DNA of 48,541 nt, taken from a virus. This document shows positions 1-48,541 of the stretch, one piece after another (positions within the stretch are counted from its first letter, which is position 1; each line of letters opens with the position of its first letter). The stretch is from positions 1 through 48,541 of the IMG/VR virus record IMGVR_UViG_3300028592_000020; one strand, written 5' to 3'. Both the position numbers and the translations under genes were made by a program. The notes below the pieces were generated by a model that was not told the origin of the DNA, ran no database searches, and saw only the letters and a list, made by a program, of their open reading frames with translations.

Positions 1-27
1 CTCGAGGGCTACCCCGCGGTGATCGGC
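1..27. other. Inverted chimeric tip of the contig
   Basis: Bases 1-27 are the exact reverse complement of 48360-48386. Bases 20-27 (TGATCGGC) are also the start of the direct terminal repeat, so the inverted and the direct copy join across an 8-base microhomology. At 48360-48367 and 48416-48423 the genome carries the matching inverted pair GCCGATCA/TGATCGGC about 48 bases apart. This is the geometry expected from strand switching during multiple displacement amplification or from a mis-assembled tip. It truncates the gp12-like gene artificially, so bases 1-19 should be treated as non-genomic. Confidence 0.85.
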
Positions 28-1178
28 GACAGGTCGAGCAGCGCGTGCCCGTAGAGGCGGATGGTGACGACGGTCGTCGAGGTGCGCGCGATGATGCGCG
101 CCCAGCGCCAGATGCCATCGGCGCCGAGCAGGCGAATGGTGCGGCCGACGTCGGTAGTCTGGAAGCCGGTGTTGTTGTTGATGCCAGTGATCGCCGACGC
201 CGTCAGGTTGAAAGCGGTCTGCGTGTCGCCGCTCTCGTGGATGACCAGCTCGTCGATCGTGGTGTCGGCGCCGCCGTCTACCGCGGTCCAGTTGATGCGG
301 TAGCTCTGGTAAGCTGTCTGGTTAGGGAACTCGAAATAGCGCCGCTCGGCGGCGCCCCATGCTACCTCGTTGATGCGCGTGTCGAGCACCACCCACGCCG
401 AGCCGGTCCAGCCCTCGAAGGTCCAGTTAGTCGGCATGTTTTGGAACAGGTTGCGGCTGGCCGCCAGCCAGTAGGCATCGGCGACTTTGGTCGCCGTACC
501 GGCGAAATCATAGGACAGCCAGCCAGAAGTCGCGCCGGTCAGCACCGTGCCGGCGGTCACGTCTCGGTCGAAGGCCTGATAGGCGTTCGCGCCTGCCACG
601 CTGTTCGCGGCGGTGCCGCTCGGTAGCGTGTTGCTGGTCATATCCGGCGTGATGCCGCCGGTCGACGCCGGCGTCAGCGTGGTGCTGGTGACGTTGGTAG
701 GCCCGTATGGGCCGTTGATCGGCACGTAGAGAGCGAGCGTCCAGCTGGTTTCGCTGACGCGCGTCAGTACACGCGGCCAGTAGCCGCGGCAGGTGATGAA
801 CACCAGGTCGCCGGCTTGGCGCACCTGGATGTATTTCAGGTCAGCCTCGAGGTAAGGCGTAACCACCTCGACCGGCGTGCCGGGCGGGCTCTCGATGCGG
901 CCGGCCGGTATCCAGAAACGGAAGTAGGTCTCGCCCACCTCGATCGCGTAGCGCTGGGCGCGGTTGAACTGGAAAGGGATGAAGCGGGCGCGCTTGGCGC
1001 TGGTCTTGGTCTCGCCGTAGAACAGCGAGCCGGGCATGCGCGTCATGCCACCGTAGCGCAGCGGCACCCAGTTCGACATCAGGGCGAGCCCCGCCCGGTA
1101 ATGGTCGAGGTCAATTCGTGCGTGAATGTAAGGGGTTAGCTCGCCTCGGGTGAAGTTGAGCTGAATTGGCGTTGCCAA
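9..1178 (-). CDS. gp12-like tail tube / head-tail stabilisation protein, N-terminal part
   Basis: N-terminal 386 codons (down to base 20) of a T7 gp12-like tail nozzle or stabilisation protein; the last few codons to base 9 come from the inverted contig tip. The start is TTG at 1176-1178, immediately after the TAA of the gp11-like gene, with GGAGG six bases upstream. The opening (MATPIQLNFTRGELTPYIHA, then a YGGMTRMPGS segment) is typical of these proteins. Residues of about 177-316 read like a discoidin/F5-8C (CBM32-type) insertion, with W-rich strands such as NWTFEGWTGSAW and a final TIDELVI strand, so a glycan-binding role is possible. The frame continues without interruption in 47079-48541, giving 831 aa in total. 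Virion structural role inferred from family and position. Confidence 0.85.
   Translation of the reverse strand: MATPIQLNFTRGELTPYIHARIDLDHYRAGLALMSNWVPLRYGGMTRMPGSLFYGETKTSAKRARFIPFQFNRAQRYAIEVGETYFRFWIPAGRIESPPGTPVEVVTPYLEADLKYIQVRQAGDLVFITCRGYWPRVLTRVSETSWTLALYVPINGPYGPTNVTSTTLTPASTGGITPDMTSNTLPSGTAANSVAGANAYQAFDRDVTAGTVLTGATSGWLSYDFAGTATKVADAYWLAASRNLFQNMPTNWTFEGWTGSAWVVLDTRINEVAWGAAERRYFEFPNQTAYQSYRINWTAVDGGADTTIDELVIHESGDTQTAFNLTASAITGINNNTGFQTTDVGRTIRLLGADGIWRWARIIARTSTTVVTIRLYGHALLDLSPITAG
20..145. repeat. Direct terminal repeat, left copy (126 bp)
   Basis: Identical to 48416-48541. Overlapping the copies gives a 48,396-bp circle and restores a single continuous reading frame for the gp12-like gene, which supports a true circular or terminally redundant assembly. 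The length (126 bp) is set by where the contig was cut, so it is not evidence for a defined packaging repeat. Confidence 0.95.
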
Positions 1179-1802
1179 TTACCACCTCCGCGACAGGCTA
1201 TAGTCATCTCCACCGCGAACGCGGATGATGTCGAAGGCCTCGGCGGGCTCGGGCGTCCCCTCGAACGCATCGATCTCCTCGGCCTTGGCGGTCGCCTGGG
1301 CGAGCAACTGGCTGGCGAGCTCGATGGTCTTGGCCTTGCCGGTGAACTTGTTCGCCATGCCGAGCGCCAGCGTGCAGCGCATCATCTCGACGAACAGATC
1401 ATCCCACGCGCCGGGGTTGCTCGACTTGTCCATGATCAGGATGCAGTAGAGCGGCGCTGGCTCGTTGGAGTAAACCTTGTCGCCGACGATCTCGTGCGGG
1501 ACGAGCTCGCCGTAGCGGGCGCCGTAGCGGCTGACCGGCAGCACGCGCGCCCAGCCGGCCGGCAGACTGTAGGCGTAGGACCACTTGAAGGCGGGGGCGG
1601 TGGCGTCGGCCGGGATGGTGCGGAACTCCTTGGCGAAATTCCACGGGTAGGCGCGCATCAGGGTGTGTGCGGCGTGATCGAAGTTGCGGCTGACCCAGCG
1701 ACCCTCGGGGCTCGTCGGATCGTCGAAGCTGACCAGCGGGCTCGACCGGATCAGGTCGAGCGCCAGGTTTGCAACTTGGGTCTTGGTGAGGCCGGATGGC
1801 AT
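1179..1802 (-). CDS. gp11-like tail tubular protein A
   Basis: 207 aa, the usual size of T7 gp11-like gatekeeper proteins that form the ring between the portal and the gp12 nozzle. The N-terminal region (KTQVANLALDLIRSS, then a SPEGRWVSRNFD segment and MRAYPWNFA) is characteristic of this family. It lies directly upstream of and abuts the gp12-like gene, the standard gp11-gp12 order. The start is ATG at 1800-1802 with a CGGAGAC ribosome binding site. A hairpin at 1857-1885 separates it from the spike gene upstream. Confidence 0.85.
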   Translation of the reverse strand: MPSGLTKTQVANLALDLIRSSPLVSFDDPTSPEGRWVSRNFDHAAHTLMRAYPWNFAKEFRTIPADATAPAFKWSYAYSLPAGWARVLPVSRYGARYGELVPHEIVGDKVYSNEPAPLYCILIMDKSSNPGAWDDLFVEMMRCTLALGMANKFTGKAKTIELASQLLAQATAKAEEIDAFEGTPEPAEAFDIIRVRGGDDYSLSRRW

Positions 1803-1856
1803 CGCTGTTCGGTCTCCGTTTGCAACGGTCTAGCACAGAGGCGAAGCGGCGGCAAA

Positions 1857-1885
1857 CACCCACAGATTAGATGAGGGTGTGGGTG
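1857..1885 (-). terminator. Hairpin between spike gene and gp11-like gene
   Basis: Perfect 8-bp stem (CACCCACA at 1857-1864 with TGTGGGTG at 1878-1885) and a 13-base loop, 1 base past the stop of the SGNH spike gene. On the minus strand it is followed by only TTTG, so it may be a weak terminator or an attenuator within the virion operon. Confidence 0.45.
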
Positions 1886-1886
1886 G

Positions 1887-3206
1887 TTAGGCCGGCAGCC
1901 ATTTGTTGGCGACGAGCTTGTCGTAGATCAGGTCCACAAAGACCGGCAGGCCGATCGCGTTACTCAGATGGGTCGAGTCGCCTCGGGTTGACCGTGGCCA
2001 CAGCCCGTTGGCTACGTCAGCGATGTCGTTAGCCGAGCCGTCGCTGGCTGCCTGCATGCCTGTCAGAGTTTCGCAGTAACGGGCCGCCCCGACATGCGCG
2101 AGGATTGCCGCCTGGTCTGCGTCCCACCCTGGGCGTGCAGCATGCCCTATCGGTACAATAGGGTTCGGCTGCACGTAGAGAAAGCGTCGATGGGTGAGCT
2201 TGGCGACCATTGCGTCGATGGCAGCAATCGATCTCGCCCCATTGATTTCATTCGAGCCGTCAACCAGCACCAAAGTGCTGTCATAGGCGTAGGGAGTCGT
2301 CAGGAACCTTGCCAGATGATCTTCGAGGTTCTTGGAGCCAACACCATCCTGCGACAGGTTAACAATGTCACCAGCCGCCTCCAACAGGCTCTGCTTTAGA
2401 TACATCAGTATCCGGCCGTGGGTCAGGAAACTGTCGCCCAGCAAGTGCACTGGATACGCCTGACCCGTATCATTGGCCTTTCGCATTTCGACTTCGGACA
2501 GGGCTCGCGTCCAGATGGTGACCGACCGCAGCGTCACGTTCTGAGTGAACGTCCCTGTCGCGGGGTTTCGCATGAAGTGGAGTGTCGTCGGGGCGGCGAT
2601 GGTTCCGAATGAACCAACAAGGTTTGTCGCCTTTGACGCCCCCCAGATGGCTCGCCCTTCCGAGCTGTTGCTGCGCATAGAGAAGATCGAACGATTTATG
2701 CCAGCAAAGGTCATCAGCCCGCTGCTCTGCGCGTCAGCTTCAGAGGCGGCGATAGAGAACGCGGACGGCGAAGCTCCCTGCATACTCGTGTAGAAGCGCC
2801 AGTCAGGAAGGCCCGCTCCAGCAAAGGTGAAATAGCGATACTGAGTTCCACTATTATACCATCCGAAGATGGTGCCACCGGGGTTATTGGGGTAGGTAAG
2901 CTCGTACTCGAGCTGAACGGTCAGATCGCCAGTCCAGGTCGCGCCGATGGACGACCATGCCTGCGTATAGCTGCCGTCCCCGATGGCGGTGAGGTCGCTG
3001 GTCGTCTTGGCCGCGCCGTTCCACCAGCCCCGATTGTTGATGAAGTCGATGTGGAGGTTAGCCCCGCCAGGCAGCCACCAGTTGGTGATCTCCGCGTTGC
3101 CGTTCGACAGATCGTAATACTTGGTGCCGTCGCTGTAGACCCGGCGCAGGGCGCCATTGACGTTTTGCTTGGCGTGATAATTCGCTCTCGGCGAAGGCAA
3201 CGGCAT
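1887..3206 (-). CDS. SGNH/GDSL-hydrolase tailspike-like protein
   Basis: 439 aa. The N-terminal half (to about residue 235) is beta-rich and LamG/concanavalin-like. The C-terminal half has SGNH hydrolase blocks in order: LLGDS near residue 254 (catalytic Ser), VDGSNE near 315 (block III, normally GxND), and DSTH near 410 (Asp-His dyad). SGNH enzymes on phage spikes deacetylate or de-esterify host capsule or LPS, so this is probably a receptor-modifying spike. It starts 1 base inside the stop of the upstream 289-aa gene (TGATG), so the two are translationally coupled and probably work in the same appendage. The exact substrate cannot be read from the sequence. Confidence 0.75.
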   Translation of the reverse strand: MPLPSPRANYHAKQNVNGALRRVYSDGTKYYDLSNGNAEITNWWLPGGANLHIDFINNRGWWNGAAKTTSDLTAIGDGSYTQAWSSIGATWTGDLTVQLEYELTYPNNPGGTIFGWYNSGTQYRYFTFAGAGLPDWRFYTSMQGASPSAFSIAASEADAQSSGLMTFAGINRSIFSMRSNSSEGRAIWGASKATNLVGSFGTIAAPTTLHFMRNPATGTFTQNVTLRSVTIWTRALSEVEMRKANDTGQAYPVHLLGDSFLTHGRILMYLKQSLLEAAGDIVNLSQDGVGSKNLEDHLARFLTTPYAYDSTLVLVDGSNEINGARSIAAIDAMVAKLTHRRFLYVQPNPIVPIGHAARPGWDADQAAILAHVGAARYCETLTGMQAASDGSANDIADVANGLWPRSTRGDSTHLSNAIGLPVFVDLIYDKLVANKWLPA

Positions 3207-4075
3207 CAGATGACTTCCGCGAGAATGGCGGTGAAGAACGTGTTGAGCGTGGCGTCAAACGCTGCAATCTGGGCGTCCGTTAAGCTGCCGCCAGCGGCGG
3301 AATAGCTATATTGTTTGGTGGGCGCAGTGGTTGCAACGCCTGCGTTGTTCAACGTCCCCTCATACCAAACGCGGTTCTGGATGGCCGAACTGGCGCCGGT
3401 TCCCGTCGCGATCTGAGTGCCGTTCTTGAATACCGCAGTGGCCCCTGCCCCGGAACGGCGCACGACATAGCGGCCAATCGCGGTCGCGTTCGCGACCGAG
3501 ACGACTGTCGTGTCTTCGTTGATCCTGGCAAGCAAACCTCCGGCCGCGTCGTTCCGTATTAGGATATTCGCATTATGGGCGATGTTGCTAGTCCGTTGCC
3601 CAATGTCGAAGGCGTTCTGGTTCGCATCCGTCCGACTACCGATGCTGAAGAAGGCATCGTCGCGCAGGTACTTGTACGTCCGTAACCCATCGCCGGGATT
3701 GAACCCGACATTGATGTAGTTGCCCGACCCAGCCGAACAGACAAACCCCTCGTTCTCGGTGAAGACCGGCGAACCGACCTTGGTGGCATTGCTGTAGTCG
3801 CCGACCCAATTGAGCAGCGCGTGCGCTTCCGTCTCTGCCGAGCGGACCTGAAGATAGTCCAGCTCATCCCAGACCGTTGCGCCCACTAGCGAGCGGATAA
3901 GGTTGTTGATGTTGGTCTTCCGGGCCTCGGATGGAGATACGCCAGTCGCCGTCATGCGCTCGAACAGGGCGAGCGACTGAGGTAGTACCCCCACACCCTC
4001 AATACGGGCGTGCCGCCGGCGCCGGTTGTAGTAGTACGCCAGATACCCGGCGCGAGTTACCTTCACGTCGGGCAT
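3206..4075 (-). CDS. Tail appendage / LamG-like structural protein
   Basis: 289 aa. Residues of about 45-95 are helical (TGVSPSEARKTNINNLIRSL, then WDELDYLQV), followed by a beta-rich region with many G/N/T residues (VGSPVFTENEGFVCSAGSG), which looks like a concanavalin-type jelly roll. It has no catalytic motif that I recognise. The start is ATG at 4073-4075 with AAGGGG five bases upstream. Coupled to the SGNH spike downstream and placed between decoration genes and gp11, it is probably a tail-spike partner or anchor. Family name uncertain. Confidence 0.6.
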   Translation of the reverse strand: MPDVKVTRAGYLAYYYNRRRRHARIEGVGVLPQSLALFERMTATGVSPSEARKTNINNLIRSLVGATVWDELDYLQVRSAETEAHALLNWVGDYSNATKVGSPVFTENEGFVCSAGSGNYINVGFNPGDGLRTYKYLRDDAFFSIGSRTDANQNAFDIGQRTSNIAHNANILIRNDAAGGLLARINEDTTVVSVANATAIGRYVVRRSGAGATAVFKNGTQIATGTGASSAIQNRVWYEGTLNNAGVATTAPTKQYSYSAAGGSLTDAQIAAFDATLNTFFTAILAEVI

Positions 4076-4084
4076 GGCGGCCCC

Positions 4085-4591
4085 TTAGCCTGCCGCGGAC
4101 TGCGCGGCGATCTTGGCGGCCTGCTGGGCGACCTTGCGGTGCACCGAGCGGCGATTGATGTGGCTCTGCCGACCCTTGAGGGTCTGGAACACCGCGGAGC
4201 CGGCGGCCTTGGCGGCTGCCGTGATCTCGTCACGGTCGGCGCGATCAGCGGCCTTGGCCATGCGGCGGGCGGTCAGGTTGTCGACCTGCTGGCCGGGCTC
4301 GAGGCGGGAGGCCTGCAGCACCGGTGCGCCGGCGTAGAGACGATCTTCCTTCTGCGCCTGCGCCTTGTTCTCGGCCTGCTTGACCTTGGCCGGGCTCTGC
4401 TCGCCGAAACGGGCGATCACCTTGGCCTTGTTGGCTGCAATGGCAGCGGCCTTATCCTCGCCGCGGGGCGGGTGCAGCTCGGCGGCTTCACGCGTCGCCT
4501 GCTCGGCGTGGGCGGCCTGGGCAGCACGGCGACGGACGCGGTCGGTCCCGCGCGGCGCCACCGGGCTTACGTTGTTCGGGGTGTCGACCAT
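4085..4591 (-). CDS. Alanine- and charge-rich hypothetical virion-region protein
   Basis: 168 aa, rich in Ala, Lys, Arg, Gln and Glu, predicted almost wholly helical (for example KAAAIAANKAKVIARF and KVKQAENKAQAQKEDRL). It ends in a basic tail with two Arg-rich runs. I do not recognise the family. The start MVDTPNN (ATG 4589-4591) is chosen because the same frame upstream is antisense-like noise over the neighbouring gene; AAGGA lies 11 bases before it. A DNA- or capsid-binding accessory role is possible but not shown. Confidence 0.6.
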   Translation of the reverse strand: MVDTPNNVSPVAPRGTDRVRRRAAQAAHAEQATREAAELHPPRGEDKAAAIAANKAKVIARFGEQSPAKVKQAENKAQAQKEDRLYAGAPVLQASRLEPGQQVDNLTARRMAKAADRADRDEITAAAKAAGSAVFQTLKGRQSHINRRSVHRKVAQQAAKIAAQSAAG

Positions 4592-4697
4592 GGTCGTCAA
4601 AATCCTTGTTTCTGGTTGGGTAGTGGGGCCGCCGGGAGGAGGTTGGGCAGCCCCACCAGGGCGATCGGGAGGAGACCTATCGCCTTTCTCGTTCCGC

Positions 4698-5354
4698 TTA
4701 GCGCTGCTGCACCACGCGGATATAGTCGATGAGCATGGTGTTCGCGACCGCTTCACCGGTGGTGAACGCGACCGAGACGCACAGCTCGGTGGTCGGGCCG
4801 TAAGTGGCGAAGGGCACCGCGCCGACACGCACATCGTTGATGAAAATCTGGATGTTGGTGTCCACGCCGTCCCAGTACCAGCCGACCTTGATCCAGGTGT
4901 CATCGACCAGCGTAGCGATACCCGCCGTGGTCGACACGGCCGAAGCCTTGGCCGAAACGAAGTCGAGCAGGGCGTCGCCGTCATCGGAGCCGAAGTAGAC
5001 GCCATCGGAGACGGCAAACGGCGTGGTGTCGGTGATCTGCAGGCCGAGCACGAAGTCGGTCTGGGTGACGTCGTTGATCTTGAAGCGGGCCTCGAACTCG
5101 ATAGCCTTGTTGGCGGCGAGGCGCCAGCATTCGATCTTCTGCTGGTAGCCGGAACCGTCGTTCTCGGTGGCGCCAGTCGTCAGCGTCAGGACGCCGTTCG
5201 GATCGTCGGTATCGACGGCGATGGTGTTGGTGCCCTGGAGCGCCGTGATGGTCCAGTCGGTGGCGAGGTAGTCGCCGGTGCGCACGAAATCGTTGACGTA
5301 TTCAACGAAGTCCATGCGCGGCAGGTCCTGCCAGAATTTGCGGTAGGTGGTCAT
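4698..5354 (-). CDS. LamG/concanavalin-like head decoration protein
   Basis: 218 aa, mostly beta strands, with the pattern of a laminin-G/ConA-like domain: an early FEARFKI strand, a WIKVGWYWDG strand, an IQIFINDVRVG strand and a closing MLIDYIRVV strand. It lies just downstream of the major coat gene (separated by the tRNA-like element), where head fibres or decoration proteins are usual in podoviruses. ATG at 5352-5354 with AAGGAG nine bases upstream. Lectin-like binding of host or environmental glycans is inferred. Confidence 0.6.
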   Translation of the reverse strand: MTTYRKFWQDLPRMDFVEYVNDFVRTGDYLATDWTITALQGTNTIAVDTDDPNGVLTLTTGATENDGSGYQQKIECWRLAANKAIEFEARFKINDVTQTDFVLGLQITDTTPFAVSDGVYFGSDDGDALLDFVSAKASAVSTTAGIATLVDDTWIKVGWYWDGVDTNIQIFINDVRVGAVPFATYGPTTELCVSVAFTTGEAVANTMLIDYIRVVQQR

Positions 5355-5401
5355 TTGTAGACACTCCTTGCGCGGGATGCTGCCCGGGCGTCAGGTTCTT
5401 T

Positions 5402-5427
5402 GAGGGCGGGGCCGTAGCCCCGCGCTC
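5402..5427. other. GC hairpin downstream of tRNA-like element
   Basis: Perfect 7-bp stem GCGGGGC (5406-5412) / GCCCCGC (5417-5423) with a CGTA loop, extended by three more pairs past one mismatch. No T-tract follows on either strand, so it is not a good intrinsic terminator. It may stabilise the 3' end of a processed coat mRNA or tRNA-like transcript. Confidence 0.45.
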
Positions 5428-5439
5428 AGATCAGTCGAA

Positions 5440-5542
5440 GACCGGTGTGGGATTTGAACCCACGGGAGCCTAGCATTGCACTCGTAACGTGCGCGTCAGC
5501 CCTCTTGTTTCGATCACCCTTAAACCACTCAGGCAACCGGTC
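5440..5542 (-). tRNA. tRNA-like gene (class II-like, anticodon unresolved)
   Basis: On the minus strand there is a perfect 7-bp acceptor (GACCGGT/ACCGGTC), a D-arm-like segment (CCTGAGTGGTTTAAGG) and a perfect T-arm (GTGGG TTCAAAT CCCAC). The total is 103 nt, longer than a normal tRNA. The middle is odd. A triplet CGA (Ser) occurs in an ATCGAAA loop close to, but about 3 nt short of, the expected position, and has only two flanking base pairs. A better stem, GCAC-GTTACGA-GTGC (triplet UAC), lies too far downstream. No CCA is encoded. It could be a degenerate tRNA-Ser, an unusual tRNA with an insertion, or a tRNA mimic that marks RNase P/Z cleavage between coat and decoration genes. Confidence 0.55.
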
Positions 5543-5555
5543 TCCTGCCAACAGC

Positions 5556-6566
5556 TTAGCCGTTGGTAATCAGGAGCGCCATCGGGATTTGCTTGCGCTC
5601 GGGGTACACACGGTCCCAGTTCGCGGCGAGCCGCAGCTCGGCCACGGTCGGGAACTCGCCGCCGACAGAGCTGTCGGTGAACTTGATCCCGTAGGGGTGC
5701 ATGGCGAACTGGCGACGGGTCCAGAGCGTTTCGACGCCCATGCCGTCACCGGCGCTTTCGTCCTGCTCGACGGCGACGGGGCGGGCAACCGGGCTTTCGG
5801 CCCAGCCAAACGCGTCCATGCCCAGCAGGAAGTTCCAGTAGCGGATGCGGTTGGTGCCGGCGATGGCCGGGACCTTGTCGCTCTCAAGCACGCGATAGCC
5901 CAGGTAGGTCGGGATCGTGAGCTTGCCGTTGCTGTCGGGGATGAAGTCGATCAGGTCGTTCTTCGCAAGCCGGGTGCCGACTTCCGAGTGAATGACCAGC
6001 AGCTTCAGTGCCGACTTGGCGTCGCCCATCGTCTGGGCGGCGTCCATCACGGCTTCCGCCGAGATACGTTCGGCCGAGGTGATCGCCGAGGCGCTGTCCG
6101 AGGAAATGTCCTCGACCATGTCGCCGGCATCGTTGGCGATGTTGTCGGCGAACACGCCGCGCAGCACCGCGATCGCAGCATCGTCGAAACGGCGAGCCCA
6201 GTAGGCCCCGACACGTTCGGAGATGCGGCGCATCGGGTCGGAACCGGCGAGCTCCTGCACAAGGTGCGCAGTCGACCAGCCCTTGGTCCAGATGATGCGG
6301 CGGGCGATGTCCGTGCCGCTGGTCAGCTTGGACGGAACAGAGTGGCTGTTCGGGTCATCGCTGGCCGCGTCGGGCTCGCTGTCGTCCAGGTCTTTCCAGA
6401 ACGGGACGTTGAAGGTGCGGCCGCCGCCGGCAAGCTTGCCGGCAAGGTCGCTATCGGCGCGCAACACGCCGGCGCCATAGAAGGCCGACTTCTGCATCGT
6501 CTCGACAGTGGTGTACTGCGAGAAGACGGTCGGCTCGATGGCATCGGAAAGGCGAACGGTAGCCAT
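5556..6566 (-). CDS. Major capsid (coat) protein
   Basis: 336 aa, the right length for a podoviral coat protein. The N-terminus (MATVRLSDAIEPTVFSQY) and the order scaffold-coat match families of HK97-fold coats of the 'gp13-like' type. A long alpha segment (residues about 100-125, ELAGSDPMRRISERV) would be the spine helix, and late strands include WNFLLGMDAF and RRQFAMHPYGIKF. TGGAG lies ten bases before the ATG at 6564-6566. It is followed by a tRNA-like element instead of a plain terminator. Confidence 0.85.
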   Translation of the reverse strand: MATVRLSDAIEPTVFSQYTTVETMQKSAFYGAGVLRADSDLAGKLAGGGRTFNVPFWKDLDDSEPDAASDDPNSHSVPSKLTSGTDIARRIIWTKGWSTAHLVQELAGSDPMRRISERVGAYWARRFDDAAIAVLRGVFADNIANDAGDMVEDISSDSASAITSAERISAEAVMDAAQTMGDAKSALKLLVIHSEVGTRLAKNDLIDFIPDSNGKLTIPTYLGYRVLESDKVPAIAGTNRIRYWNFLLGMDAFGWAESPVARPVAVEQDESAGDGMGVETLWTRRQFAMHPYGIKFTDSSVGGEFPTVAELRLAANWDRVYPERKQIPMALLITNG

Positions 6567-6583
6567 TTGTTTTCAGCTCCAGG

Positions 6584-7558
6584 TTAGGAGGCCTTAAGCC
6601 CCCACTCATCGGGTTTACCCCCGGCAGCCGTAATCAGGCTGCGGGCGCGATCCGGGTCTTCCTTGGCGATCTGCATCGCCGAGGTCAGGTTGAAGCTGGT
6701 GCCCTTCTTGTCGAACGGATTGCCGATGACGTCGGCCTTGCCGCGCAGCACACCGTCTTCGGTGTACAGAGCGGTGCCGAGCGCCGCGAGCATCTTCGCG
6801 ACAGGGGCGCTCAGGATTTCCTTGTTCGGGCCGACGAGCTTGAGGCTCTGCAGCTCGGCGAGGAACTCCGGTCCACCGGGGACCTGGGTGAAGACCTTGT
6901 CCGCGATCTCGAAATTCGCGCGGGCAGTGTCGCCTTCCAGCGGTCCCCACTCCTTCACAAGCTTCTCGGTCTCGGCGGCGCCTCGCTCCTGCATGGCGGC
7001 GGCGCTGGCCTCCCCCATGCCCTTGAAGGCGTTGACGCTGTCCTGCATGAACCAGTCATGCAGCCCAGCCGCGGCGTCCTGGGGGATACCCAGTGCGTGC
7101 GCCTTGGCTGCGAAGGCCTTGGCCCGCTCACCGTCATACGGCAGACCTTCGGGAAGGTCTTTCGGGACGGTGAACTGATAGCCGTCGGGCTTCTCAGGAC
7201 GACCTAGCTTGTTGAGGAACGCTTCGCGCTCCTCCGGGGTGGCATCTTTGCCCGGAATGCGAATGGCATTGCCGAGCAGCTTCTCCTGATTGAACGCATG
7301 CTTTGCGAGGGCCTTGGGGTCCTTGAGCAAAGCTTCGTTCTTCTGGAGCCATCCGAGGTTATCTGCTTCCAGCCCCTCGTAGGCTTTCCCGGCGTCGAAG
7401 ACGAACCCTTTGTCGTCAGCGGCGCCGCCGCCATCCGCTTTCGGCTCCCCGCCGCCGGCGGCTTCAGCTGCGGCGGCTGCGGCGGCTGCCGCACCCCCAT
7501 CGCCTTCGCCATCGGGTGCCCAGACCGGGCTGACGGTTCCTACTGTGCGGGTGAACAT
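6584..7558 (-). CDS. Capsid assembly scaffold protein
   Basis: 324 aa, acidic and helical. A poly-Ala/Gly linker near residues 20-40 is followed by coiled segments. The C-terminus has the helix-turn AKEDPDRARSLITAAGGKPD seen in scaffolds of this phage type. Its position directly before the coat gene and after the portal supports the call. GAGGAG lies ten bases before the ATG at 7556-7558. The long Ala/Gly run is low-complexity and may vary among relatives. Confidence 0.75.
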   Translation of the reverse strand: MFTRTVGTVSPVWAPDGEGDGGAAAAAAAAAEAAGGGEPKADGGGAADDKGFVFDAGKAYEGLEADNLGWLQKNEALLKDPKALAKHAFNQEKLLGNAIRIPGKDATPEEREAFLNKLGRPEKPDGYQFTVPKDLPEGLPYDGERAKAFAAKAHALGIPQDAAAGLHDWFMQDSVNAFKGMGEASAAAMQERGAAETEKLVKEWGPLEGDTARANFEIADKVFTQVPGGPEFLAELQSLKLVGPNKEILSAPVAKMLAALGTALYTEDGVLRGKADVIGNPFDKKGTSFNLTSAMQIAKEDPDRARSLITAAGGKPDEWGLKAS

Positions 7559-7562
7559 CTCG

Positions 7563-7916
7563 TTAACTCTCCTCTGTCAGGACCGGCGTGGCGAGCACTG
7601 CACGATGCAGGCCGTCCAGGTTGCCGCCAGCCCCGATAACTGCTTCGACGATCCTCGCGAACACTGCGCGCCGACCGTTGATCTCGCGCAGCACCTCATT
7701 CGAGACGCCGAGCTGTGTGGTATCCAGATACCGCGAAAACTGCGCCAAGTCCACAAGCACGAGATCGGCGTCGTCGCGGCTGGCCCGCCCCTCGGCGAAA
7801 GCGTGGTAGGCCCCGGCGATACGGCGCTGCATTGCAGTGACGCGCGCCTCGCTGTAGGTGGGCGTACCGTGGGCGTCCTGATCGTCGGGCGGGAACAGGT
7901 CGACGATCGTCTTCAC
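7563..7916 (-). CDS. Bbp19-like small head protein
   Basis: 117 aa. The central DDADLVLVDLAQFSRYL and the later GRRAVFARIVEA match the small Bbp19-type phage domain, which sits between portal and scaffold in BPP-1-like podoviruses. The start is GTG at 7914-7916 and overlaps the portal stop as GTGA, so translation is coupled. Function not known; a head or packaging accessory role is inferred from position. Confidence 0.65.
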   Translation of the reverse strand: MKTIVDLFPPDDQDAHGTPTYSEARVTAMQRRIAGAYHAFAEGRASRDDADLVLVDLAQFSRYLDTTQLGVSNEVLREINGRRAVFARIVEAVIGAGGNLDGLHRAVLATPVLTEES

Positions 7917-9679
7917 GCTGCTGTCCTCGTTTGCGACTGGCCGATCTGCTGCATCAAGCTGGCGATGGCCGGGCTGCCGCGCAGCGCCTCGGCACCGCCG
8001 GCCGCGGCCTGTGCGCCTTCACCGAGCGCCCGCATGGCGTCGCCGGTGCCCTGCGCGCCCTGGATGGCCGTCGCGGTATCAGCCATCTGCGCCTGCTGCT
8101 GGCGGCCCTGCTTGCTGACATCGCGATCACGCAACGACTTGACCGGCGCGCCGAGCACGCGCTGGGCGAGCTCGAGCAGCTCGTCGCCGTCGATACGCCC
8201 GGCAATCGCCGGGTCCATGCCGTTCGCGACCAGCAGCGCGGCGAACTCGACCATGCGCTGGGCGCCGACCAGCTGGCCGACCTGGCGCAGCCGATCGAGC
8301 GGGCTGGTGAACTGCGGGCTGACTTCCTGATCGGCCATGCTCTCGGGCATGGCGAGCGGGCTGCCGGCGGCAAAAGCCCCCTTGCGGGCGAGGATGGAGA
8401 CCTCGCGATCGATGTTCTGGCTCAGGCCCTCGTTCATCGAGATGCCGACCGGGCCGAGCATCTCGCCCTTTTCCTGGGCGCGCAGCATGGCCTCGGTCGC
8501 CGTCTCCGGCTGGCTCATGTTGTCCTGCACGAGGATTTGCCACAGGTTCAGATAGAGTGCCTCGCGCACATTGTTGCGTCGGCTCTCGATCACCGACTGC
8601 GCGAAGTCGGGGCGCACGCCGCTGTTGAGCGGGGCGAACAGCGGATTGCCGTCGCCGTTGATCAGGCCGGGGTTGGTAGCACCGGGGTTGAAATTGAGCC
8701 GGGTGAAGTTCTTGCCGAAGGTGCCATAGGCCGGGCGCAACATGGTCTGCACCGCGATCAGTTCGTTCTTCGACATCTCCTGCAGCGACATGATCTCGGC
8801 GATGGCATAGGCCACCGGCCCCTCGCTGTAGGGGCGCTGGCCGATGTTCGACCAGGCGTAGCGGGTGAACGGGAACTCCCAGAAGCCGCCCTCGCCGATC
8901 ACGTGGTCGTCGTCTGGCAGGCAGTACCAGGAAGCGAACTTCGCGCCGCGCAGGCCGAGCTTGTTGCGGTACTCGTCGCCGCGAGGTCGCACGGCGTGCA
9001 GGATACGGACGCGCTCATGCATCCGCTTGGGGTCGTCGACCATGGTCTTGATCTTCGGCCCGGCCTTCTCGCCCCATTTCTGGTAGATTTGCAGCGCCGA
9101 CCAGCTGAACACGCGGAACATGCGGTCAGGCTGGCCGGCGGCATTGACCGAGGGGTAGCACTCGAACAGCGGGATATTCTGATACTGATACGGGATGCGT
9201 CCGCCCTGCAGCTCCTCGATGAAGTGCCAGCCGTCACCGAAGGCGCACATCGACTTGACGCTCGCCTTATGGTTCGGCCAGAAGCCCGACTTCGGATTGG
9301 AGCGCACCTTGAACAGGTAGTCGCGCAGCTTTTCCAGCGCGACATCCTCGTCGTGGGTCTGCTCATAGCCGTAGTCGTCGTCGACGCTCAGGTCGTGCCA
9401 GTAGTCGCTCTCGGGCGTCTTGAGGCTGATCAGCCCGGCGGTCAGCCGGTCGATCGCCCAGATGCTGGTCATGTCGTAGATATACTTGGAACGCTCACTG
9501 GCGGCCGGCGCGCCCATCACGGCCTGCACCGAGGACTGGGCGCCGAGGCTCACAACGCGGTCATACTGCTCGGTCTGCGGCAGCACCCACGCGGCGACGT
9601 TGCGCCAGTAGGTTTCCCAGCGCATGCGACCATTCGCAAGCTCGGTCCACTCGTCGGTCAGGTCTTTGAGGATGGTCAT
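7913..9679 (-). CDS. Portal protein (T7-type head-to-tail connector)
   Basis: 588 aa, typical length for podoviral connectors. The N-terminus (LKDLTDEWTELANGRMRWE) and the internal YDMTSIWAIDRLTAGLISL and NVREALYLNLWQILVQD segments match the family. The protein forms the dodecameric ring for DNA packaging and tail attachment. The C-terminal about 60 residues are Ala/Gln-rich (a possible barrel helix). ATG overlaps the stop of the preceding 68-aa gene (ATGA) and the gene ends GTGA into the Bbp19-like gene. Confidence 0.9.
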   Translation of the reverse strand: MTILKDLTDEWTELANGRMRWETYWRNVAAWVLPQTEQYDRVVSLGAQSSVQAVMGAPAASERSKYIYDMTSIWAIDRLTAGLISLKTPESDYWHDLSVDDDYGYEQTHDEDVALEKLRDYLFKVRSNPKSGFWPNHKASVKSMCAFGDGWHFIEELQGGRIPYQYQNIPLFECYPSVNAAGQPDRMFRVFSWSALQIYQKWGEKAGPKIKTMVDDPKRMHERVRILHAVRPRGDEYRNKLGLRGAKFASWYCLPDDDHVIGEGGFWEFPFTRYAWSNIGQRPYSEGPVAYAIAEIMSLQEMSKNELIAVQTMLRPAYGTFGKNFTRLNFNPGATNPGLINGDGNPLFAPLNSGVRPDFAQSVIESRRNNVREALYLNLWQILVQDNMSQPETATEAMLRAQEKGEMLGPVGISMNEGLSQNIDREVSILARKGAFAAGSPLAMPESMADQEVSPQFTSPLDRLRQVGQLVGAQRMVEFAALLVANGMDPAIAGRIDGDELLELAQRVLGAPVKSLRDRDVSKQGRQQQAQMADTATAIQGAQGTGDAMRALGEGAQAAAGGAEALRGSPAIASLMQQIGQSQTRTAA

Positions 9680-9882
9680 CCGAAGCGCGCCACCGCTGAT
9701 GTGCCGTAGCTGGCGTCGCCCATCGGCGTCGTCTTGATGCTGCCGAAGACGCCCTGGCGCTTGGCGACCGTGTTACGGTTCTCGGCGATGAGGCCGAAGG
9801 CTTCGCGCGCCGCGATCTGGTTACGGGTGGGCGCCGGGGCAACTACAGGGGCTGGGACGGCTTTGGGTTGCGCGAGACACAT
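9676..9882 (-). CDS. Small virion-region protein
   Basis: 68 aa beginning MCLAQPKAVPAP. The N-terminal third is Pro/Ala-rich, then a helix (RNQIAAREAFGLIAENRN) and a Gly/Ser tail. The start at 9880-9882 is preferred: it lies one base after the TGA of the GNAT-like gene with GGAG eleven bases upstream; a start 12 codons earlier would overlap that gene. Short 'MC' proteins of this kind are often found beside podoviral portals. No function assigned. Confidence 0.6.
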   Translation of the reverse strand: MCLAQPKAVPAPVVAPAPTRNQIAAREAFGLIAENRNTVAKRQGVFGSIKTTPMGDASYGTSAVARFG

Positions 9883-9883
9883 T

Positions 9884-10390
9884 TCAGGCTGAGCTCCAGC
9901 GTTTATCGCGCATAGCACGGTAGCGGGCTACCGTAAAGCGGAACAGCACAAACAGCTCGCCGGCCTTGCCGTACTCGAACGGCTCGCCGAGCTGCTCGGC
10001 GCCAACGCCACGCATCCAGCCGTGCGCCTCGTGATGGTCGAGCAGGCTGCGCGCTTCCATCGTTCGCGCGCCCTCGGCGATGCGTTTCTCGATGTGGGTG
10101 GTCATCAGGTAGCGCGTCACCTCGACGATGACGCGCCGGGTGTCGCGAGTGCCGAGGCCCCATACGCTGTAGCAGCTGGACGTCATCGGGCTGGTGCCGA
10201 AGAAGAACACCGGCTGCTCGTCGAGGTAGGCGATGAAAGCGTCGCCGCTGTGCAGCAGCCACCAGGCCAGCTCGATCGTGGTGGCCTTGTCAGGCAGCTG
10301 GCAGAACGCCTCGAGCTGGTCGATCGGGCGCAGGTTGGCGGTGATGTAGCTGGCGTCGCGGAAGACGGCGGGCTTGATCGTGACGCTCAC
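9884..10390 (-). CDS. GNAT-like (T7 gp13-type) protein
   Basis: 168 aa with an acetyltransferase-like pattern: a central strand pair (AFIAYLDEQPVFFFGTSP), then SVWGLGTRDTRR and a long helix (VIVEVTRYLMTTHIEKRI), and the closing LFRF strand. In T7-type phages the gp13 internal virion protein is a degenerate GNAT fold. A canonical acetyl-CoA loop (R/QxxGxG/A) is not evident here, so activity is doubtful. The start is GTG at 10388-10390 overlapping the previous stop (GTGA). Confidence 0.6.
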   Translation of the reverse strand: MSVTIKPAVFRDASYITANLRPIDQLEAFCQLPDKATTIELAWWLLHSGDAFIAYLDEQPVFFFGTSPMTSSCYSVWGLGTRDTRRVIVEVTRYLMTTHIEKRIAEGARTMEARSLLDHHEAHGWMRGVGAEQLGEPFEYGKAGELFVLFRFTVARYRAMRDKRWSSA

Positions 10391-10572
10391 TGCGGTTCGG
10401 GCGCCTCAAGCGCGGCGGCGATCCGCTCCAAAGCGTCAGCGGTTCGCTTCTGCTGCGCGAGGAACTCACCCAGCAGCACCAGCGCCGGCAGCCCTACGGC
10501 TTCCGGGCCGGCGTGGTCGTCTTCGCGCATGGCGCGCTGGATGTCGGCAAAGGCTTGGTCAACGGCGTTCAT
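10387..10572 (-). CDS. Small coupled protein after TerL
   Basis: 61 aa, two predicted helices (VDQAFADIQRAMRE and LGEFLAQQKRTADALERIAA) joined by a short linker. It begins inside the TerL stop (TAATG) and ends inside the next start (GTGA). Family not recognised; the second helix looks able to form a coiled coil. Confidence 0.55.
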   Translation of the reverse strand: MNAVDQAFADIQRAMREDDHAGPEAVGLPALVLLGEFLAQQKRTADALERIAAALEAPEPQ

Positions 10573-12293
10573 TATCTGTAGCTCCTCAGTGGATCGTCGT
10601 CGGGTAGGGCGTCGCCCTGCATGGCGTGCAGCTGCTCGGCGGTGACGCCGTGGGCGATACGGCTGACGATGTCAGGCCGCAGCTGGAGACGCTTGGCAAC
10701 GGCTGCATCACGGTAGAACCACGCCATGATCACGGCGTCGGCGTCGTCGGTCGACGCGCCGTTGAGCCGCCGGCGGATGTCGTCCTTGCTCTCGATCTGC
10801 AGGACGTTCTTCTGCAGCATGAACAGCGGCGTCGTCAGCTGGGTGAACAGCCGGGTGCTGAGTGGCAGGGCGATGTCGTAGCCCGACTTGGGGTCGAGCG
10901 CCTCGCGGAAGCCCCACCACATCTCGCTGCGGATGTTGAGGCATTTCCACAGCATGTTGTTGACCCACATGGTCGAGCCGGCGCCGGCGTTGCACATCTC
11001 GACGTCGATCTTGTGGTCGTCCTGCAGCTTGTCGCGGGCCGAGCCGCCCCAGCCGCCCGAGCCGTCGAGGACGATCATCGCCCCGTCGCGCCTGGTGGTG
11101 AGCAGCATCGCTGCGACTTCCTTGCCGGTCGGCGTCATGCGCCCGGGCTGGGTGATCAAGTCTTCGAAGAAGTCGCCGGTGAGCAGGCTGGCGAGCACGG
11201 TGGTATCCATGCCGCCTTGGGCGATATCGCCGCTCAGCACCAGCTGCTTGTAACGCTTGTACTCGCCCGAGGCCTGCTTCTCGCGCCAGCGCTGCTGGGC
11301 GGCGAGCACCCACAGCGTCGGGATCACCTGCATCGGGTGATCCTCCCCCTTGACGGTGAACGAGCCATTGAGCAGCAGGCTCTTGAGCGGCTCGGGCGTG
11401 CCAGAGAGCTGCTGGGCGTAGCCGGTGTTCTTCAGGAACGCGTTGTCCTGCAGCAGCGCCTTTATGAAGGTTCGGCTTTTGGCCTGCGCATAGAGGCCCT
11501 TCTCGACGTCTTCCCTGCGGTAGTTCTCGACGCGCTCGCCAGTCTCGGGGTTGTAGACGCCCGGTCCCTCGACCCAGATGGTGGTCAGCCGATCGCCATC
11601 CTGGCGCATGAAGCACCAGCGCAACTCGCCTGACTGGGCGGGGTTCTGGTAGGTCTCCTCGAGCCACGGGGCGAACCACTCTTTCAGCCACGCACCGGTG
11701 CCGGTGTCGACGATCTTGCCGTCCTTGTACTCGGGGATAGGCGGGTTGGTGGCGAACACCACGCGCTTGCGCTGGCCCTCGACGGTCGAGCGCAGCCACT
11801 GGATGACGAAGGCAACCTTGAACTCGTCCAGCTGGGCGGCCTCGTCGAAGCCGTAGAGATCGTGGTCATTGCCCTGGTGCGACTTCTCAGAGCCCGGCTT
11901 TTCGAGGTGGCTCAGCTCGATGAAGCGCCCGTCGTTGGTCTTGAGCTTCTTCGTGGTGGCGTTCTGCTTGACGATGCGGCCGGATAGCAGCTTGGTGGTG
12001 AGGCGATCCCAGATTTTTTCAAGGTCGGTGCTCTGCCGGCGGAAGATGATGCTGCGCAGGTGCTGCGTGGTCGCCAATCCCAGCAGCAGGTCGGTCTTGC
12101 CGCCGCCCACCGCGCCACCGTAGAGCGTCTCGTCGGCCGGGGTGAAGTAGGCCTCGGTCTGCGGCCCGGGCTGGGGGTTCCACGGACGGCCGAACTGCTT
12201 GGCGCCCAGCTTCTTGAGCTGCGCCAGCTTCTCAGGCGGCATGCGCTTGATAAAGGCCTCCATCTCCTCGACGGTGCGGGGGAAGTCGGTCAA
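10572..12293 (-). CDS. terL: Terminase large subunit
   Basis: 573 aa packaging motor. The ATPase has a Walker A at about residue 60 (GGAVGGGKT) and a Walker B-like LYGFDEAAQ with the catalytic Glu. The C-terminal nuclease has acidic strands SGDIAQGG and DGSGGWGG, and a late DDADAVIMAW. The start is TTG at 12291-12293 with GGTGA seven bases upstream; a nearby ATG is out of frame. It overlaps the 46-aa gene upstream (TTGA). The enzyme cuts concatemers and pumps DNA through the portal. The packaging type (pac or cos) cannot be settled from this alone. Confidence 0.92.
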   Translation of the reverse strand: MTDFPRTVEEMEAFIKRMPPEKLAQLKKLGAKQFGRPWNPQPGPQTEAYFTPADETLYGGAVGGGKTDLLLGLATTQHLRSIIFRRQSTDLEKIWDRLTTKLLSGRIVKQNATTKKLKTNDGRFIELSHLEKPGSEKSHQGNDHDLYGFDEAAQLDEFKVAFVIQWLRSTVEGQRKRVVFATNPPIPEYKDGKIVDTGTGAWLKEWFAPWLEETYQNPAQSGELRWCFMRQDGDRLTTIWVEGPGVYNPETGERVENYRREDVEKGLYAQAKSRTFIKALLQDNAFLKNTGYAQQLSGTPEPLKSLLLNGSFTVKGEDHPMQVIPTLWVLAAQQRWREKQASGEYKRYKQLVLSGDIAQGGMDTTVLASLLTGDFFEDLITQPGRMTPTGKEVAAMLLTTRRDGAMIVLDGSGGWGGSARDKLQDDHKIDVEMCNAGAGSTMWVNNMLWKCLNIRSEMWWGFREALDPKSGYDIALPLSTRLFTQLTTPLFMLQKNVLQIESKDDIRRRLNGASTDDADAVIMAWFYRDAAVAKRLQLRPDIVSRIAHGVTAEQLHAMQGDALPDDDPLRSYR

Positions 12294-12430
12294 TTGTCAT
12301 TCACCCCGCGCACAGTGAACACCACCGAGAAATGCCCCACCAGGCACAGCGGCCAGAACGTGTCAGGGTGCGGCCCGACAGTGCCTATCCCTACCGGGTA
12401 CAGGAACCCGCGCTGGACAACAGCTATCAT
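12290..12430 (-). CDS. 46-aa small protein directly before TerL
   Basis: 46 aa starting MIAVVQRGFLYPVG, moderately hydrophobic, with a FSVVFTVRGV strand. It is supported by context: its ATG overlaps the stop of the 65-aa gene (ATGA at 12427-12430) and its TGA overlaps the TerL TTG start (TTGA at 12290-12293), so both ends fit the coupling rule seen throughout the genome, and it fills an otherwise empty gap. The family is not recognised. Confidence 0.6.
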   Translation of the reverse strand: MIAVVQRGFLYPVGIGTVGPHPDTFWPLCLVGHFSVVFTVRGVNDN

Positions 12431-12624
12431 GCTGCGCTGTCCCCGAATGGCGTGCGTGGCCGGGCGCCCAACGTCCTCACCACCTCGATCAGGGTACGCG
12501 TGTCACGCAGCACCTGGAGCCGCGCCGGCGCGCCGTGGCCGCCGCCATGCTTGATCGACATGGTCTGGTCGTCCATCGCGTCGAGGCGCTCAAGGGCTTC
12601 GATCTCGGCGTTGGTGAGCTTCAT
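12427..12624 (-). CDS. Small helical hypothetical protein
   Basis: 65 aa. A leading acidic helix (LTNAEIEALERLDAMDD) is followed by a basic helix (RLQVLRDTRTLIEVVRTL). It overlaps the upstream 108-aa gene by 4 bases (12621-12624) and the downstream 46-aa gene by 4. No recognised family. Confidence 0.55.
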   Translation of the reverse strand: MKLTNAEIEALERLDAMDDQTMSIKHGGGHGAPARLQVLRDTRTLIEVVRTLGARPRTPFGDSAA

Positions 12625-12947
12625 TGCAGCTCCTTGGGGCGTGGGTGCGTCCGCTCAGCCGGCAGGATGACGTAGATCGCCGCATAGGTGGCGACCACCG
12701 GGCCGGTGCCCTGGATGATGTCGTGCGCGTTGCGGTGGTCGGTCAGCACCACGCCGTAGCGCTGCTCGATGCGCTCCCAATACTCGGCGCAGCGCTGCCG
12801 CCAGATGTCGGTCAGGCCGTGCGTGAACGGTGCCTGCCAGACCTTGGAGAGCAGCAGGCCGGGCTTCCAGTGCGCAGGTGTCTGCTCGAACGGGCCGTGA
12901 CCGAGATCGCGGCGGCGCTGGTCGGCAGAGGTGTCAACGGCTTGCAT
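12621..12947 (-). CDS. Hypothetical protein
   Basis: 108 aa with Trp/Tyr-rich central segment (GLTDIWRQRCAEYWERIEQRYG) and a later hydrophobic strand (VVATYAAIYVIL). It overlaps the 41-aa gene by 14 bases and the next by 4. No recognised family; soluble or weakly membrane-associated. Confidence 0.55.
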   Translation of the reverse strand: MQAVDTSADQRRRDLGHGPFEQTPAHWKPGLLLSKVWQAPFTHGLTDIWRQRCAEYWERIEQRYGVVLTDHRNAHDIIQGTGPVVATYAAIYVILPAERTHPRPKELQ

Positions 12948-13059
12948 GTCTACCTCGGCGGCGAGGCTGGCGCGCTTTGACGTGCTGCTTCACCCACTGA
13001 CGGAACGCCTCGTCGCCGACGCGGCCGGGCACGGATAACGGGTTGCGGTGCTGCCTCAC
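12934..13059 (-). CDS. 41-aa basic small protein
   Basis: GTG at 13057-13059 overlaps the stop of the small membrane protein as GTGA. The product is 41 aa, very basic, ending QPRRRGRHASR, with a GDEAFRQWVKQHVK helix. It overlaps the 108-aa gene by 14 bases. A longer frame upstream is only antisense-like noise. Possibly a nucleic-acid-binding peptide. Confidence 0.45.
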   Translation of the reverse strand: MRQHRNPLSVPGRVGDEAFRQWVKQHVKARQPRRRGRHASR

Positions 13060-13199
13060 GACACCACCAGCGACAGCGCAACCATGATGCCGCCAACTAT
13101 CATGGCGATCGAACCCATCAGCCCGCCGTTGGGCAGGCCGCGGGTGCCGTGGCCGGCCAGGTAAAGGGCGAGGCCGAGGAGGGCGATAGCGCTGGTCAT
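13056..13199 (-). CDS. 47-aa membrane protein
   Basis: Two short hydrophobic segments, IALLGLALYLAG and MGSIAMIVGGIMVALSLVV, joined by a Gly-rich turn: a small two-pass membrane protein. ATG at 13197-13199 overlaps the stop of the upstream gene (ATGA). Location away from the lysozyme makes a lysis role uncertain. Confidence 0.55.
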   Translation of the reverse strand: MTSAIALLGLALYLAGHGTRGLPNGGLMGSIAMIVGGIMVALSLVVS

Positions 13200-13627
13200 T
13201 TGCGGGGTGTTCCTTCTGCTTGGGCGAGGACCGAGGCGGCAAGGCGCCGCACATCCTCCCAGAACTTCTCTTGAAACTCGCGCTTGGTGCTGCCGTCGGT
13301 CCACGAGCGCATCTCGGCGTCGCTCATGTCGAGGTACTTGGCGGCCAGCGACGCGAGCTCGGGCGAGCTGGTCTTGGTGCTCTGGCAGAGAGCATTGTCC
13401 TTGAGCAGCACGCTGGCGTTGCCGGCGATAACGGCCTCGCGATCCTCGACCGGGATACCGGTCAGGCTCTCGCGCGGCGCCTCAGAGCTCTCCGGGGTCA
13501 AGGTCGACACCCGTTTCCCAGTCATCGTCTGACGGGTCTGGTGCTCGTGCGCCATCACTTCGGCCATCGTCCGATGGTGCTCGGTTCCCCAGGCCTCGGC
13601 CTGAGTACGTGGGGGGTTCTTCGCCAT
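13196..13627 (-). CDS. Hypothetical protein overlapping terminase small subunit
   Basis: 143 aa. The start ATG 13625-13627 has a strong ribosome binding site (AGGAG seven bases upstream) but lies inside the 3' end of the 222-aa HTH gene, so the two overlap by 146 bases in different frames. The product is charged and helical with a C-terminal segment KREFQEKFWEDVRRLAASVL. No family recognised. Confidence 0.6.
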   Translation of the reverse strand: MAKNPPRTQAEAWGTEHHRTMAEVMAHEHQTRQTMTGKRVSTLTPESSEAPRESLTGIPVEDREAVIAGNASVLLKDNALCQSTKTSSPELASLAAKYLDMSDAEMRSWTDGSTKREFQEKFWEDVRRLAASVLAQAEGTPRK

Positions 13628-14150
13628 CGTCCTTCTCCTCTGCGTTGGCGGTTGCATCGAGCAGCACGCCCGTAGCCCGGGGATCATACTGCGCTTCGGT
13701 GAACAGCGCCAGCGCGGCGAGGGCGGCGCCACGGGTGTCGAGCTGCTCGGCGTCTTGCCCGGGATCGGGGACGATGATCTCGGTCTCTTTGCGGTCGCGC
13801 CATTCGAGCGGGCGGCGGTTCTTGAGCCAAAAGATATGGGCGGTCGTGTCGCCATCTTCGACGGCGCGCTTGAACAGGCTGCGCTCGACACGCTGGTCGA
13901 TCGTATCTTTCGCAGCTTTTACGGCGGCGTTTAATTGGGGGTAGGCCAGGAACCAGCGCCGCAATGTCGACCGGTCAATGCCCAGACCGTCGGCGATCTC
14001 GGCGTCCGTGGCGCCTGCTGCGGCAAGGGATACGGCTTCAGGGATGAACTCGTCATCGTACTCGCTGGGCCGCCCCCGGGTGCGCTGGACCTTGGGCACG
14101 GGTGCCGGCGCCTGGTAATCCTCGCCGCGGGTTCGGGACTGCTTGCTCAT
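13482..14150 (-). CDS. Terminase small subunit-like HTH protein
   Basis: 222 aa. After a basic N-terminus comes a helix-turn-helix (DAEIADGLGIDRSTLRRW, residues about 49-66) and then a helical oligomerisation-like region (LNAAVKAAKDTIDQRV). The position, two to eight small genes upstream of TerL on the same strand, suits a small terminase that recognises the packaging site. The acidic C-terminal about 50 residues (DDDWETGVDLDPG at the end) overlap the next gene. ATG at 14148-14150 overlaps the previous stop (ATGA). Confidence 0.65.
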   Translation of the reverse strand: MSKQSRTRGEDYQAPAPVPKVQRTRGRPSEYDDEFIPEAVSLAAAGATDAEIADGLGIDRSTLRRWFLAYPQLNAAVKAAKDTIDQRVERSLFKRAVEDGDTTAHIFWLKNRRPLEWRDRKETEIIVPDPGQDAEQLDTRGAALAALALFTEAQYDPRATGVLLDATANAEEKDDGEEPPTYSGRGLGNRAPSDDGRSDGARAPDPSDDDWETGVDLDPGEL

Positions 14151-14416
14151 GGTCGATAAATAGCCTCGTTTCGTGTTCGGTGCAAACCGGTACTGCTGCG
14201 ATAAATGTAGTCCTTGGCAAACTCGATGCCAGCATCGGTCAGGCGCACCGTAACCGGCTGCTCCATGCCGTCGCTGCTGGTCCGCTCCAGATACCCGTGC
14301 AGCTCCAGATACCCGTGCAGCTCCAGATGCGCGAACACCATCCGATTGAGCACCAGAGTGTACACGCCCTTGCGCATTCCCGATTGCGCCGTCGTGCCTC
14401 CCAGCACCAACGGCAT
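14147..14416 (-). CDS. Small winged-helix-like regulator
   Basis: 89 aa from ATG 14414-14416. VYTLVLNRMVFAHL, a duplicated LELHGY motif, then a wing-like PVTVRLTDAGIEFAK resemble a compact winged helix. The duplication is an exact 18-bp tandem repeat in the DNA. The start has no Shine-Dalgarno of its own, but lies four bases past the stop of a 22-codon leader with a strong one, so re-initiation is likely. It is first in the virion operon, so it may regulate late genes. Confidence 0.5.
   Translation of the reverse strand: MPLVLGGTTAQSGMRKGVYTLVLNRMVFAHLELHGYLELHGYLERTSSDGMEQPVTVRLTDAGIEFAKDYIYRSSTGLHRTRNEAIYRP
14285..14328. repeat. 18-bp tandem repeat inside the winged-helix gene
   Basis: Two exact copies of CTCCAGATACCCGTGCAG (14285-14302 and 14303-14320) plus eight bases of a third. 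Encodes a repeated LELHGY hexapeptide in frame, so it is a recent in-frame duplication. Confidence 0.9.
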
Positions 14417-14420
14417 GCTT

Positions 14421-14489
14421 TCAGTCGGAGAGCGAGACGCCGCCAGCAATGCCGCGCGGCATCGAGTTTTCCATCGTCAGTTTAGGCAT
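14421..14489 (-). CDS. 22-aa leader peptide
   Basis: MPKLTMENSMPRGIAGGVSL plus two residues. AAAGGAG lies seven bases before the ATG (14487-14489), one of the best ribosome binding sites in this region, and the stop is four bases before the ATG of the winged-helix gene. It probably loads ribosomes for that gene; it could also be a short functional peptide. Confidence 0.45.
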   Translation of the reverse strand: MPKLTMENSMPRGIAGGVSLSD

Positions 14490-14715
14490 CGATCGGCTCC
14501 TTTCAGGCGAGGCGTCCCCCCGCCCCCCGTTTCTATAAGGCTGCTACTATATTGGATATACACCTATTTTACACCCTTATTTAGAGTAGGTAATAACTTT
14601 AGAGGGTAGTAGGGCAGGGGGGACGATATCTCTAAAAGACGTTGAAAACCAGCGCGATAGCTTTGCCCCACTCGCCGATTTTTTGGGGGCTGCGCGGGGG
14701 CGCTGGGGGACGCCG
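14490..14715 (-). promoter_or_regulatory. AT-rich control region upstream of virion operon
   Basis: 226 bases without a gene. A core of about 60 bases (14530-14600) is strikingly AT-rich in a GC-rich genome and is bordered by C/G runs. On the minus strand it holds a TATAGT (-10-like) with only a poor -35 at 16 bases (TGTAAA), and further TATAGA/TATATC steps. It is the first non-coding gap upstream of the virion block, so it is the best place for a late promoter; an AT-rich unwinding element is the alternative. Confidence 0.45.
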
Positions 14716-17175
14716 CTAGGGGCTGCCGTCCCCCCGATCCCGTCCCCCCACGACCTGCAGTTTTGCGAGCGCTTCGGCGACGCTCTTGTTGCTCCCGGGG
14801 ACGCCGTTGCGCAGGATTTCGCGCCTGCGCTCCTCCGGGTCGACGTTCACCCATTTGGTCGCCTGCGTCGTTGTCCGAGCGTAGATCGGGTACTTCTTAC
14901 CCTCCACCCTGATTACCCAGCTGGGGCCGTCCTTGGCACCGACGCGGAACAGCCTCGTCTGGATGGCGCGCCTGGCGATGGTCTCCCAGCGCTCGGGGAA
15001 GTCGTAGGCGTTGACTTCCTTCTCATGGCGCATAGCCTCCAGCACCTGCTCTGGCACCACCAGTGCGCCGGGCAGCACCTGCAGGGCGTCAGCCATCGCC
15101 CTGTCGATCGAGGACGCCGCAAGCTCTGTCATCGCTTGCTTGCCCGACGTCATCGGCGGCGGCAGGTAGGGCGAATATTCACCCAGGTCGAGCTCCTCCA
15201 GCCACGCGGCGAAGGCGCCGATGTTCTCGGGCACCTCCATCCACTCGTTCACCTCGTTCCAGAAATCCAGGTCGCGTCGCTCGCCGTTGGTGCCAACCCA
15301 GATGCGCCGGTCGTCGGCCGGCAGCGGCAGGGCGTCGGCATGGTTGGTGGCGATGAAGTAGGTCACGTACGAGTAGGCCGAGAAGGGCGGCAGGCCGTGC
15401 CTGACGAAGTGCCTGAGCTTGGCGCGGGGCTCGACCAGCTCCTTGATCCGCTCGTAGGTGTCGCGCTTGGCGGCGAACACCGAGCCGCCCTGCGCTTCCG
15501 AACTCTCGTCGACTGTGACAAAGAGCGTCTCGGCGCCCCAGCTGTTGTACTGTGACTGGTAGGTCTTGCCGGCGAAGGTGGCGAAGTCGAGCGCCTTGAC
15601 GTAGCGCTGGCCGAACAGCTTCTCGATGATCGTCGCCATCGTGCCGCGCCCGGTGCCGTGCTGGCGCGCCACCATCACCACCGCCGGCCCGGGCACCTCG
15701 GGGTGTCGGTACTTGTAGGCCAGCCAGCAGGTGAACCAGTGCCGCTCCTCGGCGTCGGGCAGCAGCTGCTCGAGGAAGCGCAGCCCGACCGTGGCGTCGC
15801 CGCCCTCTGGGTGCACGACGGGAGTATAGACGTTGACGTACTTGTGCGCTCCCTCCTCATAAATCGGCCGCGGCATGTCGGGCCGCATGCGCAGCCCGCG
15901 CACCTCGGTTAGGCCCTCGCTGGCGGTCCACACGTCAACGGGGTTGATCCGTTTCTCGCCGCCCTTCGGCCCGATCTCTATCGTAGCGTAGCGGTTCATG
16001 GCGGTGCGGAAGTTGGTCAGCGTCATGCCGTCCATCACGCTTTCAGCCCACAACGGCACCACCTGCAGCTGCTGGTAGGGGCACAGCGCGTAGGAGCGCT
16101 GCAGCTTGGCAACCGTGGTCGAGAACTCGTCGGCCGACGACAACTTGTTCAGGCGCTTCTGCTTGGCCTCGCTGGCGAGATCGGCCAGCTTCTTGAGCCG
16201 CTCGGCGACGAGCGCCACGTCGAGCTGTCGGCTTTCCTCTGCCACCGGCGCCTTATCGGCGGCGAAGTGCGTGACGCCGGTTGCGCTGTCCCAGACGAAG
16301 ATGTCTCCGTTGTGCCCCTTGCCTACGAGACAGCGCGTCAGCGAGTGACCGCGGCCGGGTTCGATGAACGAGGCCGACACCCGCAGGCCTTCCTCGCCGG
16401 CGCGCTCGCGCAGCGCCGCGAAGGTGACGTCGGTCTCGCCTTCGTGCGTCTCGAACAGCATGTCGTCGACCAGGTCGAACACCCGCTCGGCCTCGGTCTC
16501 GCCCTTCTTCGTCTTCGCTACCGGCGTCCAGCCGGCCGCGGCGAGCAGCTCCTCGACCAGATCGATGATCTTGAAGACGTCAGCCTTCGTCAGCTCCGGC
16601 AGCACGCTGAGCGGCGCCGTCAGCGGGCTGCCGTCGATCAGCTCGTGATGGTCCTCGCCCTCCCGCCGCGTTACTCCCGGCGCCCACTCGTATGCGATCT
16701 TAACGCTGCCGTCAGGCTCTCGGGTGTGGGCGCCGAACGCTCCGAACTGGCGCGCAGCAGCTCCTCCAAACGCTTCCACGACATGGGAGCCGTCCGCGTC
16801 GATGTCAGCGCCAGGTGCAAGCCAGCGTCGGGTGGCAATGCGACCGAAGGGCTCGTCGACGCGGATGAACCACGCTTCCTTGTTTCCCTTGCCAAATCGT
16901 ACGAGCGCGCCTTGTAGCGCTGGATGTGCCTTTTCGACGGCATTCGCGATCTCCTCCATGATCTCGTGGTCGATGTCGAAGTCGAGCACGCCGAGACCGT
17001 TCTCGACGCGCAGGCCGGTGTCCTTGAACCGTGAGTGTTTGCGCTCCCAGGTGGCGATCAGCTCGGGCGTCACCTCGAGCGTCGGCCAGTTCTTGAGGTA
17101 GGTGGTCTTGCCGACGTTGGCGATTGGCGAGTAGCCGTTGGCGAGGAGCTGCAGGCGAATTTCGGTGGGGGTCAT
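14716..17175 (-). CDS. PrimPol - SF3 helicase fusion
   Basis: 819 aa replicative primase-helicase. The N-terminal third is a bifunctional primase-polymerase with the metal-binding LGVLDFDID (Asp65, Asp67, Asp69) and a later DGSHVVEAFG strand. The C-terminal half is an SF3 AAA+-like helicase: Walker A HGTGRGTMA near residue 508, Walker B TLFVTVDESSE, and the sensor-like YFIATNHADALPLP then DDRRIWV. It would synthesise primers and unwind DNA for the split polymerase. ATG 17173-17175 is chosen because AGGAGG lies seven bases upstream; it overlaps the methyltransferase stop as ATGA. Confidence 0.85.
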   Translation of the reverse strand: MTPTEIRLQLLANGYSPIANVGKTTYLKNWPTLEVTPELIATWERKHSRFKDTGLRVENGLGVLDFDIDHEIMEEIANAVEKAHPALQGALVRFGKGNKEAWFIRVDEPFGRIATRRWLAPGADIDADGSHVVEAFGGAAARQFGAFGAHTREPDGSVKIAYEWAPGVTRREGEDHHELIDGSPLTAPLSVLPELTKADVFKIIDLVEELLAAAGWTPVAKTKKGETEAERVFDLVDDMLFETHEGETDVTFAALRERAGEEGLRVSASFIEPGRGHSLTRCLVGKGHNGDIFVWDSATGVTHFAADKAPVAEESRQLDVALVAERLKKLADLASEAKQKRLNKLSSADEFSTTVAKLQRSYALCPYQQLQVVPLWAESVMDGMTLTNFRTAMNRYATIEIGPKGGEKRINPVDVWTASEGLTEVRGLRMRPDMPRPIYEEGAHKYVNVYTPVVHPEGGDATVGLRFLEQLLPDAEERHWFTCWLAYKYRHPEVPGPAVVMVARQHGTGRGTMATIIEKLFGQRYVKALDFATFAGKTYQSQYNSWGAETLFVTVDESSEAQGGSVFAAKRDTYERIKELVEPRAKLRHFVRHGLPPFSAYSYVTYFIATNHADALPLPADDRRIWVGTNGERRDLDFWNEVNEWMEVPENIGAFAAWLEELDLGEYSPYLPPPMTSGKQAMTELAASSIDRAMADALQVLPGALVVPEQVLEAMRHEKEVNAYDFPERWETIARRAIQTRLFRVGAKDGPSWVIRVEGKKYPIYARTTTQATKWVNVDPEERRREILRNGVPGSNKSVAEALAKLQVVGGRDRGDGSP

Positions 17176-17969
17176 TCTGCGGCCTCCTTCTGGCTGGGCC
17201 ACAGCCGCTCGCTGGCGATGTCGTAGTAAGCAGGGTCTTTCTCGATCAGGATGGCGTTCCTGCCAGTGTTGCGCGCGGCGACGCCTGTGGTGCCGCTGCC
17301 CGCTGTAGCATCGAGGACGGTCTGCCCCGGCTGGCTGTATGTCCTGATCAGGTACTCAAATAACTTGACTGGCTTCTGGGTGGGGTGCAGGCCCTTGTCA
17401 CCGCCAGTAGGCGACGTGTTGATGTGGAGCAGCGTGTTAGGGAAGCTGACGTCTACGGCGTCTGTTCGCGCAGCGCTCGGGTCGTGCGCTCCGTAAGAGC
17501 TTGACGTTCCGCCGCGAATAGGCGGCCTCTGGTCTTTCTTCGGCTTGGGCGTTTTCTGGGGGTAGTAGGGGCAACCGCCCTGCGCAAAAACCAGAACGCT
17601 CTCGTGCTTACGCAGCGGGGCTCGGTTTGCGTTAAGATGGCCTACAGGATGTGATTTTACGTACAGCCATTCATGTTTGAAGGCTTTAGGTTGCGACATC
17701 ACCAGCGCCGAGGAGAAAGGCTGCGTTGCGGTGAGCACCACCGCGCCCGTGCACACCCGCCAGAACTCAGCCCACATCGGCTCGAAAGGTATAACGCTGT
17801 CCCAGGCGTTCTGCGTCGTGCCGTAGGGCAGGTCGCACAGGATCATGTCGACCGATCCGGCCGGCAGCCGCGCCATCTCCTCGAGGCAGTCGCCCTCGAT
17901 AAGCTCCACCCACGGCGCAGCAACTTGTTGACCGCCTGTAGCGGTCCCACTATATGTAGACGTGCCCAC
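17172..17969 (-). CDS. Beta-class N6-adenine/N4-cytosine DNA methyltransferase 1
   Basis: 265 aa. The catalytic motif IV is DLPYG (residues about 46-50, after ELIEGDCLEEM) and the SAM-binding motif I is DATAGSGTTG near residue 222, the order of beta-class amino-methyltransferases. HPTQKPVKLFEYLI is the usual motif before motif I. DLPY is a DPPY variant. The start is GTG 17967-17969 with GGAAGGTG just upstream. It would modify phage DNA to avoid host restriction. No partner restriction gene is present. Confidence 0.85.
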   Translation of the reverse strand: MGTSTYSGTATGGQQVAAPWVELIEGDCLEEMARLPAGSVDMILCDLPYGTTQNAWDSVIPFEPMWAEFWRVCTGAVVLTATQPFSSALVMSQPKAFKHEWLYVKSHPVGHLNANRAPLRKHESVLVFAQGGCPYYPQKTPKPKKDQRPPIRGGTSSSYGAHDPSAARTDAVDVSFPNTLLHINTSPTGGDKGLHPTQKPVKLFEYLIRTYSQPGQTVLDATAGSGTTGVAARNTGRNAILIEKDPAYYDIASERLWPSQKEAAE

Positions 17970-17992
17970 GAAGCACCTTCCTTTCCACAGCT

Positions 17993-18029
17993 GAAAAATA
18001 GAACGCCCGTCCTCACCAGACGGGCGTTC
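17993..18029 (-). terminator. Rho-independent terminator after DnaA-IV gene
   Basis: Perfect 11-bp stem (GAACGCCCGTC 18001-18011 / GACGGGCGTTC 18019-18029), 7-base loop, followed on the minus strand by TATTTTTC. It starts three bases past the stop of the DnaA-like gene and separates it from methyltransferase 1, so a promoter for the latter must lie within a few tens of bases. Confidence 0.88.
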
Positions 18030-18032
18030 ATC

Positions 18033-18371
18033 CTATTGGGTATCGATCTGCGCCTCAAGCGCGCTGATCCTGGCGTCGAACTCGGCGTCGTCGCGCAGGT
18101 CCTCGACGCGCTGGGTGGCGTACTTCACGGTGTTGTGGGACTTGCCCAGCACCCGTGCCGTGCGCTTCACCCCGCCGTCCCTGTCCGTGACCGGCCTCAC
18201 GCCACCACCGCGCGTCGGGTGGCCAGCCGGCCCGGGCATCTGGGTCAGCAGATACCACCAGACGTGCCGCGCCAGCGCCACGTCGCGCGGCTGGCCGCGC
18301 CCGGTGATGGCCGAGCAAGGTACCTTGAACTCCTTCGCCACGGCGCGCAGGAGCTCGTCCTGGCTGGTCAT
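18033..18371 (-). CDS. Stand-alone DnaA domain IV-like DNA-binding protein
   Basis: 112 aa. It aligns by eye with the C-terminal DNA-binding domain of the replication initiator DnaA: LLRAVAKEFKVPCSAITGRG, then the basic loop and ALARHVWWYLL, and the signature helix GKSHNTVKYATQRVEDL (the DHTTV-type motif). There is a Gly/Pro-rich insert of about 25 residues between the halves and no AAA+ ATPase. ATG 18369-18371 has GAGGAG eight bases upstream. It could recognise DnaA boxes in the phage origin or compete with host DnaA. Confidence 0.75.
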   Translation of the reverse strand: MTSQDELLRAVAKEFKVPCSAITGRGQPRDVALARHVWWYLLTQMPGPAGHPTRGGGVRPVTDRDGGVKRTARVLGKSHNTVKYATQRVEDLRDDAEFDARISALEAQIDTQ

Positions 18372-18619
18372 GGTGCGATCTCCTCGATGAGCGACACCGG
18401 CAGCCAGCGCAGGTCGCTCTCGACGCGGAGGGCTGTGGGCGCCCATGAGCGCACCTCAGCCCCACTAGGCGTGTAGCCGACGAGCGCGCCGCTCGCGGTA
18501 TCTACCTCGACCACCGTCTGCCATCCCTTCGGGTGTGGCTTGTTCGGCTGCGGCTTGGCGTCGCCGCGCAGCTTCACGCGGACGCCGGGGCGGAGCAGGG
18601 TGAGATCAGGTTTTGCCAT
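18368..18619 (-). CDS. Hypothetical protein (small beta protein)
   Basis: 83 aa, probably beta-barrel-like: PGVRVKLRGDAKP, WQTVVEVDTASGALVGYT and a final WLPVSLIEEI. The pattern is like short SH3/KOW-type domains but no family is assigned. AAGGAGGT lies eight bases upstream of the ATG (18617-18619). Coupled to the DnaA-IV gene (ATGA). Confidence 0.55.
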   Translation of the reverse strand: MAKPDLTLLRPGVRVKLRGDAKPQPNKPHPKGWQTVVEVDTASGALVGYTPSGAEVRSWAPTALRVESDLRWLPVSLIEEIAP

Positions 18620-19301
18620 TTGACTTTACCTCCTTGAGGCCTTCGTGCGTGTTGAGAAGATAGGGCAGCCAGTCGCCGCCGAACTGCGGCACCCTGATCT
18701 GGAAGGCGTCGCCGTTCTGCCCGGTGACCTCGTGCCAGCCATCGGGCACGGGGTAGAAATTCAGCGTACGCGCCCCTTCCAGCCGCACCCGATCGCCCCG
18801 CTGCGGGACGGGCAGCACGGCGTCGGCGGCAGCTTCGGCGGTGTCGGCGCCGCCGGTCGGAAAGGCACCTATCAGCGTCGAGCCCATGGTGCGGCCGTCT
18901 ATCTCGTTGATCCGCGCGACCAGCACGCCGATCCGCTCGCCGACGATGTCGACGACCCTGTCGATGCGCTCGGTCATGGCGGCCTGCAGCTTGTTAGTGC
19001 GCTTCCACAGGTCTTCGTGCTTCTCCTCAGCCGCGTCTAGGCGCGTCAGGATCGAGCCGTAATTATCGGCAGGTGTCACCAGCCCTGCGAGCCGGTCCTC
19101 GACCTTCGCCAGCCGCTCGGCGAGCTCAGTGACAGCGGGCTGGTTGCGCTCGGCGCGCGACACCTCGACCAGGCTCTCGTCCCGGTAGCGCATCAGCTCG
19201 TCGCAGATAGCGACCATCTCGTGGCTGTGCACCCTGAACGGTTCGGCGCTGTCGGCCGCCGCAAGGTTGCGGATTTCTATCAGTCGGCTTTGTGCGATCA
19301 T
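18606..19301 (-). CDS. Coiled-coil protein with C-terminal beta domain
   Basis: 231 aa. Residues of about 45-130 form a long coiled coil (TELAERLAKVEDRLAGL, RLDAAEEKHEDLWKRTNKL, AMTERIDRVVDIV). A C-terminal domain with RGDRVRLEGARTL and WHEVTGQNGDAFQIRV resembles the beta-rich 83-aa protein next door. Strong RBS (AGAGGAG) before the ATG at 19299-19301. It overlaps the 83-aa gene by 14 bases. No recognised family; its place directly after the polymerase C-half suggests a replication accessory role. Confidence 0.55.
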   Translation of the reverse strand: MIAQSRLIEIRNLAAADSAEPFRVHSHEMVAICDELMRYRDESLVEVSRAERNQPAVTELAERLAKVEDRLAGLVTPADNYGSILTRLDAAEEKHEDLWKRTNKLQAAMTERIDRVVDIVGERIGVLVARINEIDGRTMGSTLIGAFPTGGADTAEAAADAVLPVPQRGDRVRLEGARTLNFYPVPDGWHEVTGQNGDAFQIRVPQFGGDWLPYLLNTHEGLKEVKSNGKT

Positions 19302-19313
19302 GGCTTTTCTCCT

Positions 19314-20345
19314 CTAGCCTAGTGATTTGGTATAGAACCAGTTGTCGACGACTTCCGCGACGAGCGGCAGGTCGGCCCGCCACTCGGGCTTGTACTCCAT
19401 CGCGTCTTTCAGGTGGCGCGACACGTCCGTGATCCAGCCGGCGTCGTCAACGGCCTCCATGATTATCTCGTCATGGGTGTGGCCGATAGTCTCGCCGTGG
19501 CGCGGCGGGTGCTTGTCGAGCAGCACCAGCGTCTCGCGCAGGATCGACCCCGCCACCGCCTGGGTGATGTTCTCGGCGCACTTGCCGTGCCACAGCGCCG
19601 ACCAGCCGTACCCCTTGCGATACCAGATGGCGGTCTTCTCGCTCTCCTCGCCGGTGTCCTTGTCCTTGACCTTGCGCGTCCTGAGCTTGCAGTCGGGGTA
19701 GGTGAGCAGCCGGCCGCAGGGCAGCGCGCAGAACAGCGTGCCGTCCATGTAGCCGGGGTCGAACACGTAGGCCACCCGCCCGGCAGGATAGGCCGTGCCG
19801 GGGTTGCGCAGCGCCATGTTGACGGCACCCCACAGCCCGCTGGCGCGCTCGATCTCGCCGTGCTTGTCGACGTAGAACTTGCCCCAGAAGTCGGGCGCCC
19901 ACTGGTTGCGCGCGCGCCAGCTTTCGACCAGCGACTTCGCCGCTGGCTCGTCAAAGTAGACCTTATAGTTGACGGCCATCTTCTGCAGCGCACCGACACC
20001 GCCGCCGAAGCCCAGGCTGAGCACCGGCACCTTGCCCCGGCTCTGTCGCTCGTCCTTAGTCACGTCCTTGGGGTCTTTGCCCATCAGCTCGCCGGCGGTA
20101 ATCTCGTAGATGTCGGGCAGCGAGGGGTCGGCATCGTTGGTGCGGAAGATGTCGAGGACGCGCTCAGCCCCCGGCGAGGCAGCCAACCAAGGCAGCACTC
20201 TTGCCTCAATTGCGCTGAAGTCGCCCCATACCAGCGTCTTGCCCGGCGGGGCGATGAAGGTCGGCCTGATCAGCATGCCGAGGCTCTTGCCGACAGGGCC
20301 GATCTCGGCGGTGAAGCGCTCGAGGAAAGCGGGGTCGAGCTTCAT
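19314..20345 (-). CDS. Family A DNA polymerase, C-terminal half (motifs A, B, C)
   Basis: 343 aa polymerase fingers/palm. Motif A is GDFSAIEAR (catalytic Asp42), motif B is the O-helix RQSRGKVPVLSLGFGGG (residues about 100-116; the usual K and Y/F of the family seem replaced by this phage-type variant), motif C is THDE near 293 (catalytic Asp). The protein starts just before motif A and lacks all upstream motifs, which are encoded at 22791-24047. The start is ATG 20343-20345, with AAGGAGG seven bases upstream, overlapping the methyltransferase stop as ATGA. Both halves keep all motifs, so a two-subunit enzyme is likely. Confidence 0.88.
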   Translation of the reverse strand: MKLDPAFLERFTAEIGPVGKSLGMLIRPTFIAPPGKTLVWGDFSAIEARVLPWLAASPGAERVLDIFRTNDADPSLPDIYEITAGELMGKDPKDVTKDERQSRGKVPVLSLGFGGGVGALQKMAVNYKVYFDEPAAKSLVESWRARNQWAPDFWGKFYVDKHGEIERASGLWGAVNMALRNPGTAYPAGRVAYVFDPGYMDGTLFCALPCGRLLTYPDCKLRTRKVKDKDTGEESEKTAIWYRKGYGWSALWHGKCAENITQAVAGSILRETLVLLDKHPPRHGETIGHTHDEIIMEAVDDAGWITDVSRHLKDAMEYKPEWRADLPLVAEVVDNWFYTKSLG

Positions 20346-21469
20346 TCTGCGGCCTCCTTGACAGCGGTGGGCCACAGCCGCTCACTAGCGATGTCATAAT
20401 ACTCAGGGTTCAACTCGATCAGCGTCGCGTTGCGCCCGTGGCGGCGAGCCACCACACCGACCGTGCCGCTGCCACCGAAGGGGTCGAGCACCGTACCGCC
20501 GACAGGACACCCGGCAAGGATGCACGGCTCGACGAGCGCTTCTGGGAAGGTGGCGAAGTGCGCGCCCTTGAAGCCTTTCGTCGGGATGGTCCAGACGTCG
20601 CGCTTGTTGCGCATTCCGTTGTCGGCGGTAAGGAATTCCCGGTAGTAGCCCTTCAGGACGGCCTTTGCTTCATCAGCCAGCGCTTGCACTTCGGGTAGGT
20701 TTTTGCCGTAACCGCTTTGCGTCACTTGCGCTTTGCCTACGTCTGACACGCCGCATGACCTGATAGCGGCGATGTGCGCGTCGGTCAGACCGTGTTCTGC
20801 TGCGAGCGCGAGCGCTCGTTTAAGCTGCGGGCGCTCGGACGTCACCGACGGCTCGGCTATGGCGTCGGCGTCGAAGTAGTAGCGCTCGTTCTTGCTCAAG
20901 AGGAACACATACTCGTGCGCCTTGGTGCAGCGGTCGCGCACGCTCTCCGGCATTGGGTTCGGCTTGTGCCAGATGATGTCCTGGCGCAGATACCAGCCGT
21001 CGGCTTGCAGGGCGAAGGCAACGCGCCACGGGATGCCGATCAGGTCTTTGTCTTTTAGTCCGGGTACGGGACCGACGCCGTTACGGTTGCGCTGCCCACG
21101 AGCGTCGACTACGCCGTCAGCGCGTCCGCTGCCAGGGCGAAACTTACGCCCCTGCGCTTCGCCGTAGCCCCAGCGCTGTTCGTTTTTGCCGCCGGGACCG
21201 CTGCCGCCTTTAGCTGGCGCTCTTGCGTAGCTATCGCCGAGGTTAAGCCACAGCGTACCGTCGTCGCGCAGCACGCGCCGCGCCAGCCGCATCACACCGA
21301 CCAGCGCCTCGACGAACTCGGCCGGCGTCGGCTCAAGCCCGATCTGGTCGCCGTGGCCGTAGTCGCGCAAGCCGAAGTAGGGCGGCGAGGTGACGATGCA
21401 GTTGATCGACTGCTCAGGCATCTCGGCCAGCACGTCGCGGCAGTCGCCCTCGATCAGTTCGACGCTCAC
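20342..21469 (-). CDS. Beta-class DNA methyltransferase 2 (SPPY)
   Basis: 375 aa. Motif IV SPPYFGLRDYG (residue about 24) and motif I DPFGGSGTVG near 336, with a target-recognition stretch of about 250 residues between. SPPY is usual for N4-cytosine enzymes but also occurs in N6-adenine ones. The C-terminus (YYDIASERLWP, then KEAAE) is the same as in methyltransferase 1, and the DNA around the stop/next start is identical over 18 bases. The start is GTG 21467-21469 overlapping the previous stop (GTGA); longer frames upstream are antisense-like noise. Confidence 0.82.
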   Translation of the reverse strand: MSVELIEGDCRDVLAEMPEQSINCIVTSPPYFGLRDYGHGDQIGLEPTPAEFVEALVGVMRLARRVLRDDGTLWLNLGDSYARAPAKGGSGPGGKNEQRWGYGEAQGRKFRPGSGRADGVVDARGQRNRNGVGPVPGLKDKDLIGIPWRVAFALQADGWYLRQDIIWHKPNPMPESVRDRCTKAHEYVFLLSKNERYYFDADAIAEPSVTSERPQLKRALALAAEHGLTDAHIAAIRSCGVSDVGKAQVTQSGYGKNLPEVQALADEAKAVLKGYYREFLTADNGMRNKRDVWTIPTKGFKGAHFATFPEALVEPCILAGCPVGGTVLDPFGGSGTVGVVARRHGRNATLIELNPEYYDIASERLWPTAVKEAAE

Positions 21470-21786
21470 TGGATGGTACTCCCCTCTGGCACGATCTCCT
21501 CGACGATCTGCACGTCGAACCCAGCCCTGACCAGCATCTCCTCGATGCGCTTGCCGTAGGCGACGCCGTTCTCGGCGAGGTGCAGGTCGAACCGTTGGAC
21601 GTAGGGTCGGGAGTTCTCGTTCAGCTCGATCAGCATCTCGGCGACGTGCCACTGGGCGCGCGTCACGGCGATGAACCACGCCGGGCACTGGTGCGTGAGC
21701 AGCTGCTCCATCGTCTTGAGCGCGGCGTCGAAGGCTTCTTCGCAGCTGCCGCACTGGCAGAGCGGGGTGTGGTTGGGGTTGCTCAC
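21466..21786 (-). CDS. Hypothetical protein with Cys cluster
   Basis: 106 aa. LCQCGSCEEAF near the N-terminus could be half of a metal site but no second pair is obvious. The rest is helical (AALKTMEQLL, VAEMLIELNENS) with a final YGKRIEEMLVRAG helix. Coupled on both sides (4-base overlaps). No family recognised. Confidence 0.5.
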   Translation of the reverse strand: MSNPNHTPLCQCGSCEEAFDAALKTMEQLLTHQCPAWFIAVTRAQWHVAEMLIELNENSRPYVQRFDLHLAENGVAYGKRIEEMLVRAGFDVQIVEEIVPEGSTIQ

Positions 21787-22013
21787 AGCAGCGGCTCCAG
21801 CAGCTCGAGGAAGTACCCAGCGCCGGGGTACGCGGTTACGCGGTACGGGCGCCTGCGCTCCTCACACCACTCGACAGCGAAGACCAGTGTCTGCCCAGAG
21901 GCAGAGCGGCCAGTGCGCCCGTCGCGTTCGAGCATATCGGCTATCATCTTGCGGGCACGTTTTGCTTGGGTGGGCGTCAGCGGGTTTGGCACAACGGCTT
22001 CAACTTTGAGCAT
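21783..22013 (-). CDS. Hypothetical protein
   Basis: 76 aa from ATG 22011-22013, which overlaps the stop of the 28-aa membrane peptide as TGATG. Contents: PTQAKRARKMIADMLERDGR helix, then TLVFAVEWCEERRRPYRV strands. No family recognised. Confidence 0.5.
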   Translation of the reverse strand: MLKVEAVVPNPLTPTQAKRARKMIADMLERDGRTGRSASGQTLVFAVEWCEERRRPYRVTAYPGAGYFLELLEPLL

Positions 22014-22099
22014 CACAGCACTCCGATCATGTGGCCGGCGACCCAGACGATCAGCATCGCGATCAGGGTGCCGCCGGCGAGGTTGAGGGTGTTTTGCAT
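22013..22099 (-). CDS. 28-aa single-pass membrane peptide
   Basis: A short gene: MQNTLNLAGGTLIAMLIVWV then AGHMIGVL, essentially one transmembrane helix. Both ends overlap neighbours by one base (TGATG at 22099-22101 and at 22011-22015), so it fits the coupled layout and fills the gap. Function unknown. Confidence 0.55.
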   Translation of the reverse strand: MQNTLNLAGGTLIAMLIVWVAGHMIGVL

Positions 22100-22317
22100 C
22101 AACTGATCTCCTCGGTGACGGTCTCGGGGCCTTCCGACCACGTGATGACGAGCTCCTCGAAGTTTTCCCACGAGCCGACGTCGAAGCGGAACTCGGCGTT
22201 CTCAGGGATGCTAAGGCGGTTGGACAGGTAGACCCTGACGGCCTGCTCGATGTCCTTCGGGCTCAGCGTGATCGTGACCTTCTCGGTCTTGGTATAGGTG
22301 ATGTTGGCGGCGACCAT
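22099..22317 (-). CDS. Hypothetical protein, first gene after the operator
   Basis: 72 aa with strands TYTKTEKVTITLSP and NFEELVITWSEG around a helix (DIEQAVRVYLSNRL). Strong RBS (AGAGGAG six bases before ATG 22315-22317). It opens a transcription unit that runs through methyltransferase 2 to the polymerase C-half, directly downstream of a terminator and a perfect palindrome. Confidence 0.55.
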   Translation of the reverse strand: MVAANITYTKTEKVTITLSPKDIEQAVRVYLSNRLSIPENAEFRFDVGSWENFEELVITWSEGPETVTEEIS

Positions 22318-22384
22318 TCAATTCTCCTCTGAATGCGCGCCGACCGTAGCACCTCTCGCGGTACTGGTCCAGTACCTAAAACAA
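22318..22384 (-). promoter_or_regulatory. Operator-like palindrome before the second polymerase unit
   Basis: Contains the perfect 17-base palindrome GGTACTGGTCCAGTACC (22360-22376), 43 bases before the ATG of the 72-aa gene. It touches the T-tract of the upstream terminator. This is the usual place for an operator, so a regulated start of the unit that makes the C-terminal half of the polymerase is inferred. I see no convincing -35/-10 pair. Confidence 0.5.
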
Positions 22385-22412
22385 AGACCCCGCCGATTTC
22401 TCGACGGGGTCT
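22375..22412 (-). terminator. Rho-independent terminator between the two polymerase halves
   Basis: Stem AGACCCCGCC (22385-22394) / GACGGGGTCT (22403-22412) with one internal mismatch and an 8-base loop; on the minus strand it is followed by TTGTTTTAGG. It would end transcription after the polymerase N-half unit. Confidence 0.8.
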
Positions 22413-22477
22413 CGGGTCCGGTGACGGGCGGGGCTGTCGCTGTGACGGCTAGGCCGGCCGTGTACCGAAGCCTCATC

Positions 22478-22798
22478 CTAGCGCGGCGTCGACCCGAAGT
22501 CCAGCCCGCGCGCACCGACCGGCACGTGTGGAGCCTCGCCGTCAGTCATGCCGTCGTAGCGATGCTCGGCATCGCGCGGCGCGAAGCGCGAGCCCTGGCG
22601 CTCGATGTCGTGCGGGTGGTCGTCGTCCTTGTCGTCGCGCCCGAAGTAGACGGTGCTATTCACAGGCCCGCGGTCCTGCCGGGCGGCGAGCTTCTGCTCG
22701 TAGCTGGGCGTCTTCTGGCGCATGACCAGCACCAGGCCGAGGCCCAGCCCGGCAGCGAAGGCGAACACGGTCAGCAGGGCAATCATCAGGTTACTCAT
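22478..22798 (-). CDS. Single-pass membrane protein
   Basis: 106 aa. An N-terminal transmembrane helix (LMIALLTVFAFAAGLGLGLV) followed by a polar, charged tail with a DDKDDDHPHD stretch and prolines. N-in/C-out or the reverse cannot be decided. The ATG (22796-22798) overlaps the stop of the polymerase N-half by 8 bases, so the two are coupled. It could tether replication proteins to the membrane, but that is speculation. Confidence 0.55.
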   Translation of the reverse strand: MSNLMIALLTVFAFAAGLGLGLVLVMRQKTPSYEQKLAARQDRGPVNSTVYFGRDDKDDDHPHDIERQGSRFAPRDAEHRYDGMTDGEAPHVPVGARGLDFGSTPR

Positions 22799-24047
22799 AT
22801 TCGATCTCCAGTTGGTTGATGAGTTCGATCGCGTCGATCTCACGGTCAGGATGCGCCTTGTCGGTTAAGGAAGCGCGAATGAGGTTGTGCACCTGGACGC
22901 CCACCGACGAGAACCGACCGGTCTGCTGGGCGCCGTTGAAGCGGTATTGACCCTTCAGCCGGCCGTCGTCGTGCTGGTCCACGATCTTCTGGAACTTTGC
23001 GGGCGTAGCCGATGCGCCGAACGAGCGCGCCTCGGCGATCTCTAAGAGCTCGAACTCCTCGTCCGTCAGACCTTCGCGCTCGTCGAGCACGTCGAGGTAG
23101 TTGATGTAGGCGTCGAGCCGATCGGCGGCGATCGACAGCTTCGACGGCACTAGCTCGTCGTCCTCGCCGGTGACGTTGTCCTCCTCGGTCCATGCCTTGA
23201 CCAGCGTGTCGCGCAGCTCGGCCGTGGCGCAGTGGTCGTAGAGCCAGTTGGCGATCCGCTCGCGCTGCGTCACCTTGGTGATGGCGCCGCCGGTCAGCCG
23301 GGTGATGCGCGCGTTCAGGTGCCTGGCGTTCAGCTCGGCAATGGCCGCGGCACGATCGGCGAAGTCGACATCGACGGCGATGCCGCGGTCGTTGATTTTC
23401 TCCGACACCCAGTACTCTTCCCACTCGCGGCGCGGCAGCGGGCGGGTCGCCTTGAACACGGCGCGCAGCTCGTCGACGTCCTGCGCGCCGTAGCCGCGGG
23501 TGAAGTCGTGCCACTCGGCGGGGTTGGTCTGCGGCGTGTGGGTGGTCCAGTCGCCGGTGGTGAACATCTGGATATAGTTCTTGCCGCCCTCGTGTTTGCC
23601 GCCACGGCCGATGGCACGGCTGGCGCCCTCGAGCTTGGCAGGCAGGTTGCTCGCCACCGCCTGCGCCATGCAGTCGATCGCCATGTCGGGGCGGATGACG
23701 CAGTGCTTGACGCTGGCCGACATCATCAGCCGGTCGAAGGTGGTGTTCCAGGCGACATACCAGGCCTTGCCGGCGAGCGCCCGCTCGTGAAAGCGGAGCA
23801 GCTTCTCGGGCATGAAACCGTAGGCCCACATGAAGCGGCGGGTCGGGTCGAAGTCCTTGAACGAGGACACCTCGACCGGCTCGTCGCCGATCGCGTACTG
23901 GATGACGTTCACCACCGCGCACTTGGAGTAGCGGTAGGCACCGACGAGGGGCAGGCTCTCGTCGATGGTGTTGTGGAATTGCGGGAGCGCCTTGGTCTCG
24001 GTGTCGAGGAAGCAGAAGTCGTTGATGTCGTCACTGAGCGTCGACAT
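22791..24047 (-). CDS. Family A DNA polymerase, N-terminal half (3'-5' exonuclease + thumb)
   Basis: 418 aa. The proofreading domain is complete: ExoI FLDTE (Asp15, Glu17), ExoII NTTFD (about residue 104), ExoIII YGAQDVD (about 189). A long thumb follows, then the conserved TGRFSSVGVQVHNLIR (about 378-393) that in intact enzymes lies just before motif A. The frame ends about 20 residues later; motifs A-C are encoded separately at 19314-20345. ATG 24045-24047 lies 17 bases inside the zinc-ribbon gene and has no RBS, so it depends on coupling; a TTG at 24093-24095 is an alternative. Confidence 0.88.
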   Translation of the reverse strand: MSTLSDDINDFCFLDTETKALPQFHNTIDESLPLVGAYRYSKCAVVNVIQYAIGDEPVEVSSFKDFDPTRRFMWAYGFMPEKLLRFHERALAGKAWYVAWNTTFDRLMMSASVKHCVIRPDMAIDCMAQAVASNLPAKLEGASRAIGRGGKHEGGKNYIQMFTTGDWTTHTPQTNPAEWHDFTRGYGAQDVDELRAVFKATRPLPRREWEEYWVSEKINDRGIAVDVDFADRAAAIAELNARHLNARITRLTGGAITKVTQRERIANWLYDHCATAELRDTLVKAWTEEDNVTGEDDELVPSKLSIAADRLDAYINYLDVLDEREGLTDEEFELLEIAEARSFGASATPAKFQKIVDQHDDGRLKGQYRFNGAQQTGRFSSVGVQVHNLIRASLTDKAHPDREIDAIELINQLEIEYE

Positions 24048-24201
24048 CACGGGGCTCGCGCTTAGGGGCAGGGAGGGCTCGGCTCGGTACGTCAAAGCAG
24101 ACAGCTACCTTGTCGCAGACTTCGCAGGGGCCGCGCGATACGCCTACCCAATACGCCTTCGGCCAGCCGTTCTTATCGGCACAGGTTTCGCAATAGAACA
24201 C
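24031..24201 (-). CDS. Small zinc-ribbon protein
   Basis: 56 aa with two CxxC pairs (YCETC and PCEVCD) spaced by 20 residues, a rubredoxin-type zinc ribbon. The start is GTG 24199-24201 with AGGAG seven bases upstream. It overlaps the start of the polymerase N-half by 17 bases and so feeds ribosomes to it. A nucleic-acid or protein-binding adaptor role is inferred. Confidence 0.65.
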   Translation of the reverse strand: MFYCETCADKNGWPKAYWVGVSRGPCEVCDKVAVCFDVPSRALPAPKREPRDVDAQ

Positions 24202-24230
24202 AGTCGATCTCCTCTCGATCAGCTCAGGAA

Positions 24231-24253
24231 GGCCGGGGCAGCGCGCCCCGGCC
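24231..24253 (-). terminator. GC-rich hairpin after the SSB-like gene
   Basis: Perfect 9-bp stem GGCCGGGGC (24231-24239) / GCCCCGGCC (24245-24253), 5-base loop. On the minus strand it is followed by TTCCTGAG, a short T-tract, so probably an attenuator or partial terminator between the acidic-tail gene and the zinc-ribbon/polymerase genes. Confidence 0.55.
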
Positions 24254-24270
24254 CAGCCAAAGCCGACCGC

Positions 24271-25053
24271 TTACGCGGCGCGGCGACGGCGGCGCACGCC
24301 CTCGGCAGGCGCGGTCTGCTGCGGCTGCTCCTCGATGGTCTCGTCTTCGTCCTCGTCGGTGGTCTGCTCCTGCACGGGGGCGGCAGCAGCCTGGCGGCGA
24401 GTGGTAGGCGCGGTCTCGGTCTTCGGCGTTTCGGCCGGAGCCTCCTCGGCGACGCCCTCCATCGACACCCACTTCTCGATGGCGATCACCGGGAAGTAGG
24501 TCTTGCCGTACTGCTTGTGCGGGTAGCTGTCCGACTTCAGCTGCACGACCGGCACCGGGGTTTCCGGGTGCTTGTCGATCGCCTCCATGATCGAGCCGAT
24601 CAGCTCCTTCATGGCACGCAGGCCGCCGGTCGACGAGGTCTTGTAGAGCGTCTGCTCGCCCTCGTCCTCGCCGCTGACGCACTTGAGCTGCACCGACAGG
24701 ACTTCGGCCCACGGGTGGCCGTAGTCGGGCAGGCTTTCCTTGACCGGCAGCGGCTGGAACATTGAGCGGGTTTCCTCGCCCAGCAGTTCCGGCTTTTCCT
24801 TGCTGCCCTCGGGGATCACCTTCCAGCAGATGAAACCGTGGGTCAGCGACATGGGGTTGATCGCCCACAGGCTGCCGCCCTCGACTTCGACGTTGTCGGC
24901 GCCGTAAATCCAGATGCCGTCGCGACCCATGCGCAGGATGGGTTCACCACCCGGCACGCGGATACCGCTCTGGACGTTCTGGAGCCCCTGCTTGAGGTTG
25001 CCCAGCGCAGCGAGTGCACCGGCAGCAGCGGTCTTGGTAACTTCGGTGGTCAT
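24271..25053 (-). CDS. Candidate single-stranded DNA-binding-like protein
   Basis: 260 aa. The core has many aromatic strands (GIWIYGADN, LWAINPMSL, HGFICWKVIPEG, HPWAEVLSVQLK) consistent with an OB-like or similar beta fold. A long low-complexity tail is rich in Thr, Pro and acidic residues (TTDEDEDETIEEQP) and ends in RRRRRAA. It lies between a DUF2800-type nuclease and a family A polymerase, where phages often carry an SSB of the DUF2815 type. A true DUF2815 motif is not evident, so this is a contextual call. ATG 25051-25053 is preferred for its AGGAA spacing. Confidence 0.55.
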   Translation of the reverse strand: MTTEVTKTAAAGALAALGNLKQGLQNVQSGIRVPGGEPILRMGRDGIWIYGADNVEVEGGSLWAINPMSLTHGFICWKVIPEGSKEKPELLGEETRSMFQPLPVKESLPDYGHPWAEVLSVQLKCVSGEDEGEQTLYKTSSTGGLRAMKELIGSIMEAIDKHPETPVPVVQLKSDSYPHKQYGKTYFPVIAIEKWVSMEGVAEEAPAETPKTETAPTTRRQAAAAPVQEQTTDEDEDETIEEQPQQTAPAEGVRRRRRAA

Positions 25054-25165
25054 TTTCATATTTCCTGTTTGCTGTTTCATAGTTGGGTAGGCACGTCGGT
25101 GGAGGATCGGTTTCGGTGCGGAGCTAGCCTGCTTCCCTCTTCCGACCCTCCGGTATCACCTCGCC

Positions 25166-26539
25166 TTAGAGCGAGGCGATCTTGTCGGCCAGCGACTTGA
25201 CCATCGTCGCCGTCGCTTCGACAGCGGGGCGCGGGTCATCCGAAGGCGCGATCGTGGTGCCGGAGGATACGCCCGGCTTCACGTATTTCTCAAGCAGCTT
25301 GAGCTGCTTTTCGTCCTTGATCTTCTTCCGCGCGACGGCGGGAGTGATCGAGGACCAGGGCTTGCGCCGCTCGTCGACGCTCAGCCCGGCGCGGCCGAGG
25401 AAGGCGTCGGTCTTTTTCTCGTCTAGCCAGCTGTCCCACCCGGCGCGCTTGGGCACCAGCTTGTGGCCGGGGATGACGCCGCCGGCTTCCATGAAGGCGT
25501 GCGCTTGGGTGTATGCCTCGTTGATGTAGGGCTCGACGATCTCGGCGATGGTGAGCATGGCGGCGAGGGCCTCGGCGTATTCCATGCGCGACTGGACAAC
25601 CGGCAAGGTCTCGACCGGGTGAAGCGAGGCAAGCGCTTCGGACTGCGCCTTAAGTTTGCTCAGCTTCTCACCCACCTCGGCCATCGCCACCGGCCCGTTG
25701 AGATGCAACGGGCAGATTGTCTTGCACTTGGCGAAGCGGCAATAGGAGCCCTTCTTGATCTGGCCCTTGCCCGACAGGGCTTCCTCGACGGCGTCGACGA
25801 GATCAAGGCGGAAGTCCTCGAGCGACTGGTAGGTGGTCTCGAACGTCGACAGCTCCTCGTCGAGAATGCGAGGCTGACAGATCACCAGCTCGACTGCGCC
25901 GCTGTTGAACTCGGCGTCGAAGTAGTCGGGGTAGGTGTGCATCGCCGCGCGGGCGTAGAACATCAGCTGGTCGTTGCCGTACTCGACGGTGCTGCCGTCC
26001 GCCGGATTGGTTGGGCTGGGCTCGTTCACCTTGTACGAGGCCAGCACCGGCACACCCTGCCCGAACTTCCAGTCCCACACCACCGTCTTCCTGGGCGCGC
26101 GGATCAGCACGTCGCACGTGCCGAATGCGCCCTCGATGCCGGGCATTGATACCTTGCTCTCGACGCGCAGGCGCAGCGTGGCGTCTTCGGGCTCATCCTC
26201 GAGCAACTTGTCACAGTAGGCGAGGAACGACTTGTAGGCCGGCACCACCGCGTCATACATGCGGTCGAGGTGCAGGTTGTAGGTCGCCCACAGCTCGTCG
26301 ACCTTGGGGTCGGCCATGATGGCGTTGATCTCGATATCGTTCTCGACCAGGTAGGCCATGATCTCGTGCAGGCCGGTGCCTTCGTCGGCGTAGGTCGAGC
26401 TCTCCTTCAGCACGCTCTCCGGCAGCTTGGCGAGCAGGTCGACGTGGCCCGGGCAGCCAAGGATGCGGCTGGCGCTGGAGCCGCCGACAATGGAGCTATG
26501 GCTGTCGGGGGTCTTCTCGTGGGTGATGGTGTCAGTCAC
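25166..26539 (-). CDS. DUF2800 / Cas4-RecB-like nuclease
   Basis: 457 aa. The opening SSIVGGSSASRILGCPG and the later GTGLHEIMAYLVEN match the DUF2800 family. The PD-(D/E)XK core is seen in AFGTCDVLI...VVWDWKFGQG (Asp, then D-x-K, residues about 145-158). CRFAKCKTIC near 300 and Cys in RILGC could bind an iron-sulfur cluster as in Cas4. A 5'-3' exonuclease or recombination role in replication is inferred. GTG 26537-26539 has GAGGAG six bases upstream. Confidence 0.8.
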   Translation of the reverse strand: MTDTITHEKTPDSHSSIVGGSSASRILGCPGHVDLLAKLPESVLKESSTYADEGTGLHEIMAYLVENDIEINAIMADPKVDELWATYNLHLDRMYDAVVPAYKSFLAYCDKLLEDEPEDATLRLRVESKVSMPGIEGAFGTCDVLIRAPRKTVVWDWKFGQGVPVLASYKVNEPSPTNPADGSTVEYGNDQLMFYARAAMHTYPDYFDAEFNSGAVELVICQPRILDEELSTFETTYQSLEDFRLDLVDAVEEALSGKGQIKKGSYCRFAKCKTICPLHLNGPVAMAEVGEKLSKLKAQSEALASLHPVETLPVVQSRMEYAEALAAMLTIAEIVEPYINEAYTQAHAFMEAGGVIPGHKLVPKRAGWDSWLDEKKTDAFLGRAGLSVDERRKPWSSITPAVARKKIKDEKQLKLLEKYVKPGVSSGTTIAPSDDPRPAVEATATMVKSLADKIASL

Positions 26540-26549
26540 TGGTCTCTCC

Positions 26550-26762
26550 TCAATCTTCGCTAAACCAATCGGACGGCGGCCACGCGCCGCAGTACCGGCA
26601 CATGTGCCCTTCGTAGGGCTCGTACTCGTACTGGTGCCCTTCTTCACCGTCCTCGTGCAAGGCGGTGGCGCAGCAATCCTGGCACAGCGCGGTCTCAGGC
26701 GTCGCGTAGACTGCGACTTCATCCTTACCGCACTTGCTGCAAACAACGCGCTCAGAAGTCAT
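26550..26762 (-). CDS. Double zinc-ribbon protein
   Basis: 70 aa with three CxxC(-like) pairs: VVCSKCG, LCQDCC and MCRYCG, and an acidic, Tyr-rich linker. Only the last 70 residues of a longer frame are protein-like; ATG 26760-26762 overlaps the RHH gene by 11 bases. Probably a small nucleic-acid-binding or adaptor protein. Confidence 0.6.
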   Translation of the reverse strand: MTSERVVCSKCGKDEVAVYATPETALCQDCCATALHEDGEEGHQYEYEPYEGHMCRYCGAWPPSDWFSED

Positions 26763-27126
26763 CGTCGTCGTGCTTGGGCCGCGGAACGCGCGGACCCTTC
26801 TCGCGGAACTTCTCCGGCACGCGGAAGGTCTCCTGCGTATCGGGCGGAAGGATGATGTCGGCGGCCGGCGCTGCCGTGGTCTGCACCACGCGCTGCGGCA
26901 CATCGGCGGCGCTGCCGGGCACAGGCTCGGGGCGGTCGGCTCGCGCCAGCGCCTGCTGGTAGCTCTCCGGCAGGTGCGGGTTCTCCAGCAGCGCCGACCG
27001 CACCAGCATACGCAAGGCGGTGCCGTTGCTCGTGCCCAGCCGCTCGGCATGGCGCTCGATCAGGGCGTAGGTCTCGTCGTCCATGTAGAACGAGCGCTGC
27101 TTCATCTTGTCTTTTGCGGCTGTCAC
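26752..27126 (-). CDS. Ribbon-helix-helix regulator
   Basis: 124 aa. KQRSFYMDDETYALIERHAERLGTSNGTALRMLV is split as strand (RSFYM), helix and GTSNGTALRML helix: the CopG/Arc-type RHH DNA-binding unit. The tail is Pro/Asp-rich (PKHDDDDF). GTG 27124-27126 is preferred to the ATG two codons earlier because AGGAGG then sits six bases upstream. It is the first leftward gene beside the divergent control region, so it probably autoregulates and controls the rightward genes. Confidence 0.7.
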   Translation of the reverse strand: MTAAKDKMKQRSFYMDDETYALIERHAERLGTSNGTALRMLVRSALLENPHLPESYQQALARADRPEPVPGSAADVPQRVVQTTAAPAADIILPPDTQETFRVPEKFREKGPRVPRPKHDDDDF

Positions 27127-27246
27127 GGCCATCCTCCTGAAATTCGGTTGTCGGTCGGCGTTCCACTGCCCAGCTTGCAAGCTGCAGCCACGGCCCGCCG
27201 TGAGACACTGTCGGGCAATCATCCGCCGACCGACGAGGAGGACCAT
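27127..27246. promoter_or_regulatory. Divergent control region with nested dyads
   Basis: 120 bases between the leftward RHH gene and the rightward VRR-NUC gene. It holds an 11-bp inverted repeat GTCGGTCGGCG (27150-27160) / CGCCGACCGAC (27224-27234), the perfect 14-base palindrome CAGCTTGCAAGCTG (27171-27184), and CACGGC-CC-GCCGTG (27189-27202). No strong -35/-10 pair is visible. Operator sites for the RHH protein or a replication origin are both possible. Confidence 0.65.
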
Positions 27247-27582
27247 ATGCTAGAAATTTCGGTTGAGCAATACCTAAACGATACTGTTGCACTACTGGGC
27301 GGAAAGACCTATAAGTTCGTCGTCCCCGGTGTTCGGGGTTACCCGGATCGGATCGTCAAGCTGCCCGGTGTGAGTGCCTTCCTCGTCGAACTCAAGAAGC
27401 CCAAAGGCGGGCGGGTCGCCGAGTTGCAGAAGGTCAGGCACGCGGAACTGCGGGCGGTCGGGTGGCGGGTGTATCTGTGCAAGGATCGAGAGGAGATCGA
27501 CCGTGTCATCGAGCAAGAGCGACTTACTGGACCTGACCCTGCAGCTACACGCGGAGACGCCAAAGGCGCTACTCGTCAGTGA
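27247..27582 (+). CDS. VRR-NUC nuclease
   Basis: 111 aa. GVRGYPDRIVKLPG...AFLVELKKPKGGRV (PD...E-x-K) and a following LRAVGWRVYLC are the VRR-NUC (PD-(D/E)XK) core. Such phage proteins are structure-specific nucleases for branched DNA. The start ATG 27247-27249 has AGGAGG five bases upstream; a longer frame before it is noise across the control region. It overlaps the next gene by 80 bases in another frame. Confidence 0.8.
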   Translation: MLEISVEQYLNDTVALLGGKTYKFVVPGVRGYPDRIVKLPGVSAFLVELKKPKGGRVAELQKVRHAELRAVGWRVYLCKDREEIDRVIEQERLTGPDPAATRGDAKGATRQ

Positions 27583-27709
27583 CGACGGCGTTCAGAAGAA
27601 CGCCGTCTGGCTGCCGCTGTCGCAGATCGAGTACGAGAAGAAGCCAGGCAGCGGCCTCGTTGTAGTGACGCTGCCCGAGTGGCTGGCGCTCGACAAGGGT
27701 CTGGTTTGA
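27503..27709 (+). CDS. Hypothetical protein
   Basis: 68 aa. SDLLDLTLQLHAETPKALLV helix, then strands NAVWLPLSQIEYEKKP and GLVVVTLPEWLALDKGL. GTG at 27503-27505 with AGGAG seven bases upstream, lying inside the VRR-NUC gene. The sequence pattern is common among small phage proteins next to VRR-NUC, but I cannot name a family. Confidence 0.55.
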   Translation: MSSSKSDLLDLTLQLHAETPKALLVSDDGVQKNAVWLPLSQIEYEKKPGSGLVVVTLPEWLALDKGLV

Positions 27710-27969
27710 TGGCTGATCCTATCCACTTCGACGGCGCCAACACAACGCTCGGTGCCCCCGCCGGCAACGAGCACAACGTCGAGCCGCTGCACGTATTCCG
27801 CAACGGGCGCGTTTGCGTGTCCTGCTGGAAGCTGACGCCGGAAGAGATCGCCGCCGGCGTGGTATTCCTGTCGGTTTATAGCGGCCATACGCAGCCGCCT
27901 GTGCTGGTGGCTGACGAAGATACGACACGCTCGGTGTTGGCCGATGTCGGCGGGGTGTGGAAGAAGTGA
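27709..27969 (+). CDS. Hypothetical protein
   Basis: 86 aa. PLHVFRNGRVCVSCWKLTPE contains CVSC, a possible half zinc site, followed by the hydrophobic GVVFLSVYSG. ATG overlaps the preceding stop (TGATG). The pattern is soluble; it may help the SNF2 protein it precedes, as the genes overlap. Confidence 0.5.
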   Translation: MADPIHFDGANTTLGAPAGNEHNVEPLHVFRNGRVCVSCWKLTPEEIAAGVVFLSVYSGHTQPPVLVADEDTTRSVLADVGGVWKK

Positions 27970-29396
27970 GGGCGAAGTCCGATCTACGCAGCGCCCAGCA
28001 GCGCACCATCACCAAGCTCTACGAGGAGCCGGCCGTAGCTGCGGTGCTCGGCATGGGCGCTGGCAAAACCGCCAGCGCTCTCACCGCCTTCGTCGAGCTC
28101 AAACAAGACGGCCACGCGCAGGATATGTTCGTGCTGGCGCCGAAGCGTGTCAGCCAGCTGGTATGGCCGGCCGAGCCGCGCTTGTGGGAGCACCTGCGCC
28201 ACCTCAAGGTGGTGTTCGTCGGCGGCACCGCGGCGCAGCGCCTGCAAGCGCTCAAGACCCCGGCCGACATCTACGCCATCGGCATCGACAATACGCAGTG
28301 GTTCGTCGACTGGATGGCGACGCAGAAGCCTGCCCGCCTGTCGCGCAGCGTGCTCTGCATCGACGAGAGCTCGCGCTTCAAGAACCCGCGCGGCAAGCGC
28401 GGCAAGGCGCTGTTCTCCTACCTCTACAAGAACCCGGCGGCGTTCCTCGCCATCTGGGAGCTGACCGGCACGCCGCGCCCGAACGGCTACGAGGACCAGT
28501 TCATGCCGCTCAAGCTCGCTACCCGTGGCAAGCTGTGGGGCAAGAGCTTCGATCGCTGGCGCGAGGCGAACTTCTACCCGGTCGACTACAACGGCTACAA
28601 CTGGCGGGTGCAGCCGGAAAAGGAGAAGTCGCTGATCGCCGCGATCAATACGGTGACGATCACTATTCCTTTCGACGAGATGCCCGACCTGCCGATGCTC
28701 AACGACGGCCCCGACTTCATCGAGTGGGTCGATATGCCGCGCGACGTGCGGCCGGTCTACGACACCATGAAGAAGCACCTGGTCGCCGAGCTTGAAATGC
28801 TTGGGCAGACGGCAGCCGCCGCAAATATGGCGGTGGCGAGCGGTAAACTGAGCCAGATCGTGCAGGGCTTCCTGTACGGTGAAGGGCAGGCCTATAGCCG
28901 CGACGGCGCTGGCAAGCACTGGCGCAACGCTGAGCGCCTGCACGACGTCAAGATGGAACGCCTGCTGGAACTGATCGAGACCTTGGACGGCGAGCCGGCG
29001 CTGATCGCCTACGAGTTTCAGGAAGACCTCGCCCAGTTGCGCGGCCAGTTCCCGAACCTGCCTTATCTCGGCGCCGGCGTGAGCGACAAGGCGGCGATCG
29101 AGTTCGAGCACGGCTGGAACGAGGGGCGCTTCCCGGTCGCGGCGGTGCACCCCGCCTCGGCTGGCCACGGCCTCAACCTGCAGCACGGCGGGGCGCAGCT
29201 GTTCTGGTACGGCATGACCTGGTCGGCCGAGCTCTACGACCAGCTGCTCAAGCGCCTGCACCGCCCCGGCCAGACGCACCCTGTTTTTTCCCGACCGATC
29301 CTCATGCGCGATACGGTCGACGAGCTGAAGTACGAGCGCGTGCGTAACAAGATGACCGCGCAGGCGGCATTTCAACGACTACTCAAGGAGGTATGA
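27957..29396 (+). CDS. SNF2-type DEAD/DEAH helicase
   Basis: 479 aa, the phage-type SNF2 protein. Walker A GMGAGKT (residues 32-38), motif II IDESS near 134, motif III-like ELTGTPRPNG, and motif VI RLHRPGQT near 433. It translocates on double-stranded DNA to remodel replication or recombination intermediates; the adjacent VRR-NUC gene suggests joint work at branched DNA. GTG 27957 is taken as start; GTG 27966 (GTGA overlap) is an alternative. Ends inside the next gene's start region (KEV then TGA). Confidence 0.85.
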   Translation: MEEVRAKSDLRSAQQRTITKLYEEPAVAAVLGMGAGKTASALTAFVELKQDGHAQDMFVLAPKRVSQLVWPAEPRLWEHLRHLKVVFVGGTAAQRLQALKTPADIYAIGIDNTQWFVDWMATQKPARLSRSVLCIDESSRFKNPRGKRGKALFSYLYKNPAAFLAIWELTGTPRPNGYEDQFMPLKLATRGKLWGKSFDRWREANFYPVDYNGYNWRVQPEKEKSLIAAINTVTITIPFDEMPDLPMLNDGPDFIEWVDMPRDVRPVYDTMKKHLVAELEMLGQTAAAANMAVASGKLSQIVQGFLYGEGQAYSRDGAGKHWRNAERLHDVKMERLLELIETLDGEPALIAYEFQEDLAQLRGQFPNLPYLGAGVSDKAAIEFEHGWNEGRFPVAAVHPASAGHGLNLQHGGAQLFWYGMTWSAELYDQLLKRLHRPGQTHPVFSRPILMRDTVDELKYERVRNKMTAQAAFQRLLKEV

Positions 29397-29590
29397 TGGA
29401 GCGCGACGAGATGTTCACCACACCGCGCGGCAAGCTCGACGACCTGCTCGTCAGCGCCCGCGCGGTAGCCGAGCTGCTCAACCAGGCCGAGCAGAACCAC
29501 GGCGGCCTGATCGGCGTCGACACGCTCAAGGCGGCCAACAGCCTGCGCCTCGAGCTGGCGCGCTGGCCGAAGACGGAGAGGAAGCCATGA
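29396..29590 (+). CDS. Small helical hypothetical protein
   Basis: 64 aa from ATG 29396-29398, chosen because AGGAGG sits four bases upstream; ATG 29393 would have a gap of one. The helical core is KLDDLLVSARAVAELLNQAE, then DTLKAANSLRLELARW. No family recognised. Confidence 0.5.
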   Translation: MERDEMFTTPRGKLDDLLVSARAVAELLNQAEQNHGGLIGVDTLKAANSLRLELARWPKTERKP

Positions 29591-29934
29591 GGTTCTACCG
29601 CAATCCGGTTTGGTGGGCCGCCCTCGGTATCCTCACCGTCGTCGTGCTCTACGTGCTCTGGCCCGCCGAGCCGACCACGCTGTTCGCCCTGACCAGCAGC
29701 GACGGGCGCTGCACCGGCTTTCCTAATGGCATCGGCCGGTGGAACTGGTCGACCTGCTGCAAGATACATGACGTGCAGGCGGTAGCCGGCCCGGCGAGCG
29801 ACGGGGCGCTGGCAACCTGCCTGCTCGAGAATACTCCGCTCGCCGCCGCCCCGCTGGTGTTCCTCGCCTGCGCGCTGATGGCAGCGTGCCGGCCGGCGTA
29901 CAATTTGCTGCAACGCTGGGGGTGGGTGCGGTAG
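29587..29934 (+). CDS. Membrane protein with PLA2-like CCxxHD motif
   Basis: 115 aa. TM1 is WWAALGILTVVVLYVLW (residues 9-25); TM2 is AAPLVFLACALMAA (about 86-99). Between them RCTGFPNG...STCCKIHDVQ and SDGALATCLLEN follow the order seen in small phospholipase A2-like proteins: Cys, then CCxxHD (catalytic His-Asp), then A/S-D-x-x-L-x-x-C. The calcium loop is not clearly seen. If active it would attack phospholipids at the membrane, so lysis or entry is conceivable. ATGA overlap with the previous gene. Family call tentative. Confidence 0.5.
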   Translation: MRFYRNPVWWAALGILTVVVLYVLWPAEPTTLFALTSSDGRCTGFPNGIGRWNWSTCCKIHDVQAVAGPASDGALATCLLENTPLAAAPLVFLACALMAACRPAYNLLQRWGWVR

Positions 29935-30092
29935 TGCTGCTCGACAGCTTCGATCCCAACACGCTTGACCTTGACTGGCCGAGCTACCTCTACTCGGGCA
30001 ACACCACGCACCGGGCGCTGCTCGATTACGAGGACTACCTCTGGTTCATCCAGTGGCAGTGGCGTTTCAAGCAGTCGCGCAACAGCCCTTAA
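29934..30092 (+). CDS. HNH endonuclease, N-terminal fragment (frameshifted)
   Basis: 52 aa from GTG 29934-29936 overlapping the preceding stop (TAGTG). LDYEDYLWFIQWQWRFKQSR is the usual N-terminal part of small phage HNH homing endonucleases (D-E-D-Y...W pattern). The frame stops at TAA 30090-30092, while the rest of the domain continues in the +1 frame from 30091. Bases 30084-30097 are the perfect palindrome AGCCCTTAAGGGCT. Confidence 0.6.
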   Translation: MLLDSFDPNTLDLDWPSYLYSGNTTHRALLDYEDYLWFIQWQWRFKQSRNSP

Positions 30093-30297
30093 GGGCTACC
30101 TGTTCCGCACGGTCAAGGTGAAGGTCGGCTCGATCTGGGTGAGCCAGAACCAGTGGTTGCACACCGCGATCATGGAGCGGATCGAACCGCCGCCCCGGCC
30201 CGGCATGGTGGTCGACCACATCGACCGCGATACCATGAACAACACTCGCGCGAACTTTCGCTGGGCGACGCTGCGCGAGAACCGGCTCAACCGATAA
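30091..30297 (+). CDS. HNH endonuclease, C-terminal fragment (catalytic)
   Basis: 68 codons in the +1 frame after the CCT-TAA slip point (c30087-t30090). The catalytic core is present: WLHTAIM, then GMVVDHIDRDTMNNTRANFR and WATLRENRLNR (H-N-N pattern of the HNH family). With a +1 shift the fused protein would be about 120 aa, the normal size. No start codon or RBS of its own is obvious nearby, so it is either expressed by frameshifting, a broken gene, or a base error in the assembly. Confidence 0.7.
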   Translation, partial: KGYLFRTVKVKVGSIWVSQNQWLHTAIMERIEPPPRPGMVVDHIDRDTMNNTRANFRWATLRENRLNR

Positions 30298-30322
30298 AGA
30301 AAGGCCGGGCTCACGCCCGGCC
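30294..30322 (-). terminator. Leftward half of the bidirectional terminator
   Basis: Stem GGCCGGGC (30303-30310) / GCCCGGCC (30315-30322), TCAC loop; on the minus strand followed by TTTCTTTAT. It ends the late leftward operon that finishes with the 61-aa gene. Confidence 0.8.
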
Positions 30323-30332
30323 AGTGGCCTCG

Positions 30333-30351
30333 CCCCCGCTAGGGGGTTCTT
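30333..30351 (+). terminator. Rightward terminator after HNH genes
   Basis: CCCCC (30333-30337) GCTA GGGGG (30342-30346) followed by TTCTT. It ends the rightward block; the two converging terminators sit in a 52-base gap. Confidence 0.6.
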
Positions 30352-30535
30352 AGAAGGTGCCGCGCTGGCGTGCGCGATCTGCCTTGATCTGCTCGTCGGT
30401 GGCCTGCGCCGGGTCGGACGACGTGACCTTGCCGGTCTGGTAGTCCTGCGAGCCGGCGTAGCCCTTCTCGCCCTGGTCCTGCTGGACCTTGTCCTGCTCG
30501 GTGGCGGGCTGCTTGGTCGAACGCTTCTTTGCCAA
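30350..30535 (-). CDS. Small polar hypothetical protein (last gene of late operon)
   Basis: 61 aa, low-complexity: many Gln, Lys, Asp, Thr. TTG 30533-30535 with AGGAGG five bases upstream. No family recognised; disordered. Confidence 0.5.
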   Translation of the reverse strand: MAKKRSTKQPATEQDKVQQDQGEKGYAGSQDYQTGKVTSSDPAQATDEQIKADRARQRGTF

Positions 30536-30573
30536 TGGAACCTCCTATGGCTGTTGAGGGTAGAACGTAGAGC

Positions 30574-31056
30574 TTACAGCAGTGTTCCCAGTCCGAACAG
30601 CCGGATCGCGAAGCCGAGTACCAGCACCAGCCCGGCGCCGAAGCCGACCACCCACATCAGATGCGGCATCGGCGGGTCGCTCTCGCGTCGCGTCGACAGC
30701 AGGTAGAGGATCAGCGAGATAACCGCCAGGTAAACCGGGAAGGCGGCCCAAGGATTGACCGCACTGGTCATGCTGTCGGGGCGGTCAAGCCACAGGTAGA
30801 TCAGCCGCCAGATGCCGGCGAAGGTAACGCCGAACACCATCGTCGCCACGGCGATCGTCAGGATTTTGGCGGGGGTGAGCAGCTGCGCCCACATATTGCG
30901 CAGCGAGCCAGGCCCCCAGCGCCACAGGCCGATCGCCCCCAGCGGCGCCAGCAGCGCGCTCATGAGCTCGACGCCGGTCGCCGGCGGGATGAAGGTCACC
31001 CACGCCCACCAGAAGGCGGCAACGAGAAAAGCAAAGACGAGCCCCGGTCTAAACAC
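30574..31056 (-). CDS. Four-pass membrane protein
   Basis: 160 aa. About four transmembrane helices (LVFAFLVAAFWWAWVTF, ILTIAVATMVFGVTFAG, FPVYLAVISLILYLL, VVGFGAGLVLVLGFAI). GTG 31054-31056 with GGGAG upstream. It sits at the end of the lysis block, so a holin or other membrane-lysis role is possible but not shown. Confidence 0.55.
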   Translation of the reverse strand: MFRPGLVFAFLVAAFWWAWVTFIPPATGVELMSALLAPLGAIGLWRWGPGSLRNMWAQLLTPAKILTIAVATMVFGVTFAGIWRLIYLWLDRPDSMTSAVNPWAAFPVYLAVISLILYLLSTRRESDPPMPHLMWVVGFGAGLVLVLGFAIRLFGLGTLL

Positions 31057-31234
31057 GATGCGGTCTCCCTAAATCCTTCAAGGCATCCGCAGTGAGCCGG
31101 TCCAGATCGACGCGCTTCCGATCCAGCTCTAGTATCTTGTCTACCAAAGAAATTTCGCCCGTGCGAGCTTCCTCGTCGAGGCGCGTAACGCGCACATCAC
31201 GCTCGGCTTGCTTGCGACCGAAGGGCCAGATCAT
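31049..31234 (-). CDS. Small charged hypothetical protein
   Basis: 61 aa, starts MIWPFGRKQ, then a charged helix (SLVDKILELDRKRVDLDRLT). ATG overlaps the previous stop (ATGA); overlaps the next gene by 8 bases. The N-terminal MIWPFGRK is amphipathic. Lysis-region protein of unknown role. Confidence 0.5.
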   Translation of the reverse strand: MIWPFGRKQAERDVRVTRLDEEARTGEISLVDKILELDRKRVDLDRLTADALKDLGRPHRV

Positions 31235-31497
31235 TGCTGATGGCTCCGCTGCAGGGCATCTATGGTCGTCTCGACAGTATTTACCGCTTTAGACACAGCG
31301 TCCAGCGCGGCACGTTGTTCCGTGATCCGTTTCTCCTGTACGACTTCGTACCGTGCCTCGGCCTCGCGCCGGTCTTTCTCCCGCGCTTCCCACAGCTTCC
31401 AGAACATGAAGCCGAGCGCCAATAGCGCAACGCCCGACAGACCGAGGTCTATCAGGCGTTGCGCGCTGGCGTCGAGAATGCCGGGAGAAGGGGTCAC
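31231..31497 (-). CDS. Single-pass membrane protein with coiled coil (spanin- or holin-like)
   Basis: 88 aa. TM helix GLSGVALLALGFMFWKLW (residues about 19-36), then a charged coiled coil (DRREAEARYEVVQEKRI, LDAVSKAVNTVETTIDAL). This shape fits an i-spanin (Rz-like) or a type-III holin-like protein. GTG 31495-31497 overlaps the stop of the 129-aa gene (GTGA). No lipobox o-spanin is seen nearby. Confidence 0.55.
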   Translation of the reverse strand: MTPSPGILDASAQRLIDLGLSGVALLALGFMFWKLWEAREKDRREAEARYEVVQEKRITEQRAALDAVSKAVNTVETTIDALQRSHQQ

Positions 31498-31883
31498 TTA
31501 CGCTTGAACAGCCCGCCGAGGGCCTCGAGCGGGCTGGGGCGCTTCTTCTCGACAACGGTCTTGGCCTGCTCCTTGACGACGGTCTGCGTCGTCTTGGGCA
31601 GTTCCTTCATCGCCACCTTCTCGCCGTCGGGCGTGACCACCTGCGGCTTGACCGTGGCGCGGAACGACATCACCTGGCTGACCACCAGCCCGGCCAGCGG
31701 GATCAGTGCGCCGAGCGTGATATCCTGCCAGTCGCCGCGGATGGCGCTGCCGATGGCGGCCTGCGACGTCGCCGGCAGGGCGTTGTAGAGGCCGATGACG
31801 ACGAGCAGGAAGGTGCCGAGCCACCCGCCCCAGTCCAGAATACGGCGGCCGAGCCAGCCGACGACAACGGATTTGATGAACAT
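31494..31883 (-). CDS. Holin-like membrane protein
   Basis: 129 aa. Two transmembrane helices (WLGTFLLVVIGLYNAL and LGALIPLAGLVVSQVM) and a Lys-rich C-terminal tail (KKRPSPLEALGGLFKRK): a class-II-holin-like shape. It lies next to the lysozyme; strong RBS (GGAGG, ten bases before ATG 31881-31883). Family not certain. Confidence 0.6.
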   Translation of the reverse strand: MFIKSVVVGWLGRRILDWGGWLGTFLLVVIGLYNALPATSQAAIGSAIRGDWQDITLGALIPLAGLVVSQVMSFRATVKPQVVTPDGEKVAMKELPKTTQTVVKEQAKTVVEKKRPSPLEALGGLFKRK

Positions 31884-31898
31884 GATACTGGCGCCTCC

Positions 31899-32594
31899 TT
31901 AGCGCCCGAAGAACCACCAGGCGGTGATCACGGCGATGACAATGAGAGCGATGATGAACATGAAACCGAGCGGCGTAGGCCTCGCAGCTGTGGTCTCGGC
32001 GGGCACGACTTCGGTAGGCGCGTCAGGCAGTGGCACCGGAGCTGCCTGACCCGGCACCTCGCGGCGCTCTTTCAGCATCTGCGCCAGCACGCCCTCGACC
32101 ACGCCGGGCGAGACCAGCGCATGATTGCCGGCGAACTTGTCGTAGTAGGACTGCCCGCGCTTCAGCTGCTGCTTGCCGCGCGTCGTCGGCGACAGGACAG
32201 GGAAGCTGGCCCACTCGCGCGCCAGGTTGTTGCCGAAGGCGGTGAGCGACAGCGCGCCGGCGAGGAACTGATCGGCGCCGCGCTTCTGGCAGAGTTTCTC
32301 CCCCATGCGATCCTGCAGCGCCGGCGTGAACTTCTCGCTGCCCGTCAGGCTCAGGTCTTTCTTCAGCTGCACCAGCGTCGGCTTGATGATCTGGTAGGCA
32401 CCGGCCGCGCCCGATGTCGTCTTGAACCGCTTGCGCCAGCTGTCGCTGGCGGCGATGATTTCGTCGACCGTCATCTGGGTGAGCGGCTTGTCGAGGTGGC
32501 GCTGGTTGTGGCCGATGATCGTCTCGTACTGCACGGCCGGATCGGTCTTGCCGGTCTCGGTCTTGCGGATCAGGGCGGTAAGCAGATCATACAT
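31899..32594 (-). CDS. Lambda R-type lysozyme with C-terminal membrane anchor
   Basis: 231 aa. The pattern TETGKTDPAVQYETIIGH (Glu13 as candidate catalytic acid), then SGAAGAYQII, FTPALQDRMGEKL and RGADQF and REWASFPV match the phage lambda R lytic transglycosylase/lysozyme fold. Extra: the last about 25 residues (FMFIIALIVIAVITAWWFF) form a transmembrane helix after a Pro/Thr linker. So it is tail-anchored to the membrane, unlike lambda R. Anchoring could delay lysis until holin action. RBS GAGGAG upstream of ATG 32592-32594. Confidence 0.75.
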   Translation of the reverse strand: MYDLLTALIRKTETGKTDPAVQYETIIGHNQRHLDKPLTQMTVDEIIAASDSWRKRFKTTSGAAGAYQIIKPTLVQLKKDLSLTGSEKFTPALQDRMGEKLCQKRGADQFLAGALSLTAFGNNLAREWASFPVLSPTTRGKQQLKRGQSYYDKFAGNHALVSPGVVEGVLAQMLKERREVPGQAAPVPLPDAPTEVVPAETTAARPTPLGFMFIIALIVIAVITAWWFFGR

Positions 32595-32606
32595 TACGGG
32601 GTCTCC

Positions 32607-34019
32607 TCAGTATTTGATGCAGACCAGCACCGAGCTGTTCCGCGGACGGTTCTCAGTACCAGAGTTTTGCGCCACATCGCCAGTGTGCGTATGCGCGCCG
32701 TTGGAGGACGTCGTTTTTGTGCCGCCAGCCCCCGGCGAGCCCCACGCAACCCGGTTAAGCGAACCGCCGCCGCCGTCAACCGAGAACGTATGCGTATGCG
32801 CGCCGCCGCTGTCGATCGTCAGGTCGTGATCGTGCGGGCCGATCATCTCGGCTTGCACCGCGCCCCGCAGATCGGCGGTGCCGCCGGTCGCGCGGGTGAA
32901 CCTGCCGTCGTTCCACGTTGGCAGGTTGAAGGTAGTCGTGCCGTCGCCGTGGCCGTAGGGCGCATAACGCGCCGTGTTCGTGCCGCTCGGCGTGCCGCTC
33001 AGGTTTATGGCCGCGCCGCCCGCGCTGGTAGCCACCCTGAAAACGTCGGCGGTCAGCCCGGAGGCGATGACGTAATAGGTGGTGTTAGCCGTCAGTCCAG
33101 TGGGCAGCGCGCCAGTGGTATAGAAGCGCACGGCGTCGCCGGCGACCAGCCCGTGCGCAGTCCAGTTGACGAGGTCGGACGTCGTGTTGAAGGTGACGGT
33201 AGCTGTCTTGGTGATCACTGCGAACAGCGCCGCGTAAGTCGCGCGGCTGACCGCGCTGCCGTCGGCGGCGAGGAAGTTCGTCGGCGCAGTGAAGCCGAAG
33301 TGCTCGAGCTTGGCGCCGACTGGCCACAGGAAAGCCAGCAGGGCGGTCAGGTCGCCGGCCTCGGCGGCAGCTTCCTGCGCCAGCACAGCGCTCGCGGCGG
33401 CCGCTGCTGCCTGCGCCTGCGCTGTGGCGGCGGCAGCCTCGGCGTTGGTCTCGGCCAGCTGCGCCGCAGCGGCCGCTTCCTCGGCGCTGGTCAGCGGCTC
33501 GGTGTCAGGGTCACTATAGCTGTTAACGATGCGGTAGTCGCCGGTGTCCTGGTCGCGCTTCCAGACCAGCGCCCGGCGATCCTCGGGCAGCGGCAGGGTG
33601 GTGTCGGTGTCGATGGCGTCGACCGGCAGCGTTAGCGCGCGGTCGACGAACAGCTGCTTCACCGCCTGCAGGCGCCGCACGATGGCGTCGAGACCGGCCA
33701 TGTAGAGGCGGCCCAGCGTGCCGCCGCTGCTCAGGTCGGTGTCTTGGTCCATCGGCGGATCGTGCTCGACGGTGAAGGTCTCGTAGATGTCGGCGAGTAG
33801 CACGTCGCTGTCGATGGTGACGTTGACGCCGTCGATCTCGTCAAGGTTACCGGTGTCGCCCTCGCCCTCGATCGTGTAGTCGACACCGAGCGTCAACAGC
33901 ACATCGTCGCCATAGACCTTGACGTGGCTCGCCGCCTCTGCGTTGGCGGGCAGGTTCAGCGGGTTGACGAACCCGAGGGCGGCAACGGTGTTGCGCTGGG
34001 CGACGACGTCTTCGGTCAT
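32607..34019 (-). CDS. Tail fibre with collar domain
   Basis: 470 aa from ATG 34017-34019 (ATGA overlap). Anchor: residues 1-130 resemble the T7 fibre N-domain (VVAQRNTVAALGFVNPL, then DQDTDLSSGGTLGRLY) and are paralogous to the spike upstream. Residues 195-245 are an Ala-rich coiled coil. Then a tail-collar domain (FLAADGSAVSRATYAALFAV... GTTTFNLPTWNDGRF), split by a beta insert (YYVIASGLTADVF). Three H-x-H motifs (PHDHD, AHTHT, AHTHT) near the C-terminus probably bind metal as in T4 fibre tips. Receptor-binding protein, inferred. Confidence 0.8.
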   Translation of the reverse strand: MTEDVVAQRNTVAALGFVNPLNLPANAEAASHVKVYGDDVLLTLGVDYTIEGEGDTGNLDEIDGVNVTIDSDVLLADIYETFTVEHDPPMDQDTDLSSGGTLGRLYMAGLDAIVRRLQAVKQLFVDRALTLPVDAIDTDTTLPLPEDRRALVWKRDQDTGDYRIVNSYSDPDTEPLTSAEEAAAAAQLAETNAEAAAATAQAQAAAAAASAVLAQEAAAEAGDLTALLAFLWPVGAKLEHFGFTAPTNFLAADGSAVSRATYAALFAVITKTATVTFNTTSDLVNWTAHGLVAGDAVRFYTTGALPTGLTANTTYYVIASGLTADVFRVATSAGGAAINLSGTPSGTNTARYAPYGHGDGTTTFNLPTWNDGRFTRATGGTADLRGAVQAEMIGPHDHDLTIDSGGAHTHTFSVDGGGGSLNRVAWGSPGAGGTKTTSSNGAHTHTGDVAQNSGTENRPRNSSVLVCIKY

Positions 34020-36466
34020 GTGCCTGCCTGCGTAATTATCCAGTTGGTACCGTCGCTGACCAAGGTCGCCCACACGCCATCGGTAGCAGCGAGGATCGCC
34101 GTACCAGCAGCACCGCCAGCCTTGGGCACGACGTTGGAGCTGGCCGAGGTCAGCGCGAAAGCGCCGCCGATGTTGGTGAACATGACTTCTCGGCCGACCC
34201 AGGCAGAAGCGGCGGGAAGCGTGACAACGCAGGCCGAGCCCTTGTTATTCAGCACCCAGTTTTCGGTAGCCGCGAGGGTGAAGTCCCCGGTCTTGGTGAC
34301 GGGAGCGCCGCGACTAAGTGCGCCATTGATGCTTTGCAGACCGTCAGCTCTTACGGTGAGCGCAGTCACCTCGGCGTCGCCCCGGCGAACCCCTAGGGTG
34401 AAGTCGCTGTTGACCCAGTTGACGTCCTGCGACGTCCACCGAGCCCAGCCTACACCGCGCAGGCTGCCGAGAGAGTTACGCCCCTGCAGCACCATGCTGA
34501 CCCACTTGGCGGCACCGCTTACCGATAGATTTTCCAGCGTGAAGTTCAGTCCGGTGTTGTTGGCCAGGCTGAAGCGCTGCTCGCTGTCGGTGCCTTTCCA
34601 GACGCGATTGCGATCGGTCGGCACCCAGATGTTGCCGCTCTCGGTGACGTTGTTCGTGCAGTTGTAGAAGCCGACGGCCGGCGTCACCAGGACGTCTTTC
34701 ATACCGCCTGTCAGCACCATGCCTGTCGTCAGGTCGTTGAATGAGATACCACCGATCACCGCGCGGTTGACGCCGGCCCCGATAATCAAGCCCGTCGTGC
34801 TGCTCGACCCGCCCAGCCCGAACACGCTCACGTTACTGAACGAGGGGTTCATCGCGTAAGCGATGTCGTTGTCGAGCGAGAAGGCCGTCGGGCTGGCGCC
34901 GTCGAGGTAGACGGTAAGGTTCGAGAAGAAGGGCGCGTTCACGTTGTCGATAATGAACGCGTAGCCGCCGGCCTTGACGTTCAGGTGCCCGCCGTCGACT
35001 ACCAGCGCTGGCGCGGGGGTGCCGGTCACTTGCCAGTCGACGCCGCGCAGGATGCTGACACCGACCAGCTGGCTGATGTAGAGGCCTTCCTGCGTGTCGT
35101 TCTCGACCAGCACCAGGGTGTTGACGCTGACGCCTTTCAGGTTGTGGATGGTGTTGTCGACCGCCGAGCGAGTGCCGCCATACACCACGCACTTTCCTGA
35201 GGTGGTGGCGTCACTGCGGACGGTGATGTTCTCAGTCGTGCCGTAGGTGGTGTTGTTCCACCTGACGCACTCTCCCCAGTAGTCGCCTGCGCCTTCCGGC
35301 ATGAAACGGCAGTTGCTGACGCGACGCGCCAGGGTCTCGTAGCTGCCCGACGAGGGCGCAGCGTCATCGAGTTCCAGCACCAACGCGTCGGCTGTGCCGG
35401 CGTTTGATGTCGTGAAGGTGATGCCGTCGACAATGACGCCGAACAGCGCGGCGGCGCCTGTCGTGCGCTCTACGGTGATGAAGTCGCCGGTGCCAGTGTA
35501 GATCAGCTCGGTGAGGCTCTCGCCCGCGCCGGTAATACGGAGCGCTGGCGTTGTGTCGAGGTCGAAGAAGTAGTCGTCGCTGGTGCGGAACCGGCCGGGC
35601 GGGAAAGCGTAGTTGCCATCCGTGACGTCGGCCATCCACGCGGCGATGGCCGCGGTGTCATCGGTGGCGCCATCGCCTACCGCGCCGTAGTCGTAGAGGT
35701 TGAGCGTCGCGCCTGAGCCGACTTCAGCTTCAGTGCCGTCTGGCAGCAGCGTGTAGAGCTTGCCGTCGGCCTTGGCGTATAGCTTCATCACGCCCGCCGG
35801 CGGATTGGCAGGGGTCGTCTGGTAGGTGAAGCCTATCGGGCCGGTCATCGTGCCGCCGGCCAGCGGCAGCTTGTCGTCGGAGGGGTCGCTTACCCACTCG
35901 GCGTCGAAGTCGTCGTCGCTGGCTTTGCTCAGGAACTGACCGTTCGCGCCGCCGCTCGGCAGCACGGCTACCTGCGCGCCAGCGTCGTTCACGACTGCCC
36001 AGATCAGCCGCTGCGTGTCGTCGTCCCACACCAGGCCCCACTGGTCGACCGGCTCGTCGAGCACAATGTCGCCGTCGACGGTGACGGGCATCTTGATCGA
36101 GCGCAACACACGGTCACCGATCGACTGCAGGCGGCGGTTCTGCTGGTCGAGCCCGCTCTCGTAGTTGCGACCGAGGACGCCGCCGGCGCTCAGGTCTGTC
36201 TGCTGGTCGAGCGGTGGCTCGTAGACCGCGACAAAGCTGATCGTGCCGACGTAGTTGTCGACGTCTTCGGCGCCGATGATCTCGATCGAGACGCCGTTCG
36301 GATCGCCGATGCCGGTGATCTCGTAGTCGGGGCCGTTGTCGAGGAGCGTGGTGTCTGCGTAGACCTTGAGGTAGTCCTCGTCGGTGACGAGCACCTCCAG
36401 CGTCAACGGGTTCGCGAAGCCGGATCGAGCGACGATGTTGCGAACCTGAACGACGGCTTGGGTCAT
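34016..36466 (-). CDS. Tailspike with beta-helix (pectate-lyase-like)
   Basis: 816 aa. Anchor residues 1-130 (QVRNIVARSGFANPL, then LDQQTDLSAGGVLGRNY) match the downstream fibre's anchor. A GGANGQFLSKASDDDFDAEW unit precedes NLYDYGAVGDGATDDTAAI, the hallmark of right-handed beta-helix pectate-lyase-like spikes. The C-terminus (TGDFTLAATENWVLNN, then LVSDGTNWIITQ) is the common fibre tip. Likely a depolymerase or receptor-binding spike; the substrate is not known. ATG 36464-36466, gene ends inside the next start. Confidence 0.85.
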   Translation of the reverse strand: MTQAVVQVRNIVARSGFANPLTLEVLVTDEDYLKVYADTTLLDNGPDYEITGIGDPNGVSIEIIGAEDVDNYVGTISFVAVYEPPLDQQTDLSAGGVLGRNYESGLDQQNRRLQSIGDRVLRSIKMPVTVDGDIVLDEPVDQWGLVWDDDTQRLIWAVVNDAGAQVAVLPSGGANGQFLSKASDDDFDAEWVSDPSDDKLPLAGGTMTGPIGFTYQTTPANPPAGVMKLYAKADGKLYTLLPDGTEAEVGSGATLNLYDYGAVGDGATDDTAAIAAWMADVTDGNYAFPPGRFRTSDDYFFDLDTTPALRITGAGESLTELIYTGTGDFITVERTTGAAALFGVIVDGITFTTSNAGTADALVLELDDAAPSSGSYETLARRVSNCRFMPEGAGDYWGECVRWNNTTYGTTENITVRSDATTSGKCVVYGGTRSAVDNTIHNLKGVSVNTLVLVENDTQEGLYISQLVGVSILRGVDWQVTGTPAPALVVDGGHLNVKAGGYAFIIDNVNAPFFSNLTVYLDGASPTAFSLDNDIAYAMNPSFSNVSVFGLGGSSSTTGLIIGAGVNRAVIGGISFNDLTTGMVLTGGMKDVLVTPAVGFYNCTNNVTESGNIWVPTDRNRVWKGTDSEQRFSLANNTGLNFTLENLSVSGAAKWVSMVLQGRNSLGSLRGVGWARWTSQDVNWVNSDFTLGVRRGDAEVTALTVRADGLQSINGALSRGAPVTKTGDFTLAATENWVLNNKGSACVVTLPAASAWVGREVMFTNIGGAFALTSASSNVVPKAGGAAGTAILAATDGVWATLVSDGTNWIITQAGT

Positions 36467-36492
36467 GGTCTCGTCCTATAGCAAATGCGGTA

Positions 36493-39400
36493 TCAGAATA
36501 CCACCCCGGCGACCGCCACGGCGTCGCTGAGAACGGCGTCAGGTCCGTCGCTGTTGAGACGGTCGCGCACTTCCGGCCAGTAATCGTAGACCGACTGGGC
36601 GTCGTAGACCTTGGCCTTGACGCGCCGGCGCTGGTATTCGTCGTAGGTGTCAGGGCTGACGGCCAGCAGCATGTCGAGCGTCGGCTCCAGCGGCAGCACT
36701 TCCTTGTCCTGCCAGCCGGGTTGGCCGGTGGCGATCATGGTGTTGCGCACCTCGCGCCGGGCCAGCTCGCTCAGGATGTCGTCGATACGAGTGCGCACGC
36801 CGCGGCTGATCTGGAAGGTCAGCGGCCCCTCGCCCTCTACCGGCTCACGCGTCGTGTCGCCGAGGCCGAGCTCGGAGGCGTTCTCGCGGCGCATGCCGCT
36901 GATGATCGTCGTCACCTGGCGCGCGCGGTAGAACGGGTTGAGCCGTTTTTCCTCCGGCTTGAAATCGGTCATCAGGATGGCATAGGCGCGCTCGTCGGCG
37001 TTGAGCGTCGACAGGAAGCGGTTGGCGGCGGGCTCGTTACCCATCTCCATGTACTGCTTGTAGGTCGCCTTGCCACGCTCCAGCTTGCCGTTGGTGTTCG
37101 ACGCCTGCGCCCAGAAGTCCTGCGCCGAGGCCGAGCCCCGTCGCACATCGCGCACGAAGCGGCGCAGGATCGGCCACTCGGTTTCGTCGGGCATCGGCCG
37201 CGTCGGGTCGGCGGCGTTCAGCATGGTCGAGATGTCGCGGTAGGCGCTGGCGCCTAGCCCGCTCATGATGTGGTCGACGACCAGCGGCGACTGGCCGGTG
37301 GCACCGCCAACCCACTTGGCGATGCTCGAGGTGTAGTTGTCGTATTGCAGCTGCGGCGCGAGCGCCTGCATGTGGCTGGGCACGATCTCGCGGCCGGTGA
37401 AGAAGTCGAAGTTTGCCGCCACCTCGACCACCGACTGGATGGCCGGCGGCGCGGTTGGCGGCACCAGCGTCATCGCCAACCCACGCTTGAAGCGGTCGAT
37501 TGCCGTGCTGTCGCCGGTGGCGAACTCAAGCCCGCGCTCGACAGCGTTGGAAACGATGGCGAGCTCGAATGGCTTGGGGATGTAGAAGATTTTGCCGTCA
37601 CCGGTGGGGATCACCCAGCCGGTGGTGCGCAGGTATTCGCCTGCCTCCTGGTAATCGGGGTCGTCCTTGAACAGCGCCCAGATGGCGGCGCCGATCAGGC
37701 CGAGCGCCATCATCTTGAGCCACGCGGCGCGGCCGGTGCGCAGCTGCTGCTGCTCCAGCCGGCTCAGCGGCAGGTTGTTGATGTTCTTGAAGTAGGCGCT
37801 GAGCGCGAAGCCGAGGCCACGCCGGCGCGCCACCTCGTCGCCGCCCAGCGTGCGGTACATCTTGTAGAGGCCCTGCAGCTGGGCGTTGAGGAACGGGATC
37901 AGCCGCCGCACGTGCAGCATCTTGGAGCCGTTCAGCCCGAAGTCGATATAGTCGGTAGCGATGTAGGCGGCCTCTACCGACGCGTCGTATTCCGAGAGAC
38001 CATCTTCAATAGCGCGATTATACGCCCCACGATATAGCCCCAGACGCGTTCCGGTCTCCGTGAGGGCGGTAAGTCGGGCGAGCCCTTTGATTGCTCCTGG
38101 GACATTGCTCCATCCTCCATCTGCGTCGCCGAACACGTTGGCCGTGTACCCCTTGGCGCGCAGCGCCTTGATGTCGCGGTCGACCCGGGTGCGGTGCAGC
38201 GCCGCGACCGTCATGCCGCCCAGCGTGCCGCCGGCCGCATTGTAGGACTTGGCCCACTGCTTCTGCCTGATCTCGTCGCTGATGCCCTGGATGCCGGTAG
38301 CGAACGGCACGTAGCCGGTGCCGCCCAGTATCCATGCCGACATCTGGTCGCGGATGTAGTTGACGACGAGGAAGTCAGGCCAACTGGTGATCGCCGTGCG
38401 GAACACGGTGCTGGTCGCGGCGACGCCCTCGAGCAGCACGTCCATATTCTCACGCCCAACCGCGTTCATGGTGTTGACCACGTCGGCGGCGAGGCTGCTG
38501 TCGTTGAGGCGGATCGCTGCGACCTTGCCGTTCTCCCAGAAGAAGATGACGTTCTCGCCCTGCGTGCCGGCCTGCTCCGAGCGAAACAGCGTCATCAGGT
38601 CGCCCTTGTCAACCGAGCCGGCGAGGATGGTCATCAGGTCCGAGGCGTCGGCGGCGGTCAGGCCGGCGTCGGCGGTCAGCCGTTGCGCCACCTGCTGCAC
38701 GCTGAAGCTCTGCCCGATCAGCTGGCTGGCCGGGATACGCTCGACCAGTGCGCCGGCCTGACCGGCGCGGTCGGCCAGCACAGCGAGGGCGCGCTTGGCG
38801 TCGTTCTCGGCGATCTGCTTTTCGAGCGCGAAGGTCATCTGCATCAGCACCGTCATCGGGCTGATGATGTCGCGATCGGAGCCACGGAAGCGCGGCCCCT
38901 TGGTCAGCACCGACGAGCCGAAGCCGATACTGTCGGCGCCGGTGCCCTGCTTGTCGCTGACGTCGCGCTGTAGCGGCGCGTAGAACTGGCGCTGCAGGCC
39001 TTCCTCGTAGGTGTCCTTGTCCATCAGCCCGGCGTCGTAGCGCTTCTGCCACATCGCCATGCCGTACTCGTGCACGATCTGGGCGGCCGGGATGAACTGC
39101 GGCTGGCTCTGCTCGTATTCCTTGATGGTGCGGACGACGTCGCCCTTCTGGGCGCCGATCGGTGGGCGCTCGATCTCGCCGGCGTCGAAGCGACGGAACT
39201 CGTCCCAGGCGCGACGCGCCACCAGGTAGGCGTCGAAGTCCTTCATCAGGTTCTCATCGAGCGAGCCGGGCGTGGTGTCGGGTGGGATGCCGAGGGCGGT
39301 CATCAGCGCCTCGCGCAGGCCGCGGCTGATCGACTGCACCGAGCGGTAGCCGATGACGCCATCGGTGATCTGCACCTGCGCGCGGCTGCCGGAGTTGCGC

Positions 39401-42400
39401 GCAAGGCGCAGAATGGCGGTCGGGCTCTCGGAGCGCTGCAGCTCGATCGGCGCGCCGCGGTTCTGCTCGCCGAGGTTGAGCAGCTGCGCTTCCAGATCGG
39501 CGACGGCGACATACTTGTTGAGCATGGCGCTGGTGGCGCGGCGGGCGTGCTCGTGCATCCAGGTCTTGAAGCCCTGGTCCTTCAGCTCCTTTACCGCCGC
39601 TTGGATACCGCTCTCGCGCCGGCCGTCGACGATCATGTTGCGGATCAGTTGTTTCGACGGCAGCTGCAGCCATGCGTCGAACTGCGCCGAGATCGAGCTG
39701 AGACCGTCGAGGATTTGCGGGTCGTTGTCGCGGAGCGTCTGCTCGAACGCGTCGACCAGCTGCGGCCAGCGGTTGCGCGCGAAGCGTGGGTTGAGCGTGT
39801 AGACGCGGAAGAACTCGGCGAAGCCCTCGCGGCGCACCGTCTCGTCAGGCGCCTTGCTCAGGTCGCCGGCGTAGAAGGTGCGGGCGATGGTTTTGATCTC
39901 CAGCAGGTTCGCCTGCACGAAAGCGTTCAGCGGCGCGGCCATGCTGTCGTTGAGGGCGTGCCCGCCCTCGTGCACAAGGGTGCTGAGATCGGTCCAGGTG
40001 CGCAGGCGGATCGCCGCGGTGCGGCGGTTGTATTCGCCCATGACGCTGCTGTCGCGAGCAGCCAGCCGGCCGTGGCGCGCGGTCAGCCTGAGCACCTTGA
40101 CGAAATCGCGGCTGATGCTGGAAAGGCGCACATCCTCCTGATTGCCCGGATCGGGTGATGGCGTCGGGATGCCTTTCGTCGGGCGCGTCGGCTCGGCGAG
40201 ATAGGGCTGGCGCACGGTGGCGGTGCCCGTCATCTGCTCAATGTCGGAGTTCACACCGACAGGCGTGCTGGCGTCGCGGATCACGTAAGCCGGAACGCTG
40301 TCGAAACCACGCTCGCGGAAGAACTCGATGCGGTGGTTCCCGTCGATGATAGAGACCGAACCATTCTTGTTCCGGCGCAGGGTCACGGGCGGGATAGCCC
40401 CGCCGCGCTCCAAATCCGACCAGTCGTAGTCTCTCTTGCCGCCGGCAAGTTTTGCCTGCGGGATAGACAAGAGCGACACATAGAGGTTGTCGACGACTTC
40501 GCCTTCCTTAGCGGTCTTGCGGTAGTCCTGCGTGTCGAGCGCGCCCCACGCCACATCCGGCGCTTCGCCGATCGGGCTAGACGAAGCGACGAACGCCGCC
40601 TTCGGCTTCAAGCCTTTGTTGGAAATGGCGAAGCCTTTGCCCTTCTTCACCAGGAGGTCGTCGATGATGTCGTAAGACAGCTGCTCAGGATCGCTGTTGA
40701 AGATGTCGGGCTTGTTCCACTTGTCGATGTAGTAGCGCAGCGTGCGCTCAGCTTCTTCGCGGGTGGCGAAGGTGCGATTGCTCATGTACTTGCGGAAGCG
40801 CTCTTGATTAGAAACCGCCGGCGTTGCCGCCATACGCTCGACCTGCTCGACGTCAAGATTGTACTCCCACGCCAGCGAACGCATCAGGCCGATCTTGCGC
40901 GGGGCCTCCGCGCCGTTGACCGCTGACCAGCCCTGCGGGCCGCGCGTTTCGGTGGTGAAGGCCGGCCGGGCGCTCGCCGAGAAGACGCGCGCATAGGCCT
41001 GCCACATGTTCTCCGGGTCGGTGGCGCCCTCCAGCCCCGTGCCGAAGAACTGGTAGAGCGACCAAAACTGGTCGGCGACCGGGGCCAGCGGATGGTCTGC
41101 CGGGTACACCGGTGCGTCAGGGAAAGGAGGTAGATCGCCACCATTGGCGGCAACGGCGAAAGCGTACTGGGCACTCACTTCCTCCACGAGGGCCTGATAG
41201 GTGGCGACGACAGCAGGGTCGGTCGGCTGGTGCTGCATCTCGGTGTAGAGGGACGCTAGCGTCTGCTCTGTCCGTGTAGCGCTGCTGGCCACCATAAACT
41301 CGATGTCACGCTGACGGGCATCGGGCTCGGCAAACCCCCGGTCTGCGTCAACAAAACGAACTTTAACGGTGTAGGCGCCTGACGCTTGCGCTGCGGCGAC
41401 GCGGTGGTGCCCGTCGCGCAGATAGTTCGTGCCGTTAACGCGAACGATAAGCGGCAGCTCACCTGGGCGTTTAGCTGCCGCCTCGCGAAAATCGTCGTTA
41501 ACTGTTAGCTGTGTTCCGATGATACGGTTGATCGGCAGGTCGATTTCTACCCAGTCTTTCCCGTCGACCAGCTGATTGATGGTGCGCGTTTGCGCGCGTG
41601 TCAGCCCGTTAAGGGCGCCTACCTGCACGTCGCGAAGAACGAAAGGCGAGAGCTCGATTTTTGTCTGCCGGGTGATCGGCAGCCCGCTCGCGGCGGCGTA
41701 GGCCATCACTGCTTGCACGGCCTTCGGATCGGGCTTGCCGGTCGCGCCGGGCAGCGGGTCGAGGTTGGGCGTCGGGTCCGCTGCGGCGACCATCGTGTCG
41801 GGGGTGACGAGGTCGGCCTGCTGGCTTTCGACATTGGTGATTGTGATGCGACTGTCGTCGAAGATGACGTAGTTGCGCGTGCCGTCGCCGGCGGTGCGGC
41901 TACCGGCGTCGAGGTAGCGGAGGCCGGGAACGCCAGCAGCGAGCAATGCGCGAGACAGCGCCGCGGGGTCCGCTTCCAGCTGATCTGTCAGCGCCCGGTG
42001 GTAGTCGCCATACGAGGCCGCGCGAGGGTCTTGTTCGAGCACATCTTCCACAGCCTGGAAGCTGATCTCGCCTCCAAGACTATCAATCGCGGCCTCGACT
42101 TTCTCTCGCACGCCCTCCGGCTGCGCGCTCAGCGGCGCGTCCCAGTCGAGTAGTTCGGCGTCGTCGGGGATGTCGACCTGGTATAGTGCTCCCGCTTTGG
42201 CGACTTCGATCTTGTCGCGGTTCGCCTCGATCCACTGGACCGCCTCACGGTAGCGGTCGCCACGCGGGGTAGTGTCGCCCTTCTGACTGCTCTGCAGGAT
42301 GTTGACAGCCTTGTCGATCGAGCCGTAGTTCGAGATCGTCGACAGAGCGTAGCTCTGCGCCGTCGGCTTGTTCTCTATGACGTCGATAGCACCGTTGTAA

Positions 42401-44091
42401 GTTTTGCCATCGAACGTCACCTCCGGCTTTGCCAACGCGTCACGGTAGAACTCAGCCGTGCCTTTGTTGCCGGCGAAGTACAGCCCGTGACCGAACGCCT
42501 GCGCGCCCTCGCCCGTGCCGATCTTCTCCATCGAGAACTTGTCGAACTTGTGCGGCGTACCGTGGAACGCCGCCTGGTTCTCGACGATCTGCTGGACCGC
42601 GTCGCCCCTTACTGGATCAGGCCCAGCCGTCGCAGTTTGGCCTCCAGCAGACGCTTCGCCGCCCGCTCCTTGTGTCGGCGCCGCCACCTCTCCTTCGCCG
42701 TCAAGCTCGTTTCCGATGATGGAGGCGAAACGCTGGCTTTCCTGTGCGAGGGCTGCATCGACTGCCTCCGTGATCTGGGCCTCGTCCATCGCGACGGGGT
42801 CGACTTCCTGCCCGCCCGACAGCAGCGTCGTGACACCGCCCACCGTGCCGCCCGTGATCGCGCCGATGACGCCGGCGCGCATGATGTCGTCGACGTTGAT
42901 CTCGCGGTTCGGGTCGTAGGCCGCGCCATACTTGGCGATGATGTCCTCGCCCAGCGTCTGGCTCGCCTCCTGGATGAACTCCTCGAGCGAGGTGCTCGTC
43001 GTGTTGGCGAGCAGCTGCCGGATCATGCCGCCGGTGGCGACGTCGGCGCGCATGAAAGCGCGGTCGATCGAGATCGCCTCGGTCGTGCCCAGCGCCGAGC
43101 CGGCGAACAGCGCGATCAGCTTCTGCGTCGCGGTGGCGCCGAAGGTATCGGCCTCCTGGTAGAGGCTGTCACCCTCGACCGCCGCGCCCAGCGTGCCTGT
43201 GGTGAGCGCCGCCGGCAGGCCGATGGTGCGGCCGGCCCAGCCGGTGACCATGAAGCCGACCATCGAACCGGCGCCGGCCGACAGCTCGGTGACGAACTGT
43301 TTCGAGCGCGCCTTGTCGCCGGGCAGCAGCTTGGTCAGCGCCTTGTCGACGCCGTCCAGCCAGACGCTCACCTCGGACTTCTTGACTGTGTCGCTGCCCT
43401 TCTCGATGGCGTCGAGGGTGTCCCATACGTCGGCCGGGTAGCGCAGCGCGCTGGAGCCCATCTGGATTGCCGAGCGCGCGCCGACCTGCGCGGCGTTCAG
43501 CCACCACTGCTGCGTGGGCTTGGTGCTCTCGGCTTCCTTGAGGAAAGCGGTCGCCTTGCTGGCTTCCTGCGCCGATTGCCCGGCGCGGATGGCGGCCAGT
43601 TCCTCCTGGCTCGCCATCAGGCCTTCGCCGGTGCGCCCGCGGTCGACGATCTCGGCGATGTCGTCGCGCAACGCAGCGGTGTCGGTGACGGCCTTGCCGG
43701 CTGCCTCGGCTTCCTCAATGATTTTCTTCTGTTCTTCGGCCTGCTGCTCGGGGTTCAGCATGCCTGCCTGCGCAATGGCGGCAGCGCCTTGCCCGATAGC
43801 GGTCGAGCCGACATAGTCGGCGATGCTCTGGCCGATGCCTTCCGAGCGCTTCTCGGGGCTGAGGCTGAGCTCCTGCCCTGGGATACGCGACTGCACCGAG
43901 CGCAAGCCCGGCTCGGGCTTCAACGCCTCGGTGGTAATCCTGTTGGCGGCCTCGATCGCCGAGGTGTTGGGCGGCGCGGCTTCGGCCCCCTGCTTGGTCG
44001 TGTCGCTCAGGTTCTTGAGCGCGACCGCAAGCCCTTCATCCGACAGAAGCCCCGGAACCTGCACGCGCTTCGGCTGAAAAAGACCGGCCAT
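36493..44091 (-). CDS. Giant polyvalent internal virion protein (2532 aa)
   Basis: 2532 aa, likely ejected with the DNA. In order: hydrophobic membrane-like helices at about 265-345; an ADP-ribosyltransferase-like domain at about 508-745 (AAFHGTPHKFDKFSMEKIG, GHGLYFA, GVPGLRYLDAG, NYVIFDD); two ParB-like units with LRDGHHRVAA (about 895) and IIDGNHRIEF (about 1252); a zinc-protease-like LVHEGGHAL (HExxH-type, about 1374); then a long helical part with TSWPDFLVVNYIRD near 1907 typical of large polyvalent proteins, and a late TM (LGLIGAAIWAL). Such proteins modify host targets early in infection. Starts TAATG after the 848-aa gene. Confidence 0.8.
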   Translation of the reverse strand: MAGLFQPKRVQVPGLLSDEGLAVALKNLSDTTKQGAEAAPPNTSAIEAANRITTEALKPEPGLRSVQSRIPGQELSLSPEKRSEGIGQSIADYVGSTAIGQGAAAIAQAGMLNPEQQAEEQKKIIEEAEAAGKAVTDTAALRDDIAEIVDRGRTGEGLMASQEELAAIRAGQSAQEASKATAFLKEAESTKPTQQWWLNAAQVGARSAIQMGSSALRYPADVWDTLDAIEKGSDTVKKSEVSVWLDGVDKALTKLLPGDKARSKQFVTELSAGAGSMVGFMVTGWAGRTIGLPAALTTGTLGAAVEGDSLYQEADTFGATATQKLIALFAGSALGTTEAISIDRAFMRADVATGGMIRQLLANTTSTSLEEFIQEASQTLGEDIIAKYGAAYDPNREINVDDIMRAGVIGAITGGTVGGVTTLLSGGQEVDPVAMDEAQITEAVDAALAQESQRFASIIGNELDGEGEVAAPTQGAGGEASAGGQTATAGPDPVRGDAVQQIVENQAAFHGTPHKFDKFSMEKIGTGEGAQAFGHGLYFAGNKGTAEFYRDALAKPEVTFDGKTYNGAIDVIENKPTAQSYALSTISNYGSIDKAVNILQSSQKGDTTPRGDRYREAVQWIEANRDKIEVAKAGALYQVDIPDDAELLDWDAPLSAQPEGVREKVEAAIDSLGGEISFQAVEDVLEQDPRAASYGDYHRALTDQLEADPAALSRALLAAGVPGLRYLDAGSRTAGDGTRNYVIFDDSRITITNVESQQADLVTPDTMVAAADPTPNLDPLPGATGKPDPKAVQAVMAYAAASGLPITRQTKIELSPFVLRDVQVGALNGLTRAQTRTINQLVDGKDWVEIDLPINRIIGTQLTVNDDFREAAAKRPGELPLIVRVNGTNYLRDGHHRVAAAQASGAYTVKVRFVDADRGFAEPDARQRDIEFMVASSATRTEQTLASLYTEMQHQPTDPAVVATYQALVEEVSAQYAFAVAANGGDLPPFPDAPVYPADHPLAPVADQFWSLYQFFGTGLEGATDPENMWQAYARVFSASARPAFTTETRGPQGWSAVNGAEAPRKIGLMRSLAWEYNLDVEQVERMAATPAVSNQERFRKYMSNRTFATREEAERTLRYYIDKWNKPDIFNSDPEQLSYDIIDDLLVKKGKGFAISNKGLKPKAAFVASSSPIGEAPDVAWGALDTQDYRKTAKEGEVVDNLYVSLLSIPQAKLAGGKRDYDWSDLERGGAIPPVTLRRNKNGSVSIIDGNHRIEFFRERGFDSVPAYVIRDASTPVGVNSDIEQMTGTATVRQPYLAEPTRPTKGIPTPSPDPGNQEDVRLSSISRDFVKVLRLTARHGRLAARDSSVMGEYNRRTAAIRLRTWTDLSTLVHEGGHALNDSMAAPLNAFVQANLLEIKTIARTFYAGDLSKAPDETVRREGFAEFFRVYTLNPRFARNRWPQLVDAFEQTLRDNDPQILDGLSSISAQFDAWLQLPSKQLIRNMIVDGRRESGIQAAVKELKDQGFKTWMHEHARRATSAMLNKYVAVADLEAQLLNLGEQNRGAPIELQRSESPTAILRLARNSGSRAQVQITDGVIGYRSVQSISRGLREALMTALGIPPDTTPGSLDENLMKDFDAYLVARRAWDEFRRFDAGEIERPPIGAQKGDVVRTIKEYEQSQPQFIPAAQIVHEYGMAMWQKRYDAGLMDKDTYEEGLQRQFYAPLQRDVSDKQGTGADSIGFGSSVLTKGPRFRGSDRDIISPMTVLMQMTFALEKQIAENDAKRALAVLADRAGQAGALVERIPASQLIGQSFSVQQVAQRLTADAGLTAADASDLMTILAGSVDKGDLMTLFRSEQAGTQGENVIFFWENGKVAAIRLNDSSLAADVVNTMNAVGRENMDVLLEGVAATSTVFRTAITSWPDFLVVNYIRDQMSAWILGGTGYVPFATGIQGISDEIRQKQWAKSYNAAGGTLGGMTVAALHRTRVDRDIKALRAKGYTANVFGDADGGWSNVPGAIKGLARLTALTETGTRLGLYRGAYNRAIEDGLSEYDASVEAAYIATDYIDFGLNGSKMLHVRRLIPFLNAQLQGLYKMYRTLGGDEVARRRGLGFALSAYFKNINNLPLSRLEQQQLRTGRAAWLKMMALGLIGAAIWALFKDDPDYQEAGEYLRTTGWVIPTGDGKIFYIPKPFELAIVSNAVERGLEFATGDSTAIDRFKRGLAMTLVPPTAPPAIQSVVEVAANFDFFTGREIVPSHMQALAPQLQYDNYTSSIAKWVGGATGQSPLVVDHIMSGLGASAYRDISTMLNAADPTRPMPDETEWPILRRFVRDVRRGSASAQDFWAQASNTNGKLERGKATYKQYMEMGNEPAANRFLSTLNADERAYAILMTDFKPEEKRLNPFYRARQVTTIISGMRRENASELGLGDTTREPVEGEGPLTFQISRGVRTRIDDILSELARREVRNTMIATGQPGWQDKEVLPLEPTLDMLLAVSPDTYDEYQRRRVKAKVYDAQSVYDYWPEVRDRLNSDGPDAVLSDAVAVAGVVF

Positions 44092-46637
44092 TATTCCTCG
44101 ACGGTTTCAGTGCTGCGCAGCATCTCCTCGGCGGTCGGTTCCGCCTCGTCTGCGGCTCCAGCATTAAGGCCGAACGGGTCGAAAAGCGAGCCCCCAAAGC
44201 CGATACGCGGTTTGCCGAAGCCCTCGACCTGGTCGCTGTCGATCGCCTGGTCGAGCTGCCGTGTGCGGAACGGATCACCGCCCACCGAGATCGCCTGCAT
44301 GTAGCCGCCGATAAGATCGGCCGTCGGCTTGCTGAGGCCCTTGAACTCGCTGAGCGCGTAGACAATCACCTCGTCGGTGTAGTCGCCGAAATACTTCTGC
44401 AGCTCCTGGTACTGCGCCTGGATGGCGACACGGACATCGGCAGCGTTCTTGCCTGCTATCTCCGGCACCCGGGTCAGCGACTTGCCGATCTGTATCGCCC
44501 ACTCGCTCGGCACCGGCGCGCGCGCCTGCGGCGCGATGCCGAGCTGCCCCTGCGTATCGAGCATCGACGAGACGAAGTCCTGCACCGCGGCGGGCTGGGC
44601 ATCGCCGGCACTGAGCTGCTCCTGCAGTTTCTGGTAGACGCCCTTGACTTCGGGGAACTCCAGCGCAGCGAGATCGGGGCTGGTAGCGCGTAGGCGCGTC
44701 ACCCGGTCGATCTCTTTCTGCACTGCGGCCTGCACCGCCTGCTGATCGGCGAAGTCAGGTGCGGCCGGGTCGGGCGCGTATTCGAGGAAGCGGGTCTCCA
44801 TGTCCTCGGGCATCATGGTCGAAATGCCGCTGGTCGCAGTGAAGGTCCGTTGCGCCACATCGCGCTTGCGCTCGAACGTGACGTAGTCGTCCTCGCCGAG
44901 GATGGTCGAGACGTTGGTGCTGTCGAAGGTGCCGCTGCCCTGCCCTGTCGTGCGGATCAGGGCGAGCTCGTTCTCCATGCCGCGCCGCACCTCTACCTTC
45001 TGCGTCGCCGAAGACTGGTTGGTGACGGCAGCGTTCTTGGTAATCAGCTGGTCGGCCTTGGCCGTAAAGCTCTGCCGCATATCGTAAGGCAGCGAGGCGT
45101 AGCGCTGGTTGACTGCGCGGGGCGGCGGCGTCGTGCCGTTGAGGTGCTGGCCGATGACGGGCTTCGCCCACGCCGGCACCTCGCCACCGCCGGCGCTGGT
45201 GGCGTAGCCCCACGCACGGCGCCCACCGAGATCGGCGTGAATGATATTCGCGCCGACGCCGATGCCGGTAATGCCTGCGTTGCTCAAGGCCTTGATCAGC
45301 TCGACGCGCTCGCTGATCTTCATCCCAGATACGTCGATGTCCATGGCGTTGCCGCCGAGGTGCTGGCTTTCCTCAGCGCCGCCGGCCGCCTTGTTCTCGG
45401 CTTCGCTGCGGTGCCCGGAATTGATCTTAACCGTGGTCAAGCCGACAGTGGCGAAGGCGTCCTTCAGGCGCTTCTGCAGGTCGGGGCTGGTGTCCGACAC
45501 ATCGCCGACAAAGCTGACGCTCGACGGGTCGCCCTTGACCGGCGACGCCTTGATCGACGCCATGATGTTCGTCTTGTAGTCGCGCGTCTCCTTGGGCAGC
45601 AGCTTGTCGTCGTAGCCGCTCTCGACCCACTTCTTCGCGACGCTCGGCCCGGCGTTGTAGGCAACGAGTGCCGCCTCGAGCGGATCACGCGTACCGGCGA
45701 AGGTGCGCAGCTGCTGCTTGAGGTAAAACTCGCCGTACTGCTTGTTGACGTAGGGGTTCGTCAGGTAGGCCTGCACGACGGTGTCGTTCTCGCCGGCCGG
45801 GAAATTGGTGTCGCCGATCTGCGCGGCGATCTCGCGCGCCGTCGCCGGCATCACCTGCATCAGGCCGGTCGCCCCCTTGCCTGAGATGGCGTTCGGGTTG
45901 TCGGCGCTCTCCTGCCACTGCACGGCGCGGCTGATCATCTCGAACTGGGTGGTCGGGCTGAGCTGGCGCGGATCGTAGCCGAGCTCGCGGAACACGCCGG
46001 AGGGGTCGGTTTCGAGCAGCTGGTTGAGCATCGCCACCTGGGCGGTATTCTCCCAGTCGCGCTTCAGCTTGTCCTTCTCGGGCTTGGGCAGGCTCGACGC
46101 GTCGATCAGGGCGTCGCCCTGCGACTTCAGGCTGTCATAGGCCTCGGGCTGCATCGAGATGGCGACTGCCGTCTGGTCGGCCGCCAGTTTGATCTCGTCG
46201 CGCTGGTAGGTGTAGTTCTGGTCGCGCTCGGCGGTGGCCGCCTTGATCGACCACTCGGTCGCGTCGGCACCGCCATCGTCGGACAACAGCGTCTCGAACT
46301 TCGGCCGCAGCCGCTCTGGCACGTCGGTGAGGAACTGGTCGCGCTTCGGCTTGAAGGTCTCGGTGACGAACTTGTCGTGGAAGCCCGCGCCGTCGGGCTC
46401 CATCTCGGCGGCCTTGGCCTCCATCTCGGACTGCAGCTCGAGCTGCAGCCGACGGTAGTCGTTCTCGACCTTGAAGTTTTCTTTCTGCTGCTGCCGCTCG
46501 CTCAGCGCGTTGGCGACCTGCGTCACCTGGCGGCCGATGTTGACCATCTCGTCGGCAACAGGGTTGACCAGCTGTGCATTGGGCGTGCTGCCGGGAACGA
46601 GGTTCCGCTGCGCCTCGTAGGTGGTAATTCTAGCCAA
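44091..46637 (-). CDS. Internal virion protein with two peptidoglycan hydrolase domains
   Basis: 848 aa. An N-terminal coiled region is followed by an SLT lytic transglycosylase (WQESADNPNAISGKGATGLM at about 239-258, YNAGP near 329) and an M15 D,D-peptidase-like domain (SGHRSE near 405, SQHLGGNAMDIDV near 422, HADLGG near 467: the HxxxxxxD...H zinc ligands). The rest is helical. It would cut both glycan and peptide bonds to let the ejection tube cross the wall. The start is TTG 46635-46637 with GGGGAG eight bases upstream, overlapping the previous stop by 8 bases. Confidence 0.85.
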   Translation of the reverse strand: MARITTYEAQRNLVPGSTPNAQLVNPVADEMVNIGRQVTQVANALSERQQQKENFKVENDYRRLQLELQSEMEAKAAEMEPDGAGFHDKFVTETFKPKRDQFLTDVPERLRPKFETLLSDDGGADATEWSIKAATAERDQNYTYQRDEIKLAADQTAVAISMQPEAYDSLKSQGDALIDASSLPKPEKDKLKRDWENTAQVAMLNQLLETDPSGVFRELGYDPRQLSPTTQFEMISRAVQWQESADNPNAISGKGATGLMQVMPATAREIAAQIGDTNFPAGENDTVVQAYLTNPYVNKQYGEFYLKQQLRTFAGTRDPLEAALVAYNAGPSVAKKWVESGYDDKLLPKETRDYKTNIMASIKASPVKGDPSSVSFVGDVSDTSPDLQKRLKDAFATVGLTTVKINSGHRSEAENKAAGGAEESQHLGGNAMDIDVSGMKISERVELIKALSNAGITGIGVGANIIHADLGGRRAWGYATSAGGGEVPAWAKPVIGQHLNGTTPPPRAVNQRYASLPYDMRQSFTAKADQLITKNAAVTNQSSATQKVEVRRGMENELALIRTTGQGSGTFDSTNVSTILGEDDYVTFERKRDVAQRTFTATSGISTMMPEDMETRFLEYAPDPAAPDFADQQAVQAAVQKEIDRVTRLRATSPDLAALEFPEVKGVYQKLQEQLSAGDAQPAAVQDFVSSMLDTQGQLGIAPQARAPVPSEWAIQIGKSLTRVPEIAGKNAADVRVAIQAQYQELQKYFGDYTDEVIVYALSEFKGLSKPTADLIGGYMQAISVGGDPFRTRQLDQAIDSDQVEGFGKPRIGFGGSLFDPFGLNAGAADEAEPTAEEMLRSTETVEE

Positions 46638-47079
46638 AGTTTGCGCTCCCCGCTGCGCCGAATACCGAGCCGAAGAAGGCCAGCGGACCGGCTTGCCGCT
46701 CCGATCTGGCGTTGGTGCGCGCCACTTTCTGCTGGTACTTCAGGTTGCCGACCTTGACATCGCTGTTCCAACGGATGGCGGCGATGTCGAGCTCGCCTTC
46801 GATGGCGCTGTCGTCCAGCACCTGGGCGGCGCTGCCGCTCAGCGCCAGCCCGTTCGCGGCGTAGCCGGCCCGGGCGCTGCCGAGGGTCTTCTGCACCGTG
46901 GTGCGGGTCGCGGCGATCTCGTAGGCGCTGGCCTGCTTCTCGGCGTCGATGTCGCGCTGCAGGCCGTTGGCCTGCATGGTGTAGTTGGTGGCGTTGGTGT
47001 TGTGCTGGTTCCACTGCCCAATGCCTGACAGGACGCCGCCGCCGATTGCTGCTACGCCAAGGGCGACAGGAGTGCACAT
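46630..47079 (-). CDS. gp14-like internal virion protein
   Basis: 149 aa. N-terminal hydrophobic segment (VALGVAAIGGGVLSGIGQW), then long amphipathic helices (LQRDIDAEKQASAYEIAATR, LDDSAIEGELDIAAIRW) like T7 gp14 and related ejected membrane-pore proteins. ATG 47077-47079 overlaps the gp12-like stop (TGATG). Order gp12, gp14-like, SLT protein, giant protein mirrors the T7 gp12-14-15-16 order. Confidence 0.7.
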   Translation of the reverse strand: MCTPVALGVAAIGGGVLSGIGQWNQHNTNATNYTMQANGLQRDIDAEKQASAYEIAATRTTVQKTLGSARAGYAANGLALSGSAAQVLDDSAIEGELDIAAIRWNSDVKVGNLKYQQKVARTNARSERQAGPLAFFGSVFGAAGSANFG

Positions 47080-48541
47080 CAGTCTTCGCCTTCCAGGTAG
47101 GTCAGGATCGCCCGAACAGTGGCGGGATGCATGCTGTTTGTTTCAATAGTACAAACGCCGCCGTCTGACCAGCCCGCGTCGATGTTCATCGGTACTGCTC
47201 CGGTACGCTGGTCCAGTACCTCTGCGACAAATGGGTCGCTCTCGGTCCAGTCGTCGCGGCGCATGATGTCGAGCCCGTTATCGTAGTCGTCGGGCGTCTT
47301 CACACCGGCGCCGACGCGCAGGAACGGTGTCTGGTAAAGATCGAGGATCGCCTGAGCCCCGATAACCGGCTTGCCGAGGCCCGGTTCGCCTGTGCCGAAC
47401 TCGGCCGGGCGCAGGGTCACGGCCCGGCTGGAAATGCGGTAGCCGAAGACGATCACCTCGGCCTCGATGTCGTTTGGAAGCAGCAGGTTCCCGGCCTCGA
47501 CCACGGCGTCGCCGAGATCGACGCCATCGGCCCAGATGCCCAGCGTATCGCCTTCGTAGTCGCCAAGCCCCGACACGGTACTGGTGGCAGTACCGCTGTA
47601 GTAGCCGGCGCAGTGGGCGTAGACGGGGAACTCCTGGGCGCTGTAGCCTGCGCGGTAGAAGGCGCTCAGCTTCTCGACATTGCGCACCAGGGCGCCGCCC
47701 TGCGTGCGCTGCACGATCAACCACACGTCGTCGCCGTCGACCGTCTCGCCCGGCAGCGACATCGCCCATTCGGCGACCGCGCCGTCACCAAGATCGCAAC
47801 GGCTGACGCCGAACACTTCCTGGCTGCGGTCGTAGGTGGCCGCCAGCAGCAGGCCGTTGTCGGTGGTCATCCAGATGATCTTGTGCGGCGACTTCTGGTA
47901 GGCGACCGAGGTGATGCCGAGGCCTAGCAGGTGCTCGTTCAGGCCGCTGATTTCGGCGGCCGAATAACCCTGCGCCTCGTTGGTATAGAGCGCCTCGTAG
48001 AGCTGCGTCCGGTAGTCGTTCAGGAAGACCAGCACGTTCTCGATGAAGAAACCCGGCACATAGCTAGTCGGCACCTCGGTCTGCGGCCGCTGGCGCAGGT
48101 TGAGCGGGCCGAACGCGGCGTTCTGATCGTTGCGGCCGAGCACCTTGAGCGCACCCTCGGTGCCGATGATGATGTCGGGGCCGTCGGCCAGCCACTGGAT
48201 GGCGCTTAGCCCGCCAGTCAGTTTGGCCGTGAAGGCGTCGTCGTCGACGAGCGGCGAGGACGTCGAGAAGTCGTCGAAGTCGCTGTCCTGCGCCACCGTG
48301 CCCCAGATCGTGGTCGGCTCCTCCGAGGTACGCGCCAGCAGCAGGCGCTCCTCATACTGGCCGATCACCGCGGGGTAGCCCTCGAGCACCGAGAAAGCGT
48401 CCATTGCCCAGATGCTGATCGGCGACAGGTCGAGCAGCGCGTGCCCGTAGAGGCGGATGGTGACGACGGTCGTCGAGGTGCGCGCGATGATGCGCGCCCA
48501 GCGCCAGATGCCATCGGCGCCGAGCAGGCGAATGGTGCGGC
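47079..48541 (-). CDS. gp12-like tail tube protein, C-terminal part
   Basis: C-terminal 441 residues, plus the codons at the edge, of the gene that begins at 1178; the frame is open through 48541 and rejoins 145. The split is a linearisation artefact. Segments ERLLLARTSEEPTTIWGTV and FFIENVLVFLNDYRTQLYEA, then WMTTDNGLLLAATYDRSQE, are the beta-propeller-like blades of gp12-type nozzles. The internal Met at 48402-48404 is only an internal residue. The full protein is 831 aa, close to the family's usual length. Confidence 0.88.
   Translation of the reverse strand, partial: RTIRLLGADGIWRWARIIARTSTTVVTIRLYGHALLDLSPISIWAMDAFSVLEGYPAVIGQYEERLLLARTSEEPTTIWGTVAQDSDFDDFSTSSPLVDDDAFTAKLTGGLSAIQWLADGPDIIIGTEGALKVLGRNDQNAAFGPLNLRQRPQTEVPTSYVPGFFIENVLVFLNDYRTQLYEALYTNEAQGYSAAEISGLNEHLLGLGITSVAYQKSPHKIIWMTTDNGLLLAATYDRSQEVFGVSRCDLGDGAVAEWAMSLPGETVDGDDVWLIVQRTQGGALVRNVEKLSAFYRAGYSAQEFPVYAHCAGYYSGTATSTVSGLGDYEGDTLGIWADGVDLGDAVVEAGNLLLPNDIEAEVIVFGYRISSRAVTLRPAEFGTGEPGLGKPVIGAQAILDLYQTPFLRVGAGVKTPDDYDNGLDIMRRDDWTESDPFVAEVLDQRTGAVPMNIDAGWSDGGVCTIETNSMHPATVRAILTYLEGED
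48416..48541. repeat. Direct terminal repeat, right copy (126 bp)
   Basis: Identical to 20-145; lies within the gp12-like gene. Marks the closure of the circular map at 48,396 bp. Confidence 0.95.

Follow-up and report, generated by a model that had tools for sequence, protein, structure and literature searches.

Phage proteins made up of DnaA domain IV alone usually carry the annotation of a replication initiator. The domain also stands alone in GafY (HdaB; CCNA_01111; NCBIfam PRK06030), an activator of alphaproteobacterial gene transfer agents (GTAs). As a transcription activator, GafY contacts RpoD, requires IHF and acts on GTA promoters, and the authors argue that it has no replication role at oriC (PMC9632790, PMC11150451). 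A phage precedent exists in GafA, which is present in the roseophage RDJLPhi1 (PMC6363796). We took gp38 of this phage, which carries RRIEDLRSSPEWDCIVEALE in the alignment, to be the GafA homologue mentioned there. Here, we describe P0001, a protein of this type encoded in an IMG/VR virus record of 48,541 bases, the whole of which is referred to as the window. The features of the locus are collected in Table 1.

Table 1. Features of the P0001 gene, its product and its immediate surroundings (positions in the window).
Feature	Position	Strand	Evidence or remark
P0001 gene; putative stand-alone DNA-binding protein of DnaA domain IV type (GafY side), 112 aa	18033..18371	-	ORF, profile, codon and structure evidence
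Shine-Dalgarno-like GAGGAG, 8 bases 5' of the P0001 ATG	18380..18385	-	Sequence
Intrinsic terminator hairpin, 12 pairs followed by TATTTTT	18001..18029	-	3 bases past the P0001 stop; z -3.5
Helices 1-3 with basic loop (AITGRGQPRDVALARH), aa 4-44; R407 equivalent retained, Q in place of R399	18240..18362	-	Profile, model, alignment
Gly/Pro-rich insert of 18 residues, aa 46-63, between helices 3 and 4, predicted disordered	18183..18236	-	Alignment to relatives, model
Helix-turn-helix, aa 64-92; recognition motif GKSHNTV (DnaA GRDHTTV; GafY GRDRTTV)	18096..18182	-	Model, alignment
C-terminal helix RVEDLRDDAEFDARISALE, aa 88-106, common to GafY and phage GafA (RDJLPhi1 gp38)	18054..18110	-	Profile, alignment
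CTTTCCACA, DnaA-box-like site of the preliminary description, chance-level match	17981..17989	+	Methyltransferase leader, adjoins ribosome-binding site

P0001 is the product of a real gene. The ORF has a codon score of 0.23 and a GC3 of 0.91, like the confident genes of the phage, and the competing frames score negative. A Shine-Dalgarno-like sequence precedes the ATG, and the start overlaps the stop of the preceding 83-aa gene by 4 bases. The gene lies downstream of the DNA polymerase gene, and because the terminator follows directly behind it, it closes a unit with the polymerase palm gene (19314-20375). Its replication neighbours are the two PolA pieces (19314-20375 and 22791-24095) and a primase (14716-17202). 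The ORF and its SHNTV helix were correctly recognized in the preliminary description.

Several further observations were made on the genome. The family A DNA polymerase is split: the N-terminal part (22791-24095, minus strand) corresponds to positions 671-989 of phrog_17, the palm part (19314-20375, minus strand) to positions 992-1230, and a DNA methyltransferase (20342-21754) and small ORFs lie between the two. Mel-JY33 and Nsp-JY18 have the same polymerase unsplit, as one 748-aa gene. In the closest relative (IMGVR_UViG_3300033067_001096, 3024-4976), the palm gene is apparently broken by an intein-like stretch (CLGADTLVATDGGWKRIVDV ... FIVHN). The two genes preceding that of P0001 (18368-18619 and 18606-19301, minus strand) have a short G-RV-L-G...P-GW-V element in common (BLASTP E 0.007), which may represent a small beta domain present as a repeat. 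The intergenic stretch 5355-5555 contains a tRNA-like T-arm (GTGGGATTTGAACCCACG), which received no call from ARAGORN or Rfam and may be a degenerate tRNA or an attachment remnant; the genome has no tyrosine integrase. Against the mostly minus-strand orientation of the genome, a lone SNF2-type helicase gene (27957-29396) lies on the plus strand; the divergent region beside it spans 710 bases and contains no clear gene.

In the ORF search, P0001 matched the Pfam family Bac_DnaA_C (PF08299) with 32.3 bits (E = 1e-7), marginally above the cut-off of 31.5. The genome search, in which it appeared as a single frame match, gave 27.4 bits, below the cut-off. The alignment is confined to aa 5-45, because the insert interrupts the match. 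The AlphaFold2 model, calculated from an 11-sequence alignment, yielded six helices and a disordered loop at approximately aa 45-63 (pLDDT 83.8, pTM 0.76). In the Foldseek search of the PDB, the sole matches with E<=0.001 were the DnaA domain IV structures 3pvp and 1j1v (TMq 0.68-0.71). In the viral structure library, lone phage proteins ranked at the top, many with the name 'DnaA C-terminal'. With both sets of structural matches, the predicted DnaA domain IV fold is firm. The DnaA AAA+ domain (PF00308) is absent from the genome, and P0001 itself comprises only 112 residues. The earlier proposal of a domain IV without AAA+ thus held in the profile, the model and the structure search, whereas the 25-residue insert that it described was reduced to 18 residues by alignment to relatives.

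P0001 belongs to a kind of phage protein that is already known. A search of annotated phages using E. coli DnaA-IV (an approximate sequence) returned 61 records, a few of which look like bacterial sequences deposited under phage names. Among the records are lone DnaA-IV genes, often annotated as such, from Rhizobium, Bradyrhizobium, Aurantimonas, Pelagibacter, Microcystis and uncultured phages. P0001 alone as the query found no direct homologues in annotated phages or IMG/VR, and it fell into no significant PHROGs family. Phages whose primase comes nearest (45% and 35% identity) lack the gene, which makes it accessory in this lineage.

Within this superfamily, the sequence of P0001 leans to the transcription activator GafY and not to DnaA. 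Its best NCBIfam match was PRK06030, an uncharacterised small-protein model, and not DnaA. Among 84,980 species genomes, six relatives were found, all in Hyphomicrobiales. Gene order identifies the best chromosomal relatives (L008, L012 and L013) as gafY: all three have DUF6456/gafZ next and then sufE on the opposite strand, and L012 and L013 also have mucR upstream. The arrangement matches that reported for these bacteria (PMC9638019). In order to avoid circularity, we built a GafY profile independently of P0001, from 26 genes that the PRK06030 model retrieved in 121 genomes. P0001 scored 41.3 bits on the GafY profile versus 23.5 bits on the DnaA-IV profile, and 5000 shuffles of the protein reached a maximum of 12.6 bits on the GafY-type profile. 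The six phage DnaA-IV proteins preferred the DnaA profile by 14 to 62 bits and the 33 DnaAs by 84 to 123 bits, while all GafYs preferred their own by 48 to 103 bits. The score of P0001 is far below the 98-153 bits of true GafYs. A second profile comparison (A5 vs A3) was circular, as A5 includes members of A3, and was set aside.

The GafY signal was located in aa 62-112 (37.5 vs 14.2 bits), above all in the C-terminal helix, where P0001 carries the VEDLRDDAEFDA of GafY. The N-terminal half had no preference (12.2 vs 13.5 bits), which counts against a GafY-like reading. In the tree, P0001 and an IMG/VR relative, L092, joined the GafY side (99/87, 97/84). The GafY clade proper does not include P0001 (98/90), which sits on a branch as long as 3.2. 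This also speaks against the GafY-like reading, and we therefore regard P0001 as a GafY-side relative and not as a GafY. The DRTT recognition helix of GafY has an arginine at the H434 position in 26 of 26 GafYs, and P0001 has a histidine there. GafZ (DUF6456, PF20057), which accompanies GafY as an adjacent or fused partner, is absent from the phage genome. The missing arginine and the missing GafZ likewise count against the GafY-like reading.

Two related proteins deserve mention. The L092 phage protein (9866-10396) contains AITGR...VALARHVAMYL and has a basic loop nearly identical to that of P0001; it scored approximately equally on the GafY and DnaA profiles, as an intermediate DnaA-IV type. 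In Aurantimonas manganoxydans (L009, 7704-8666), inspection of the sequence by eye suggests GafY with an in-frame GafZ-like part, apparently a GafA-type fusion outside Rhodobacterales.

Our preferred explanation, in which confidence is near one half but does not exceed it, is that P0001 would be a GafY-like regulator that recognizes specific sequences and controls transcription from phage promoters. On the model of GafY, its binding site would lie upstream of a promoter, from where it would assist the host RNA polymerase (sigma-70). It would act alone, because the phage lacks GafZ. In favour are the DnaA domain IV fold, the GafY-leaning profile and tree results, the synteny of the chromosomal relatives, the phage GafA precedent and the replaced base contacts of DnaA (R399, D433 and T435). 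Binding to DNA, the sites bound and the role as an activator are inferred. The GafY core site ACTATG was not enriched in the window (2 seen vs 6.8 expected), which counts against the GafY-like reading, and no target motif for P0001 was found in the phage DNA. ACTATAT was seen 5 times vs 0.4 expected, but it was chosen post hoc and ranked 231st among the enriched 7-mers, so it was dropped. These motif results, together with origin binding as the main rival, keep our confidence at this level. P0001 suggests that at least some lone DnaA-IV proteins of phages belong with GafY/GafA-type transcription regulators, a membership that predicts promoter binding and not origin binding.

The main rival owes its place to the replication neighbours of the gene. 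P0001 could be an origin-binding protein that marks the phage origin at a site other than a DnaA box, to which it brings the primase, helicase or polymerase of the phage. Its position among the PolA pieces and the primase gene is consistent with such a role, as is the finding that other phage DnaA-IV genes also adjoin primase or replisome-organizer genes (AmM-1, ctOK67). However, P0001 leans to GafY and not to DnaA or to the phage proteins of the AmM-1/ctOK67 type, and a repeat search near the gene found no iterated site array. In the nearest phages, PolA and primase are the same but the gene is missing, so this replication system does not require it. We consider origin binding less likely than regulation of phage promoters, though still the strongest of the alternatives.

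An effect on the GTA of the host is clearly less probable. P0001 would act either as an activating GafY mimic or as a blocker, through GafY sites, RpoD or GafZ. The GafY-like C-terminal helix in a protein without GafZ, and the wide occurrence of GafY in the order of the closest relatives, agree with this proposal. However, the recognition residues differ from those of GafY (RDR becomes KSH), which makes binding to GafY sites unlikely, and we know of no phage that hijacks a GTA by mimicking GafY. Equally improbable is a GafZ-independent, GafY-like phage activator with altered DNA specificity that is used against or through the host GTA circuit; if true, it would connect gene control in phages with the origin of GTA regulators.

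Slightly lower still, we place a decaying accessory gene, left over from a host gafY-like gene that was captured and retaining little function. The long branch and the 18-residue insert would fit decay, as would the absence of a close homologue from phage and viral collections and of the gene from the nearest phages. On the other hand, the frame is intact, with strong phage codon bias, a ribosome-binding site, a coupled start and a terminator, and the predicted fold is confident.

The preliminary description proposed that the protein could direct the phage replisome to DnaA boxes or titrate host DnaA sites. The domain IV superfamily membership and the retained equivalents of R407, H434 and T436 would allow such binding. 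However, E. coli R399, D433 and T435, near-invariant in 33 alphaproteobacterial DnaAs and also conserved in other phage DnaA-IV proteins, are replaced by Q, S and N in the alignment. The DnaA box TTWTNCACA did not occur in the 48.5-kb window (0.6 expected), and its near-matches were at chance level (one mismatch, 6 seen vs 5.3 expected; two mismatches, 39 vs 43). The box-like site cited near 17980-17987 (TTTCCACA) is one of these chance-level matches. It lies beyond the strong terminator, 11 bases ahead of the methyltransferase start, and is explained as part of the leader of that gene. With the contacts replaced, the near-matches at chance, the cited site in another leader and the sequence leaning to GafY, binding of P0001 to DnaA boxes is unlikely, and this is the least probable of the explanations considered.

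P0001 shares its fold and Pfam family with the domain IV of bacterial DnaA, which in contrast has AAA+ and domains I-III, as well as the R399, D433 and T435 box contacts that P0001 does not share. Like P0001, the DnaA-IV proteins of RHph_N28_2 (Rhizobium), AmM-1 (Aurantimonas), Greip (Pelagibacter), Bradyrhizobium prophages and many uncultured Caudovirales consist of a lone domain IV and are often encoded near replication genes. Unlike P0001, the six tested resemble DnaA in their recognition residues and score higher on the DnaA profile than on that of GafY. GafA of RDJLPhi1 (gp38) is also phage-borne and has an N-terminal helix-turn-helix followed by (R)IEDLR..PEWD...ALE, but at 310 aa it is a fusion whose C-terminal part is GafZ-like, and its gene adjoins a CtrA-like gene. 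Compared with GafY, P0001 has no GafZ/DUF6456 partner, SHN in place of DRT, the 18-residue insert, a position outside the GafY clade and a location in a phage replication operon. Both are stand-alone domain IV proteins without AAA+ and have the C-terminal VED-RDD-xFD helix, and GafY was the best profile match for P0001 among the DnaA-IV types tested. As a phage sequence that appears to lie near the base of the GafY clade, P0001 bears on the origin of the GTA regulators.
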